In this document: piece after piece, positions 1-64,000 of the stretch
Layout: the number at the start of each line of letters is the position of its first letter
How positions within the stretch are numbered: the first letter of the stretch is position 1
DNA from: Halichondria panicea
Lineage: Eukaryota > Porifera > Demospongiae > Suberitida > Halichondriidae
Assembly: GCF_963675165.1 (NCBI RefSeq)
Contig: NC_087393.1
Location: 2,237,502-2,301,501 of the forward strand
Length of the DNA stretch: 64,000 nucleotides
Direction of reading: 5' to 3'
Position numbers and translations under genes: made by a program
The notes under the pieces: generated by a model
Told to the model about the DNA's origin: nothing
The model's database searches: none
The model's input: only the letters and a program-made list of their open reading frames with translations

Positions 1-760
1 TGTCATTACGTGGGCGTACCGCACGCTAGTGGTGCTATGAATATCATTAACTACTGGGGGGGGGGGTTAGGGCACATAGGTACAGTACAGCAGAGGAAAA
101 GGCTCGTCCACATCAAAGGCTCGTGGGAGGAGCCCAACAAACCACAACAACCATGAATGTCATTACGTGGGCGTACCACACACTAGTGGTGCTATGAATA
201 TCATTAACTACTGGGGGGGGGGTTAGGGCACATAGGTACAGTACAGCAGAGGAAAAGGCTCGTCCCCATCAAAGGCTCGTGGGAGGAGCCCAACAAACCA
301 CAACAACCATGAATGTCATTATGTGGGCGTACCACACGCTAGTGGTGCTATGAATATCATTAACTACTGGGGGGGGGGGGGGGGTTAGGGCACATAGGTA
401 CAGTACAGCAGAGGAAAAGGCTCGTCCACATCAAAGGCTCGTGGGAGGAGCCCAACAAACCACAACAACCATGAATGTCATTATGTGGGCGTACCGCACG
501 CTAGTGGTGCTATGAATATAATTAACTACTGGGGGGGGTTAGGGCACATAGGTACAGTACAGCAGAGGAAAAGGCTCGTCCACATCAAAGGCTCGTGGGA
601 GGAGCCCAACAAACCACAACAACCATGAATATCAATATGTGGGCGTAATGCACGCGTGTGGTGCTATGAATATCATTAACAACTGGGGGTTAGGGTACAG
701 TACAGTACTGCAGTCAAGGCGACGCCAAAAAGAGGCTCACACAATGTAGGAGGAGCCACA
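1..760. repeat. ~157-bp tandem satellite, 4-5 units
   Basis: Units begin near 1, 158, 314, 476 and 630 (spacings 157, 156, 162, 154). Each carries a conserved GTGGGCGTAC-type start, a run of G followed by TTAGGG, and an AGGAGCCCAACAAACCACAA end. The units differ mainly in the length of the G run (about 8 to 16). The last unit is degraded and changes after about 700 into a different sequence with two AAAAAGAGGC blocks. The array may continue left of the window. Confidence 0.9.
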
Positions 761-2177
761 AAAGGCATGCACATGACGCCTCCGCCAAAAAGAGGCCACA
801 TATCGTTAGGGCATCACAATGCTGCCTCCCCAACCACTATTTAATGGTGCAATGACACAAACCTGAATCACTCTCCAGATCTGTCTCAAAATCGTCATCA
901 CTGGGCTCGTCATGGTCATAACAGACTTCCTGGTCCTCCTCAAGCTCTCTGACAGTGTGCTCAAGCTCGCTGACAGTGTCAAGGAGTCCAATCAGCTCCA
1001 TTTGGATTCAAAAGTTTTGAAAAATAACCCTTTCCTTGCCATTCGTGAAATCTGGAACAGGAGCGTCTTTAGGTCGATCAATTAGTGTGGATCCGGCCTC
1101 ACCACGCCTCCAAGTCATTCTATTAGTCTAGATCCGGCTAGCAATTCTAGCTGGGACTCCCAGTTCTAGCTCCTTTTGTTTAGCGTGTCAGAGACTGGGA
1201 GAAGATGATTGGCACTCCCTGGCTCCTTTGGATGTACAGCTGTCCAGATCCCTAGAACATACCCTCCATTCTGACGAGTTATCAGTGCATAGGGTGCTTA
1301 CTAGATTCTTGCCAGCCAGTACAGTTCAAGCTACACACAGCACCGCTCAACTATTCTCTACCCCATTATCTAGCTAAATCTGGTCCAACTAGACAGCAGA
1401 CACAGCTAGTTAATTCAGTAAAGCCAGGGGTAGCCCTACTTCTACGGTTGTTCAGTACCCACGGTAACAATTCCTCTGGGCTGGGCTAACTAGTTGAGCC
1501 ACGCCTCCCAATTCTCAAGGCTAGGTACATGTCTCTGTCTAGCTGCTTCTTCAGCTTCTTGCTCAGTTTTGTGGCTTAGAGAAAGGCCAGCTACTCAGGG
1601 GGAAGAGTCCAGATGAAAGTCTGGCAGCCAGGTGACGTCCAAACGGTCAGTTATTCTTTCCACCAACTTTTTAATCTAGTCTAGTCCTGCTTGCACTGCT
1701 ACTACTACTGCTGCCTACTGCTGCTACTCTTCCTAGCTAGTCAAAGGTTTCTTTTTTTTTTTTTTTTTTTTTTATAACTACATATGCACAAAGAGACATC
1801 AAAGCTTACATCAAAGGACACAGATTTTTAGCCTACTTGACTGATAAGGCGGTTACCTAGACTACAGTTTGTTTGTCAGGGAGGAGCTCACATACAACTT
1901 CATCTAATTCATCATAACGATTCCTTACCCATTGTTGTAATTTCTACAACAGATTGCCAAGGAAAGAGATATACAGTGTAAAACAGTGGTGTAGAAAGAT
2001 GTTTTGACAAAGGGGGCTAGTGATTTGCTATGAACATGACCTGCATGTATTGAAGAAAAACTTATAGCACCGTACATGAAAATTACGTCTTTGACTTAAT
2101 TGATTGTGTATATGTATGTACATGCAATTAATTCAGCTAGATCTTTGATCAGGTATTGTGGAACATAATTATACTAC
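761..2177. other. Gene-free stretch left of paralogue B
   Basis: No exon with recognisable domain homology and paired splice sites was found here. It holds CTG/ACT-rich low-complexity sequence near 1690-1735, a long T tract near 1748-1773, and from about 1978 the leftmost copy of the intron unit that is tandemly repeated with the CCP exons. Nothing here resembles the LDLa, Ig or C-terminal exons that follow the CCPs in gene A. Confidence 0.6.
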
Positions 2178-3450
2178 CTTCACAAGCTGGTGTTGTTCCA
2201 TTGAATTTTCCCACTGTCATATTCCCACCAACACAAGTCCTAATTGTCTTATCACCAATCAGAAAGAATCCTACGTCACAGCTGAAATAAGCCTCCGTTC
2301 CAAAACTAAAGGTACCCGTAGCGTTATTGTTTGTGCTGTAGGACACCATTCCATTTTCAGGTGCTGGCAGAGTCTCACAGGTAATAGCTGCATGTAGAAT
2401 TAGGTACATGTATGCAGTGTATACAGTCTGTGGCGTAGGAAGATGTTTTGACAAAAAGAGGCTAGTGATTTTATTACCAACATGACTGTATAAGAAAAGT
2501 CTTACAGCACCGTACAAAAAACGATGCCTTTGATATGCTCGTGTACATATGCAATAGATCTTCGGTCACGTATTGTGTATAGCGGGTAATTTTCGGGGGA
2601 CAAAATTTTCGTGCTTCAGCAATATTAAGACATTTCGTGGGTAATATTTTCGTGGTTGGAGCTTGCACTGCAGGTAAAGGTAGGCAAGGTCGCTTCATTC
2701 ATGGGTAAAATATTCGTGGTCAGACCTCCAACCACAAAAACGACGAATATTTTGCCCTACGAAAATTACACGCTATACGGCAGTAGAACATAATACCTTC
2801 ACAAGCTGATGCTGTTCCATTGAATTCTCCCACTGTCATATTCCCATCACCGCAAGACCTTGTCTCACTACCAACTGGAGAGAACCCTACGTCACAGCTG
2901 AAATAAGCCTCCGTTCCAAAACTAAAGGTACCCATAGTGTTATTATTTGTACTGTAGGACACCGTTCCATTCTCAGGTGCTGGCAGAGTCTCACAGGTAA
3001 TAGCTGCATGTAGAATTAAGGACACAATGCAGTAATACAGTCGCGTAGAAAGATGTTTTGACTAAGGGGGGGCTAGTGATTGTTATCAACGTGACCTGCA
3101 TGTATTGAAGAAAAACTTACAGCATGGTATACATGAAAACTACGTCTTTGATATATGCAACTAGATCTTCGGTCGGGTATTGTGAACATAGTTATAATAC
3201 CTTCACAAGCTGGTGTTGTTCCATTGAATTCTCCCACTGTCATAGTGCCATCGCCACAAGTCCTTGTCTCGCTACCAACCAGAGAGAACCCTACGTCACA
3301 GCTGAAATAAGCCTCCGTTTCAAAACTAAAGGTATCCATAATGTTACTATCTGTGCTATAGGACACCGTTCCATTCTCAGGTGCTGGCAGAGTCTCACAG
3401 GTAATAGCTGCATGTAGAATTAAGGTCATTCATGCATGCAGTGTATATAG
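1978..3450 (-). repeat. Tandem duplication of CCP exon plus intron
   Basis: Three adjacent CCP exons (starts 3407, 3003, 2387 on the minus strand) and their introns are copies of one unit of about 404 bp. The introns share a block with AGATGTTTTGAC and GCTAGTGATT, seen near 1998, 2438, 3050 and 3468. The middle interval is 616 bp because an inverted-repeat element of about 200 bp (2578-2780) is inserted there. Encoded CCPs are nearly identical (ITCETLPAPENG start, FSFGTEAYFSCDVGF core). Gene A has a single copy of this exon (38471-38677). Confidence 0.88.
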
Positions 3451-6400
3451 TATATAGTGGCGTGGAAGATGTTTTGACAAATGGGGGCTATAGTGATTTG
3501 GATTTGGAACTGTGTATGCATTGCCTATATTAATGTATAATTAGCGATCAGAACTTGATAATTACATATATATCCTTTACTGTCTTACGTTTGCACACTG
3601 GAGCCTCTGTATCAAACACTCCCATGGAGCTGCTGCCATTGCCAACACACACACTGACTGGTTCACCAATGAGAGCAAACCCAAATGAGCAGCTAAAGTT
3701 TGCCTCCGCCCCAAAACTGAACGTATCTATTAAAACTTCCCGTATACTGTATTCAACAATTCCATTGTCCGGGGCTTCTAGTGCTGGGCATCTTATAGCT
3801 GTGCACAAATAGATCCGAATTATAGATGGAGAGTACGAAATGATTGTCATAATAGCCGAATAATAAGTATACATGCATACAGATAATTTTTATGGCATGA
3901 CATAATTATCTACAGGCACATGCAGGTATATAGTATGACATGCACACATCATTGATACCGTATAGCGGGAAATTTTGCGGGTGCAAATTTTTGCTATTTG
4001 GCTCAGCAGAAATTTCCGTGGGTTCTAATATTCGCGATTTAATTTCAGGAAACCACACCCACCAATAGCTTTGCATGTGAAATACCGGTGCGTGAGAGTG
4101 TATCTCTGTTTTAATTTTCACATCAACTGTCTGCCCTCGAAAAACGCGAAAGTTTTCACCTCACGAAATTTCCCGCTGTTTTACGATTGTTTCGAGGCGA
4201 GTTATTCTTGTAGCAGGTTTGGATCCACAGTAGAGATAGAAAAGTTAGATACCAGAACCATAGGTCGCCAGTTATACTTATGAGCCAAGCATAAATAGTA
4301 GTTTCTTGTGGGGTACTGAATCGTACGGTGGCCGAGAAGCCTCCGCCTCCGCCTACCGCCACAATGAACCTTGCGCGCTTCAATTCTAAGCGCGCGGATG
4401 TTTTGTTAACCGCACACGCTTAATTCTAAACACTCGCGGTAAACACATTAAGCGCGCGCGCGGTTGTTCCTGATGTCCGCGTGCGGTAGGAGACACACAG
4501 CGCGCGGTTGAACTAGACTTCTACAAGCTACGTTTATGAGTTTTTCCTGCTATTTCTTATAATATTATAAGACTGATATCTTCTAAGTTTACGTATAAAT
4601 ACACAGTCCTTTAATGTGTGACCACAATGAGCTTTTATGGTATGAGGATAGCAATCGAAACCATCTTCCATATATAGTCCTACGTAGTCTACACCTACCA
4701 TTGCAGTGAGGTTCAGCACCATTCCACTGTCCTACAGTGTTGACTACATCGCCGAGACACACCCTCAGAACATCACCTCGTTCCAGTCCCAGGCCAAGGT
4801 TGCAAGTGTACTTAGCCTCAGTGCCAAGCGGGAAAGGGGGTGGTTGGTTAATGGAATATGTGATTGTTCCGTTTTCAGGCTCAGAGAGTTCGGGACATAC
4901 CACCGTTTCAGCTGAAAGCAAAGTCATACATACAAGCATTAGCTTAAATGATAATTAAGAAAACTGTTGCTTCAAAAATCATACAAGTCAGTGCATGAGA
5001 CAACTATATAGCGATCATGCACACTCTCAACATATTTTTTATGCTAGTAAAAACTCTGCTAGTAAAAACTCTACTGTGGACACGTAATGCTCACCCTCAT
5101 TGTCAATAATAGTGATAGTTGTGACATCAGTGTCTCCCCCAGATGAAAACTCTCCTCGAGTTGAGAGTATAGAAGCAACCACAATAATTACCTCATCAAT
5201 CTCAATGGGTACATCTTGAAGTATAGAGACATTTACAAAGAACTTGGTGCCTGGTCCAGAACCAGCCTCAAAGGTCAATGTGGTTCCAAAGCTCAAGTAG
5301 TCTTCCCCAACTATAATTATGTGAGAATGATAAAGCTATGCTATACACATACGTATATTTAGTTTAATCAAAACATTTGCGTGTGCTGTGTACAGTTTTC
5401 AAACTGCAAGATCTACGTCTGGTAAATCAATTTATGGAGGTACGTACTTATCTACAGTCGCACAATCTAGTATACAGTTGTGAGCAATACATGCAATCAG
5501 AGACGTATTGCGAATACAAAAATAACCTGCAAAAACACAATGGCTGCACATGTTTTAACAACAACAGTGATACACGTATACAGGAGTATCACCTTAAATA
5601 GTCATTCAGTATTAATTCCTATTATGCTTACTGGTAGCAAGTCTGTTGACTGGAACGAAAATTCCAAGCAAATTTGCCATCTGTGTTCCATCTTGAACAA
5701 GCACGTGAATTGGAAACGTGAGAGTTGATTGGACTAGCTCAACAGACAGCTGCACAATTGTATCATTCTCATCCACTGTAAAGTTGGTCTCAGTCAACAG
5801 GAAAACAGGTACTATATAAAAAAGAAATCATTCAAAAGAGAAAATAATGTCCTTACAAAAAAATACTGTTACAGTATAATTATATAGTTCATAACCTAGT
5901 AACACTGGTACAGACATAAACGATTGACGTTCAAATTTTAGCAGATTGGATTGTTAAGATGGTGTAGCTATACTTACATGTTTGTGAAGTTATTTGTTTT
6001 CATGCCAGGATTGTAATTTATAGCATTGTTGTGAACCAAGGTACAATATACACACTTTTGTTCATTACCATCGACATCCATAATAGTTCCCTCTACTAAG
6101 TCTTCTCCCACAGGGAATGCCAAACGAGCCAGAGGCATTGTGGTCAGCTGCAATATCAGAGTCTCATTCTCCTCCTCCACCAGTAGGTCCCGCAGAATGG
6201 TTACTTGAGCAGAAGAGGAGATGCCAGGACCAGAACCAGTATCAAATGTTAGGATGAGCGAAGCAGTAAAATCTCCATCTAATAAAAGTGATGGCCCATG
6301 ATAAAAGTGCATACTCACATTTACAGACAAGGATACTTCGTTCATGTATTTCAAGTATCACTCTCTCCTCTCTTCCCCATTTTCTCCCCAATCTCTCCCA

Positions 6401-9400
6401 TTTCCTCATTTAAAGTATACTTATGATTGATCGCTGCCGTGCAAAGCGATAAAAGCTCATTGATTTGATGTTATGTTTAGAGTATGTTAAATACATGTAC
6501 GTATAGCCTGGAGATAATCTTACCACTGATTTTAGCTGTTCCAATGTCATTAAGGACAATCTCCACTGGAAAGGGTAGAGTTCCCACAAGCAGTGACACA
6601 ACAATGGATTCAGCGAGCGTACTAGCAGTCTCAGTGACTGTGAATGAGCCTGGCGAATTAGTGATCTGGAACATTACTGCATAAACAAAACCACCACAGA
6701 AGGGGTTATGCATTGCAATACATATACGTACCCATGCAACCAAGCCACACAGGACTATTATTGTACTATATGAACAAACATTCAACTGCCTGCCAGTTTA
6801 TGTAAGTAAGCTGATATTAACTCACTCCTATGTTATACCGTATATATCTTCTAATTTATCGGACACTTTTAATTATCCCGGACACTCTTCTGAGCAATTT
6901 TTATTGTTCTAATACAATCCGGTGCTTATATTACATATCCGGATAATACCTTGAAAAGTTGAGTTACATTCCAAGCAACGTAGCTTTATAGCTGGCCAGT
7001 AAGAGTGCTGCAGTTAGATATAGCTTTGAGGATTAGCTATAGTCCAACTATTCAGTCGCACAGTAGGCCCTGATAAATTATGCTCAGAATAATTTTAGCA
7101 TAATAGGTGTCTAAGGGCAACAATGTCCATTTTTGGTAAAGATCATTACATTAAGTTTTGCATTAACGACGTTTCTCATGGCAAAAAATGGCTGAAGGTG
7201 AATATTATGTATGGATCAATTTAAGTTAGCAAGATACACTAAGAATTATGTCTTGTGTCAGTTGAGTGCTGGTTATCTTTATGTCACATTTTTGGGAACA
7301 ATCAGAATTTTTATGCGGGAATAATCGGATTTTTTAGGAGAATAATAGGCACATTCAAGAATTATAAGGAATAGGGTGAAAAAAGCATGATTTATCAGGG
7401 CCTATCGCACAGTCACTGTTCTATTAGCTCGCATGTATCTGCATGCTTGTTTTAATTATTCCGGACAGTTTGCATTCAGGCTCTATTCCAATTATACCCA
7501 GACAATTTCCCAAAATAATCATTTTTTGCTGTCCGATAAATTAGAATACGGTACTAACGGTGACCCTTCTATTGGCTATAGGTAGATCTGTTTTATTTCT
7601 CACCGTCCTCGTCCAAGATGATGACAGTGGCCATGATAAAGGTTGTGTTAACATTGGGATCAGGTGAGTCAGCTGTCACAATGAACATCTCGTCAAACTC
7701 AATCAGATTGTCATTAAAGACTTCTATCTGGATACACATCAGAGATCCTGGCCCGCCTTGAGCAGTGGCATTGAAAAACATTGAGGTGGTATTCACAAAA
7801 CTATAGTCTTCTGGTTCTGGAAGAAAAATAATTGTACTGTATACACGTATAATCTTATAAACCGAGAGATTAAATTTATGTTTTTAAATCCATGTTGCAC
7901 AGCGTACAAATTTTTCATTCCATACCTGTAGCATTTCCGTCTACTGTGACCAGACTCACAACCACATCTCTGGGTAAAAACCCCTCAGTGGCTATTTCCA
8001 GACAAACTGTTACATTCCCCACATCCTCTCTCACCAGGTACTCATCTTGGGTGAATTGAAAGTCAATGGCTGGGGAGGGGAAGAATCTAAATAAAACTCA
8101 CGTATACTGTATAGTGTTCAGCTATGTATAGTTAACGTCAATTACTGCAGAAGTTTCATGTGATGAATTAATTAAAAATACAGCCACAGCAAATAGGAAA
8201 GCAGTAATCCGATAAACTCTCATATCATCTTTTGTGCATGGTATATGTATACGTACTCAGATAAAAGACTCTTACCAACGCTTTCAATAATCTCTTGAAT
8301 TCTTCCTGGCTGCTCCCTGAGGATCAACAGAAGCATGATATACAGAAGCAGAAACTAGTAAAACCAGTAGGTTTGACATATGGATTGGCAGTGCGTTTGT
8401 AGGTATTTAGCACATGCATACATATAAGCCCTGATTTGGAATCTGACTAGTTTATTTCCTTTTTCGTGAACACATTATAATCCATAATGTTCTGATGATT
8501 GTATATTGTGAAAATTGCACATTTCACCGAACATAGAGGGATTTGTACCTAGTAGAGTAAGTCGCTAAACTCCGCCTAAACCATCAGACATCAAAGTGCG
8601 TTAGATAAACCAGGGGCTGATCCAGGGGGTGGTTTTGAGAGGCTAAAGCCCCCCTTTTGAAAAAATTACCTGCTAATCTGAGATTACAACAATTTTGCCA
8701 CCAACCTTGCTACTTACGGCATGCATCTGTAGACTCACTGACTAGCTTGAGAGATGCTAGACAACAGCCAGGTCTAGCTACTAAGAGTATAAAGTATCTA
8801 GGCTAGCTATAGACTATAGCTTATAGATCTACTTCAACAAAACATACTAATTTAAAGTGCATAGGTCAACTATTGCTCTCTGCGCAATGTTTGCAACTGC
8901 ATGCTAGAGTAAGTCGCCGAACTCCGGCAGACATCAAAGTGCGTCCGGTAAAAGGGCGTGTAATGCACAAACAAAACAAGATTAATTAGACACACTAACA
9001 GGTGGCCATGGGACTACTCTCCAGCGAAAACTTGGATAGGCCAAGTCGCTTCCAGTCCGAGCAGTGATCATTTGAAAAAAACTACCGAATAATTTGATTT
9101 GCGCCAGAACGTACTGATCCGCGTTTTTGCCAAACTACACAGCTAGAGTTAACTAACACAAGCTGAGTACAATCTAGATAGAGTGCAGTACAGAGTGGAT
9201 CAATTCCCAGAATCAGGCAACCCTGCATGCAAAGCGGAGCTACACTTGTTTCTTTGTTCACGTCTTTTTTTGTTTTCTAATATAATAGCGCTTATAGCTA
9301 TAGGCGCTATATATTAGCACTTATAGCTGGAATATTGCTGACTCAGCACTTTACAACCCTCACAAAGAAACAAGCCACCCTCGTACAGGGCTTTTCCCCT

Positions 9401-12400
9401 TTCTACTAGCCCCTCCCTTTCATTTTTCCACGATCCGCCCCTGTAAACGTCGTGTAAACGAACAAAAACAAACTAATTATACACACTCTAACAGATGGCC
9501 ATGTAAAACAATTAACCAACGAAAACTTGGATAGGCCAGGTCGCTTCCAGTCCGAACAGTGATCACTTGAACCCAATAAATTTCACCAGAAGTACTGATT
9601 CCTGGCCGTTTTAGCCCAATTACACAGCTATAGAGCTAGAGCTAACTGACACAAGCTGAGTAAAATCTAGACAGAATGCAGGGTGAAGCAATTTTAGAAT
9701 GGGAAGTGCAAAGCAGAATTAGAGCTGTTCTTTATGACCGTTAAAAGTGTTTTGTTTGGTGTTTGCCTTTTTTGTTTGTTCCTGTTTGCCGGTGCCAACC
9801 CTTAGCAAGTTTTCACATTATGACTATTTTTCAGCCAGATTATTGTCATGAGCACATATACGTACGTACATAGATACAAGCAATGCTAGTAAACTTATAT
9901 ACTACATACTTGCCTCTCTGTGCAGTTGAATATTACGTCTATAATAGTGATCAAGACGGGGTTGTTTGACATCTGATTCAATACAGCAAGCCCAATAGCA
10001 TTGTTAGTATAGTCTGTAGTAAAAAAATAATACAGTTATTGGCACAGGATATAGATTAGAATGCTGCAATACTTAATACCAAGGGCATATAAAAGAAGAG
10101 AGGGCATGCAACAATAAAAGAGCATGCATGATTGTGTATGAAATGCACTCATGCAAATTCACACGTTCATCCGTATGCATCCGCCCATGTTTGAATTCTG
10201 CTAGCTACGTGTACTGATATTGATACATGTACATGTAGTGGAGTTGCATTGCCCTCTCTTCCTTTATAAGCCCTTGGTGCGCATGCGCAAGCGAGGTATA
10301 TATGGTAGTGTGTGTCTGTGTCTCTGTGTAGACTGCTACAGCTGCTCAAGGATCAATGAATTTTAAGTAAGAGTTTCTATAGGCTTCTAGTAATGTTTTC
10401 TTGGATTTTAATTCGTGGATTTGCAAAATAGTACTTTGTTCTCGAGTTAGGCCTATGCCTACTTTTTCTTACTTGAAATGCCATTGCAGCCTTTTCAAAA
10501 GAGTGCGTAGTGTCCATGGAGTGTTGCTATACTCTACTTAGACTGCAGTGTCCATGGAGTGTTGCTATACTCTACTTAGACTGCAGTGTCCATGGAGTGT
10601 TGCTATACTCTACTTAGACAAGTAGAGTATAGCAACACTCCATGGACACTACGCACTCTTCTGAAAAGGCTGCAATGGCAATTGCATAGCTAATTACTAA
10701 GTCTTAGTAGTTAGCTATGCACTAGAATGCTAGCTATTGGTAGCTAGCTGCAAGGCTCTGCTACTACAAGCAGCTAGACTCGCTGACCAGTCCAATCTAG
10801 GGATTGGGACTGGTCAACTGCCAATCAACGAGTTGTTTTCATTACCGAAATCAGTAATGACCAATCACAGTGCAGAAGCAATGTTATGTGACATATTTCG
10901 CCCACATAATTCGTTGTAGTTGGGCTGGGTCTTATGTTGTGTTAGATAAACCACGGGACATAACCCACATTCACTTCATAGTTACGCAACTTTAGTTAAC
11001 CACACAAACCACACGATGATGTCATACAACTAATTAAAATTCCACTAGAACAACTCGATGATTGGCAGTTGACCATGCAGTCCTAATCCTTAGGATGGAC
11101 TGGCCAAGCAAGTCTATTAAACCGAGTATTAAGCCACTAGCAGGCTAGACTTTCGATCGTTTTTAACAACAATCATAGTCGATCATTACCCACTGGGTTG
11201 AGTTTCTCTGTTCTGCATGCAGCAAAATTTATAAAAATGTTTTATAAATGTGTATATAAAAGCTATTGCTATAAATAGTAGCTTTATGTTATGTAGCATT
11301 GACACCTCCACCAAGGCATCAGCACCCGCGGTGCTTTCATTATATAAGGAAATTGAGAACAGGCGAGTCCACATGCAGGATAAGGTTACTTCACTCACCG
11401 CATTGCACAGGCTGTATGTTCTCAGTAAAACGTCTTATTCGATGAGATCTTTCAAGAGTATGTCTTGCAAACCGAGGATTTCCTGTGGTAACATTATCTC
11501 CAATATCATCGCCCTCTATTCCGAGGCCGTCCAAGTCAATGGGGGGTGGTTCCAACTCATCGAGGGTTAGGGCCTCACCATTACCCTCAAGTGCCAGCCT
11601 CGAATGTGCAGCCAGGAGGATACTAGTGACATCTGCCTCGCGCGTAGCAGGGATTACAGCCTGTCAGCATGCATGCAAGGTTTGTTAGAAAATGCACTTA
11701 CACTTACATTACAATTATGATGGAAATGCTTATCGATACTGTATTAAGGTACAGTTCTTGCCAGTACGTAATGGTGGGGCGACAAAGCATTTGAGATAGA
11801 GGCATAATTGTTTCAAACAAAAATTAAGTATGATGGCTACCTCGGGTGGTGTATTTCCCAACTCTGGAATGGTAGTAAATGATGTGAAGAAGACAAGCAC
11901 TCCAGCTCTAGTTAATGGACCTGCATCAATTGAAGGAATAGTACTCTAGGGGTTGGTAGATGTGATCACCGTATAGCGGGTATATTTCGAGGGTATAAAT
12001 GTTCGTGGTTTTCGCGGAATAGGCATGAACCGCGAATTTAATATTGCATGCATGCATGCTGCAAAAAGGGCGCTATTTTCCACGATAATTAAATCTGCAA
12101 AAACCTTTCTAAAGGCATTTCTGCGAAAATTTATATACCCTCGAAATATACCCGCTATACGGTATAATTATGCTGGCCTAATAGGCATGCACCCTCAAAA
12201 TAATTATGTCATAGTAGTGCCACAATTCTTCATAGTGAAAGTCAATGTTGAGTAAACACCTCATGTAATTTGAGTAATGACCCTCAGTTAAAAATTAGAT
12301 ACATCCTGGGAAACAATTAAGTGCCTTAAGATCCCCTTTCACAATGGCTTCTATTTGCCAATATTAGTAATCAGTCAATTATCTGCAGATCAGGTGGCAC

Positions 12401-15400
12401 TACTATCGTACTATCGTACTACAGAATATTTTGCAAGCATCAAACATTTGTGAACTTTTTGCGATGGTTGATCAATTTGCAACAATAAATCCGCAAAACC
12501 TAAGTTCTTACTAGTAAATACACACGATCCTTGCCAGAACGCAATAGTTAGATCACAAAGGGTCAAATTTTCTGCTGATTTGGCTCATTCGCAAAGGTTT
12601 TTCACCCGCAAAATATTCTATATACAGTATACCGACTTTACTACCACTAACCAGGTCCATTGAAGATTGTGACAGAATCGTTAGTCAGCGGAGCGTCACG
12701 AATGAATTCCAGCTGGGTACCGTTGGTATCCATGACTACTAGCTTGTTGATGGGAGATGGCAATCTTTTTTGGAGCATTGGAGCATTCATTATATTAATG
12801 TATGTGGTTGCATGTTCTCAATAGCAATACTGATCAATAATATTATAGTTATAGCTACATTCATTAATGTTTGATATATGAATGCTTCAGAAATACGTAT
12901 TATTGACCCTTTAGGTTAGATTTTTCACCTGCGTATGACTGCCATGTTCATCATGTCAAGAATAGTGACCACTCTGTTGACGTACGTGATGCCACCATTA
13001 AAAGGAACATTAACCTCATCCACGCTACAGGCCAGGGTTGTGGCATCCTCCAAACTGAGAGTGCTTCTCTTCATTCGCTTAACATACTCCACTTGACGCC
13101 TAACTCTGGCATTCTGGGCATATATACACGATTCACAGTGATATGTTATTGCTATCTCTGGAGCAGCCAACTTACAATAAATTGTCGTGGATTTGAACTT
13201 TGTCCTCCACTGTTACCATCTACAGATATACATAATTATAATAACAAGTGATATTTGAAAAATTGATTAATAGCCTTTTGTACAGAGTCTGATATTCAAT
13301 TAATATATTCATTTAGCTATACATGTACAATGGTCATGGATTCCTCCTTTCTCCTTATAATAATGATTATATGGGACTCATATAATGAAGGATGTTAGTG
13401 TATGCAAGTTTCACTCGGTATAATAACTCTTCACTTACTGCCAGTCATTGCTAGTAAGTCAGTGCTCACACACACCACAGTGGCCTCGAACCCAGGAAAC
13501 CTTCCCCTGTCACTGGTCCTCAGGATTACCTCAATAGTACCTGCAGTTAAAGTGCATTCTTATATAGTGAGCAAAGAATCAAGCATACATACGCATGATG
13601 AAGAGTACGTGTATATACAGTGTCACATCGTACATCAGTGTGAAAGGACCATTAAATTACTGCTATACTAAGCTAGACATACATCATTTTCATGCACATG
13701 GGATCGATGTACGTACTACATTGAATGAATGTCATGCACTGGAAAATGTTAGTGGGGAGATTCTTGAACCTGCATGCATGCAGTGTATATCATTACAGCG
13801 TGATTTTAATTGAGGTGCATGCACGCCTACCAGAATCAAGTGAAGATGCTAATTCACTGGGAATGTTGGTACCACAGGTTTCAATAAAGCCGAACCCTCC
13901 TCCACCTCTGCTCACTTGGAGGGAATCGGTACACCTATATATAAGTTATACAAAATAAAAGCCATGCATTTTCACACTATAATAGTTGCTAGAAGTATAT
14001 ATATGCCACGCATGTGTTACAGTAGTATAGTGGATTCTTTCTGTAGCTTACAGTTATCAGATGATCTATTTCATAACTCGAATGCATGTCTGCAGACATA
14101 ACATGCAAGTCATGCATAATGCTATAATTATACAGAAATAGATACCACTCCATCAGTAACCTGCAACAAAAGATTAATATGTCCAATTAAATTGTATACC
14201 TTTATAGTATATACATTTTCTTGAATCATGTACAGGCTATAGCTGTTTTGGTGCATGAAACTGAAGGTGCCACACATGACTACATTTATATACTATAGTT
14301 GATATGTATATACTGTCGGATATCATAAGGTTATTGAATCAAGAGTGGCATGCCATACCATATTCATGTTTGGAGAGCACTATAGAAAATGACTAACCTA
14401 TAAAATTAAAATTAGTTGACTCTTGTTAATCCGGTCACCCTTGGGACAGTGCAACTTGGCTGGAATACCGAGGTGGCCACATTTCAGAAAATAGCCGCGG
14501 TTAAAAAAACGACTCTACATCGCTAATTTTGTCTCTAGGATAATGAATCATTATGCTCTCTAATCCCAATTTTATACCCAAAACGTCATTTCCGGTCGTA
14601 ATCAACCCTAGTTTGGGGCAGCCAAAACTGGCCGATATACGAAATAACGAGTGGCCGCATTTCAGGGCGAGTTTTGTGCAGTATATAAACATCTAGACTA
14701 TATAGCGAGCAATCTGTGCCAAATCAAATGGCCGGTATAATTATCGAGATGACCGTACTTTAGAGAGCCGGAATAGCAAGAGTTGTATATATTTATAGTT
14801 TACTGCATGCAGACACACCTTGGCTGAGGGAAATTACGATCCTCACATATCGGCTCCTCAATTTCCAGAGATGTGAGATTGAAGAAAGCAAAATGATTAT
14901 CCGGACACTGCACTCTATACTTCATTAGTAACTGGTTGCCATAACTGCAAAAATATCATCTCAACAAATAATTAATAGCTATTATACGACATGCAGTTGA
15001 ATTAGGATTCCGACTCCATAATTCAATGAGCGTAATTTATTATCTCTTCACAATCAAGGGGCACAATAGAACAATTTGCATGTGCATGCATCCACGTCAC
15101 ATTATAAGTATTATTGTTCATGTATGATGAGCTCTGTCCAGTGTATAGAGATACATTATTGTAGTACCTCAATACATACTTGCTCTGTCTATAGTACATA
15201 TTAATTAAAATGTACACACTTTATTGGGTTGGCCAATGACCTCCCTGGTGAGAAGAGGTAGTAAACGCGCGGATCTCCTCCTATTGTATCGAGCGGCCGC
15301 ACGATGTCATCTCTGCTTCGAATCACGCAAGTTCTGGAGTTTCGATTCCCACGTATTCTTGTGGTATAGATAGCATACTGACTGGAGGGATAAACATGAG

Positions 15401-16082
15401 CTTAAATACAGTCAGTATATATACTGTAATGATCGATTGCTATAATATTATAGCTTAATTAATACGTTCCTTCAGAAAATCTAACTAAACTCGACCACTA
15501 AAGTATACTGTCTTCCCTATCAAATCAACAGCAATTCAACATACTTTGGTTGTGGAACATTTGTGCGGGCTGTATTCACAATTGTACAATTAATGACATC
15601 CAGTCTGTTCAAAAGGCAGCCACGTGGTCTTCCAAACCGGGGCTGTGAGGAAGAGCTGACGAGGGAAATGTATATATTAAAAGTGAACTATTTTAAAAAG
15701 GAGTCGTCCTCAGAATCAATGCATGCATGCATGCACACATTGCACATCATATCTATAATATTCCATGCCATGCAGCCTAGTATAAATAATATACATTACC
15801 CCATGCTATATATATTATATATAGCTTCAAATAAGTCGTGTTTCTTGTTTTGCATAGATGTACACTATAATTGTAATATCAATATTAAAATGCGCCCATT
15901 TTTAGAAGAAGTACGGCATGCAGGTATACATAAATTAAACCCTCCCTGTACTGACCAAAGTAAGAAGTAAAGTAAGAGTAAAGAACATAACCACAATCCA
16001 GTATGCATGCAAGGATGCAATATATACAGTACCTTGAAATCAAGCATACAAACATCAAGAAAAATGCAACGATGACAGTCAT
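2178..16082 (-). CDS. Paralogue B: secreted CUB-like/Calx-beta/CCP protein, 5' part, 24 exons seen
   Basis: Multi-exon gene read on the minus strand. It starts at an ATG at 16082 that opens a signal peptide (MTVIVAFFLMFVCLIS). Exons: 16033-16082, 15545-15655, 15220-15381, 14819-14944, 13831-13934, 13439-13540, 13176-13219, 12929-13113, 12652-12764, 11841-11920, 11399-11660, 9914-10013, 8276-8316, 7926-8069, 7604-7816, 6524-6676, 6069-6278, 5632-5811, 5095-5310, 4699-4911, 3589-3798, 3201-3407, 2797-3003, 2178-2387. Phases agree throughout and I saw no frameshift, giving about 1214 codons. Domains in order: CUB-like region, novel region, three Calx-beta domains (two exons each), five CCP domains. 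The first 20 exons match gene A one for one, with equal lengths except one extra GAG codon in exon 17. No stop or 3' end is visible. The gene either continues left of the window or is truncated. Extracellular adhesion or recognition is inferred from domain content only. Confidence 0.85.
2578..2780. mobile_element. MITE-like element, TATAGCGGG family
   Basis: Terminal inverted repeats: GTATAGCGGGTAATTTTCG on the left and, in complement, the ACACGCTATACGG end on the right. Inserted in the intron between two duplicated CCP exons of paralogue B. Related elements lie at 3957, 11968, 38716, 53700, 56040 and 61680. Confidence 0.7.
3957..4185. mobile_element. MITE-like element, TATAGCGGG family
   Basis: Starts ACCGTATAGCGGGAAATTTT and ends with the complementary GAAATTTCCCGCTGTTTTACG-like sequence. 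It lies in a paralogue B intron and is more degraded than the copy at 11968. Confidence 0.65.
4371..4515. repeat. CpG-dense island of alternating CG motifs in an intron
   Basis: An unusually CG-rich patch in an otherwise AT-rich intron. It has repeated AAGCGCGCG-type words, near-direct repeats around TTAATTCTAAG/CTTAATTCTAAAC and a run of alternating CG. No coding signal. It may be part of a degraded mobile element or a regulatory CpG cluster; I cannot tell which. Confidence 0.4.
6838..7551. mobile_element. 714-bp TIR element flanked by TA
   Basis: Ends are complementary: CCGTATA then TTCTAATTTATCGGACA on the left, and TGTCCGATAAATTAGAATACGG on the right. The similarity continues inward with diverged TTAATTAT-CCGGACA blocks on both sides. 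TA flanks both ends, consistent with a Tc1/mariner-type non-autonomous element. No transposase frame is visible. It sits in the intron between the second exon of Calx-beta 1 and the first exon of Calx-beta 2 in paralogue B. The matching gene A intron (41407-41486) is only 80 bp. Confidence 0.75.
8611..9443. mobile_element. 833-bp TIR element with TAAAC target duplication
   Basis: Begins CAGGGGCTGATCCAG, ends GATCCGCCCCTG, and is flanked on both sides by TAAAC (8606-8610 and 9444-9448). It resembles the elements at 33053, 55212 and 21871 in its CAG...CTG ends and 5-bp target duplication. Its interior (about 8905-9250) is a direct repeat of the sequence flanking the insertion (8551-8610 plus 9444-9740). 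No coding capacity recognised. Located in the large paralogue B intron 8317-9913. Confidence 0.78.
10080..10276. mobile_element. MITE with CAAGGGC termini
   Basis: Terminal inverted repeats of about 35 bp start CAAGGGCATATAAAAGAAGA on the left, with the complement TCTTCCTTTATAAGCCCTTG on the right. Same family as 44285-44456 and the partial copy at 24869. Its flanks are not a clean duplication here. Confidence 0.75.
10479..10681. repeat. Long palindrome with a 38-bp direct repeat in one arm
   Basis: The outer arms (about 10479-10541 and 10620-10681) are near-perfect complements, beginning with GCCATTGCAGCCTTTTC. The inner part of the left arm is present three times in tandem (starts 10511, 10549, 10587; period 38, core TGTCCATGGAGTGTTGCTAT). 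Transcribed, it would make a long stem with slippable pairing. It lies in the large intron 10014-11398 of paralogue B. Confidence 0.85.
11968..12163. mobile_element. Best-preserved TATAGCGGG MITE (196 bp)
   Basis: About 30 bp of almost perfect terminal inverted repeat: ACCGTATAGCGGGTATATTT on the left and its complement at the right end, then an interior with further GCGAAAA/TTTTCGC words. Non-coding; paralogue B intron. Confidence 0.82.
12423..12632. mobile_element. MITE-like element with GAATATTTTGC ends
   Basis: Left end AGAATATTTTGCAAGCATCA and right end CCCGCAAAATATTCT are complementary. The interior (TCCTTGCCAGAACGCAATA, TTTTTCACCCGCAAAAT) recurs at 58925-59096, in the last intron of the STRA6-like gene. 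Confidence 0.7.
14415..14765. repeat. Dispersed AT-rich repeat, GTTAATCCGGTCACC family
   Basis: Begins near TTGTTAATCCGGTCACC and contains GGGCGAGTTTTGTGCAGTA. The same blocks recur at 56186-56470, and the end sequence recurs inverted at 16655-16775. The ends are roughly complementary (AATCCGGTCA versus GACCG/CCGGAAT words), suggesting a degraded inverted-repeat element. Confidence 0.55.
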
Positions 16083-17154
16083 TGCTGAATTCCAGGACCA
16101 TATAGTTGCACTGACTAACTATATAATTATGATAGCTACACAGATCTATACACTAACTTCAAAAGTTCTTTACATGTAAGATAACAGGATTCTAGTCATA
16201 CATGTCAGGTTACATGCACTGCATCCTGCATGCATGCATGGATATTATAGCTGATCAATAAACAACATAACAACATGGATACAGTGGCATCCATGTGTTG
16301 GTGGTATCCGATGACTATAGGGTTGGTATATAGATTATGCTTGCAAAATTTTGAGCATAATAGGCACATTTTTTGTTGAGAATTATGCCGGCATAGTATA
16401 GGCACCTTTATAACTGGAGCACTAAGTGCAAACCCTCGGCTGGTGATATGATTATAAAGAAACCAGAAGAGTGATATAATGCATGTAGTGATGTATGACT
16501 GAGCTGTCTAGCACAGCAACTCGAGAGCAACCAGACTGGAGGTATGCTGAAACATTCGAGAACAGAGTCTTCAATGTTCAAGGCACTTTACTTTCGTGGA
16601 ATTGCATTTAAAACATTTTGTTGAATATAATTATTTTGCGCTATATATAGTATAGGCTCTGGCTCTTTGAATTAGGCGGATTAATTGCTGTTAAATGCCA
16701 CCTCGCTATTGTGACCAAACTGGCCAAACTGCACTGTCCTTATAGGGTGACCGGATTAACGAGAGTCTATATACTGTATATACTATAATATGCGGTAATT
16801 ATGTCAATGCATGTGAGCTATAATGTTGTGGAACAATTTCCGAATAATTATTTTGTGTTAGCTATATATATACGATTTTTGTATGCATGACACTAATATC
16901 ATAAACTCAAGTTTTCATATGCATGCAGAACAACAATTGAAGTGGCTGATTCGATCATCAAGCTCACCATGCAGGTAACCTTTTCCGGCATGGTCCATAT
17001 AAGAGGTGAATCAGGTGATTACTGCCAAAATGAGCAGTGAAAAGTAGAGGTGCATTTTGCAAAAATAGATGGTTTATAGGAGGTGGGTTTTGAAAAAATA
17101 GGTGATGCTGTTTTTATACAGAGGTGCGGTTTTGGTGATGCAATTTTTTTAGAG
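16083..17154. other. Gene-free DNA upstream of paralogue B
   Basis: This region contains the putative 5' flank of paralogue B, a TGCATGCATGCATG run near 16230, a fragment of the GTTAATCCGGTCACC repeat family at 16655-16775, and an AGGTGCATTT-rich stretch (16995-17154) that leads into the next composite element. No exon or promoter element could be assigned. Confidence 0.5.
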
Positions 17155-18120
17155 AGGTGCATTTGTAGAGGCGCGTTTCAGCCAACTTCACCCTCATCTT
17201 CTTCTTCTTTGTAGCCTCCAATTAATAAAGAGTAGCCCATTGGGCAGACGAAAAAGAATATTGAAATTGAGTATTATAACACGCCGCAAGAGGGTGGAGC
17301 TTTAAACCAATGTGCGTGTGAGAAGGAGATCAGCGCGGGTTTGCCTTAGATCTTTGATGAAGAGCAAGAGCCACTCTTGCGCATGGGCAGCTTTCAGCCA
17401 GACAAAGCCTTGCAGGAGATTGTAGAGGGTGTCATGTAGTGCCCTTTGGTCGTGGGGGAGGTGAACACTGACGCAGGTTGGGGCATCCTGCAGGAGAGCA
17501 TTTCTGCGCGCTGAGAGAGCAGGGCATCTTACTAAAAAGTGTGATGGTGATTCTTCCTCAGTGTTGCATAGTTTACACGATGCATCCCCCAGAGAGATGT
17601 TTCCTCTGTTTCGATATCTAAACCTGGACGTATCCAGCTCCAGCCCGTCACAGCCCACTAGGAGCCTGATTCTGAAATTTGAGGGGCCATGCAGAGAACG
17701 ATCCAGCTGACAGCATGACCATAGCAGCGAAGGGCGACCTAGATGGGCGGGGAGGGATGAGATAGGGAGATGTGTGCATGTGTCTGTTACCTTGACGTAT
17801 TGTGTGACTAGTACAGATTTCTCATCACGTGGTTGGTCACATACTGACATATGATTTACAAAGCTGTTGCAGTACAGCGTGCAGTACGTAGATCTATATA
17901 CTAGCTTGTATTTCAGAAATTACTCTGGTGAGACTGTCCAGCACTTGTTGTGACCATGCATGCATGAACTCATATTTATATACTTGTAAAAAGGACAGCC
18001 GAGACAGCTTTGCAAAATTAGATGTCATGTGACTAAATCACGTGACCATTTGATAGGTGAAGTTGGCTGAAAAACGCTCTCTGAAAAATTCACCTCATCC
18101 GGGGGTTGAAGGAGCTGCCT
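17155..18120. mobile_element. Composite element with GTGAAGTTGGCTGAAA inverted ends
   Basis: The left boundary has TTTCAGCCAACTTCACC and the right boundary (18058-18075) GGTGAAGTTGGCTGAAA, its complement. Between them is a 3' fragment of a non-LTR retrotransposon. The left end carries CTTCTTCTTCTT low complexity. It abuts the remnant of the third family copy beginning at 18206. Confidence 0.55.
17302..17850 (-). pseudogene. 3' fragment of a non-LTR retrotransposon ORF2
   Basis: A 182-codon open frame. Its central part reads like the zinc-knuckle tail that follows the reverse transcriptase in many LINE elements: RYRNRGNISLGDASCKLCNT, then EEESPSHFLVRCPALSARR, i.e. C-x2-C, H and C spaced about as in zf-RVT-type tails. 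The reverse transcriptase core is absent upstream, so this is a 5'-truncated or internal fragment. Identification is by motif recall, not by a search. Confidence 0.6.
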
Positions 18121-18448
18121 TCGGAGAGCCAAATTTGGGTATTTCCAAGCTACCACCCACCCGACCGGAAGGTTGTCCAATTAACGAATATTTGGCCTTA
18201 AACAGTAGCATTGAAAAACGTCGAGGTGGTATTTACAAAACTATAGTCCTCATGCAGGGTCTGGATTAATTAGTTTCAAAAAACTGTTATGATACGCATA
18301 TAATCATATTGTAGATGTCTGGCTATTTGATTCGAGCCCTATATATTCAAGCACAGTACAGCATGCATGACGCGAAAGAAGTACACATTTTTAATCTTAT
18401 AGTGACCTGTAGCATTTCCGTCGACTGTGACCAGACTCACGACCATTT

Positions 18449-18868
18449 GTGACAAGGCCTAGGAAAACAACCCTTATGGAGCAAACTAATAATGTTCAGT
18501 ACACTACAAAGTAAAATATTTAGAGCTATTTTAGGATTTTGGTTTTCTTTCATAAGAAGAAACTTCAATATCTCCTCTAACTTAAAAAAAAATTTTTTGA
18601 TCCGAAAATTTTTTTGTATAGCCGTTACAAGGCAGCCATTGAAATTTTTCATGCTGTTCTTGTATGCGGATAGAACTTGGAACATTAGTTTCTCAAAACG
18701 GTAGGTCAATACTGTCCCCCTTTCACCCGAAAATATTTTGGGGTAGGAAGGTGCAAAGTGAGTGATATTGTAATCAATTTGAAGCTTAAGCACTGCTTTA
18801 TTTAATTAAGCAATAAAATACAATTAATTAGTTTGCTCCATAAGGGTTGTTTTCCTAGGCCCTGTCAC
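18449..18868. mobile_element. 420-bp TIR element inside pseudo-exon 14
   Basis: Long terminal inverted repeats: GTGACAAGGCCTAGGAAAAC on the left, complement GTTTTCCTAGGCCCTGTCAC on the right, continuing about 40 bp inward. ATTT flanks both sides (18445-18448 and 18869-18872), a likely 4-bp target duplication. It interrupts a Calx-beta exon. The interior is AT-rich, with open frames on both strands but no recognised product. Confidence 0.82.
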
Positions 18869-20397
18869 ATTTCTGGATAAAAACCCCTCAGTGGCTATTT
18901 CCAAACACACTATCACATTCCTCACATCCTCTCTTACCAAGTACTCGTCTTGGGTGAATTGAAAGTCAATGGCTGGGGAGGGAAGGGTCTAAATAATATA
19001 TAATACGGTCAGCTATGTATAGTTAACGTCAATTACTGCGGAAGTTTCATGTGATAAATTAATTACAAATGCAGCCACTGTAGATACCGGGAAGCATGCA
19101 TATGATCATAAACTATAAAACACACTCATGCAACTATAGATCACCTTTTGTCAGTGGTATATCTATGTATGTATAATACGTATATATATATATACTCAGA
19201 TAAAGACCCTTACCAACGCTTTCAATAATCTCTTGAATTCTTCTTGGCTATTCCCTGCACGATATACAGAAGCAGACACATGCAGTAGTCATCACATACA
19301 TACATAATTATACACTACATATATATACTTGCCTCTCTGTGCAGTTGAATATTAATTACGTCTATAATAGTGATCAGGACGGGGTTGATTGTCATTTGAT
19401 TCAATACAGCAAGCCCAATATCATTGTTAGTATAGTCTTGTACAACACCCAAAAAAAGTATTAATACAGTTTGTGGCACAGTAGATGCAATACTTAATAC
19501 AGATATAGATCTACTATTGAAGGAAAATTAGCAGGATACGGATACTCACCGCATTGCACAGGCTGTATTATGTTCTCAGTAAAACGTCTTATTCGATAAG
19601 ATCTTTCAGGAGTATGCATGTCTTGCAAACCGGGGATTTCCTGTGGTAATATTATCTCCAGTATCATCGCCCTCTATTCCGAGGCCGTCCAAGTCAATGG
19701 GGGGTGGTTCCAACTCATCGAGGGCCTCACCATTACCCTCAAGTGCCAGCCTCGAATGTGCAGCCAGGAGGATACTAGTGACATCTGCCTCGCGCGTAGC
19801 AGGGATTACAGCCTGTCAGCATGCATGCAAGGTTTGTTAGAAAATGCACTTACATTACAATTATTATGGAAATGCTTATCGATACTGTATTAAGGTACAG
19901 TTCTTGCCAGTACGTAATGGTGGGGTGACAAAGCATTTTGAGACAGTAGTTTCTCAGAGGCAAGTTCAAGTATGATGACTAATAGATGCCATAATTCTTC
20001 ATAGTGAAAGTCAATGTTGAGTAAACACTCATACAATTTGAGTAATGGCCCTCGTTAAAAATTAGATACGCGTTCCGGAAAACAATTAAGCGCCCTTTCT
20101 ACAATGGCTTCTATTTGCCAATATTAGTAACCAGGCAATTATCTGCAGATCAGGTGGCACAATCGTACTATACCGTACTTTACTAGATCTACCACTAACC
20201 AGGTCCGTCGAAGATTGTGACAGAAACGTTAATCAGCGGAGCTTCACGAATGAATTCCAGCTGGGTATACCGTTGGTATCCATGACTACTAGCTTGTTGA
20301 TGGGAGATGGCAACCTTTTTTGGAGCATTGGAGCATTTTTATGTATCTGGTCAATAGCAATACTGATCAATTGCAATAGCTACGTTCATTATGCCTC

Positions 20398-20820
20398 GGT
20401 GCACATGCGCAAGCAAGGTATACGGTATAGACTCTAGTGTATTTGGTGTGTGTGTGAGTGTGTGTGTGTGTGTGTGTGTGTCTAGACTGACACAGCTGGC
20501 CTGCTCAAGGATCAATGAAGTGCAAGTAAGAGTTTCTATAGGCTTCTAGTCATGTTTTCTTGGATTTTAATTCGTGGATTTGCAAAATAATGCTTTTCTC
20601 GAGTTATGCCTACTTGGAATGCCATTGCAGCCTTTTCGGAAGAGCACATAGCAATCATGGTCGATCATTACCACTCTTTGAGTTTGCATGCAGCATGCAA
20701 ATTAAAAAATGTTCGTCATGATTTGTGTATAAAATTAAGCTGTTAGTAGCTTTATCAGTGTTATGTAGCTTTGGAATTTCCACCGAGGCATCAGCACCTG
20801 TGGTGATTTTTATTGTTTGA
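20398..20820. repeat. Block shared with the paralogue B intron at 10.27-11.34 kb
   Basis: Contains CATGCGCAAGC, then CTCAAGGATCAATGAA, GTTTTCTTGGATTTTAATTC and GAGGCATCAGCACC, in the same order as in paralogue B intron 10270-11340. There the block lies between exons 12 and 11; here it lies between the exon 9 and exon 8 remnants. It includes a TG microsatellite at about 20447-20482 and lacks the palindrome and the 10.7-11.1 kb insert. Confidence 0.7.
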
Positions 20821-21097
20821 TATGAATGCTTCTTCAGAAATACGTATTATTGACCATTTAGGTTAGATTTTGCACCTGCATATGACTGCCATGTTCGTCA
20901 TGTCAAGAATAGTGACCACTCTGTTGACGTACGTGATGCCACCATTAAAAGGAACATTAACCTCATCCACGCTGCAGGCCAGGGTTGTGGCATCCTCCAA
21001 ACTGAGAGTGCTTCTCTTCATTCGTTTAACATACTCCACTTGACGCCTAACTCTGGCACTCTGGGCATATATATACACGATTCACAGTGATGTGTTA

Positions 21098-21358
21098 CTA
21101 CTGTTTCCTAGAGAAGGTCATGTAGCAACATTTTTGAACGTTTAACTTCAAGTGATTGTGAGATATCCAATAGCAGAGTGAGTTCACATCATCCTGGAGT
21201 TTTGAGTAGTCAGATTGTGAACTGATTGACCTGTAGAGCGCGATGTCGTCAGCATACATTACTATGCTGCTCGATGACACACAGTTGGCGGCCTTATCAA
21301 TATAGATTAAGAAGAGTAGAGGGCCAAGAATTGACCCCTGAGGGACTCCTGAAATCAC
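21098..21358 (-). pseudogene. Reverse transcriptase fragment of a non-LTR retrotransposon
   Basis: An 86-codon frame with the hallmark motifs of a LINE reverse transcriptase: GVPQGSILGPLLFLIYI, then VMYADD (catalytic YADD), then LNVQKC.YMTF. The rest of the enzyme and the endonuclease are absent, so it is a fragment. It abuts the exon 8 remnant of the third family copy, marking an insertion or breakpoint there. Confidence 0.85.
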
Positions 21359-21441
21359 AGGTAGGAGGCTTGATTCTACACCATCAAGAACAACCAGCTG
21401 GAGCCTTTACGTAACAAGAGCAGAGTGTAACAAGAGAGTCT

Positions 21442-22402
21442 AATATTTACGGTGGCCCTGAGCGCTACTCTAGTTGGTAGTTCGTACTTGATAGTTCAAA
21501 CGTGTATAGTTGGTAGTTCGCAGTTGCTACTTGATAGTTCAAATGCGTAGTTGGTAGTTCGCAGTTGCTACTTGATAGTTCAAATGCGTAGTTGGTAGTT
21601 CGCAGTTGCTACTTGATAGTTCAAACACGTAGTTGGCAGTTGGGAGTTGGTAGTTGGCAGTTGGCAGTTGGCAGTTGGTATAGTTGGGAGTTGGGAGTTG
21701 GGAGTTGATAGTTGGGAGTTGGGAGTTGGGAGTTGGTAGTTGGCAGTTGAGTTGGGAGTTGGCAGTTCGTAACCTTTAAACTTTGCAACGATAATTAGCC
21801 TGCTTTTTATGATACTGGCACCGATATCTAGCTGGCCTAAGACGTCAATATTAATCTTATATGTAGGTAGCAGGGTGTCATACAGGATTTTGAAGTAGAG
21901 GGGGGAAATAAGAAAAGTAACCAGAAAATGTTGCTAAAAAAAAGGTCAACTGTTATTTCAATACCCTTATAGTATGTAAAATTGCCAGCTATGGACCCTC
22001 AGTCAGCAAAAAAGGGGGGGGAAATTGGAGATAGGGGGGGATATCCCCCCTTTCCCCCCCTGTATGACACCCTGGGTAGGGAGATCATTTCAAGTCTAAT
22101 CCTCTACCTATATTCCCAGATCCCAGCAGGGAGGGGGGAATTATAGAAACAGGTTTTGCATGGCACTTTTAGATTCTATTGAGGCTATTTAAAGTTATGG
22201 TTAACAGATTAGAGGCAGTGCAAAGATCTACATGTATATACAACATTTGCTAACTGCAAAGTTTAAAGGTCACGAACTAGCTACTCTACCAACTGCCAAC
22301 TCCCAATTGCGAACTACCAACTGCTAACTACCAACTGCCAACTGCCAACTGCCAACTGCCAACTACCAACTGGAGTAGCACTCAGGGCCACCGTAAATAT
22401 TC
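21442..22402. mobile_element. TIR element with minisatellite arms
   Basis: Outer inverted ends: AATATTTACGGTGGCCCTGA on the left and its complement TCAGGGCCACCGTAAATATT on the right. Immediately inside, the left arm is a minisatellite (several ~41-bp units with GTTGGTAGTTCGCAGTTGCT, then GTTGGCAGTTGGGAG-type 7-bp units). The right arm is the complementary CCAACTGCCAACT array. The core is non-coding and carries a nested element at 21871-22074. A short relative with similar ends may lie at 53091-53240. Confidence 0.8.
21871..22074. mobile_element. Nested 204-bp MITE with GGTAG target duplication
   Basis: Ends CAGGGTGTCATACAGG and CTGTATGACACCCTG are complementary. GGTAG precedes and follows it (21866-21870, 22075-22079). 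The interior has G-runs facing C-runs. It is inserted in the core of the minisatellite-armed element, so it is younger than that element. Confidence 0.82.
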
Positions 22403-22559
22403 AATATTCAGGAGGTACGACACGCGGTTAAGCTCACGTGGCTGGTAGATCTATGTCTTTTTTTTTTGTAGGCCCCAGGTGGGGTAAAAATAATTATTAG
22501 AGAATGGCATGTACAGTGACAAGGGTACACGTAAAATAGTAGATTATTATTGTTAATAT

Positions 22560-23860
22560 TAATTACTGTCCTGTGAGATGGGATTCTGCTGAGATCAGGT
22601 CAATCTCAATGTCCTGGCTGCATGTCCCACTGACGATCTTGCACCTCTAATTGCTTGGATGGCTGAGCGTATAGGAGGGAGAAGGTTAGGCGACATCTTA
22701 ACCAGCATAGAGTTTTATTGTAGGTGATGTCCTATTTCTGGGCGAGTAGTGAGCTCAGGCGTTTGTAGAAGAGTGATGCTTCTACGCCCATGCCTCCTGT
22801 AACTGATAAAACTAACGGTGTGAAAGAGGAGTGTTCAACTTCCTGGACTCTTTGCTGATATGCCCGTTTTTTTCCAGTTTGTGTTTTTTGTATGTTGCTG
22901 CATGTGACTGGTTTCTGTTGGAGGGGGCGAGGGGGTTGAACACTCTCACATCAAAGTATGTTTTTTGGAATCTTCCCCCCCCCCAGACACCATTGGCCGA
23001 TATATCCAAACGTGCGTTTTCTTGGCTGTTCGCTGAGGCCCCGTTGAGTTGGTCCGCGCTCACAGGTTGTAGGTTGGGCTCCAGACACACTTCACTGCAT
23101 ACTTCCATGAGAAGGGATGCTGTGGTATCTCATATTTCGTTGTGCCTTAACGTAGGAAACCCTCCTTTGGCACAAGAGAGGGCGTGCTCCACATTGAAGT
23201 TTTTGCCACAGTCGTATTTGGAGGGCAAGCGAGTTGGGGTCCAGCCATAGCGTAGTGCCAGGGCATCTTGGAAGGCCGACTTGTGTAGTGTGAATCCATG
23301 TTCCGATATAGTGGGAGAACCGTGAGCCAAGTAGAGGCTCCTTTTGTCTTGGATAGCTCCACTGCCTTCTGGAGCCAGCCCGGTAGCATAGAGGCTGCTT
23401 CTTCTTCTTGTCTGTTCCTGTTGTCCTTACTGACCTCTCTTTTCTTCAGTTGATGATCACGGACTATGTTATATCCATATTCATTGTCTTGAGCTAGGAT
23501 GTGGTCAGTGAGGGATGAGGTGACTGTGAGAGAGTACTGCAGTTCCTTGTCCGCTAGCTTGGAGGGGATAGTTATTGCTAGTCCGCCGAGCCGAGCCGGT
23601 AGAGCGTAAAAGTCGCATTCAACACTGTTTGGAGGTGGTCTTCCCGTAATGGCTGGTATCAGTTTAGTTTGAAGTGTGTTATCCAGTGGGATTAATAGGT
23701 GGCTCATGTTGAGTACGACCCGGCTGAGGTATGTCCATTTACTTAGGAGGCCATGAGTAATGGCTGAGTAGGCGGCATGTGACATGCATTGTGGTTGCAA
23801 CTTCGCTATGTTACTGAGGGTGTTGATACTAGATGACCACAGTTGTACCTTAGTGTTCAC
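22560..23860 (-). pseudogene. Degenerate retroelement polyprotein remnant
   Basis: Coding remnants occur in at least three frames on the minus strand. 23860 to about 23335 includes AAYSAITHGLLSKWTYLSR, LIPAITGRPPP, LPARLGGLAI and KGASTWLTVLPL. About 23330-23130 includes GFTLHKSAFQDALALRYGW and EHALSCAKGGFPTLRHNEI. About 23108-22812 includes SANGVWGG and FQKTYFDVRVFNPLAPSNRN. About 22800-22560 includes TGGMG and SLLRSAI-like text. I recall this motif series from retroelement-derived predictions in sponges and cnidarians, but I cannot name the clade. Frame changes show it is dead. Confidence 0.65.
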
Positions 23861-24061
23861 GTATTCAAAGTTAACTAATTTGCAGCAGCAGTAACATGAA
23901 GTGGCTACTTTATCACAAGAATCAGGGCGGGATGTGCAGGCAAACTTGCAAATTTACTGCACAAAACATAAGCTCACATGATGATTCATTAGTGACCTTT
24001 TGACCCTGTCCACCCTCCTCTTAATTAATTAATTACTCAGCCATTACTCATTAATTAGTCT

Positions 24062-24366
24062 GGGCTCAATCCTTGCGATCTTTAACAGTTGGGTCCAGCA
24101 CTACTTTGAGTTTTGTTGGGCAGGGCTCATCTGTATAGATCTAGACTTTAAAATTTATATATATATACACACCATGTGTTTCGGTGCTGATCCGGAGGAA
24201 AGAAAAAAGAAAAGTTCGAAAGCCTCATACGAATGCGTCATTCTTATGTAGAAACATGCACATGCAGGTTGATGGTCAGGGGATTGCCGATTACATGAGC
24301 GTCACCCATAGGTATAACGAGAAGTAGTGCTGGACCCAACTGTTAAAGATCGCAAAGATTGAGCCC
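24062..24366. mobile_element. TIR element, ~45-bp inverted ends
   Basis: Left TGGGCTCAATCCTTGCGATC and right GATCGCAAAGATTGAGCCCC are complementary. The match runs inward through the CAGTTGGGTCCAGCACTAC block. No coding capacity. Confidence 0.8.
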
Positions 24367-24868
24367 CACCCCCAACTAGTTGGAGCATGCAAAGACTATA
24401 CCAACCCACAATGTTTTCGAACTTGTTGTTACTTCAGTGTGCAGGCTCTTCCAACCCTACTCTTCCCCATTTGAAATGCAATTGCAATATTTTAAATTGA
24501 GAAAGTTGAAGTGCATGCGTGGCATCCGATTTGTTGCTAGTTTCATCAGCGATGTTAGGAGCGGATGGAGCGTCTTATACTATGCATTGTAATTGACTAT
24601 CGTTTTAACCACATTAATTTCCTTGTTTGTAATGTGCTAAGTGCTCTGTATATGTGGCTGATAACGCGTTTGATTGAATAATGTTAGCAGCACTCAGCGG
24701 TTTGACATAATTATATATATGGCATAATTTGTACATATAGCTAGACGATACAGAATCCGCGTAGTAAGATGCTCCATCACCTTATCTGCTCCTGGTGATG
24801 TATATACTCATTAATGAAATGTTGGTTAGAGACACACGGAAAAATGGGAGAGTGTTGTTTGGTAGTAC

Positions 24869-25045
24869 CAAGGGCGTATAAAAGAAGAAAGGGCATGCAA
24901 CAGCAAAAGATCAGAAGTCAAACGTGGGCCGATGAATGTGCATGAATGTGCTATATAAAAAGAGAAATTTCGCACTTATGTGTAAATTCACACATTAATC
25001 CGCCCACATTTGAATTCTGCTAGCTACGTGTACTAGAGTTGCTAG
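24869..25045. mobile_element. Partial MITE of the CAAGGGCG family
   Basis: The left end CCAAGGGCGTATAAAAGAAG and interior GCTAGCTACGTGTACT match 10080-10276, but the right terminal repeat is missing or replaced. Confidence 0.6.
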
Positions 25046-25096
25046 TTGGGCATGATCCGACCTTCCGTTAGGACGGGAGATCGGGTTGCGAAAGTG

Positions 25097-25279
25097 ACAC
25101 AGGGCCAAAAGAGTTCATTTACAGTAGTATACAACGTTGTACACTATCAACTTTCTTTGTAAACTATGAAGGAAACTATTGTAGATGAACTAAAATTCAA
25201 CAACATTGTAAACTATGATGTACACTCGCAAGTACAAACATAGTTTACAAGCTGTAAACTACCACTTCTGGCCCTGTGT
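25097..25279. mobile_element. 183-bp MITE with ACACAGGGCC ends
   Basis: Ends ACACAGGGCCAAAAG and CTTCTGGCCCTGTGT are complementary. The interior repeats GTAAACTATG and its complement. Non-coding. Confidence 0.72.
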
Positions 25280-26180
25280 GATTTACTGCAATGCTGTTCT
25301 TTTACTATTATCTCACAGGTTTAATTAGTCAATATACTCACGGAAATGTAGATCTGATCTAGGAAAATGGGTTTGGCTTATAAAATGCATTGTATGTAGT
25401 CTATAGGATCTACATAATATTATTATACACAGTAGAACTTCTACCATTAACGACCACCTCCTAGAGCACAGGTCCGAATGACTTCAACCACTAATTATTT
25501 TAAGGAAATTGGCCCGACAATGCTACACTCGTTCAGTTCACTGTGTTGCCGGTGTAGAGAGTTTGTTCAATACCGATTCTCATTATTTGTATCCTCTGGT
25601 CTGGAATCGAACTCCTTGCTCATCAGGTCTGTTTTTTCACACGCCTTTTCAAAGCTTGTATGAGCTAAAAAAGCAGCAGCGTTTTATGAAGGTTCCACTG
25701 TATCATGCATTTGCACACAATTACATGCACACAATATTTGGTTGACTCTGCATTCATTTGTATAAGGGATGGTACCACCATGTAGCACAACTTCAGTGAA
25801 GAAGCATCATTATAAATTAGGTACGAGGCATGGGGTGCATATAATTATATAGCGCATATTAATGCATATTGCTCTATTATAGATGTGTGCATGGTTAATA
25901 CTCATACATACAATCCAGGTGTTCCTATGATTATCAAATATAGAAACAGTTATGACAGAGCTAAACTACCCGCTGACAGTGTATATGTTCATTGTTGCAT
26001 AATAAGTATAAATATCAAATTGCTCTGATCAAGGTATATAAAAATTATTAATACAGCACATCATTGAAGATCTACATAAGATAACTTAAGATCTGCTCTA
26101 ACTGCCCATAGTATAATTAAGTTTTCTGGCAGAGAAAGAATGTTCACTTTTACATGCAGCTTGCTTCTTGAAGCATTATA
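25280..26180. other. Gene-free 3' flank of gene A
   Basis: AT-rich sequence downstream of the gene A stop codon. I saw no further exon of the family, no clear domain and no convincing polyadenylation signal close to the stop. Confidence 0.5.
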
Positions 26181-26998
26181 CTACCTAATGTACAATTCTA
26201 TTTGTTGTATAACCACATCTTCCTCTGATCTCACTTGGTCGCGGCATACTCGCATCTCGATATCATCAGTCAATGAATCACCAAACTCTTTAAAAAACCA
26301 TGGAGGATTGTTGAAAGAACAGCAGGTACTATTGGCTCCACAGCCAGCACCATCCCATAATGGATCATCCGCATACACAAAGAAATCAGTTGGGTCTTCG
26401 GTTCCAGTGTCACAGAAATAGTCGTTACCCACAAAGTTTGGAGGCATGGTAGATTCAGAGGCAAAGTTAATGTTAGTACAGGGGCAATTTGAAAACAAAA
26501 AAGTCGCTGCTTCAGTATGTCCAGCAGCAAAAGACCAGATATGATTGCGAGGACTGAACCCATAAGTTAGACTGACACCATCAAGATAAGCATCATCTAT
26601 ACCTCTTGATCGGGTATTAGGCCCAAACGTATCGGTGGCAGCAACTTGATATCCGATAACCTTGCCACACACCTGCCTATAGCTAGTATTGGTTATGAAG
26701 AATGCTTCAGAGCAACCTGCTTCCTCTGCAGTCCTTCTACAAACATTCAGCCCACCAGAAAACCCCACCTCACCAAGAGTGCCAGGACATTGCACACCAT
26801 TTACTCTGGTGTCCACATTGACAATGCGCAGCCAGCCTCCGGTAACATTACCGCATGTTATGTTCATGTCGCAAGTCCTCAGCAATTGAGTGCCAGAGAG
26901 TGTTTCTAACCAGTAGTCACCACTCGGAGAGGACGGATCGCAATCGAGGATTTGCTGACAGGAGGAAGCTGGGTTGAAATCATCGGCACCCGGGCAAA
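26181..26998 (-). other. Cysteine-rich C-terminal module of gene A
   Basis: Last exon, 271 residues plus stop. It has many cysteines and conserved-looking blocks: CQQILDCDPSSPSGDYWL, GGWLRIVNVD, QVCGKVIGYQVAATD, YLDGVSLTYG, HIWSFAAGH, FVGNDYFCDTG, DPLWDGAGC, TCCSFNNPPWFF and DDIEMRVCRD. I recall this block order as the C-terminal module of many predicted sponge and cnidarian extracellular proteins but cannot give it a database name. No GPI or membrane signal follows: it ends EDVVIQQIELYIR. Confidence 0.75.
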
Positions 26999-29900
26999 CT
27001 GGCAAGTACAGAAGTGGATATGAATATAAATTATCAGCGTGCTGATGATTATGCAGAGGGCACTGACAATGCATTAGTCGCAAAAGTTGGAGCAGTCTAA
27101 TGAAATACGCCATGCACTTCATAGGAATTCTCTTCAAACAGAGTCTTATTGTTGGTACATGCACATGCACACATGCACACATGCATGCATTGCACTTACC
27201 TAATGATAATACGACTAGATTAGAGTCGACAGATCCGATGGAATTAAACACATTCACGAAAAATACGCCAAAGAAAGTGCGTCCAACTACAGATACTATC
27301 AAAGTAGGGGTATTGACCCCAAAAAATTCATCTGAATCTGAGAGGGGTACAGTAATGTCTGCTGCCATAAACCATTGATAAGACAATTCACTGCCAGAAG
27401 CTACGACTGAAAAGATTGCTGTTGAGTTAACCGGAAGCTCTACATCAGCTGGTTGGATGAGGATGACAGGGGGGTCTATATGCAAGAAAATAATAGCAAT
27501 TATTAAACTATCATTCAAAGTTTTGCAATGATGCTCAAATTTCGTATAACACATAACTGACCTGTAAATATTATAGGCTAAAATTAATAGTCACACACAT
27601 ATATATATATATACGTACCATCATTGTCAATAACCATCAGAGTAGTATTTGTCACATTCCCACCGGAAGTGAACACTCCGGGAGGCATCACTGTCAATGT
27701 AGTGGTTATCAGTCTGTCGTTCCCAACAATGCTGTCATCAAAAACTACTGTACTGAAGAACACCTCATTTCCAGGAACGGATCCAGCAGGGAACATCACT
27801 TGAAGACCATATAATAAATACATCACTTGAACACCATAATTATAGAGACATCAACAGCACATAAAAACAGCAAATATCAGAAGAAAAATAGCTTAATTAC
27901 GTACGTGTGTTGCAGTTTTGCTCATCATCTCCATTTGGGCAGTGCTCAATACCATCACAGACTAGATCAAATGCAATGTAGCAGCTAGAGTCACTATCAC
28001 ACCTGAACCCCCCTGTATAAATGATATGCAAGTAGTGAGTCCGGCATACGTACTCGGGTCGCTGCTATTAGCAGGAGCACATGAAGGGGAGTATAAGCAA
28101 CTACTATACAGCCCATGGCCATACAAACGTGTTGTTGTCTGACTCTGTTGTAAAACGCCCACGTCTTAAGTAGCTGTACAACGCACTCAAAAATAGTGTG
28201 GTTAGTATTGCGCAAGCAGCTGTGGTAGAATTTCTGATTGTAGCCTGCCTGCCTTAGTGTTTTTCAGTAAGTGTGACGGCCCTCCCGCATCAGGCATATG
28301 CATGTACTATAACCTGGTTTATTTTATCACCTTCCCCCCCTCCCCCATATAAATCGACAGACTACCAATACCCTTAGAAGTTGTTTTTATCACAGTGACA
28401 GCACAAAATAATATAGGCCACTCACCACATGAACTCAAAAATAAGGTTTTTATCTGTGTGTCGAGGGGATGGGCTCGAGGTTAACGTGGTGCACGAGACG
28501 CACGCTAGCCAAGTGCATTTCGTAACCAAGAGTCCATCTGAGTGCACCATTGAAACACGTGATTTTGGCTAGGTGCATGTGTTCTAAAGGATTTAGTGCT
28601 GCCTCGTGTACAGCCTACCTGGATACATTTGAGTTTTATATTTCATGGCATGTCTCAAATCGTTTGTTTCATAGCTTAAAGTAGTTATTTTAAAGCACGA
28701 TCATGTGATTACTTTTTGATAGGCTGGAGATCATGTGACAGCACTAAATACCCATATTATAAACTTACTGCAGAAGAAATTTGACTCGTCAATGCCATTT
28801 GGACAGTCCACCGCTCCATCACACATCGCCGTGTTGTTGACACATATATTGCTCGGGTCCAGTGAACAAAGAACAGTACCAGTTTCACAAGCTGGAATAA
28901 AGTTCACGTGCATGCAAGTATTATAGTAATGCATGTATGTACAATTAGTTTGGAATGAATGACTCACTGCCACATGTTTGTATCGTCTCATCAGTACCTC
29001 CCGCACAATCGGGTACTCCATCACAGAATCTCTCAAATGGTAAACACATCTCTTCATTACATTGGGACATGCCAGGGGGGCACAGCAACGTAATCCCTGC
29101 AGCAGGAAAATGTAAGAGTCAATATTAGCGAAAACTAGCATTAATTCTCATACAATTCTGGACATTTCTCTTTTACTCCAATACATTGTGTTCTCATGAG
29201 CAAGAAGTATCAAAGTGTGCATACAATTATATAGGGACTAAGGGTATACCTAGAGCCAATCCACAAGAACCAACGTTTTCATCAATCCCATTAAGACAGT
29301 CTATCACTCCATCACACAGGCGGGACCTTGAAAGACATTGCGGAAAATTGCTATCTGGCAACAAACACAGTGGTAGCTCATCTTCACCAGGACAACCTTC
29401 ATGTATGTATGGGGAAAGCACGTAGGATCGAACCAACAAAAAAGTGGCCAGCTAATAATTTTGGTCACCCTTCAACTGACCGCAGGCAATGACTGATTCA
29501 TCTATTCCATCAGGACAGTCTACTACCCCATCACAGCCGCGAGAGTTTTCCACACAGGTCATACTCGGGTCACCAGGACACTGAATAAACCCAGTGGAGC
29601 AATCTATATATAAATAAATAATAGTAGTTAGCTGGCATAAATATATATATAAATTCAGACCCAGCTAGGGTTTTGTGCAGGCACAAGATTTCCAGTACAT
29701 TACTTGGATTAATATAATTATAGCAAATTTCACCTTCCTCTTCTTTACATGCATATTTCAGTGTTACACTTATTTGCACATTTCAAGTTCACTTACTTCC
29801 ACAAAATTCTCCAGGAGCTGTAGACTCATCACGACCATTGGAGCAATCTATAACTCCATCACAAAAGCGTTCAATGGGGATACAGCTGCTTGTTGAAACT

Positions 29901-32900
29901 GGCTCCCCAGAATTGCAGTAAATTGTACCACCAGGACAGACTATACAAACGGAAGACATCACATTTTCATTACAGAAGAGCCGATTATAACAAGGATAGG
30001 TATAATAATTATTACCGGGGTGTGTAGTTGAAAAAACCTAGAGGTGGGCCCTATATATAAACACAACGTAATATGCAGTAATTCTCATTTGGAGTCAACA
30101 GAATATACAGCAAAATTGGTCGTGTGCATGGAGCTTTGCAAATTTTTTTCAACGTACTATTATAGACTGTATAACATGTCACTGTGTTTGCAACTACATG
30201 CATACCTCAGTCCTCATAAATTAAAAAAGTGTAAGCATCAGAGGAGGTACGACAGGCGCGGTGCAGCTCAAGCAATTAGCCTTTGCTTGAGCAATAATTA
30301 TCCGCCCAGGCCCCGCTCACGTCGTATGTTTTTGCTGCACCGCGCCTGTCGGACCTCTTCTGCATGTACATGTCTCGACGCACAGGACGTATTGGGACAA
30401 GTTGTGCAGTGAAGCATTGAACAGACGAACTTACAGAAAAATTGTGGCAATGGTATAGGAAAATCAGGTCCAACACTGGGGCACTGTGAATCTGTGTTTG
30501 GAGATACATCAAAAAGTGCAAAACAATAGTGCGAATTGTACAAAATCGTGTCACTTACTGCAGTCGATTTCATCGTTTCCATTGGGACAGTCTGGTTCCC
30601 CGTCACAGACATACGGAAAAGGAAGAAAACAGTTGTTTTCATCGCCACAACTGAAGCCAAGTCCAATAGGTCCTGCATGAAAATGATCGAGATACTAGAT
30701 CTATCATTAATACGTAGAATACAGTCAAATTCATATAAGTCCCGCTTTTGAAATTCCAACAAGTGCTTTCTGATTTTTCACTGCGTGCATTTCTTATACC
30801 TTGACAGATAAACGATGACTCATCTATGCCATTGGGACAATCCAGCTGTCCATTACAAATTAACATATTGCTTATGCAAGTGTTGTTATCATCATTGCAA
30901 GAGAGAAAACCAGCGGTACAATCTGATAGTGTAAAGAAACATCAGTCATTTTATCTACATGGGCAATGATCACTTACTTTCACACATTACATTGCTCTCG
31001 TCCGTACCGTTACTGCAGTCTGGTATTCCATCACAGAATCGCTCAAATACCAGACACTCCGAAGCTTCTTCATTGCAGGGTGCACTACCCAAAGGGCAAA
31101 TGGGAAGATCTAATAATTAAAACCATATCAATACAGGGAACAACCAAGTATCTCGACTATAGAGTATACGTGCAATAGTATAATTATAAGGTAACACCAC
31201 AATTCTTGCAACAGCCAATTGCTTACTGTTGACAATTTGCCCACAGATGTCCACACTCTCATCCTCCCCGTTTTCACAGTCTATCTCTCCATTACATACC
31301 AGACTGCTCGAGATACACTGAGTGCTACCGTCAAGGAACTTGCAAACTTGCAAATCTCCCATGTTGGGGCAGCCTGCATTGAGCAGTATATGGATGCAAA
31401 TAATATGTGTATAGTTCACACTGTCATCAATAGATACTGATTACTCTTATGGATACACTGATATATATACCACACAGCCAAAAACAAAGACACGGGACAT
31501 TTTAAACAGGCTGGTAACAAATTTGAAAGTAAATCAGTGGAAAAATCCAACTGTACAAACAGTATCCGGTTCCCCATGCATGCACAAGCCTTTCAAAAGC
31601 AATATAATGGTAATTTTGAATGTGAATGTCTGATAGGTAAAACATCTTTTAGCTTGACAGCATGCAATGATATTTATTTACCGCAAAGGTCCACAGATTC
31701 ATCATATCCGGTTTGGCAGTCAGATTCCCCGTTGCATGCGGCGGTATTGCTGAAACACTGATTCTCACCCTGAGGATCGATTACTGAGCACTGCAAAAAC
31801 CCTTCACCACATTCTGTAGGCAAATTAAATGTGTGCTCTTTCCTTCCTGAGAATCTCAATTTCAATCACATTATACAAAAGACTGATAACTTGGCACACA
31901 GCAATACAGGTTTTATAACGGCATGAAAATGTGCCTAATATTGTATGTTACATGCATGCAGTAGCACATTTACTATCAGTCTCCATGGATATAGTTTATA
32001 CATTCGAGACACTTACCACTACAGAACTCCTCTGATTCATCTCTCCCATTGGAGCAGTCTACATTGCCATCACAGAAATTATCAATCAGTACACAAGTAG
32101 CGCCTGAGGCTGGTTCTCCATCCTCACAGTAGACAGTGCCCCCAGGACAGACTAAAATTTAAAAAAGATGACCGTGTGGTTGGTTTATTTGTTATTGAGT
32201 GGAGTGACTCACAGTTTGATTGTGGTATGGACACTTGACCAGTTGAGCCTCCTCCAAAACATTGTAGAACTGTCAACAGGGGTTATTATTAAGTGAGCAA
32301 CATGTAATCATAATTATAGTTTTGCATATGCTATGTTATAATTATAATATAGTTGGTGAGTTGGTGAAAAAAGCATTCACCAACAATTGAATACTGTCTG
32401 TGATTACAGTGTTGTACTGGGTGACCGAGCAATCATTCCATCAATCTCCTGCTGATCCCAAGTTGTTTCAGATAATTCATTGCTTGGAACAGAAACACAT
32501 TGATTAGACTTTAAACTCACACCAGCTTGTCGAAATCATCAGCATGTACAAGTTTCCGGCATATAATTTATAATTATAGTAACTATAGAGTACGCACTAT
32601 TTGTTCTGCAGTTCTCTTCGTCTCTTCCATTAGAGCAGTCTTCCACACCATTGCATATGAAACCAAAAGGGATGAAGCAGTCAGAACCATCAGCACAGCT
32701 GTAGCCCAGTGGCAAACCACTCCCTAAGAACAAGTATAACAATGATATTTTGTCAGGATTGCGTTTACTATGCAGTTCCTATACACTAAGACACAACCAC
32801 CTATTACCATGCAGGAGCTATAGAACGGTTCTTGTGGGATATACATTGACTGGTTATTGGAACTAGTATAATTAAGTCACATGCTGTCAAAGATTTCATT

Positions 32901-35900
32901 GCACAAATGAATGCCATTGGTGCGTGCGACTCCTCAGGACAAAAATGAGTGCATGTGCAGTGACTTAAATTATTAAGTCACTGCTCATTGTACCTAGCAA
33001 TATTACAGCGCTGTGTATATAATTATAGTGACTTAAATACACGTTGCGGTGGCAGGGGCGTAGCCAGACTTTTGACATAGGGGTTTCCTTTTGAAAAACC
33101 AGCTGCGTGGTAGCGCCGGGAAATTTTAACCACGCCCACTTCCGGTGCCACACCCTCTTGATTGGGGCACACCTACTGGTTACAACTGCTCATTGTTTGT
33201 AATGACTTTTTTTTACATGTTTGTGAGAAGCTAGCTAGACTAGCTAGTCTAGCTAGCTATAGACATTCTAAAAGGCAGGTGTCAATTGTGTATTGCTAGT
33301 CTAGCTGAGCACCATTACATTTACCTGAGAGGTTTCATGTGGCTGAGATTGTTCTAAACTTGTCCTTCCTGAATATCGAATAAAGTTGTGCTTAAAGCTG
33401 AGTCTGAGAATACTGGAGCATGCAGGATTGATACTAGAACTTAAGTCTTGGTCTTCTTTGTTTGAGGTAGCTAGCTAGTTAGCTGAGACAAAGCTAGCCA
33501 AAGTGAAACGATTCACGGTGCTATCTCTACATGATTTGCAGCCACGTGCATGAAAAGATGGGCAGGGCTGCTTGATTTCAATTATTGGGGAGCCCTGCCC
33601 AATTTTCTCAGCAGCTCCTGGGGGGGTTTCTGGGCAACCAGGAAACAATGGTAGCTACGCCCCTGGGTGGCAGATATGGGATTCTTGAAAGGGGGGTTCC
33701 CCAGGGCTCTGAGCGGGTCAAGGACTGTTAAATTTACCTAAAAAAAAAGGTCGTCACTTCTTTGAAACAGTGCATGAGCATGCGCATTAACACACCGAAT
33801 TTTTGTCCTAAAAAAAATATCATCACTTTTCATAAGCAGTCTGCATGCACTACGCTGGAGAGTTTTTAGCCTTCATTGTCACTGAGACTGCACAGACAAA
33901 GCTTCGCAGGACTAACAAGGACTAAAGGTAAGTGAGAAGTGCATGTGAAAGCTAGTAAGAAAGGAACAACTTGCTAACTAGTTTTGAGCCTCCCACTCAC
34001 TTCTTTCTCAAAGGGGGGTTCAATTGAACCCAAAGAACCCCTCTGGATCCGCCACTGCGTTGACTAATGTACTGCATATAGATAGCCCATTTGGAATTCA
34101 ACCCTGTAAACGTGTACGTTTGTTTAGTAACAAAAAAGAGCTCTGTCACTATTCACGTAGATATTGCAGTATGTATATATACGCTTAACACTAACGTCAC
34201 GTGATTGAGTAACTACAATAGAGGAGAAAGGAAGTTGCATTCCAGAGTGGGATTAGAACCGAATTGTGCTTCCGTTCAAGTTTCATTGTGTGCAACATAA
34301 TTATATACATGCACCCATGCTCCTGGCAGTAGATTAAACAGCCATTACAATGACAATTATGGACTTATAATAATTATTATGTACCACAGAATTCAAATGC
34401 CTCATCAGTGCCTCCAGGACAGTCCTCGATACCGTCACACAGTTGAAGGTTACTCAAACACACTGTGGTAGTGTTTGGACATAAAATCTCGTCAGTTGGG
34501 CAATCTACGGTTGGAACACAACTTTAAATGTGCATGAAAAATCACACTATAATTGTATATAGGTTACCCTTTTTGCCAATTCTATATATACGCACACTTT
34601 ACGAGTCATTCAAACGAAAAAAAGTACTATACACTGATCATAGAAAACCCAAATTTAAAATGATATTTGCTTAGTTGATAAAGTGTGTTTTGTGAAAGCA
34701 TGCACTGGCTATAAACAGTGGTTAATGGCAGCAGAAGGACTGAGAGGTTCTTAGAGGTTAATGTGGTCTTGTGAATGACTGCGCATGTGCATGTGTCAAC
34801 CACGTGCAGTACAGTATTAGTATATTGGCAAAAAAGTGTGTCAGAACAAAGTTTCTTTCATTCCACCTTCCTCTAATCGCTGGGGGGGGGATAATTTCAT
34901 ACCACAAGTTCGGGCTGGGGGCACAGCCAGCTCGATTAAGGGGGTTCACCTTTAGATAATTATAGGGAGTTGCACCCTTTATAAGGGACCCACTCAGGGA
35001 GTGCTCTCCTCAGCCAGGGTACCCCTTCCATTTGGGTGGTGTCTTTAACTTATTGTTCCGGGCCAAATATGTCAGTTTATGGTGCTTTGCTTCCCTCGTC
35101 TGACATTAAGCATAAAATGATACCAAACAATCGTATAACTGCATGCTAATTGTGTCATGGATCTCCAATGTGACTCACTTCCACACATTTGCGGTATCTC
35201 ATCTCCACCATTTTCACAGTCTTGAGCTCCATTACAGAACCAATCAAAAGACACACACTGAGTACTGTTAGCACAGTTGGCAGTGCCTTGAGGACACCCT
35301 AAACAACAGAAAAGTTATGATTTTTGATTCTGATTCCAGAATCAGTCAACAAGCCATACATGCACACTCTATTTTCTAATTTTCACGCAAAACGAGTGAT
35401 TTAAAGATGCATGCACACGCAACTAAAACACACAATCTTCTCTAGCTATAATGGGCACAACTTTTAATCCTCTAATTATTATGGCATCATATCCTCAAAA
35501 ACTGACTATATTATTTATACACTTTCCAAGCTTCTACCAACTTGGCGCAATAAATATGATCATCATTCTCACCACACAAGGTTGTACTCTCATCAAACCC
35601 ATCATCACAGTCTACTATCCCATCACACAAGAACACACCCAGCACGCACTGTGTGGTCCCATTATTGAAGCGGCAAAGCGGTAACTGTGTCTGTACAGGA
35701 CAACCTGAGAGAGAAGTGAAAATAATACATTTGTCACAACGAGCTCATAATTATATCCATAAGTATTCAATTACACTGTAAGTGTTCTGGGTAATCTTGC
35801 GAGCTTCAAGTCTGTAGTAGCAACACCTTTCCAGCATCATACTTAGAATCTACCAGCTTACCACATGCCTCAGGAGACTCATCTACTCCATTAGGACAGT

Positions 35901-38900
35901 CCACCCTTCCATCACACGCCAGAGTATTGCTTACACAAGTGAAATCAGGATCTCCAAGACATATGATTGTCCCAGGACTACAGTCTGACAAAAAGTTATT
36001 ATGATTGATTGAGATCAGGATAGTTTATAGGATGCATGGAGGGATACAGTCATTCTTGGGATATACACAACCATTGTAGGGATTGTAATTGCAGCACCAG
36101 CTATGTGGCAAACAACTGATCTTTGTAGTTTCTTACTTCCACAGAATTCAGCAGATTCATCTCTCCCATTGGAACAGTCCACTTGTCCATCACAGTAACG
36201 CTCAATGGCCAGGCAAGAGCTTTCAGAGGCTGGCTCTCCATTCTCGCAATAGATAGAGCCACCAGGGCAGACTGAATGAAAAAAGAATGAACGGCTAACG
36301 TATCTCAAGCTAAATAATTATTATGGGCAGCCCCAATAAGAGAGTTCACACAAATATTAAGCACATTTATACTACGTACATGTGAGGCATTTATTTAGCT
36401 CCAGTGGCAAAACTGTATACAGCAATGATTAAAACTTACAGACACTCTCAGGAATTGTTCCACGAGTTTGAAGACACATGGGATCTGTGTTTAATGATTC
36501 TGTCAATACAATTTGTGAATCGGATATTTTCAACTAGATCTAGAGTGTGCTACCGTGATCTTTAATGAGGAAGCTACACACAGTAAGTTCTCAGTAGGGA
36601 GGGTAATTTGATATTTCCCCTATAGTATAATGGTAGGAATACGCCTGCATGGTGATGGTTGAATCACATCAACTAAATGCATTACCAGGAGAAACGACAG
36701 TAACGTTTGTTTGAATTGTGATGGCTATAGGGTACGTCAACACTCCTTCCACCAGCTGTATGGTGTTAACAATGGTTGTGTCACTCTCAGCTGCCGAAGT
36801 AGCTCCTGGTAATACTGAGAATAAGGGGACTGTGTGCGTGCATACGTGTGTGTGTTCACACAATAATAGCAGAAATACACTTTGACATTCATGCACACTG
36901 TATTATTGTCATCAGTATAATATTATAGCATTGTGGCAATGCAAATACACCTACCGTCATCATCAATAATGGTGACATTGACTACATCATCGACATTGAA
37001 AGCCAGCCGTCCAATAGGAGAGGAGTGTGGCCACAGAAGGATAGTCTCGTTCATCTCAACCATATCATCATTCAGAATAATTAGCTGAGTGGTGTTCCTC
37101 GATCCCTCCTGAGAAGTGCTAGGGTACAGGAATACTGGGTGTATGCTGAAGTCTTCATTCTCTGTGGATTAGAAACAAGCATGACACAACTAATGCAACT
37201 TTGGTGGCACATTAACTATAACTTAATACGTATAATTTTAGAGCGAAACTGAACTTGAAGGCACAAGAATTGAGAGCGGAAGTCTCCGACAATTCATATT
37301 AGTTCACAAGTGCACTGACTTACCTATAGCAGAGCCGTTATTGGTGAAGTATATAGTGAGAATAAAAGGAAATTGATTGAATGTTTGAAGGTCAATAAAA
37401 TTGATGTTTGTGTTGAAGTTTTCAAAGACATCGAGTACAGGTACTCCAAATGGAAACACGATGAACACTGCAAAAAAAGTTGTACATGGTAACATGCAGT
37501 TATATACCATGCAGCTAATGAATGGACATGCAGGGAAAATTGAAGCACGACAAGAGGTCTGGCTATAATTTATATGCAGTTGCAATTGGCATGTAAACAT
37601 CACAAACGTATACATGTAGTTACAGTGGAAGATGTGATAAACTAGATTAAAAGGTGTTAGTAAGTGTAGTATTACACTAAAGATTGAGCTACGCTGGGTG
37701 TACGTACAAACCCACCATCATTGTCCAGAATGATGACAGTAATGCTGGTATTGAACAAGCCAGACGAAATGGTGAGCATAAAAACTTCATCAAATTCAGC
37801 AACAACATCTTCAAAGATCTCAATGGGAACACTCACTAGTGCTCTGGTATTGTTACTAGAGACGCTAGATGTAGGATCTCCGAATGAGTAGTCCACACCA
37901 CCTGCATGAATGCAGCAGATGGGATTGCATATAATTATTATACATACATGCAATAGGAAAGTAACACCAAAATGTGAATAGCTAATTATAATGAACATTC
38001 CTTAGTAAGATAATCTGTCTGTACGCAGCACAACGGTGTAGGAACAGTGATTAACCTAACATGCAGAGTTACGTAAAGTCTATATATACAATAAAACGAG
38101 TATCCTGTTGTCTTTGAAACCTGGCAAACACAATTAGTTTCTCTCGTATAATTATAAAGACCATTGGTAACTTTACATGTAAAAGCGTCCCATGCTCATG
38201 CATTTAAAGTAGTTCTGGGCATAATAATACGTATTGGTTCACTCACTTGTGGTATTAATGTTTTGTACATCAGCGACAAAAGCTCGATCCGCAACATCAC
38301 CAACCAGCTGAAACGTGACAGTCACATTGCCAGCATCCTCACGAAACATGACCACATCTGCAGCAGCACCTCCATTGATGCTACCTAGGGCTGCGCATTG
38401 TAAAATCATGCACTTAATTATGTATATAGCTGCCATCACAATACCGATGCAATTTACATAATTAGAATACCTTCACAAGCTGGTGTTGTTCCATTGAATT
38501 CCCCCACTGTCATATTGCCATCGCCACAAGTCCTTGTCTCATTACCAACCAGAGAGAACCCTACGTCACAGCTGAAATAAGCCTCCGTTCCAAAACTAAA
38601 GGCACCTATATTGTTATTATCTGTGCTGTAGGACACCGTTCCATTCTCGGGTGCTGAAAGAGTCTCACAGGTAATAGCTGCATGTAGAATTAATGACATT
38701 ATAATTATACAGTGTATACCGTATAGCGCGAAATTTTTGAGGGCTTAATTTTCGCGGATTTCGTGGGTTAGAATTCTACATGAAAAGTAAGTCCACGAAA
38801 ATTGATTTAAGGGCTTCCGGTAAGCAGTCATTCCGCGAACATTGTGCAACGAAATGGCTTTTAGAGGCCAATCCACAAAATCATTGTTATAATACAAGTA

Positions 38901-41900
38901 TAATTTAACAATAATAACACATTTTATGACATATTTACAAGCACAGCTAGAACTCTAGAGATTATACAGATAGAGTAGTACCATGGCATGCATATATAAT
39001 AATATGCACACAATTGAATCAAAAGATAACCATGCAGGCAAGGGTGGAAGAATGTATCCATGCAGACTGAAATACGGTGGTATAGAACTATATATCTGTA
39101 CTGTTTCTGCAGTTTCTAATTTGACCGCCGTGATAGTTTGGCACTCTGTAGACAAATTTTGACAACAAATTTCGAACTGAAAGCACTGGTTATTGCTAGG
39201 AAAATTACTAGAATTATAGCTGAATCTATAGAGCAAGAGATTGCGATCTGTATAATCTAGAGTTTTTCAACACTACGTATAATCATATCTTCCCTCTATA
39301 TATTTAACCTCCAATTATCTGTACCTATAGAATCCCGACAATTGCAAAAGCAGAATACAAGTATACTAAACTGGGCGGAGCCATGCCAGGCTCCACTCTG
39401 TATAATCTGTGACAGTATCCACCGGTATACTGTATGTCTTCTTATATCAATCAAAAGCATATTTCACATACTCCTATACGTACTACTACGTATATGTAGT
39501 CTACACCTACCATTGCACTGAGGTGCAGCACCATTCCACTGTCCTACAGTGTTGACTACATCGCCGAGACACACCCTCAGAACATCACCTCCTTCCAGTC
39601 CTAGGCCAAGGTTGCAAGTGTACTTAGCCTCAGTGCCAAGCGGGAAAGGGGGTGGTTGGTTAATGGAATATGTGATCGTTCCGTTTTCAGGCTCAGTGAG
39701 TTCGAGACACACCACCGTTTCAGCTGAAAGCAAAAGTATAACTTACATGTACATCGAAATCATTCTTTAATAAAAGCCAGTGAGACAACTATATGCCAAT
39801 GCGGCAACTTGCACAACATTAACGTGACCATGCACACTCCAATATATAATAAGGTAGTTTTCAGTGTTGACGCAAAATTAATAAAATGTGTACTACAGAT
39901 ACATAGCACTCACCCTCGTTGTCAATAATAGTGATAGTTGTGACATCAGTGTCTCCCCCAGATGAAAACTCTCCTCGAGTTGAGAGTATAGAAGCAACCA
40001 CAATAATTACCTCCTCAATCTCAATGGGTACATCTTGAAGTATAGAGACATTTACAAAGAACTTGGTGCCTGGTCCAGAACCAGCCTCAAAGGTCAATGT
40101 GGTTCCAAAGCTCAGGTAGTCTTCCCCAACTGTATGTGAGAATGATAAAACGTACAACATTCACATACAGGATTATTACTATATATATATGTTACATAGA
40201 AATACTCCTTCAGAATTAAGTATGCTTACTGGTAGCAAGTCTGTTGTCAGGAAAGAATATTCCAAACAAAGTTGCCATCTGTGTTCCATCTTGAACGAGT
40301 ACATCAATTGGAAACGTGAGCGTTGATTGGACGAGCTCAACACACAGCTGCACAATTGTATTACTTTCTTCGGTGAAGTTGGTCTCAGCCACCAACTGAA
40401 AAATAGGCACTACAAAAAATATGATTAAATTTAAATTTGTTTTATGATATACCAACACTGTTACAGTAGTTCACAAGCTCAATAATTATAGTAACAATAA
40501 ACTAAGTCTAGAAATAATTGACTACATTTAGTTACAGCAGAATGGATTGCAAGCATGATCGAAGAGATTAGCAATTAAAGTGGTGCAGCTATATTTATGC
40601 ATGTTTTAGTTTATGCCATACATGATTGTAATCATGATCAGGAGTCAAGCCGATATAATTATACTCTTTGTAATTTTAGCCTTACTGTGAACCAAGGTAC
40701 AATACACACACTTCTGTTCATTACCATCGACATCCATAATAGTTCCCTCTACTAAGTCTTCTCCCACAGGGAATGCCAAACGAGCCAGAGGCATTGTGGT
40801 CAGCTGCAATATCAGAGTCTCATTCTCCTCCACCAGTAGGTCCCGCAGAATGGTTACTTGAGCAGAAGAGGAGACGCCAGGACCAGAACCAGTATCAAAC
40901 GTTAGGACGAGCGGAGCGGTAAAATCTCCATCTAATAAAAGTGATGGCCAATGATAGAACATTACTAGAGCAATTTGTATGAATTATCTGAACTATCGTG
41001 ACGACTTATATAATTATATACATAATCATTGTACTTCAAAGTACACACTCGCATTTAAAACAGGCAAGGATCCTATAGCTATACGTTCGTGTATTTCAAG
41101 TTTTTTTGGTGTCCCTGATATTTTCAAATGTAATTAATTATGATTGATTGCTGCCATGTAAAGCGTTAGAATTATTAGTTGAATGAAAACTTAACCCATT
41201 CAATGATACACACAAATCCATTTACATATATATAATACGTAAGAATCTCTTACCACTCCTTTTGGCTGTTCCAATGTCATTAAGGACAATCTCCACTGGA
41301 AAGGGTAGAGTTCCCACAAGCAGTGACACAACAATGGATTCAGCGAGCGTACTAGCAGTCTCAGTGACTGTGAATGAGCCTGGCGAATTAGTGATCTGGA
41401 ACATTACTGCATAAACAAAACCACAGAAGTTATGCATTGCAGGATACCCATGCAGCCTACGAAATACACACCCTATCATTTCTCACCATCCTCGTCCAAG
41501 ATGATGACAGTGGCCATGATAAAGGTGGTGTTAACATTGGGATCAGGTGAGTCAGCTGTCACCACGAACATCTCGTCAAACTCTATCAGATTGTCATTGA
41601 ATATATCTATCTGGATACACATCAGAGATCCTGGCCCGCCTTGAGCAGTGGCATTGAAAAACGTCGAGGTGGTATTTACAAAACTATAGTCCTCAGGTTC
41701 TGAGAAGAAATGTCAAAAAAACTGTTTACGATATACGCATAACTAATTGTAGATTTTAGCCATATTCAAGCACAACATGCATGACGCGAAAGAAGTTCAT
41801 GTTATAGTATACCTGTAGCATTTCCGTTTACTGTGACCAGACTCACAACCACATCTCTGGGTAAAAACCCCTCAGTGGCTATTTCCAGACAAACTGTTAC

Positions 41901-44900
41901 ATTCCCCACATCCTCTCTCACCAAGTACTCATCTTGGGTGAATCGAAAGTCAATGGCTGGAAAGGAGAGTCTAAATAAAACTCACTTATAGCTGTTAGCT
42001 ATAATTATATATAGTTAACGTTGATTTTAATACGTGGTATAAAAAAAAGAAAGCTTACCCTGAGAGATATTTCGAAGGTGTTACTATAGAGAGGGGGGTT
42101 TGTTATGTAATACCACGTAAAAAACAATGATGAAATTACAAATTAATGCAGCCACAGCAGATACCAGGAAGCATAATTATGATCATGAACTATAAAACAC
42201 ACTCAACTATATATCACCTTTTGTCAGTGATATCTATAATGTATACGTACTCAGGTAAAGACCCTTACCGATGCTTTCAATAATCTCTTGAATTCTTCCT
42301 GGCTGTTCCCTGCACGATATACAGAAGCAAACACAGTATAGTCATCACATACATACATACACTACATATACTTGCCTCTCTGTGCAGTTGAATATTACGT
42401 CTATAATAGTGATCAGGACGGGGTTGATTGTCATCTGATTCAATACAGCAAGCCCAACATCATTGTTAGTGTAGTCTGTATATACAACACAAAAAGTATA
42501 CAGTTTGTGGCACAGTAGATGCAATACTTAATACAGATATAATATTGAAGGAAAATTAGCAGGATACGGATACTCACTGCATTGCACAGGCTGTATGTTC
42601 TCAGTTAAACGTCTTATTCGACGAGATCTTTCAGGAGTATGTCTTGCAAACCGAGGATTGGCTGTGGTAACATTATCTCCAGTATCATCGTCCTCTATTC
42701 CGAGGCCGTCCAAGTCAATGGGGGGTGGTTCCAACTCATCGAGGGTTAAGGCCTCACCATTACCCTCAAGTGCCAGCCTCGAATGTGCAGCCAGGAGGAT
42801 ACCAGTGACATCCGCCACGCGAGCAGCAGGGATTACAGCCTGTCAGCATGCACATGGAAGGAACCGTTACAAATGTATTTTGGAAAGGGACTTGTCAATA
42901 CTGCATACTGTAGTGCAAGTACGTAATGCTAGTACGTAATGGTAGGGTAATGAAGTACTTTGAGACCTCTCATCAAACGCAAATGGTTTCAAACAAAAAT
43001 GAATTGTGATGACTAACCTCCGGTGGTGTGTTCCCCAACTCAGGGAGGGTCGTAAATGATGTGAAGAAGACAAACACTCCAGCTCTAGTTAATGGACCTG
43101 CATCGATTGAAGGGATAGTACTCTAAAGACTAGGGTATATATATGCCGACTTCATAGTACCCTCAAGTCATAGTAGATTTTATAATGCTTCACTCATGTG
43201 TCAGAACACCGAATGAAAATCAATGTCATACCGACATTACCTCAAATTATGAAGTTGATATAATTATGCATTTCATAAAAGCAAACAAGTGTCTTAATTG
43301 AAGTCTTACACCTTGCATACATGGCTTCTATTTGCCAATATTAGTAACCATGCAGACAATTCACAAATCAGGTGGTATTATCGTACTATACCATACTTAT
43401 ACTACCACTAACCAGGTCCTGAGAAGATTGTGACAGAATCGTTAGTCAGTGGAGCTTCACGAATGAATTCCAGCTGGGTACCGTTGGTATCTATGACTAC
43501 CAGCTTGTTGATGGGTGATGGCAACCTTTTTTGGGGAATTTGAGAATTTGAGCATTTCATTTAAGTAACTTACGTACGTACGTAACTCTTAAAATAGCAA
43601 TACTGATCAATAGCTACATTCTATGAACACTTCTTAATTCAGAAATACATAATTTTATTGACCCTTTATATATACGTTAGATTTTGCACCTGCGTATGAC
43701 TGCCATGTTCGTCATGTCAAGAATAGTGACCACTCTGTTGACGTACGTGATGCCACCATTAAAAGGAACATTAACCTCATCCACACTGCAGGCCAGGGTT
43801 GTGGCATCCTCCAAACTGAGAGTGCTTCTCTTCATTCGCTTAACATACTCCACTTGACGCGTAACTCTGGCACTCTGGGCATATAATTAATACACGATTC
43901 ACAGTGATGTACTATTGATATATCTCTGGAGCAGCCAACTTACAAACAATTGTCGTGAATTAGAGCCTTGTCCTCCACTGTTATCATCTATATGGTAGTA
44001 GTATAAGCAAGATTTAAAGAATGTGTTAATCTAATTTCTAGCCTGAGTTTGACTTATGAATTCACTAGCAGACTGCTTGTACATGCATGTACAATGGTCA
44101 TGCATGGATTCCTTTTTACTCCTAATGTTATAGGCTCCTGAGCTGCTATACCATTACACACACAGAAAACTTATTTAGTGTGCATGCCTGGACGTCCCCT
44201 TACAAGAAATTTACGAACAGTGTCCTATGATGTAAGTATAACGTAATTGTATATACGGTAACACTGGTTGAAACATAATTACACCAAGGGCGTATAAAAA
44301 AAGAGAGGGCATGCAACTCCACTATCAGTACACGTAGCTAGCAGAGCTCAAAATTTCTATTTTTGGCACTTCATGCAAATGCACACATTCCTCCCCCCAC
44401 GTTTGAACTCTGCTCATATGGGAGTTGCATGCCCTCTCTTCTTTTATACGCCCTTGATTACACTACTTAAAACTGTAATTTTGGGGACTCATTATGATTA
44501 TAATCTGGCTGTTTCTTGTAGATGAATAGCCTCCTTCACAGGCCCAATGTGGTTGTCCAGGGGTATGTCCGATGGGGTCAGGGGGGTCAACTTTTAAGGT
44601 GTATGCTGGTTTAAGGTAACTATAGGATTCACTTACTGCCAGTCATTGCTAGTAAGTCAGTGCTCACACACACTACAGTGGCCGAGAACCCAGGAAACCT
44701 TCCCCTGTCACTGGTCCTCAGGATTACCTCAATAGTACCTGCAGTTAAAGTGCATTCTTATAATGAGCAAAGAATCTAAGTATATACGTGATGTGCATGT
44801 ATGTGCATGCAATGCCACACAATGTACATCTCAGAATGAAGGGCAAGAGTCGCCGAGGGGTATGTAACCACAATATATGTAGTGGACAAAATATGGGGTC

Positions 44901-47306
44901 CATATAATTATTATGGGTTTGGTATCTGAATTATGCCATGTCACAGCAGCACTGTAAAAAAGGACCTCCCCTAGCAACAATCGAATACACGGTGCTACTG
45001 CAAAAAGAGCAGGACTTCGCAGCTGTCATGCAAAGAGTTGCTCAGGATAGAGGTGAATGTTGTGGTGTGACACATGGTGGACTGGTGGTAAATGTGGGTA
45101 TGTATGGAAGACTTATCAAATAAAAAACTTGCATTATACACCTGTTATTTTATATGTCTTACAACTGTTGATCAATAGAGTAGTGATGTAAGTGTGGTGT
45201 ATTTACACTCTAGATCTGACAATTGTTATATATACATAACACGCTCGAGATACTAAAGCAGTGCCTCATCTAGGCTAAAGTGTATAACTATCATAATAAT
45301 TTATAGGTCGTACTGCTTTAAATGCATGGCATGCAAATTGGGTCAAGCTTACTGGGGACAACTTTTTTAGTAGGAGATTTTTAAACCTGCCTTTTAAGCG
45401 AGAATCAGTGTATAATTATTATCATTACAGCTTGAGATTCATGAGGTGGATGTATACACCTACCAGAATCAAGCGAAGATGCTAGTTCACTGGGAATGTT
45501 GGTGCCACAGGTTTCAATAAAGCCAAACCCTCCTCCACCTCTGCTCACTTGGAGGGAATCGATGCACCTACAAAATAAAACATGTATCAATCATTTCACA
45601 CAAACAGTTGCATTGGTCTGTTCACCATGTAAATACCATTCATTGAGATATTTGATAGTCTAATACGTACGTGTTAGTTTTTTGTAAAATTAGATTACCA
45701 TAGTTCCTGTATGGTTAACTATGCTTCCTGTTACTGTTATTGTGATTGTTTGTATGAGTTCTGTGACGTGGTGCTGTTCGTTAGTACGTGATTTCTGCTT
45801 ATACTAATATAGTTGCATGTTTGTTGTTGTTTCATGATTGTTGTTCTTTGTATCTATAGCTATAGTTATATAGAGGCTCGCTCCAGGCGGCTCTCTTGTG
45901 TATGCATGGGAGCCTCTGCAGGTCCACTACCTTTGTCTTGTGCCTATATACTTAAATTATGCCAGTTATGCCGTTGCATGTTCTTGTGCATTTTATAAGT
46001 TATTGGATAACTCTATTTCAAACTCAAACGTCTGCATAATTCAGCGACATTAAATAGATACCAATTATTGCATGTACTCCTTAGTGCAATCAATAAAATT
46101 TTCCCTGCAATATAATAATAATTATAGTTATCTACGTCCAACTAAATGGTATACGTAGTATGCATTTCATGAATCATGTACATGTATGGAACTAAAGGTG
46201 CTACATTTTTAGAAAGTGTTACATTAAATCGGATAAGGCAAAACTGGCATACCATACTTTGTTTGGAGAACACTATGCACATAGAAGCACACGCAGACCA
46301 ATAAAACTGACCTAACTATCAGTAGTTACAATCACATAGTTTATGCTTATGACATTCTGGCTAATAAGTATATTGACACACCTTGGCTGAGGGAAATTAC
46401 GATCCTCGCATATCGGCTCCTCAATTTCCAGAGATGTGAGATTGAAGAAAGCAAAATGATTATCCGGACACTGCACTCTATACTTCATTAGAAACTGGTT
46501 GCCATAACTGCAAAAACATCAGCTCATGATCAACCGTTAATAGGTATATTCGATGCACTCCTGGCGCGCATGCATGCATGTGTTCATATAAATTATCTTA
46601 TATGTGATGCATATACATTCTACATGCAGTCATGCTATACGTTGTAATAGGTGTGTGTAAATGAACATGCACACTAACTTTGTTGGGTTGGCCAATGACC
46701 TCCCTGGTGAGAAGAGGTAGTAAACGCGCGGATCTCCTCCTATTGTATCGAGTGGCCGCACAATGTCATCTCTGCTTCGAATCACGCAAGTTCTGGAGTT
46801 TCGATTCCCACGTATTCTTGTGGTATAGATAGCATACTGACTGGAGGACATAGATAGACGTTAAAGTATAATACATGAATTCCTTCAGAAAATCTAACTC
46901 AACTCGACCACTAAAGTATGCTCTCTATCAAATGCAATTCAACATACTTTGGTTGTGGAACATCTGTGCGGGCTGTATTCACAATTGTACAATTAAGGAC
47001 ATCCAGTCTGTTTAAAAGGCAGCCACGTGGTCTTCCAAACCGGGGCTGTGAGGAAGAGCTGCATGACGAGGGAAATGAAATAAAGTGGACCATATTAAAG
47101 GAGTCACTGATCTGACTTCACACTGACATACAATTATGCACCAACAGTAAACCATGCATGCATGTCATGCAGGAAGGAGACTACATTATAAAGAACGAGG
47201 CTTTAAGATTACAATGATTACAAATAATTATGCTAAAGATACACATATATATATACCTTGAAATCAAGCATACAAAAATCAAGGAAAATGCAGCAATGAC
47301 AGTCAT
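26181..47306 (-). CDS. Gene A: 50-exon secreted mosaic protein (CUB-like, Calx-beta, CCP, LDLa, Ig), complete
   Basis: Start ATG at 47306 opens a signal peptide; stop TAG at 26183-26181. I placed 50 exons. Their summed length (7584 nt) is a multiple of three, all boundaries keep frame, and the product is 2527 residues. Nearly all domain boundaries are phase 1, as expected for shuffled modules. Order with approximate residues: signal 1-17; novel 18-108; CUB-like 109-218; novel 219-493; Calx-beta 1-3 494-864; CCP 865-935 and 936-1004; Calx-beta 4-5 1005-1231; half Calx-beta 1232-1274; three LDLa modules 1275-2103; other half Calx-beta 2104-2163; Ig 2164-2255; C-terminal module 2256-2527. No transmembrane segment was noticed, so secretion to the extracellular matrix or surface is expected. 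Calx-beta and LDLa domains usually bind calcium. Tandem paralogues and Calx-beta content recall the sponge aggregation-factor genes, but the Wreath domain of those proteins was not recognised here. Confidence 0.9.
27200..27475 (-). other. Ig-like domain exon
   Basis: One 276-nt exon: PPVILIQPADVELPVNSTA, FSVVASGSELSYQWF, then TLIVSVVGRTFFGVFFVNV and NSIGSVDS. This is the I-set pattern with the YQW core tryptophan, but both canonical cysteines are replaced (FSVVA and FFVNVFN where C is usual), so the disulfide is absent. Confidence 0.8.
27619..27798 (-). other. Second half of the split Calx-beta domain
   Basis: A 180-nt phase 1-1 exon: GNEVFFSTVVFDDSIVGNDR followed by strands ending LMVIDNDG, which is a Calx-beta second half. 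It follows the last LDLa exon directly. Together with 36686-36814 it would make one complete Calx-beta domain. Confidence 0.8.
28440..28740. repeat. Dispersed repeat, inverted relative at 59900-60110
   Basis: GTGTTCTAAAGGATTTAGTG here corresponds in complement to CACTAAATCTTTTGGAACAC near 59970, with further shared blocks (ACCTCGAG/AACCTCAAG, GTGCACNAT). It lies in the intron between LDLa e and f of module 3. Confidence 0.5.
30241..30360. mobile_element. 120-bp MITE with GAGGAGGTACGACAGGCGCG end
   Basis: The ends are complementary (right end CGCGCCTGTCGGACCTC). The core has AAGCAATTAG/CCTTTGCTTG. The orthologous copy in the right-hand duplicate is at 62121-62240. Partial relatives occur near 22412 and 61850. 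Confidence 0.8.
30559..32269 (-). other. LDLa module 2: spacer plus six LDLa exons
   Basis: Spacer 32213-32269, then a-f: 32017-32151, 31682-31813, 31227-31373, 30978-31109, 30800-30922, 30559-30672. Each exon is most like the same-position exon in modules 1 and 3 (type a starts CPGGTVYCEDGEPAS, type f GLGFSCGDENNCFLPF). This module is the part duplicated nearly unchanged at 61938-64000. Confidence 0.9.
32598..36499 (-). other. LDLa module 1: spacer plus six LDLa exons
   Basis: Spacer exon 36440-36499 (one cysteine), then LDLa types a-f: 36137-36271, 35862-35984, 35573-35704, 35179-35298, 34385-34504, 32598-32723. Types a-e have the six cysteines and the CDGxxDCxxGxDE calcium-binding core. 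Type f (GYSCADGSDCFIPFGFICNG) lacks the first cysteine. The intron between e and f is 1.66 kb and carries a 613-bp transposon. Confidence 0.9.
33053..33665. mobile_element. 613-bp TIR element with GGTGG target duplication
   Basis: Ends CAGGGGCGTAGCCAG and GTAGCTACGCCCCTG are complementary and flanked on both sides by GGTGG. Non-coding. It lies in the e-f intron of LDLa module 1. A second, less clear element ending CTGGATCCGCCACTG lies at about 33670-34058. Confidence 0.78.
36686..36814 (-). other. First half of a split Calx-beta domain
   Basis: A 129-nt phase 1-1 exon encoding AAESDTTIVNTIQLVEGVLT followed by YPIAITIQTN, the pattern of a Calx-beta first-half exon (compare VELVQSTLTFPI in domain 3). 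The exon that follows it is not a second half but the spacer that starts the LDLa array. The matching second half is at 27619-27798. Confidence 0.8.
36955..38390 (-). other. Gene A Calx-beta domains 4-5
   Basis: Exon pairs 38247-38390 with 37716-37901, and 37324-37467 with 36955-37161. Second halves contain IFEDVVAEFDEVFMLTI ending VIILDNDG, and ILNDDMVEMNETILLW ending VTIIDDDG. Domain 5 has a divergent first half (VFENFNTNINFIDLQTF). No counterpart of these exons was found near paralogue B within the window. Confidence 0.83.
38471..39723 (-). other. Gene A CCP/sushi domains
   Basis: Two single-exon sushi domains. 39511-39723 (CLELTEPENGTITYS, YTCNLGLGLEGG, GQWNGAAPQC) and 38471-38677 (CETLSAPENGTVSYS, YFSCDVGFSLVG, FNGTTPAC). 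Each has four cysteines plus the PENG turn and a W or F before the last strand. The second is the exon type that is amplified in paralogue B. Between them (38716-38880) is an ACCGTATAGCGCG MITE-like remnant. Confidence 0.9.
39914..41956 (-). other. Gene A Calx-beta domains 1-3
   Basis: Each domain is built from two phase-1 exons: 41813-41956 with 41487-41699, 41254-41406 with 40725-40931, and 40230-40409 with 39914-40129. Hallmarks: a first-half exon with DEYLVREDVGNVTVCLEI-like strands; a second-half exon starting with GxDF/EDYSF-type text, then NDNLIEFDEMFVV or ILQDVPIEIEEVII, and ending in the acidic turn VIILDEDG, IMDVDG or IIDNEG typical of the Calx-beta calcium-binding end. Each exon has a near-identical counterpart in paralogue B. 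Confidence 0.88.
42269..47306 (-). other. Gene A N-terminal region, exons 1-13: signal peptide, CUB-like, novel
   Basis: Exons 47257-47306, 46948-47058, 46679-46840, 46382-46507, 45464-45567, 44637-44738, 43944-43987, 43690-43874, 43413-43525, 43018-43097, 42578-42839, 42376-42475, 42269-42309. Exon 1 encodes MTVIAAFSLIFVCLIS. Exons 4-6 look like a CUB domain: FFNLTSLEIE, a CIDSLQV strand, FIETCGTNIPSE, then EVILRTSDRGRFPGFSATVV, which resembles the CUB second half. Exons 7-13 match no domain I know. Exon 11 carries an acidic stretch (GIEDDDTGDN) followed by basic RSRRIRR, a possible furin-type processing site. The intron after exon 12 uses a GC donor. Confidence 0.75.
44285..44456. mobile_element. 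Intact 172-bp MITE with ATTACAC target duplication
   Basis: Ends CAAGGGCGTATAAAA and TTTTATACGCCCTTG are complementary. ATTACAC flanks both sides (44278-44284 and 44457-44463). Located in the gene A intron between exons 7 and 6. Confidence 0.85.
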
Positions 47307-49665
47307 TGTTGAGGAGCTTTATCCAGTTTTTCCACCAATGCAGTTGCACTGACTATAATATTATACACTAATTTCAAATACACATGCAGGCTTTATTAAA
47401 CAGGGCTATGCAAGAGCAATTCATACCAATCATGTGGACATCCTGGATATTTGTTAGCAAACACAAAAGAGGAATTTGTAACAACATGGATACAGTGGCA
47501 TGCTGTTAGTGGTATCCGATAACTCTGAAAATGTCCCTTACACAAATATGGCCTTCGGAATCCACAGATTGCTATTTAGATTATGAAACTAGATTTAAAT
47601 TTGAACACTTATAAAACAGTCCACATCTAATTGGCTCTATACACAGTTTCATGTTTTATAAATCTAGATGTGAGCACTGCAGTGACCACACATGCATGCA
47701 CATTCTCAGAACGTAATAATTATACTAGATCTAGATGTCTATACCTCTGCTCACAACTGCCATTATAATTTTACACATGCAAGTACATGTTATTTGTAAA
47801 GGACAAAGGTGTGGCTATAGATCAGGATCCAGATCTAGATCTCTGACATGTAGTAGTAGACCTATATAGATCTACATGCATGTGTCGGAGCTATAGTCTT
47901 GGGCATGAGCATTAGATAATCTGCATGTGCATAGTTTCACTCTTCAGTTCTAGTGACCTGTTTTTAAAGGCATTTTGTAATGACAGGTCAATTATCGCTT
48001 AAGTCAAGTTCTCTTGGCCCCAAGGCTTGGCAAATTGCCGTGAAGGGATGGCTTGGGCCAAGCCATCCCTTCACAACAATTTGAGTGACGTCGTGAAGCG
48101 TATAAAGCAATGATCACATCTAGATGTATATACATTGCTGATTCTCTATATAATAGAAGAAGAAGATGCATGTGGAAAAATTGTGTGGATTTTATTTTAT
48201 AACCTCCAAGAAAAACTCCTAAAGGATATATACACACCTCTTGCTTCGAATTCTCTGTACAGCTTGCATAGGACTGGAACCTTGTGAAGACCTGGGTTGA
48301 ACTGCATGGCAACTAGCTCTGTATAGAATGGTTATACATGCATGAGCCTTTATGTCCTAATGCTCGATGGCTGCATGAGGATTAACACTATAACCATCTA
48401 ACCTCATTCACCAAGACATTGCCCTTTTTTGATAGCAACAGCTTTGAAAACTGAGTGAGAATGATAATGGCAGCCTGGAAAGCCTTCAACAAAGAGCGGA
48501 TCTATTGTTAAAAGGTATACCTGACTCCTTTTAGGCAGATATTTGAAGGTATAGGTCTATGTTAACTGAAATTCCCTAGATCTCTAGAAACAGCCACACC
48601 TTTGGGACACCAAAGGTGCGGCTGATTCATGAGACTAGATTGCATGCACTCCATCAATGAGCAGACACAGAAAAGCAACCATTATTCTCGAATTACCCGA
48701 GAAATAGTGAAGAATATGGCTTTGGGGCTCACTACAACCAACAGATAGAAGTAAGTCAGTTTTTCCTAACATTGAACACAAACACCAGGGCAAATTCATT
48801 GCCAAGTGCTTTTTAGGTCTGCAGACATCTCGATTTAGCTTACTCAACGAGAACTCATTAGATCTGAGTCGACAATCATTGAAAAAAGAAGAAGAGAAAA
48901 TGATAGTCTTGAGAGTATTCAATCTTCTCAGGAAACTCCCACACCCAGGAGCGTGCTCCATTGCATGTTTTACCCTCAAACGAGCCAAGGAACATTTCCA
49001 AAAGGCAACTAGCTCTTTCTCACACCCGTGTTAGAGCTTTCACGACTAGCTGATGCCACTTCACAGCACTTATCACGAACAATCTCACAGCAACTGCTCT
49101 CACTAATTCTTATGTGTGAGTTAATAGTCCATACAATGATGATAATCATGAAAACAACTTTCACCGCAAGCTAAGATACTCGATTTTTTATATTATTGTG
49201 GTCCGTATATACATGGATCAGATTATTGTTTTAGTGAGTACAATATGGCCGTAATCTTGTAACTGTAATAGTGATGATTATACGATTCAGTAATGCCCTT
49301 GCAAATATAAACTTATACCCAAAGTAGAATTTGAGTATAAATCCCTTAATGTATAACGTGCCCCCAAATATTGCTGGTGATTTTGTATTGACTATTTATC
49401 CAACGGGGACAGAGGAAGGCATGTCAGAGCTTCTCTCAGTTGAGCTTGCCAGACTACAAGATGATCAATACTTCTATCCATGCTTATAGAAAGCCATTCT
49501 CTATGTCCATGCAAACAGCCACAGTCCACAATACAATACACTGGCCTGTGAAGATCGAGCAGATCCAAAAGTACGAAGACTGCAAGACAAAAGGATTATT
49601 AATTTTTCTCCAAATTGTGTGGACAAGGACACACAAACCTGAAACTTTCCTTCTCTCTTCATCCA
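47307..49665. other. Intergenic region 5' of gene A
   Basis: Head-to-head spacer between gene A and the STRA6-like gene. It contains AGATCTAGAT-rich sequence (47680-47880), a 26-bp-arm palindrome at 48031-48083 (GTGAAGGGATGGCTTGG and complement), and a stretch at 48600-49030 open in frames on both strands whose translation I do not recognise. Promoters are expected here, but no element could be assigned with confidence. Confidence 0.5.
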
Positions 49666-49674
49666 TATGGAGTC

Positions 49675-50758
49675 TAGCCTCGATCCCAGGCCGAGTTTTC
49701 GCTTTTATAACGGTTAGGCGAACAACTAGGCCTGATACTAGTTGTCTGCGCATGCGTCAGTCGTTTGTCAGATTCTGACAAATGGATATTCTCGTTCACT
49801 TTCGTGACATTTATATTCGTGTACTATCGTGTACTAGAAGTCAGTTCCCGTTTTATCATTATTGGAATGGCTCTTAGCTGAAGCTTCTCTCTTCTCTGAA
49901 GCTTAGAAAACATTATTCTGAAGACTGAACAACAAGGGAAGAGGTATAAAGCTTTGTCAAGCTTGTTAAGGTCAGATATTTTTGTGTGGGCCCTATGCTA
50001 TCAAGTCTTGTTCATGTTGTGGTATTAAAGATCTAGGTAGACTATAGTATCATCATTAATATGGTGGATCAAGTGAAGAGTGTGAGCTAGAGAACTTGGT
50101 GCTGCCATCATCAGCTCGTCGACAATGACACTATAACCTGTTTAATACGAGAAATTTAATATGTATAGATCTACACGTATTTTGAATGTCTACTTCTCTG
50201 TACAGGAGCAATGGCTACTATCCAGCTATCCCAACATTGTTTCTCTTTGCTATACTAACGGACGAGACTGGACAGTTTAAGGTAAGGGTTTAACCGTGTT
50301 TGGTTTCTTTAATATTGTCCTATACTTACAGGACTGGAGTATGACCTGCTCGTTCGAGCGTTGCTGGGTAGCTCAGAGGCATCAAGAGAATCTACGTTTT
50401 CTCAAGCAAAGTTTAACTGAGTTACGGCCTAGAATCAGAGAAGTCCAGCAGCCTGCTAAATCGTTGAAACGTAATTTGAAGACATTCAATCATCTTGAAG
50501 TTGCCCTGGGTCACTGTAATCGTGCTGCAGCACAACTGGCAACTCCCCAGGTCCTTGTGAAGCAGCTCCCTATGTGCATATTTTGTGTGTACTCACTCTG
50601 TGCATTTTCTGTGTACAAATTTCGATTATTGATTTATTAAATATTTTTGCCGACCACAAATACAATGAAAATTTGACGCATGCGCAGACAACTAGTACCA
50701 GGCCTAGTTGTTTGCCTAACCGTTATAAAAGCGAAAACTCGGCCTGGGATCGAGGCTA
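49675..50758. mobile_element. 1.08-kb MULE-like element with long TIRs and 9-bp TSD
   Basis: About 84 bp of terminal inverted repeat (left TAGCCTCGATCCCAGGCCGA... to GCGCATGCGTC at 49757; right complement ending 50758). TATGGAGTC flanks it on both sides (49666-49674 and 50759-50767), a perfect 9-bp duplication. Long TIRs with 9-bp duplication fit the Mutator-like superfamily. The interior has a 114-codon frame (50296-50640) without recognised transposase motifs, so it is probably non-autonomous. It sits in the spacer upstream of the first exon found for the STRA6-like gene. Confidence 0.85.
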
Positions 50759-51415
50759 TATGGAGTCTTGTAACTGAAGAGAGGCGTTCAAAAAACTGCA
50801 CCAAGTGTATCGAGATACGAGGCTTGCACTACAATTGACGATTGTTTCTAAAACTGGCATTGAAGAAGATTTTATCTTTTCGTCTGCATGTCAATACAGA
50901 AGACAATGGATCATAACACAATCAAACAATACGAGCACCTATCTTGTATTCATGATTCAAGCCGAAGTGCATGTATAAGTAGTCTATATAATTATAACTA
51001 GCCTAAGACTTGCATGCAGTCAATTTTGTGAAACCCTATAGTTGCATGGGTGTGTGCAAAGGTGTGGTGTGGTTAAAGTTATATGACTGTCAGTATACTG
51101 TATAGTGTCTAGACTTTACTAGATTAGTTGTCTAGAAATCATAGCCTGCAGCCAGTGGCCCTTTCTCGGCAACGTCATCAAGCAGATCATCTGAAGTGAT
51201 GGAGGCTGCTAAGTATTTAACTTTTGTATCTAGCCATGTTTTAATGAAATAATTAATGCATGGGGTGCCCTATTATAATTATTAGAACTGCCATGCAGTG
51301 AGTAGATCTACTAAGCAATCTAGATCTAGTAAATCTAGATCTATCATAGGTCTAATAATATATAAATATGCATCCGATTTACCCGTGTTACCTTATACCA
51401 TATATATAATATTAT

Positions 51416-51591
51416 ACCGTAGTTGATGTAATCACAGCGACACTCTATAATTATATGAAATAATAATAGCATCATAATTATTATTATTATGATGTTAATA
51501 TAGATAATTGTTTCTTGTACATAATATTATATACGTAGTCTCAAAAAATGTATGACGCTGTATAATTCCATCAACTACGGTGTAATTATGT
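51416..51591. mobile_element. 176-bp MITE with ACCGTAGTTGATG ends
   Basis: ACCGTAGTTGATG on the left and CATCAACTACGGT on the right, with further complementarity (ACAGCG / CGCTGT) inside. AT-rich core. Lies just 5' of the first recognised exon of the STRA6-like gene. Confidence 0.78.
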
Positions 51592-51658
51592 TTGCGAAAT
51601 CATCATGGCACTAGTCTATGGTACATGTTTCATGAATATTGTTCATCTCTCCTCACAG

Positions 51659-54600
51659 CTCTAGTGTCAATGTATGTACATCGAAGTATGGAACTGCCGA
51701 TAGTGCATTTCTTTGGGTCTGCGTTGTTCTTGGTGTAAGTATCAATCACACACACTCTATATGTTGCGCTCAGTGCCATGCATAAACATGCATAGCTACT
51801 TTAGTTATATCTGGTACCGTGTACCATTGCTAATCTATAGATCTAGTGCTACTATAAAAGGTTAACTGTGCGTTTACTTTTGGCCAATTAAACACACATG
51901 TATGCAGATGCTAGTAGTGATTGGGCTCAGCTTCACATACCAGAGAATCAACCTGTGTAAGCAACTGTGCTGGAGCTTACCTGGAATTGTACAGTGAGTA
52001 TTGTAATCTGAAGACACACAACTTTTGTGGTAGTCTAGTTCATCAGAATTTGTATGATCCTTGAAATAATGACTGTCAGCAGCGCAATAGCAATGGTATT
52101 TTTTTATAGCAATTTATGCTGTAAAGCAAAGGATCGATGCACAAACTAGCGTAAGCTAATAACACTTAAAATTATAATACTACATATCTGCGAGTCCTTT
52201 GTAAAACCGAAAACCACCGCCTACACTATGAAAAAATTGCCTATAATTATGTTGATAACAATTACCATGTGTAATACAGGCCAGTGAACCTGCTCACCCA
52301 CTCAGCTGATTACATCATCAACCTCGTACTCTTTGCTGCTCTATCTGGAGACATTGTTATAGTTCTGGTGACGCAGCATATGAAGTTACATACTGCCAAC
52401 CCTTATACAGCCATCTTTTATCAAACAGGTATAATCGGCACTGTACTCTTTGCTAAATACGCATTTATAGGCATAGTGTTGCTATCATTTGTAACCAAAG
52501 AGGATTTTCACTGATTTTAGACCACCCTGCTGTATTGTGCATGCTAATTTATAAACACCAGGCAGATTTATTCCCTAACTGAGGTTTCAGGACGTGGCGT
52601 GTTTAAGGCCTTAAACTATCATTGAATCACCGGAATTTAATCCAGACCAGGCGCTTATTCAGCCAGTATAATTATATTCGACTTAATACTGTACAAAAGT
52701 AGATATGAGTAGGTATCTTGTATTTCTTTATCTGAAATCAGTATAAAAAATTTGTCTTTGATAGTTTTGACGCCCGTATTCTCTGTCCTGGAAGTGTCGG
52801 TGAAGTACTTCCCCCTGTTCTCGTGTGTAGACGCTCCAATACCCCTCGTAGGACACATAGTTGGTCTGATCTACCTGCCATTCCTGTAAGTAATGACACT
52901 AATTGATATACCATATAAGGAAATTTGTTGTAGCCCACATTAATGTTGAATGGAACATTTGTGTGGGTGTTCCTTGCAATAAAAATGGAGCTGGCAATCT
53001 TTACTCCAATCAAAATCAACCGGTTCTCGTACCTGCAATACTATAATCATTATGCTTGGCCTCAGTAGATCAGAATATGACGCTCCAATTGTGTGAGCCC
53101 TGAGTGCTCTCGTAAGTTGACTTTAATTGATAGTGTTTACATTAGCTGCTTAATTAGCCTTTCAAAGTTGATACTGTGTGTACATGTGTAACCACTTCGA
53201 CGAAAGTAAACTAACTGGAACACTCAGGGCCATCCTACACTTTTAGTGTTGTATAAGGATCCCCACCTATCTGTATACAACCATGGATTCCTACACAGCG
53301 GCATGAACGCCTACGAGTCAGCTAGCAAGCGAACATCCAGCGGTGGCCATTGCCCATGCACCTTTCCCAGACAGATCTTGTATTATAGAGACATTCATAT
53401 TAGTATAACTATATATAACCTCTAATCTGGCTAAAGCCCATGCAACTCTCATCATACCATAGGCTCTGTCATATCATTGTGAGGGACCTTGACCTCTCTT
53501 GTGGCTTCATCAGCTATGATGTGATTGTAAGACTGCATGTGACTACATGTAGCTCAATACACTTGTGGAGATCAACTTTTGCCCACGCATGTTTCTACAA
53601 ATAAATACACCACAAATTCCACCCTGAGTGAGTGAGTACTCACTCTGTTCTAAAAAAGTTTGTTTGCTTCACTGTATTACATGCATTCCGGTAAAGCCTG
53701 CCTAGAGAACAATTTTTGTCGAGGTCAGCTTGCCCACGAAAATTACCCACTATACGCATGTAGCGGTATGTAGTGAATGATCCATCTATCCCTATTAAGA
53801 TTCCTGTAACTAACACTCAATGTTTGGTTTTGTCCCAATACATGATACAGACGGGCTTGTACGTAGGCATGAGACTGCCCATCTACCTTGTGCTCCTATG
53901 CATAGTCGTGTGGTACATTTATGCTGTTGTGCGTGACTGTGTCTTGTGTCGCAAGCTGGGCTTTGGCACAGCAGTGAGTTGATTGTTTCTTTTGGTATGC
54001 ATGTGCATGTAGTTTTTAATAAATTATGGTGTCAGTCATCTTAATTTCTTTGAATATTGTACTAGTACTATTTTCGCAAAACGATTCTGTATATATATGT
54101 ATGGTGTACACTTACTGATCGACTACTGGTAACAGATGGAGCAACTTAATGGGGTCCATCGAACGTACAACTATTACAAACAGTGTGTTACACATCTCTT
54201 CAAAAAGTAAGTTCACTTTTATCACCTAATCACATCGATCAATGTAATATACTTGTGAATTATGAGTATAAATGTGTTACATACTACATGCAGGAAGCTT
54301 CAGAATTCTAGATGTCTCTCTTCTTTCTGTCCATGCACTCTTTCACGTGAGCATTGTAACTTGATCAATATATATTATACTACGTAGCTACACATACAAA
54401 CAATGTTATGTATACATTTAGGTGTATGTGTTCCACTATTCACACTGTAGCTACATTATCCAAATCTTTGCACACTGTAGCTATCAATATAGCTTCAATT
54501 CATCAGTACGAATGTTACTTGATTTCTTCAGCTCGAAAGTTGCCTCTCAGATTTTCTGCAGCAGTGACTGTCTCAACATTAATTCTCTATCAGGTATCGA

Positions 54601-57600
54601 TCAATTGTATTTGTAGAGAATTCCATTCCATGCTTCTACATGTGAGGGACCGAAGATTTAGAGTACTTAGATAGTTAGAGAATGTTTACAATAACGAAGC
54701 ACAAATCAGGATCTCAAATCCAAAAGGCTGCAGCTGAAAATATGTTAATACCTAAGCCAATCAAAATGACGTAAGTTCCTATAGAAGAGATAACACACAG
54801 GAAAAGAATTTATACAGTGTACTAAATGAAAAACGAGCCTAGCTGGTGACGAGAGTTTCATAACATCCTATTAAATAATTATAATGTCTAACCCCAAAAG
54901 ATGGACAACGACCAACTGAAACCGGTGACAAGTACAATTCGATGAAGTATAAGTTAACTGTCTATGACATGAAGAATCTAATAAAGGAAGTAAAGGAAGT
55001 AATATATAGAGCCACAAGCCTATAGTTAGCCACAATTATAGTAAATAGTGTTCCAGTGTGCCCTCACAGCTTCTATTTTGTTATAAGTGCTGACATAATA
55101 ATAATTATTATCCTTAAAAATAATAATCAAATCAGATTATGCATGCCATGTTGGTTCGCGGGCCATACCTTCAACGTATATAGCCCGTGAGACTAGCAAC
55201 TAGTTACATGTCAGTGGCGGATCCAGGAATGTTGAGAGGGAGGTTCCAAAACAGTTAAAGTCATCACTTTTCCTAAGCAATGAGCATGCGCATTAGAGAG
55301 CCTGCCCACATATCAATTATGAAATCAGCCTAGTATTAAACTACAGATCACGATCATTCAAGCTGAGTTGCTAGCTTAGTAAGTTGATCTCCAGTGTGTT
55401 CTTGTGTGAAAGGGGGGTTCCATGGAGTCCATGGAACCTGTCTGGATCCGCCACTGCATGTCATACGTGTGCAAAGCATGTACGTATTGTATGTATGCTG
55501 CACCAGGACTTTTAAGAATTCCATGATTGTGTTCTTGCAGATTTGTTTCTTTCTGAGTGGCATTTTGTTCTATTATCTCTCAATGCTGGAACGATTCCTG
55601 GAGGGAAACAAATCAAACATTATGCAGTGGTTCAAAAATAATAGTTTTCCTGATGGTTTTTATCCAATCGTGGAGGTCACACAGTCCCTGTTGGGTACGT
55701 GCATAATTATAATAATTATAATTATGCTATTCAGTTTCACTTTTAGTATCACATTGGCATGAGTGCCACATACATTAACATAATTATTATTATTGACATG
55801 CATTTAATTATTATGTGAGCTTTTTAGATTATAGTTAAGACTAGATACGGTTGAACAAGCTCGACCATTGAGATTCTTAACTATCCAGGGAGTATCCTTG
55901 AAGTAAAATGGATAATCGTATTAGTCACATCTGATATCTGCCTGCTCAACAATTAACTGTAGTAGGCTTTTTGATATGTGATCGTTACTTACTAATTATG
56001 AATTTTGAGTGCTTGGATCTATATGTATAGCATTTTTATACCCACGAATTTAATGTTGCATGCTGCAAAAGGCTGCTTTCTGTAAAAAAATTAAATCGAC
56101 AAAAACCTTTCTAGCGGTATTTCCGTGAAAATGTATACCCTCGAAATATACCCTCGAAATATACCCTATATAAATACGGTATTGCAGTAGACTTTCGTTA
56201 ATCCCGTCACCTTTGGAACAGTGCAGTTTGGCCGCAATAGCGAGGCGCGTGGCTGCATATCAGAAAATAGCCTCGAATCCCAACGAATAATTTTGTGGTT
56301 CTGTTTTAAGGAAAATGAATCACTATAAGTTAGTGTAATCCAATTTTCATCTGCCAAACCACAAAAACGTTATGTCCGGCTGTTATAAACTCATTAAAAA
56401 CTTAGTTTTGGGGCAGCTGGAACTACAGAATAGCGAGTGGCAACATTTCAGGGTGAGTTTTGTGCAGTAATGATCAAGCTATTATTATATCACACTTACG
56501 TCACCACTAATTGATCTCATTGGTCACTGTACGATACATAGAAAGAAAAAAAACAGCCCCAGGCATGCACAATTTTCAAGGTGTTTTTCATTTAGAGCCA
56601 GCTTGACAGTACTACAGAAGCTACTCTCCAACAAGATGGCTAAGCCTCCATGGATCCATGGGCGTGGTTTGGATACATTTTATCCAAGAAGAGCTTGCAA
56701 CTCCAGTAAGGGACGTCAAATGCACAATGCTTGGACCATGGAGAAGCTCCTGAGCATCTGTAGAGGTCAACTTGTTTGCTCATGCAACTAGCTCTTTAAC
56801 GGCAGCAAAATCTGCTCTTTTTGCAGTTTGCATCGTGAATTAATTTTTGCTAGGGGAGGTCCCTATTATAGTGCTGCGGTCACGTGGTATAAGTCAGGTA
56901 TACCACACCTACTCGGAGGATATGCACTCACGTATATCCTCTGCTACCATGGTTACATAGCCCTCGGCATAGCAATCTGTGCCAAACGAAACGACGGTAT
57001 TTCGAGATAATCAATTTAATATGTACTCACTCACAATTAACTTATGTGTGTGCACTTGATGAAATTTCCTTGACAGTTGTGCTCCCTGTGTCTCCTGTGG
57101 TTTCCTTGGTGATTTGTTTTCTGCTGATAATTCATATGGTCGTCTCCGTCTAGTATGTTTTCTACTCTATTTATTACTAAATGCACATGCATGCATGGTC
57201 ACAATCATGCAGTAAGAGTCTCCGAGCTTCAGCAAGGGGTAACACCGTGGTATCAAAGGGATTTTCCTCATTTCGATTGGTCAGTTTTTGGAATTCATAT
57301 TTACTGACTAACTTAGTTGTTCATTTCAGGCTGCTTCTCTAAGATACGCTGGCTATCAAATTGCTTTTTGCCTCGCTGCATTTGTGTCGTACACTCTTGT
57401 CTTGTGGATCCTGGGTCTGATTGCAATCTTTTTATTTTTTGGCTTCAAGTACATGGCAGATTATGCTTTCCACGCCTTAGCCTCAATCCTGTAAGTGGAT
57501 TGGAACTGATATTAGAGTGTATACAATGTTTTTTTGTCATTAGGATTCCACTCGCCTGGATTGGATTTGTTCTTGCTGCTCAAGTCATTGCTTGCAAGAC

Positions 57601-59330
57601 AATGTTTTTGAAGCGTGGTGGAGGACGGTTCATTATCATTTCCAACCAGTGAGTATAATTATAGTCACACAGGTACAGGTAGCACCCCTATAATATATAC
57701 AGTTGCCGTTTTGAATTCGAGTTTAGTGGACTTTTTCTAGTGTTGTGTGCATGGCTCACACATAATAATAATCAAAGTGTGGTGTGTCCTTTTCCAGGTA
57801 CGTATATATATATAGGAGTACAATTCAACAATATTTTATCATGCAGGAAAATATTTCAATGGTTTATGTTCGTCCTGTTCATCTACAACACTATCATTGG
57901 ACTGGCCGCAGCCTTGTTTCGTGTTCTCATCTCCGCCACAATGGGATTGTTGCTGATGTTAAGGCTGGATAGAGTCATCCTTATGAAGGGGTTCGAGCCC
58001 TTTGACATAGGTACAACATACATACATGCTATATTGCTTGGCTCGCAAATGTTGGGTTAATCCCATGCAATTGCAAGTAGTACCTACGAAATAGAACAAT
58101 GTAGGTAAGAGAAGTCGGCAAAATAATATTGCGTCGGAAAAGGTCTGCTTATGGGAAAGAAACATACATTGAGATTTCGGAATCCTGTTGACTTGTAGTT
58201 TTTAGTGGCCAGGCCATGACTACGTACCCACTTCTTTTCATAGGGCACAATACTTACATTGGCTTTCTCCATGTGGACCTTGCATACAACAACGCCGTGG
58301 TGCATGTTTTTGTCCGCCTCATGGCAGATCTGACCACTGGCACTACGTCTAGACGATCTCCGTTTATTCCCACACCCCCTGAAGTAACTTACGATAGGGA
58401 TCTTGCGTATGGCGTACAAGGTAGGTGATTTCTGTCAGTATATAAGTTGGGATTAATGTAAAGCTGTTATATAGAAAACAGCACTCTTTCTCGTGAGTTG
58501 AAAAAAAGAAAGACGTATGGTGTGTTCGAAACTCAAGGTGTATTTCTACGCTGTGTGTTTTTAGAAATTCGTCTGCTGTATAATACTAAAAATCAACGGT
58601 ATTTTATATATGCCATCCAAGGTGCCCTATAGGTGGTTGTAATATACTTAGTCCATTAATTTGTTTGTTTGTTGATCTATCTGTCTGTCGGTCTGTGCAC
58701 CAAGCTCTTTTGGCACACTACGGTGCTTCATCATTTTCGAGCACGTTGTGAAGTTTCACTCATACATATAGATCTATCATATTTGGAATTCTACTTGAAG
58801 CTTCACATTGTGTTTTTAGAACTTGCAATGAGAGGAGAGAATTGTTCCTCAATATTGGTTAAAACATATATACATGCCAAAATCAACCACTTACTTAATT
58901 ATCTTAATAAAACCCAAATACCTAGAATGTTTTGCGAGCATCAAACATATGCGAACTTTAATCAATTCGCATAAATAAATCACAAAACCTTAATTAGTAC
59001 TGCACATCGTCCTTGCCAGAACGCAATATATAGATCGCAAAGGGACAATTTTCGCAATGGTTTTTCACCCGCAAAATACTCTATAGTAATATACGGTACG
59101 CAATTCGCTCACGCTCGTATATAAAGTTTGCCAGTGGCTGCCATATACATGTACAAGTATGCTTTTCTCCTGTTTCTATAGATACATCTGAGAGGCCATC
59201 TAAAGTCAGATCTCATAGAATCAGGAATCGCTGGCTGGTGGCTTACACACTCTTGCGTAATCCAAGCCTACAACCTCTCACAGCCAGTCAGCTGCAAGAC
59301 AAAGACAAAGACAAAGACACTGCACAGTAA
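51659..59330 (+). CDS. STRA6-like multi-pass membrane receptor, 19 exons, first exon missing
   Basis: Exons: 51659-51734, 51908-51993, 52280-52428, 52765-52885, 53463-53526, 53851-53973, 54136-54206, 54294-54346, 54532-54593, 55541-55694, 56610-56705, 56898-56996, 57077-57152, 57213-57279, 57330-57490, 57544-57648, 57847-58010, 58244-58420, 59182-59330; stop TAA at 59328. The phases join into about 683 residues, close to vertebrate STRA6 (about 670). Several hydrophobic helices are visible (for example LWVCVVLGMLVVIGLSF, IAFCLAAFVSYTLVLWILGL). The C-terminal RNRWLVAYTLLRNPSLQ closely follows the STRA6 family signature. In vertebrates STRA6 moves retinol from RBP4 across the plasma membrane; the ligand here is unknown. 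Exon 1 begins mid-codon, so a short 5' coding exon is missing. Exons 56610-56705 and 53463-53526 are the least certain. Ends with a KD repeat (DKDKDKD). Confidence 0.87.
53091..53240. mobile_element. Short inverted-repeat element in a STRA6-like intron
   Basis: GAGCCCTGAGTGCTCTCG on the left faces GGAACACTCAGGGCCATCC on the right. The ends resemble those of the minisatellite-armed element at 21442. Lies between exons 4 and 5. Confidence 0.5.
55212..55456. mobile_element. 245-bp MITE with CATGT target duplication
   Basis: Ends CAGTGGCGGATCCAG and CTGGATCCGCCACTG are perfect complements, flanked by CATGT on both sides. Same end type as 8611-9443 and 33053-33665. In the STRA6-like intron before exon 55541. 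Confidence 0.88.
56036..56470. repeat. Two adjacent intronic repeats (TATAGCGGG MITE remnant; GTTAATCC family)
   Basis: 56036-56182 matches the interior and right end of the 11968 MITE (CCTCGAAATATACCC, duplicated). 56186-56470 matches 14415-14765 (CGTTAATCCCGTCACC, GGGTGAGTTTTGTGCAGTA). Both lie in the intron 55695-56609. Confidence 0.6.
58925..59096. mobile_element. MITE-like element, relative of 12423-12632
   Basis: Left AGAATGTTTTGCGAGCATCA and right CCCGCAAAATACTCT. The interior TCCTTGCCAGAACGCAATA is shared with the paralogue B copy. In the last intron of the STRA6-like gene. Confidence 0.68.
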
Positions 59331-59565
59331 TAAACACTCTATTTTGTATCGTTCTGCGTAGCTATGTATATAGTCTAAGGTTCTAGCTATAGCATCTTCA
59401 CAATACAACATTCTTACTTGCACTACAGGTGCTATTAAAGTAATAGTGTAGTATGGTTAAGAGTGCAATATGAGATTAATAGCACGAGTAACAAGCAATG
59501 GCACAAGGCGAAGCCTATAGTGCTATTATTTTACGTACCTTGCCAGTGCTTGTGGTGAGTACTCT

Positions 59566-59588
59566 TGTTGCAAATAAAATAAAGATAT
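59566..59588 (+). terminator. Possible polyadenylation signal of the STRA6-like gene
   Basis: Two overlapping AATAAA hexamers (AAATAAAATAAAG) about 240 bp after the stop codon, with no better candidate closer. Assignment is by position only. Confidence 0.4.
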
Positions 59589-61937
59589 CCCCTGTGCAAT
59601 TACCGTATATTTCGAGGGTTTTCGTGGAAAGACCGTTGGAAATGTTTCCGCAAATTTAACTTCGCTGATTTAAATCTCACTTTTCATGGGCTAACTAGAG
59701 CTACATCAACATTATTTAGAATAAACCTTTGAAGTGGCCTTTACTAAAATATGATTCTTCTGTCCATCTAAAAAACCTACCCACAGGTTTCTATTTAGTG
59801 TTGATTACATTATCTCCAGTCACAGTGCTTTAAATAACGTAATGCACAATACATGAGACATTGATATGGATTCAAATGTAGCCAGGAAAAAAGTTACGCT
59901 GTACACGTCATGGCAGGCTGTACACGACATGGTAGGCTGTACACAACGTTCGAGATAAGATAAAGTGACAGCACTAAATCTTTTGGAACACACCTAGCTA
60001 AGATAAATTGTTTTAATACGGTGCACTATGATGGGTTCTCTGTTACAATAACACACTTGACGTTAACCTCAAGTTCATCCTCGGCTCACACATTAAAACA
60101 CTTAATTAACAAGAGAATTTGAAGAGTGTCAAACTACCAATAGCTTTATGTAAACACTGTGCACAAAGTAACACTCGCACGTGGATGTCGTAAAATTACT
60201 AGTAATCAGCTAGTAAATGCTAACAGCGAACAATGACATCATGAAATTCTGTGCATGACGTATAATGGATGTGGAAACGTCATCAATTGCGATTTGCTCA
60301 CATGCAAGGAAAGTGCTGAGTTAGCATGATTGGATTGCATCCAGATTTTGCGTGAGTGTGCGTATATATGTGGGTACGAGTGTATGCATGTGTATGAGTT
60401 TGAATGTATTCCTTAGACAAGCAATTGTTAGGATATCACGTTACTTTGTGCGCATGCAGTTTTCGTATAGGGGTATGGTTAATCTTAGCTGGGTGTGTCA
60501 AAACTGCATGTTTAATGTATGTGAAAATCCACTCTCTGTATTCGGTCTCCCAATTTTAATAAATCAGGCTCACAAATTAATAATGAATATAGCATTATGG
60601 GTGTGGCATTAATAAGCGCAAGCCTGAATTTAGTAAAGCGGGAGGCCGACTTACTAAAGCGTTGAGCCTGATTTAGGGATACAGTGAAGTGGATTTTGAT
60701 GTATTTAATTAAACAGGCAGTTTTGACACATGGTGTTTTGACACAAACGGCACCCCATAGTTATTGAGTCGTGAACGTGTGCCCTGCATTAGCTGTGTCC
60801 ATCAGAGAGCGCACAAAGTTGCTAAAATCGAGGCATGTATATAATTTTCGCTCGTGTTTTGGCGCGCCCCCTCACCCAAACATGTATGGGGGATCTTAAA
60901 ACCGGCGTTCAAAGAGCCCTGTGCCCCTCGCCTTTTAAGGTTTCAGTACCCCTGAGACGTTATTGTGAGGGTGTACGCTACAACCTCATCATGTCCTGAT
61001 ATAGATGTCGTACTGCAGTTCCAAGAGTACGCCAAAAACATTAAGAATCTCATACACATTCTGGCCATTATGGAGGGGTTTCACTGGGTGTGGCTGGATT
61101 GGGTTACCAATGGAAAAAAAGAGTGCGAAATGTTACAGAAATCTGTATAATTATTATACGTGAATCAGGTGAGGTAGCAGAGATTGAAATTGTAACGAGA
61201 ATCATTCAGTAGGTAAAGGTTAACTGAGTTAGGGGTTTTGAATACCGACATATTTTCACAGGTAGATTTGTTTGCGTTTTCACTGTTTAGCTGGTATTAA
61301 ATTCTGCTAAATCCTGCTCAAGTTGTGAAACTTTATAGCGTTCTATGTACTCGCAAGTGGTTTTAATGAGAGGATTCATTGCATTTTCCAATTATCTGCG
61401 AGTACAAATGTTTGCGATTTTACTCTCATTCGCAGAAATAGCAGAAATTAATACTCGTGAAAATATGTAAGATAATCCGACATTGTGTATATAGTATGGC
61501 TTCTTAGCTGTATAAGTCATTCCTGGGAGTGTATGATTAGTCGCTTCTGCACATCACTAATTGACCACTAATTGATCTTGACCGTGGCTCATGCCTATAG
61601 CAACTACACTTCCTCAGGTTTACTATACATGCAGCTAATAAACATGATTTTTTTAATGTATACATCCTCAAGCATGCATGTTGTATAAGCGGGTAATTTT
61701 CGTTGGTGCAAATGTTAGTATGAAACATTTGTGTCCCTCATACGGATTACCATAGATACACGAGTATCTATGCTCATACGTGCAATTAGATAGAATGCAA
61801 TTAGCCTCTGATTGAACTCGGCAATAACGTTGTATGTGGGAGACTAATTGCTGAGCTGCACCATACCTGACGTACCTCCTCTGCATGGTGGAGTACAACC
61901 TAGTGTAATATAAATACAACGTAATACAACCTAGTGT
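59589..61937. other. Gene-free spacer between the STRA6-like gene and the LDLa duplicate
   Basis: Contains a TATTTCGAGGG MITE fragment near 59604, the inverted relative of the 28440 repeat (59900-60110), TTCGCAG/CTGCGAG words near 61390-61470, a fragment of the 120-bp MITE near 61850, and a short direct repeat CAACCTAGTGTAATATAAA (61899 and 61928) at the edge of the duplication. The open frame at 60352-60612 has no recognisable product. Confidence 0.5.
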
Positions 61938-64000
61938 AATATAAACACAACGTAATATGCAGTAATTTTCATTTGGAGTCACCAGAATATACAACAAAAT
62001 TGGTCGTGTGGAGCTTTGCAAACTTTTTTCAACGTACTATTATAGACTGTATAACATGTCACTGTGTTTGCAACTATATGCATACCTCAATCCTCATAAA
62101 TTAAAAAAGTGTAAGCATCAGAGGAGGTACGACAGGCGCGGTGCAGCTCAAGCAATTAGCCTTTGCTTGAGCAATAATTATCCGCCCAGGCCCCGCCCAC
62201 GTCATATGTTTTTGCTGCACCGCGCCTGTCGAACCTCCTCTGCATGTACATGTCTCGACCCACAGGACGTATTGGGACAAGTTGTGCAGTGAAGCATTGA
62301 ACAGACAAACTTACAGAAAAATTGTGGCAATGGTATAGGAAAATCAGGTCCAACACTGGGGCACCGTGAATCTGTGTTTGGAGATACGTTAAAAAGTGCA
62401 AAACAATAGTGCGAATTGTACAAAATCGTGTCACTTACTGCAGCCGATTTCATCGTTTCCATTGGGACAGTCTGGTTCCCCGTCACAGACATACGGAAAA
62501 GGAAGAAAACAGTTGTTCTCATCGCCACAACTGAAGCCAAGTCCAATAGGTCCTGCATGAAAATGATCGAGATACTAGATCTATCATTAATACGTAGAAT
62601 ACATTCAAATTCATATAAGTCCCGCTTTTGAGAAATTCCAACAAGTGCTTTCTGATTTTTCACTGTGCGTGCATTTCTTATACCTTGACAGATAAACGAT
62701 GACTCATCTTTGCCATTGGGACAATCCAGCTGTCCATTACAAATTAACATATTGCTTATGCAAGTGTTGTTATCATTATTGCAAGAGAGAAAACCAGCGG
62801 TACAATCTGATAGTGTAAAGAAACATCAGTCGTTTTATCTACATGGGCAATGATCACTTACTTTCACACATTACATTGCTCTCGTCCGTACCGTTACTGC
62901 AGTCTGGTATTCCATCACAGAATTGCTCAAATACCAGACACTCCGAAGCTTCTTCATTGCAGGGTGCACTACCCAAAGGGCAAATGGGAAGATCTAATAA
63001 TTAAAACCATGTCAATACAGGGAACAACCAAGTATCTCGACTATAGAGTATACGTGCAATAGTATAATTATAAGGTAACACCACAATTCTTGCAACAGCC
63101 AATTGCTTACTGTTGACAATTTGCCCACAGATGTCCACACTCTCATCCTCCCCGTTTTCACAGTCTATCTCTCCATTACATACCAGACTGCTCGAGATAC
63201 ACTGAGTGCTACCGTCAAGGAACTTGCAAACTCGCAAATCTTCTATGTTGGGGCAGCCTGCATTGAGCAGTATATGAATACGTATATAGTTCACACTGTC
63301 ATCAATAGATACTGATTACTCTTATGGATACACTGATATATATACCACACAGCCAAAAACAAAGACACGTGACATTTTAAACATGCTGGTAACAAATTTG
63401 AAAGTAAATCGGTGGAAAAATCCAACTGTACAAACAGTATCCGGTTCCCCATGCATGCACAAGCCTTTCAAAAGCAATAATTATAATGGTAATTTTGAAT
63501 GTGAATGTATGATAGGTAAAACATCTTTTAGCTTGACAGCATGCAATGATATTTATTTACCGCAAAGGTCCACAGATTCATCATATCCGGTTTGGCAGTC
63601 AGATTCCCCGTTGCATGCGGCGGTATTGCTGAAACACTGATTCTCACCCTGAGAATCGATTACTGAGCACTGCAAAAACCCTTCACCACATTCTGTAGGC
63701 AAATTAAATGTGTGCTCTTTCCTTCCTGAGAATCTTAATTTCAATCACATTATACAAAAGACTGATAACTTGGCACACAGCAATACAGGTTTTATAACGG
63801 CATGAAAATGTGCCTAATATTGTATGTTACATGCATGCAGTAGCACATTTACTATCAGTCTCCATGGATATAGTTTATACATTCGAGACACTTACCACTA
63901 CAGAACTCCTCTGATTCATCTCTCCCATTGGAGCAGTCTACATTGCCATCACAGAAATTATCAATCAGTACACAAGTAGCGCCTGAGGCTGGTTCTCCAT
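61938..64000. repeat. Near-identical segmental copy of 30054-32121
   Basis: Collinear with gene A from the intron left of LDLa spacer 3 through LDLa 2a, with scattered substitutions and small indels in both exons and introns. The 120-bp MITE (62121-62240) is included. Similarity stops sharply near 61938 and runs off the window at 64000. Confidence 0.93.
62315..64000 (-). CDS. Partial LDLa-array gene (copy of gene A module 2), running off the right edge
   Basis: Exons, all in frame and matching gene A in length: spacer 62315-62371, LDLa f 62439-62552, e 62684-62806, d 62862-62993, c 63111-63257, b 63561-63692, and a partial from 63896. Cysteines and CNGxxDCxxGxDE cores are intact. Compared with gene A the changes are few (for example NGKDESS for NGIDESS in type e, and PNIEDLR for PNMGDLQ in type c). 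No module 3, Ig or C-terminal exon follows to the left, so the 3' end is missing. It may be a truncated gene, a gene with a different 3' end, or an assembly or haplotype artefact. Confidence 0.75.

Follow-up and report, generated by a model that had tools for sequence, protein, structure and literature searches.

Gene A of the window carries an array of 18 LDLa exons between a first-half Calx-beta exon (h1) and a second-half Calx-beta exon (h2), which together we refer to as Calx-6. We consider it probable, if well short of certain, that a cassette of six LDLa exons was inserted by exon shuffling into the intradomain phase-1 intron of a Calx-beta domain and was then tripled. The window is the whole stretch of DNA analysed here (C17:2237502-2301501; 64,000 nucleotides of a 131-Mb, 39-contig genome), which was extended by 30 kb on its lower and 70 kb on its upper side; all positions are in window coordinates unless a contig is named. 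Gene A is encoded on the minus strand, extending upward from ~26 kb, and is probably a single gene encoding a large, modular, extracellular protein. Its features, in the direction of the gene, are as follows.

36955 to 41956, minus strand: Calx-1 to Calx-5, five two-exon Calx-beta pairs, from half models and Pfam; the first halves of Calx-2 and Calx-5 are weak.
39511 to 39723 and 38471 to 38677, minus strand: two Sushi (CCP) exons among Calx-1 to Calx-5.
36686 to 36814, minus strand: h1, first-half Calx-beta exon of Calx-6; phase 1-1, 10.9 bits on a first-half model from other loci, splice sites AG/GTAATG.
36272 to 36685, minus strand: intron of 414 bp separating h1 from LDLa block I; the longest open stretch in sense is 34 codons.
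32598 to 36271, minus strand: LDLa block I, six exons a to f (36137-36271, 35862-35984, 35573-35704, 35179-35298, 34385-34504 and 32598-32723); LDLa model scores of 38.8-58.8 bits, phase 1-1 splice sites.
32213 to 32269, minus strand: probable spacer exon of 57 bp between blocks I and II; phase 1-1, open in copies A, C and D.
30559 to 32151, minus strand: LDLa block II, six exons a to f, from the LDLa model, block order and phase 1-1.
30435 to 30491, minus strand: probable spacer exon of 57 bp between blocks II and III; phase 1-1, open in copies A, C and D.
27905 to 29940, minus strand: LDLa block III, six exons a to f, the last of which (27905-28012) lies directly before h2.
27619 to 27825, minus strand: h2, second-half Calx-beta exon of Calx-6; 13.4 bits on the second-half model, with the acceptor corrected to 27825.
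27199 to 27482, minus strand: Ig-like exon downstream of h2; Ig_3 E 0.0022 and 18.9 bits, under the curated cut-off of 30.
26181 to 27005, minus strand: C-terminal domain with the terminal stop; weak COLFI similarity only.

The order along the minus strand is h1, 18 in-frame LDLa exons, h2, which confirms for gene A the earlier note's proposal of an array between a first-half exon at 36686-36814 and a second-half exon; the same order is found in copy D, a near-identical duplicate described below. The claim that all boundaries are in phase 1 likewise stands: h1, h2 and every one of the 18 LDLa exons begin and end in phase 1, with lengths divisible by three and AG/GT ends. Joined end to end, these exons read through 881 residues without a stop, and h1 joined directly to h2 also stays in frame and reads through. 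The two halves meet at about the usual intradomain split of Calx-beta pairs. The second-half exon had been placed at 27619-27798, a start that we revise. Here two acceptors lie in tandem, the upstream one (GTTCAAG|TGATG) 27 bp before 27798 and adding MYLLYGLQV to the product. Splice-site scoring leaves them tied, both low at 2.2, so the choice rests on homology: the longer form of h2 aligns at residues 2-68 of 68 with the second half of Calx-3 (39914-40129) with 33-34% of residues identical (E 3.2e-5 for copy A). Judged by this collinearity the start of h2 is most likely 27825, and 27798 is demoted to an alternative, the second of the tandem pair.

The Calx-beta half models were built from 45 first-half and 49 second-half exons at other loci of the same genome; recruitment was seeded by gene A exons, among them h1 of Calx-6 and not h2, these seeds being left out of the final models. 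In a scan of 25-50 kb the models matched h1 at 36797-36708 and h2 at 27802-27620, and between the two no Calx-beta half of at least 6 bits. The description of both halves as typical is generous in view of their half-model scores (10.9 and 13.4 bits) and of Pfam, in which the Calx-beta model (PF03160, cut-off 27 bits) matched neither h1, h2 nor their join, with either acceptor. Among the neighbours Calx-1 and Calx-3 pass this model, Calx-4 and Calx-5 fall below the cut-off and Calx-2 has no match; we regard Pfam as uninformative for the pairing. That every other Calx-beta of gene A consists of two adjacent exons agrees with all five pairs, with the reservation that in Calx-2 and Calx-5 the first half stays under 6 bits with the model for first halves and scores 6.3 and -0.7, respectively, against the full-domain model, so that position and splice sites carry part of the case for these two pairs. 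They are also the first halves that the scan missed in gene A, where its first-half sensitivity is accordingly limited.

There is no space beside the array for exons that would complete each half separately, an outcome that the earlier note had named as one that would refute its reading. A missed second half after 36686 is ruled out by the 414-bp gap, in which no frame is open for more than 34 codons and no ORF of at least 60 aa lies within 36272-36685; its four short exon candidates (33-63 bp) do not resemble a Calx-beta half by eye. A missed first half right before h2 is ruled out in the same way, the intron there being only 79 bp (27826-27904) with no exon candidate. Given this lack of space, each of h1 and h2 has an LDLa exon as its direct neighbour, barring a short exon in between.

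We then compared the spacing of halves across 15 sequence sets picked for Calx-beta content or paralogy, 13 of which yielded halves and two none. Of 115 consecutive first-to-second steps, which are not independent because many sit in tandem-repeated genes, 114 were at most 547 bp (median 180), and the remaining one, the Calx-6 step, was 8906 bp (36797 to 27802). Halves in the surveyed sets mostly alternate as 1-2-1-2; examples of runs that depart from this are 1 2 1 2 2 2 2 1 2 in the C5 gene at 821 kb and 1 2 2 1 2 1 2 2 1 2 in gene A. No Calx-beta half of at least 8 bits was found in the 4.6 and 4.3 kb before or at two paralogous C-termini, on C13 and C14.

Whether h1 and h2 belong to one domain was assessed with a full-domain Calx-beta model built from 63 pairs, with genes A and B excluded. 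The joined h1 and h2 scored 32.5 bits, a value reached by none of 5000 shuffles (maximum 11.5); the neighbours scored 82.0 (Calx-1), 36.1 (Calx-2), 53.0 (Calx-3), 33.3 (Calx-4) and 23.5 (Calx-5). In a set of 68 non-redundant pairs drawn from 116, to which two pairs of gene A were added manually, the nearest relative of both h1 and h2 was Calx-3, which lies in the same gene. The rank correlation between h1 and h2 was 0.36, where true pairs averaged 0.30 and mispaired halves 0.11 (p 0.001 by permutation); 7.9% of mispaired halves correlated as well, as did 3 of 68 other second halves with h1 and 6 of 68 other first halves with h2. These comparisons of sequence lend moderate support to the pairing. 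A Fisher test on paired motifs (6,1 / 3,58; p 5e-6) is not relied on, because its patterns were written after seeing the sequences and terms were added to fit Calx-5.

The array itself is a regular structure of three blocks. A local LDLa model, built from 15 of the array's own 18 modules, recovered 18 modules in copy A, 18 in D and 12 in C, all open in frame; in a genome scan with Pfam LDLa (PF00057), 5 of the 18 copy A modules were over the cut-off. LDLa modules have six cysteines each, a number counted by eye in 15 of 18 modules here, the three f modules having five. Block order is conserved, the best match lying at the same position in 29 of 36 cross-block comparisons (one tie), which none of 20000 label shuffles equalled; the seven mismatches all originate at positions b, d and e. 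Apart from spacers, block I starts beside h1 and block III ends beside h2. The longest introns within the array, Ie-If (1661 bp) and IIIe-IIIf (756 bp), contain only short, unproven exon candidates.

Spacer exons were sought in all 19 gaps between exons, and 14 short phase 1-1 candidates proved open in every copy, so that short open exons alone mean little. Two candidates of 57 bp each, with the products LQCFGGGSTGQVSIPQSN and SQCPSVGPDFPIPLPQFF, stand at both f-to-a block joints and resemble one another (42 of 5000 shuffles align as well); each has one cysteine and is placed after an f module that has five. The count of 20 LDLa and spacer exons given in the earlier note is therefore probably right, as 18 LDLa exons and these two spacers; its length of about 830 residues comes close, the array comprising 770 LDLa residues, or ~808 counting both spacers. 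Longer forms of the 30.4-kb spacer, extending to 30321 or 30384, were rejected, the former being disrupted in both C and D and the latter in D. A third spacer before block I (36440-36499) was also rejected; it is open in all copies but unlike both others, with 976 and 3086 of 5000 shuffles as good.

Gene A belongs to a cluster of paralogs. Copy C is a tandem repeat of 30055-61849 at 61939-93991, aligned in 17 segments that are 77-99% identical, 13 of which exceed 90%, and its 3' end is cut within the LDLa array. Copy D starts at 101887 and is 98.4-98.7% identical to A across A's 25278-48044. Gene B, below ~20 kb, is a more diverged paralog of A with Calx-1 to -3 and Sushi-like repeats. The h1 protein is identical across copies A, C and D, and h1 used as a query against its own genome matched these three copies only. 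Noncoding differences are few, 50 in 7167 between A and D and 57 in 5199 between A and C, so the copies are recent and do not constitute independent evidence. Within the array, 2151 bp hold 23 changes between A and D, of which 13 are nonsynonymous and 10 synonymous, and 1425 bp hold 20 between A and C (14 nonsynonymous, 6 synonymous); the tested exons outside the array show far fewer changes between copies. The A-D and A-C comparisons reveal no constraint on the array, which is slightly more divergent than noncoding sequence and is thus either under little constraint or diversifying. In copy D the Ig exon is frameshifted and module IIIc has lost its first cysteine, and D may for these reasons be decaying.

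The proposed history would begin with a single ancestral domain, from which both h1 and h2 would descend. A cassette of six LDLa exons (a-f) would have entered the phase-1 intron splitting it, by insertion rather than through loss of sequence, and would then have tripled in place to 18 modules; the frame would have survived since the 18 LDLa exons, like h1 and h2, are all phase 1-1. If the array is transcribed throughout, the first strands from h1 and the last strands from h2 may fold together, closing a beta-sandwich around an LDLa loop of ~770-810 residues. The suggestion that the array entered the intradomain intron is in part upheld: it is the best-supported reading, with the frame intact, as both flanks are Calx-beta halves, their LDLa neighbours leave no room for others and the two halves share their closest relative. 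The chief competing scenario, possible but unlikely in our estimation, is that two complete Calx-beta domains originally flanked the array and lost their inner halves, leaving h1 and h2 as two orphan halves that are perhaps degenerate linkers. This scenario finds some encouragement in h2, which in the motif FDDSIVGNDRL is without conserved acidic positions of the neighbour consensus (the first acidic residues are present and the neighbours' glutamates absent); acidic residues of Calx-beta have a role in calcium binding. The best LDLa match outside the C17 cluster (E 2.3e-7), the C5 gene, also favours it, having 12 LDLa modules ahead of a complete Calx-beta pair and no Calx-beta half of at least 6 bits in the 5 kb before the array. 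This gene, at 821-841 kb, was considered as a second case of an array inside Calx-beta and rejected, as its array precedes a complete pair and does not clearly follow the a-f order. Its layout fits an LDLa cassette that moved between Calx-beta genes, and the loss scenario would be compatible with it as well. Loss would, however, require two independent events, each precisely at the intradomain intron, and it must contend with the finding that h1 and h2 are both nearest to Calx-3 and that h1 ends, and h2 begins, near the usual split.

Two further scenarios concern the transcript. In one, which is compatible with insertion into the intron and which we judge distinctly improbable, the array is optional and both forms are made, an ordinary Calx-beta domain resulting when it is skipped; by phase, the 18 exons could be left out in any combination, and the h1-h2 join is in frame, but regulation would be needed to skip 18 exons across 8.9 kb. 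In the other, two genes meet inside the array, one ending and one starting among the LDLa exons. The two longest introns, with their unproven candidates, would offer a place for such a junction, and copy C does terminate within the array region; phase-1 LDLa exons nevertheless continue through three whole blocks, and we read the end of copy C as the edge of a recent duplication because A and D continue, all of which makes this the most far-fetched of the scenarios. A more elaborate version of the intron-insertion reading, speculative and rather doubtful, is that the Calx-beta would be a discontinuous domain clamping the array ends into a closed loop, with regulated skipping of phase-1 exons toggling between a plain Calx-beta and loops of varied size, as a tunable adhesion or ligand-binding device.

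Exon shuffling is usually seen as adding whole domains between domains. In laminin a laminin IV domain splits a laminin EGF-like domain, with the halves on either side and an insert of one globular domain; Calx-6 is alike in that an extracellular module splits its neighbour and differs in its insert, an 18-exon array in a predicted beta-sandwich. The solved Na/Ca exchanger Calx-beta domains (2dpk, 2fws and 3rb7) are uninterrupted. Calx-1, and not Calx-6, weakly matches these structures (E 0.0075, 0.03 and 0.036, respectively), and its split point maps to TATESKDY of 3rb7 (the alignment scores only 5.4 bits), so this likeness is drawn via a neighbour rather than the split domain. Our literature search, to which subscription journals were mostly out of reach, found no report of a Calx-beta split by other modules. 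The shuffling of class 1-1 exons into existing phase-1 introns with the frame unchanged is established (PMC3927616); Calx-6 would resemble the cases described there as an internal class 1-1 insertion at a pre-existing phase-1 intron, and would differ in that the intron is intradomain and the cargo now 18 modules. In PMC13114784, domain insertions have a median insert of 115 residues against a host of 199, the insert being smaller in 77.0% of events. The discontinuous domains treated there share with Calx-6 the A1-B-A2 layout, in which one domain interrupts another; in Calx-6, by contrast, the insert is ~770-810 residues of repeated modules and the host ~110. An insert ~7 times the length of its host domain is a point against the insertion reading, inserts being as a rule the smaller partner.

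Apparently, Calx-6 is a two-exon domain whose own phase-1 intron served as the landing site for a cassette that grew to ~7 times the length of the domain. If this is true, intradomain introns can take large cargo, and Calx-6 is a testable case of a small beta-sandwich that has to accommodate a loop of ~800 residues or else come apart.

The region has undergone a recent tandem duplication, in which 30055-61849 and 61939-93991 (the latter running past the window end) are the two units. Because the edge of this duplication falls inside the LDLa array of gene A, copy C holds the first Calx-6 half and 12 LDLa modules and is without the second half, the Ig region and the C-terminus. It is possible that transcription reads through from copy C into copy A.

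The modules at position f, the last of each block in the array, have five cysteines each:

27905-28012, minus strand, f-position LDLa module, five cysteines
30559-30672, minus strand, f-position LDLa module, five cysteines
32598-32723, minus strand, f-position LDLa module, five cysteines

The first cysteine is absent from all three, and each probable spacer following f in blocks I and II carries one cysteine. At the second Calx-6 half, the splice acceptors at 27825 (the corrected position) and 27798 (that of the earlier note) lie in tandem, 27 bp apart, in near-identical contexts (GGTGTTCAAGTGATGT and GGTCTTCAAGTGATGT, respectively), and they could yield two in-frame isoforms.

The C-terminal domain (26181-27005) has numerous relatives genome-wide, with at least 101 matches when its own copies and Ig pieces are included (99 of 451 candidates scored); Pfam gave no recognition of this domain except a weak COLFI match. 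Elsewhere, G000:C6:2382998-2383231 matches Calx-beta within an open frame of 10065 residues. The diverged paralog gene B contains a long Sushi-like repeat array (G000:C17 ~2223640-2232720, lying between 13.9 and 4.8 kb before the window begins; unit ~866 bp, identity ~95%), and a minisatellite with a period of ~155-157 bp, ~95% alike upon a one-unit shift, occupies 1-713 and extends ~2 kb below the window start.

Within the LDLa array (27905-36271), divergence between recent copies slightly exceeds that of noncoding sequence, and nonsynonymous changes account for 13 of 23 between copies A and D and 14 of 20 between A and C. This pattern may reflect either little constraint on the array or its diversification.
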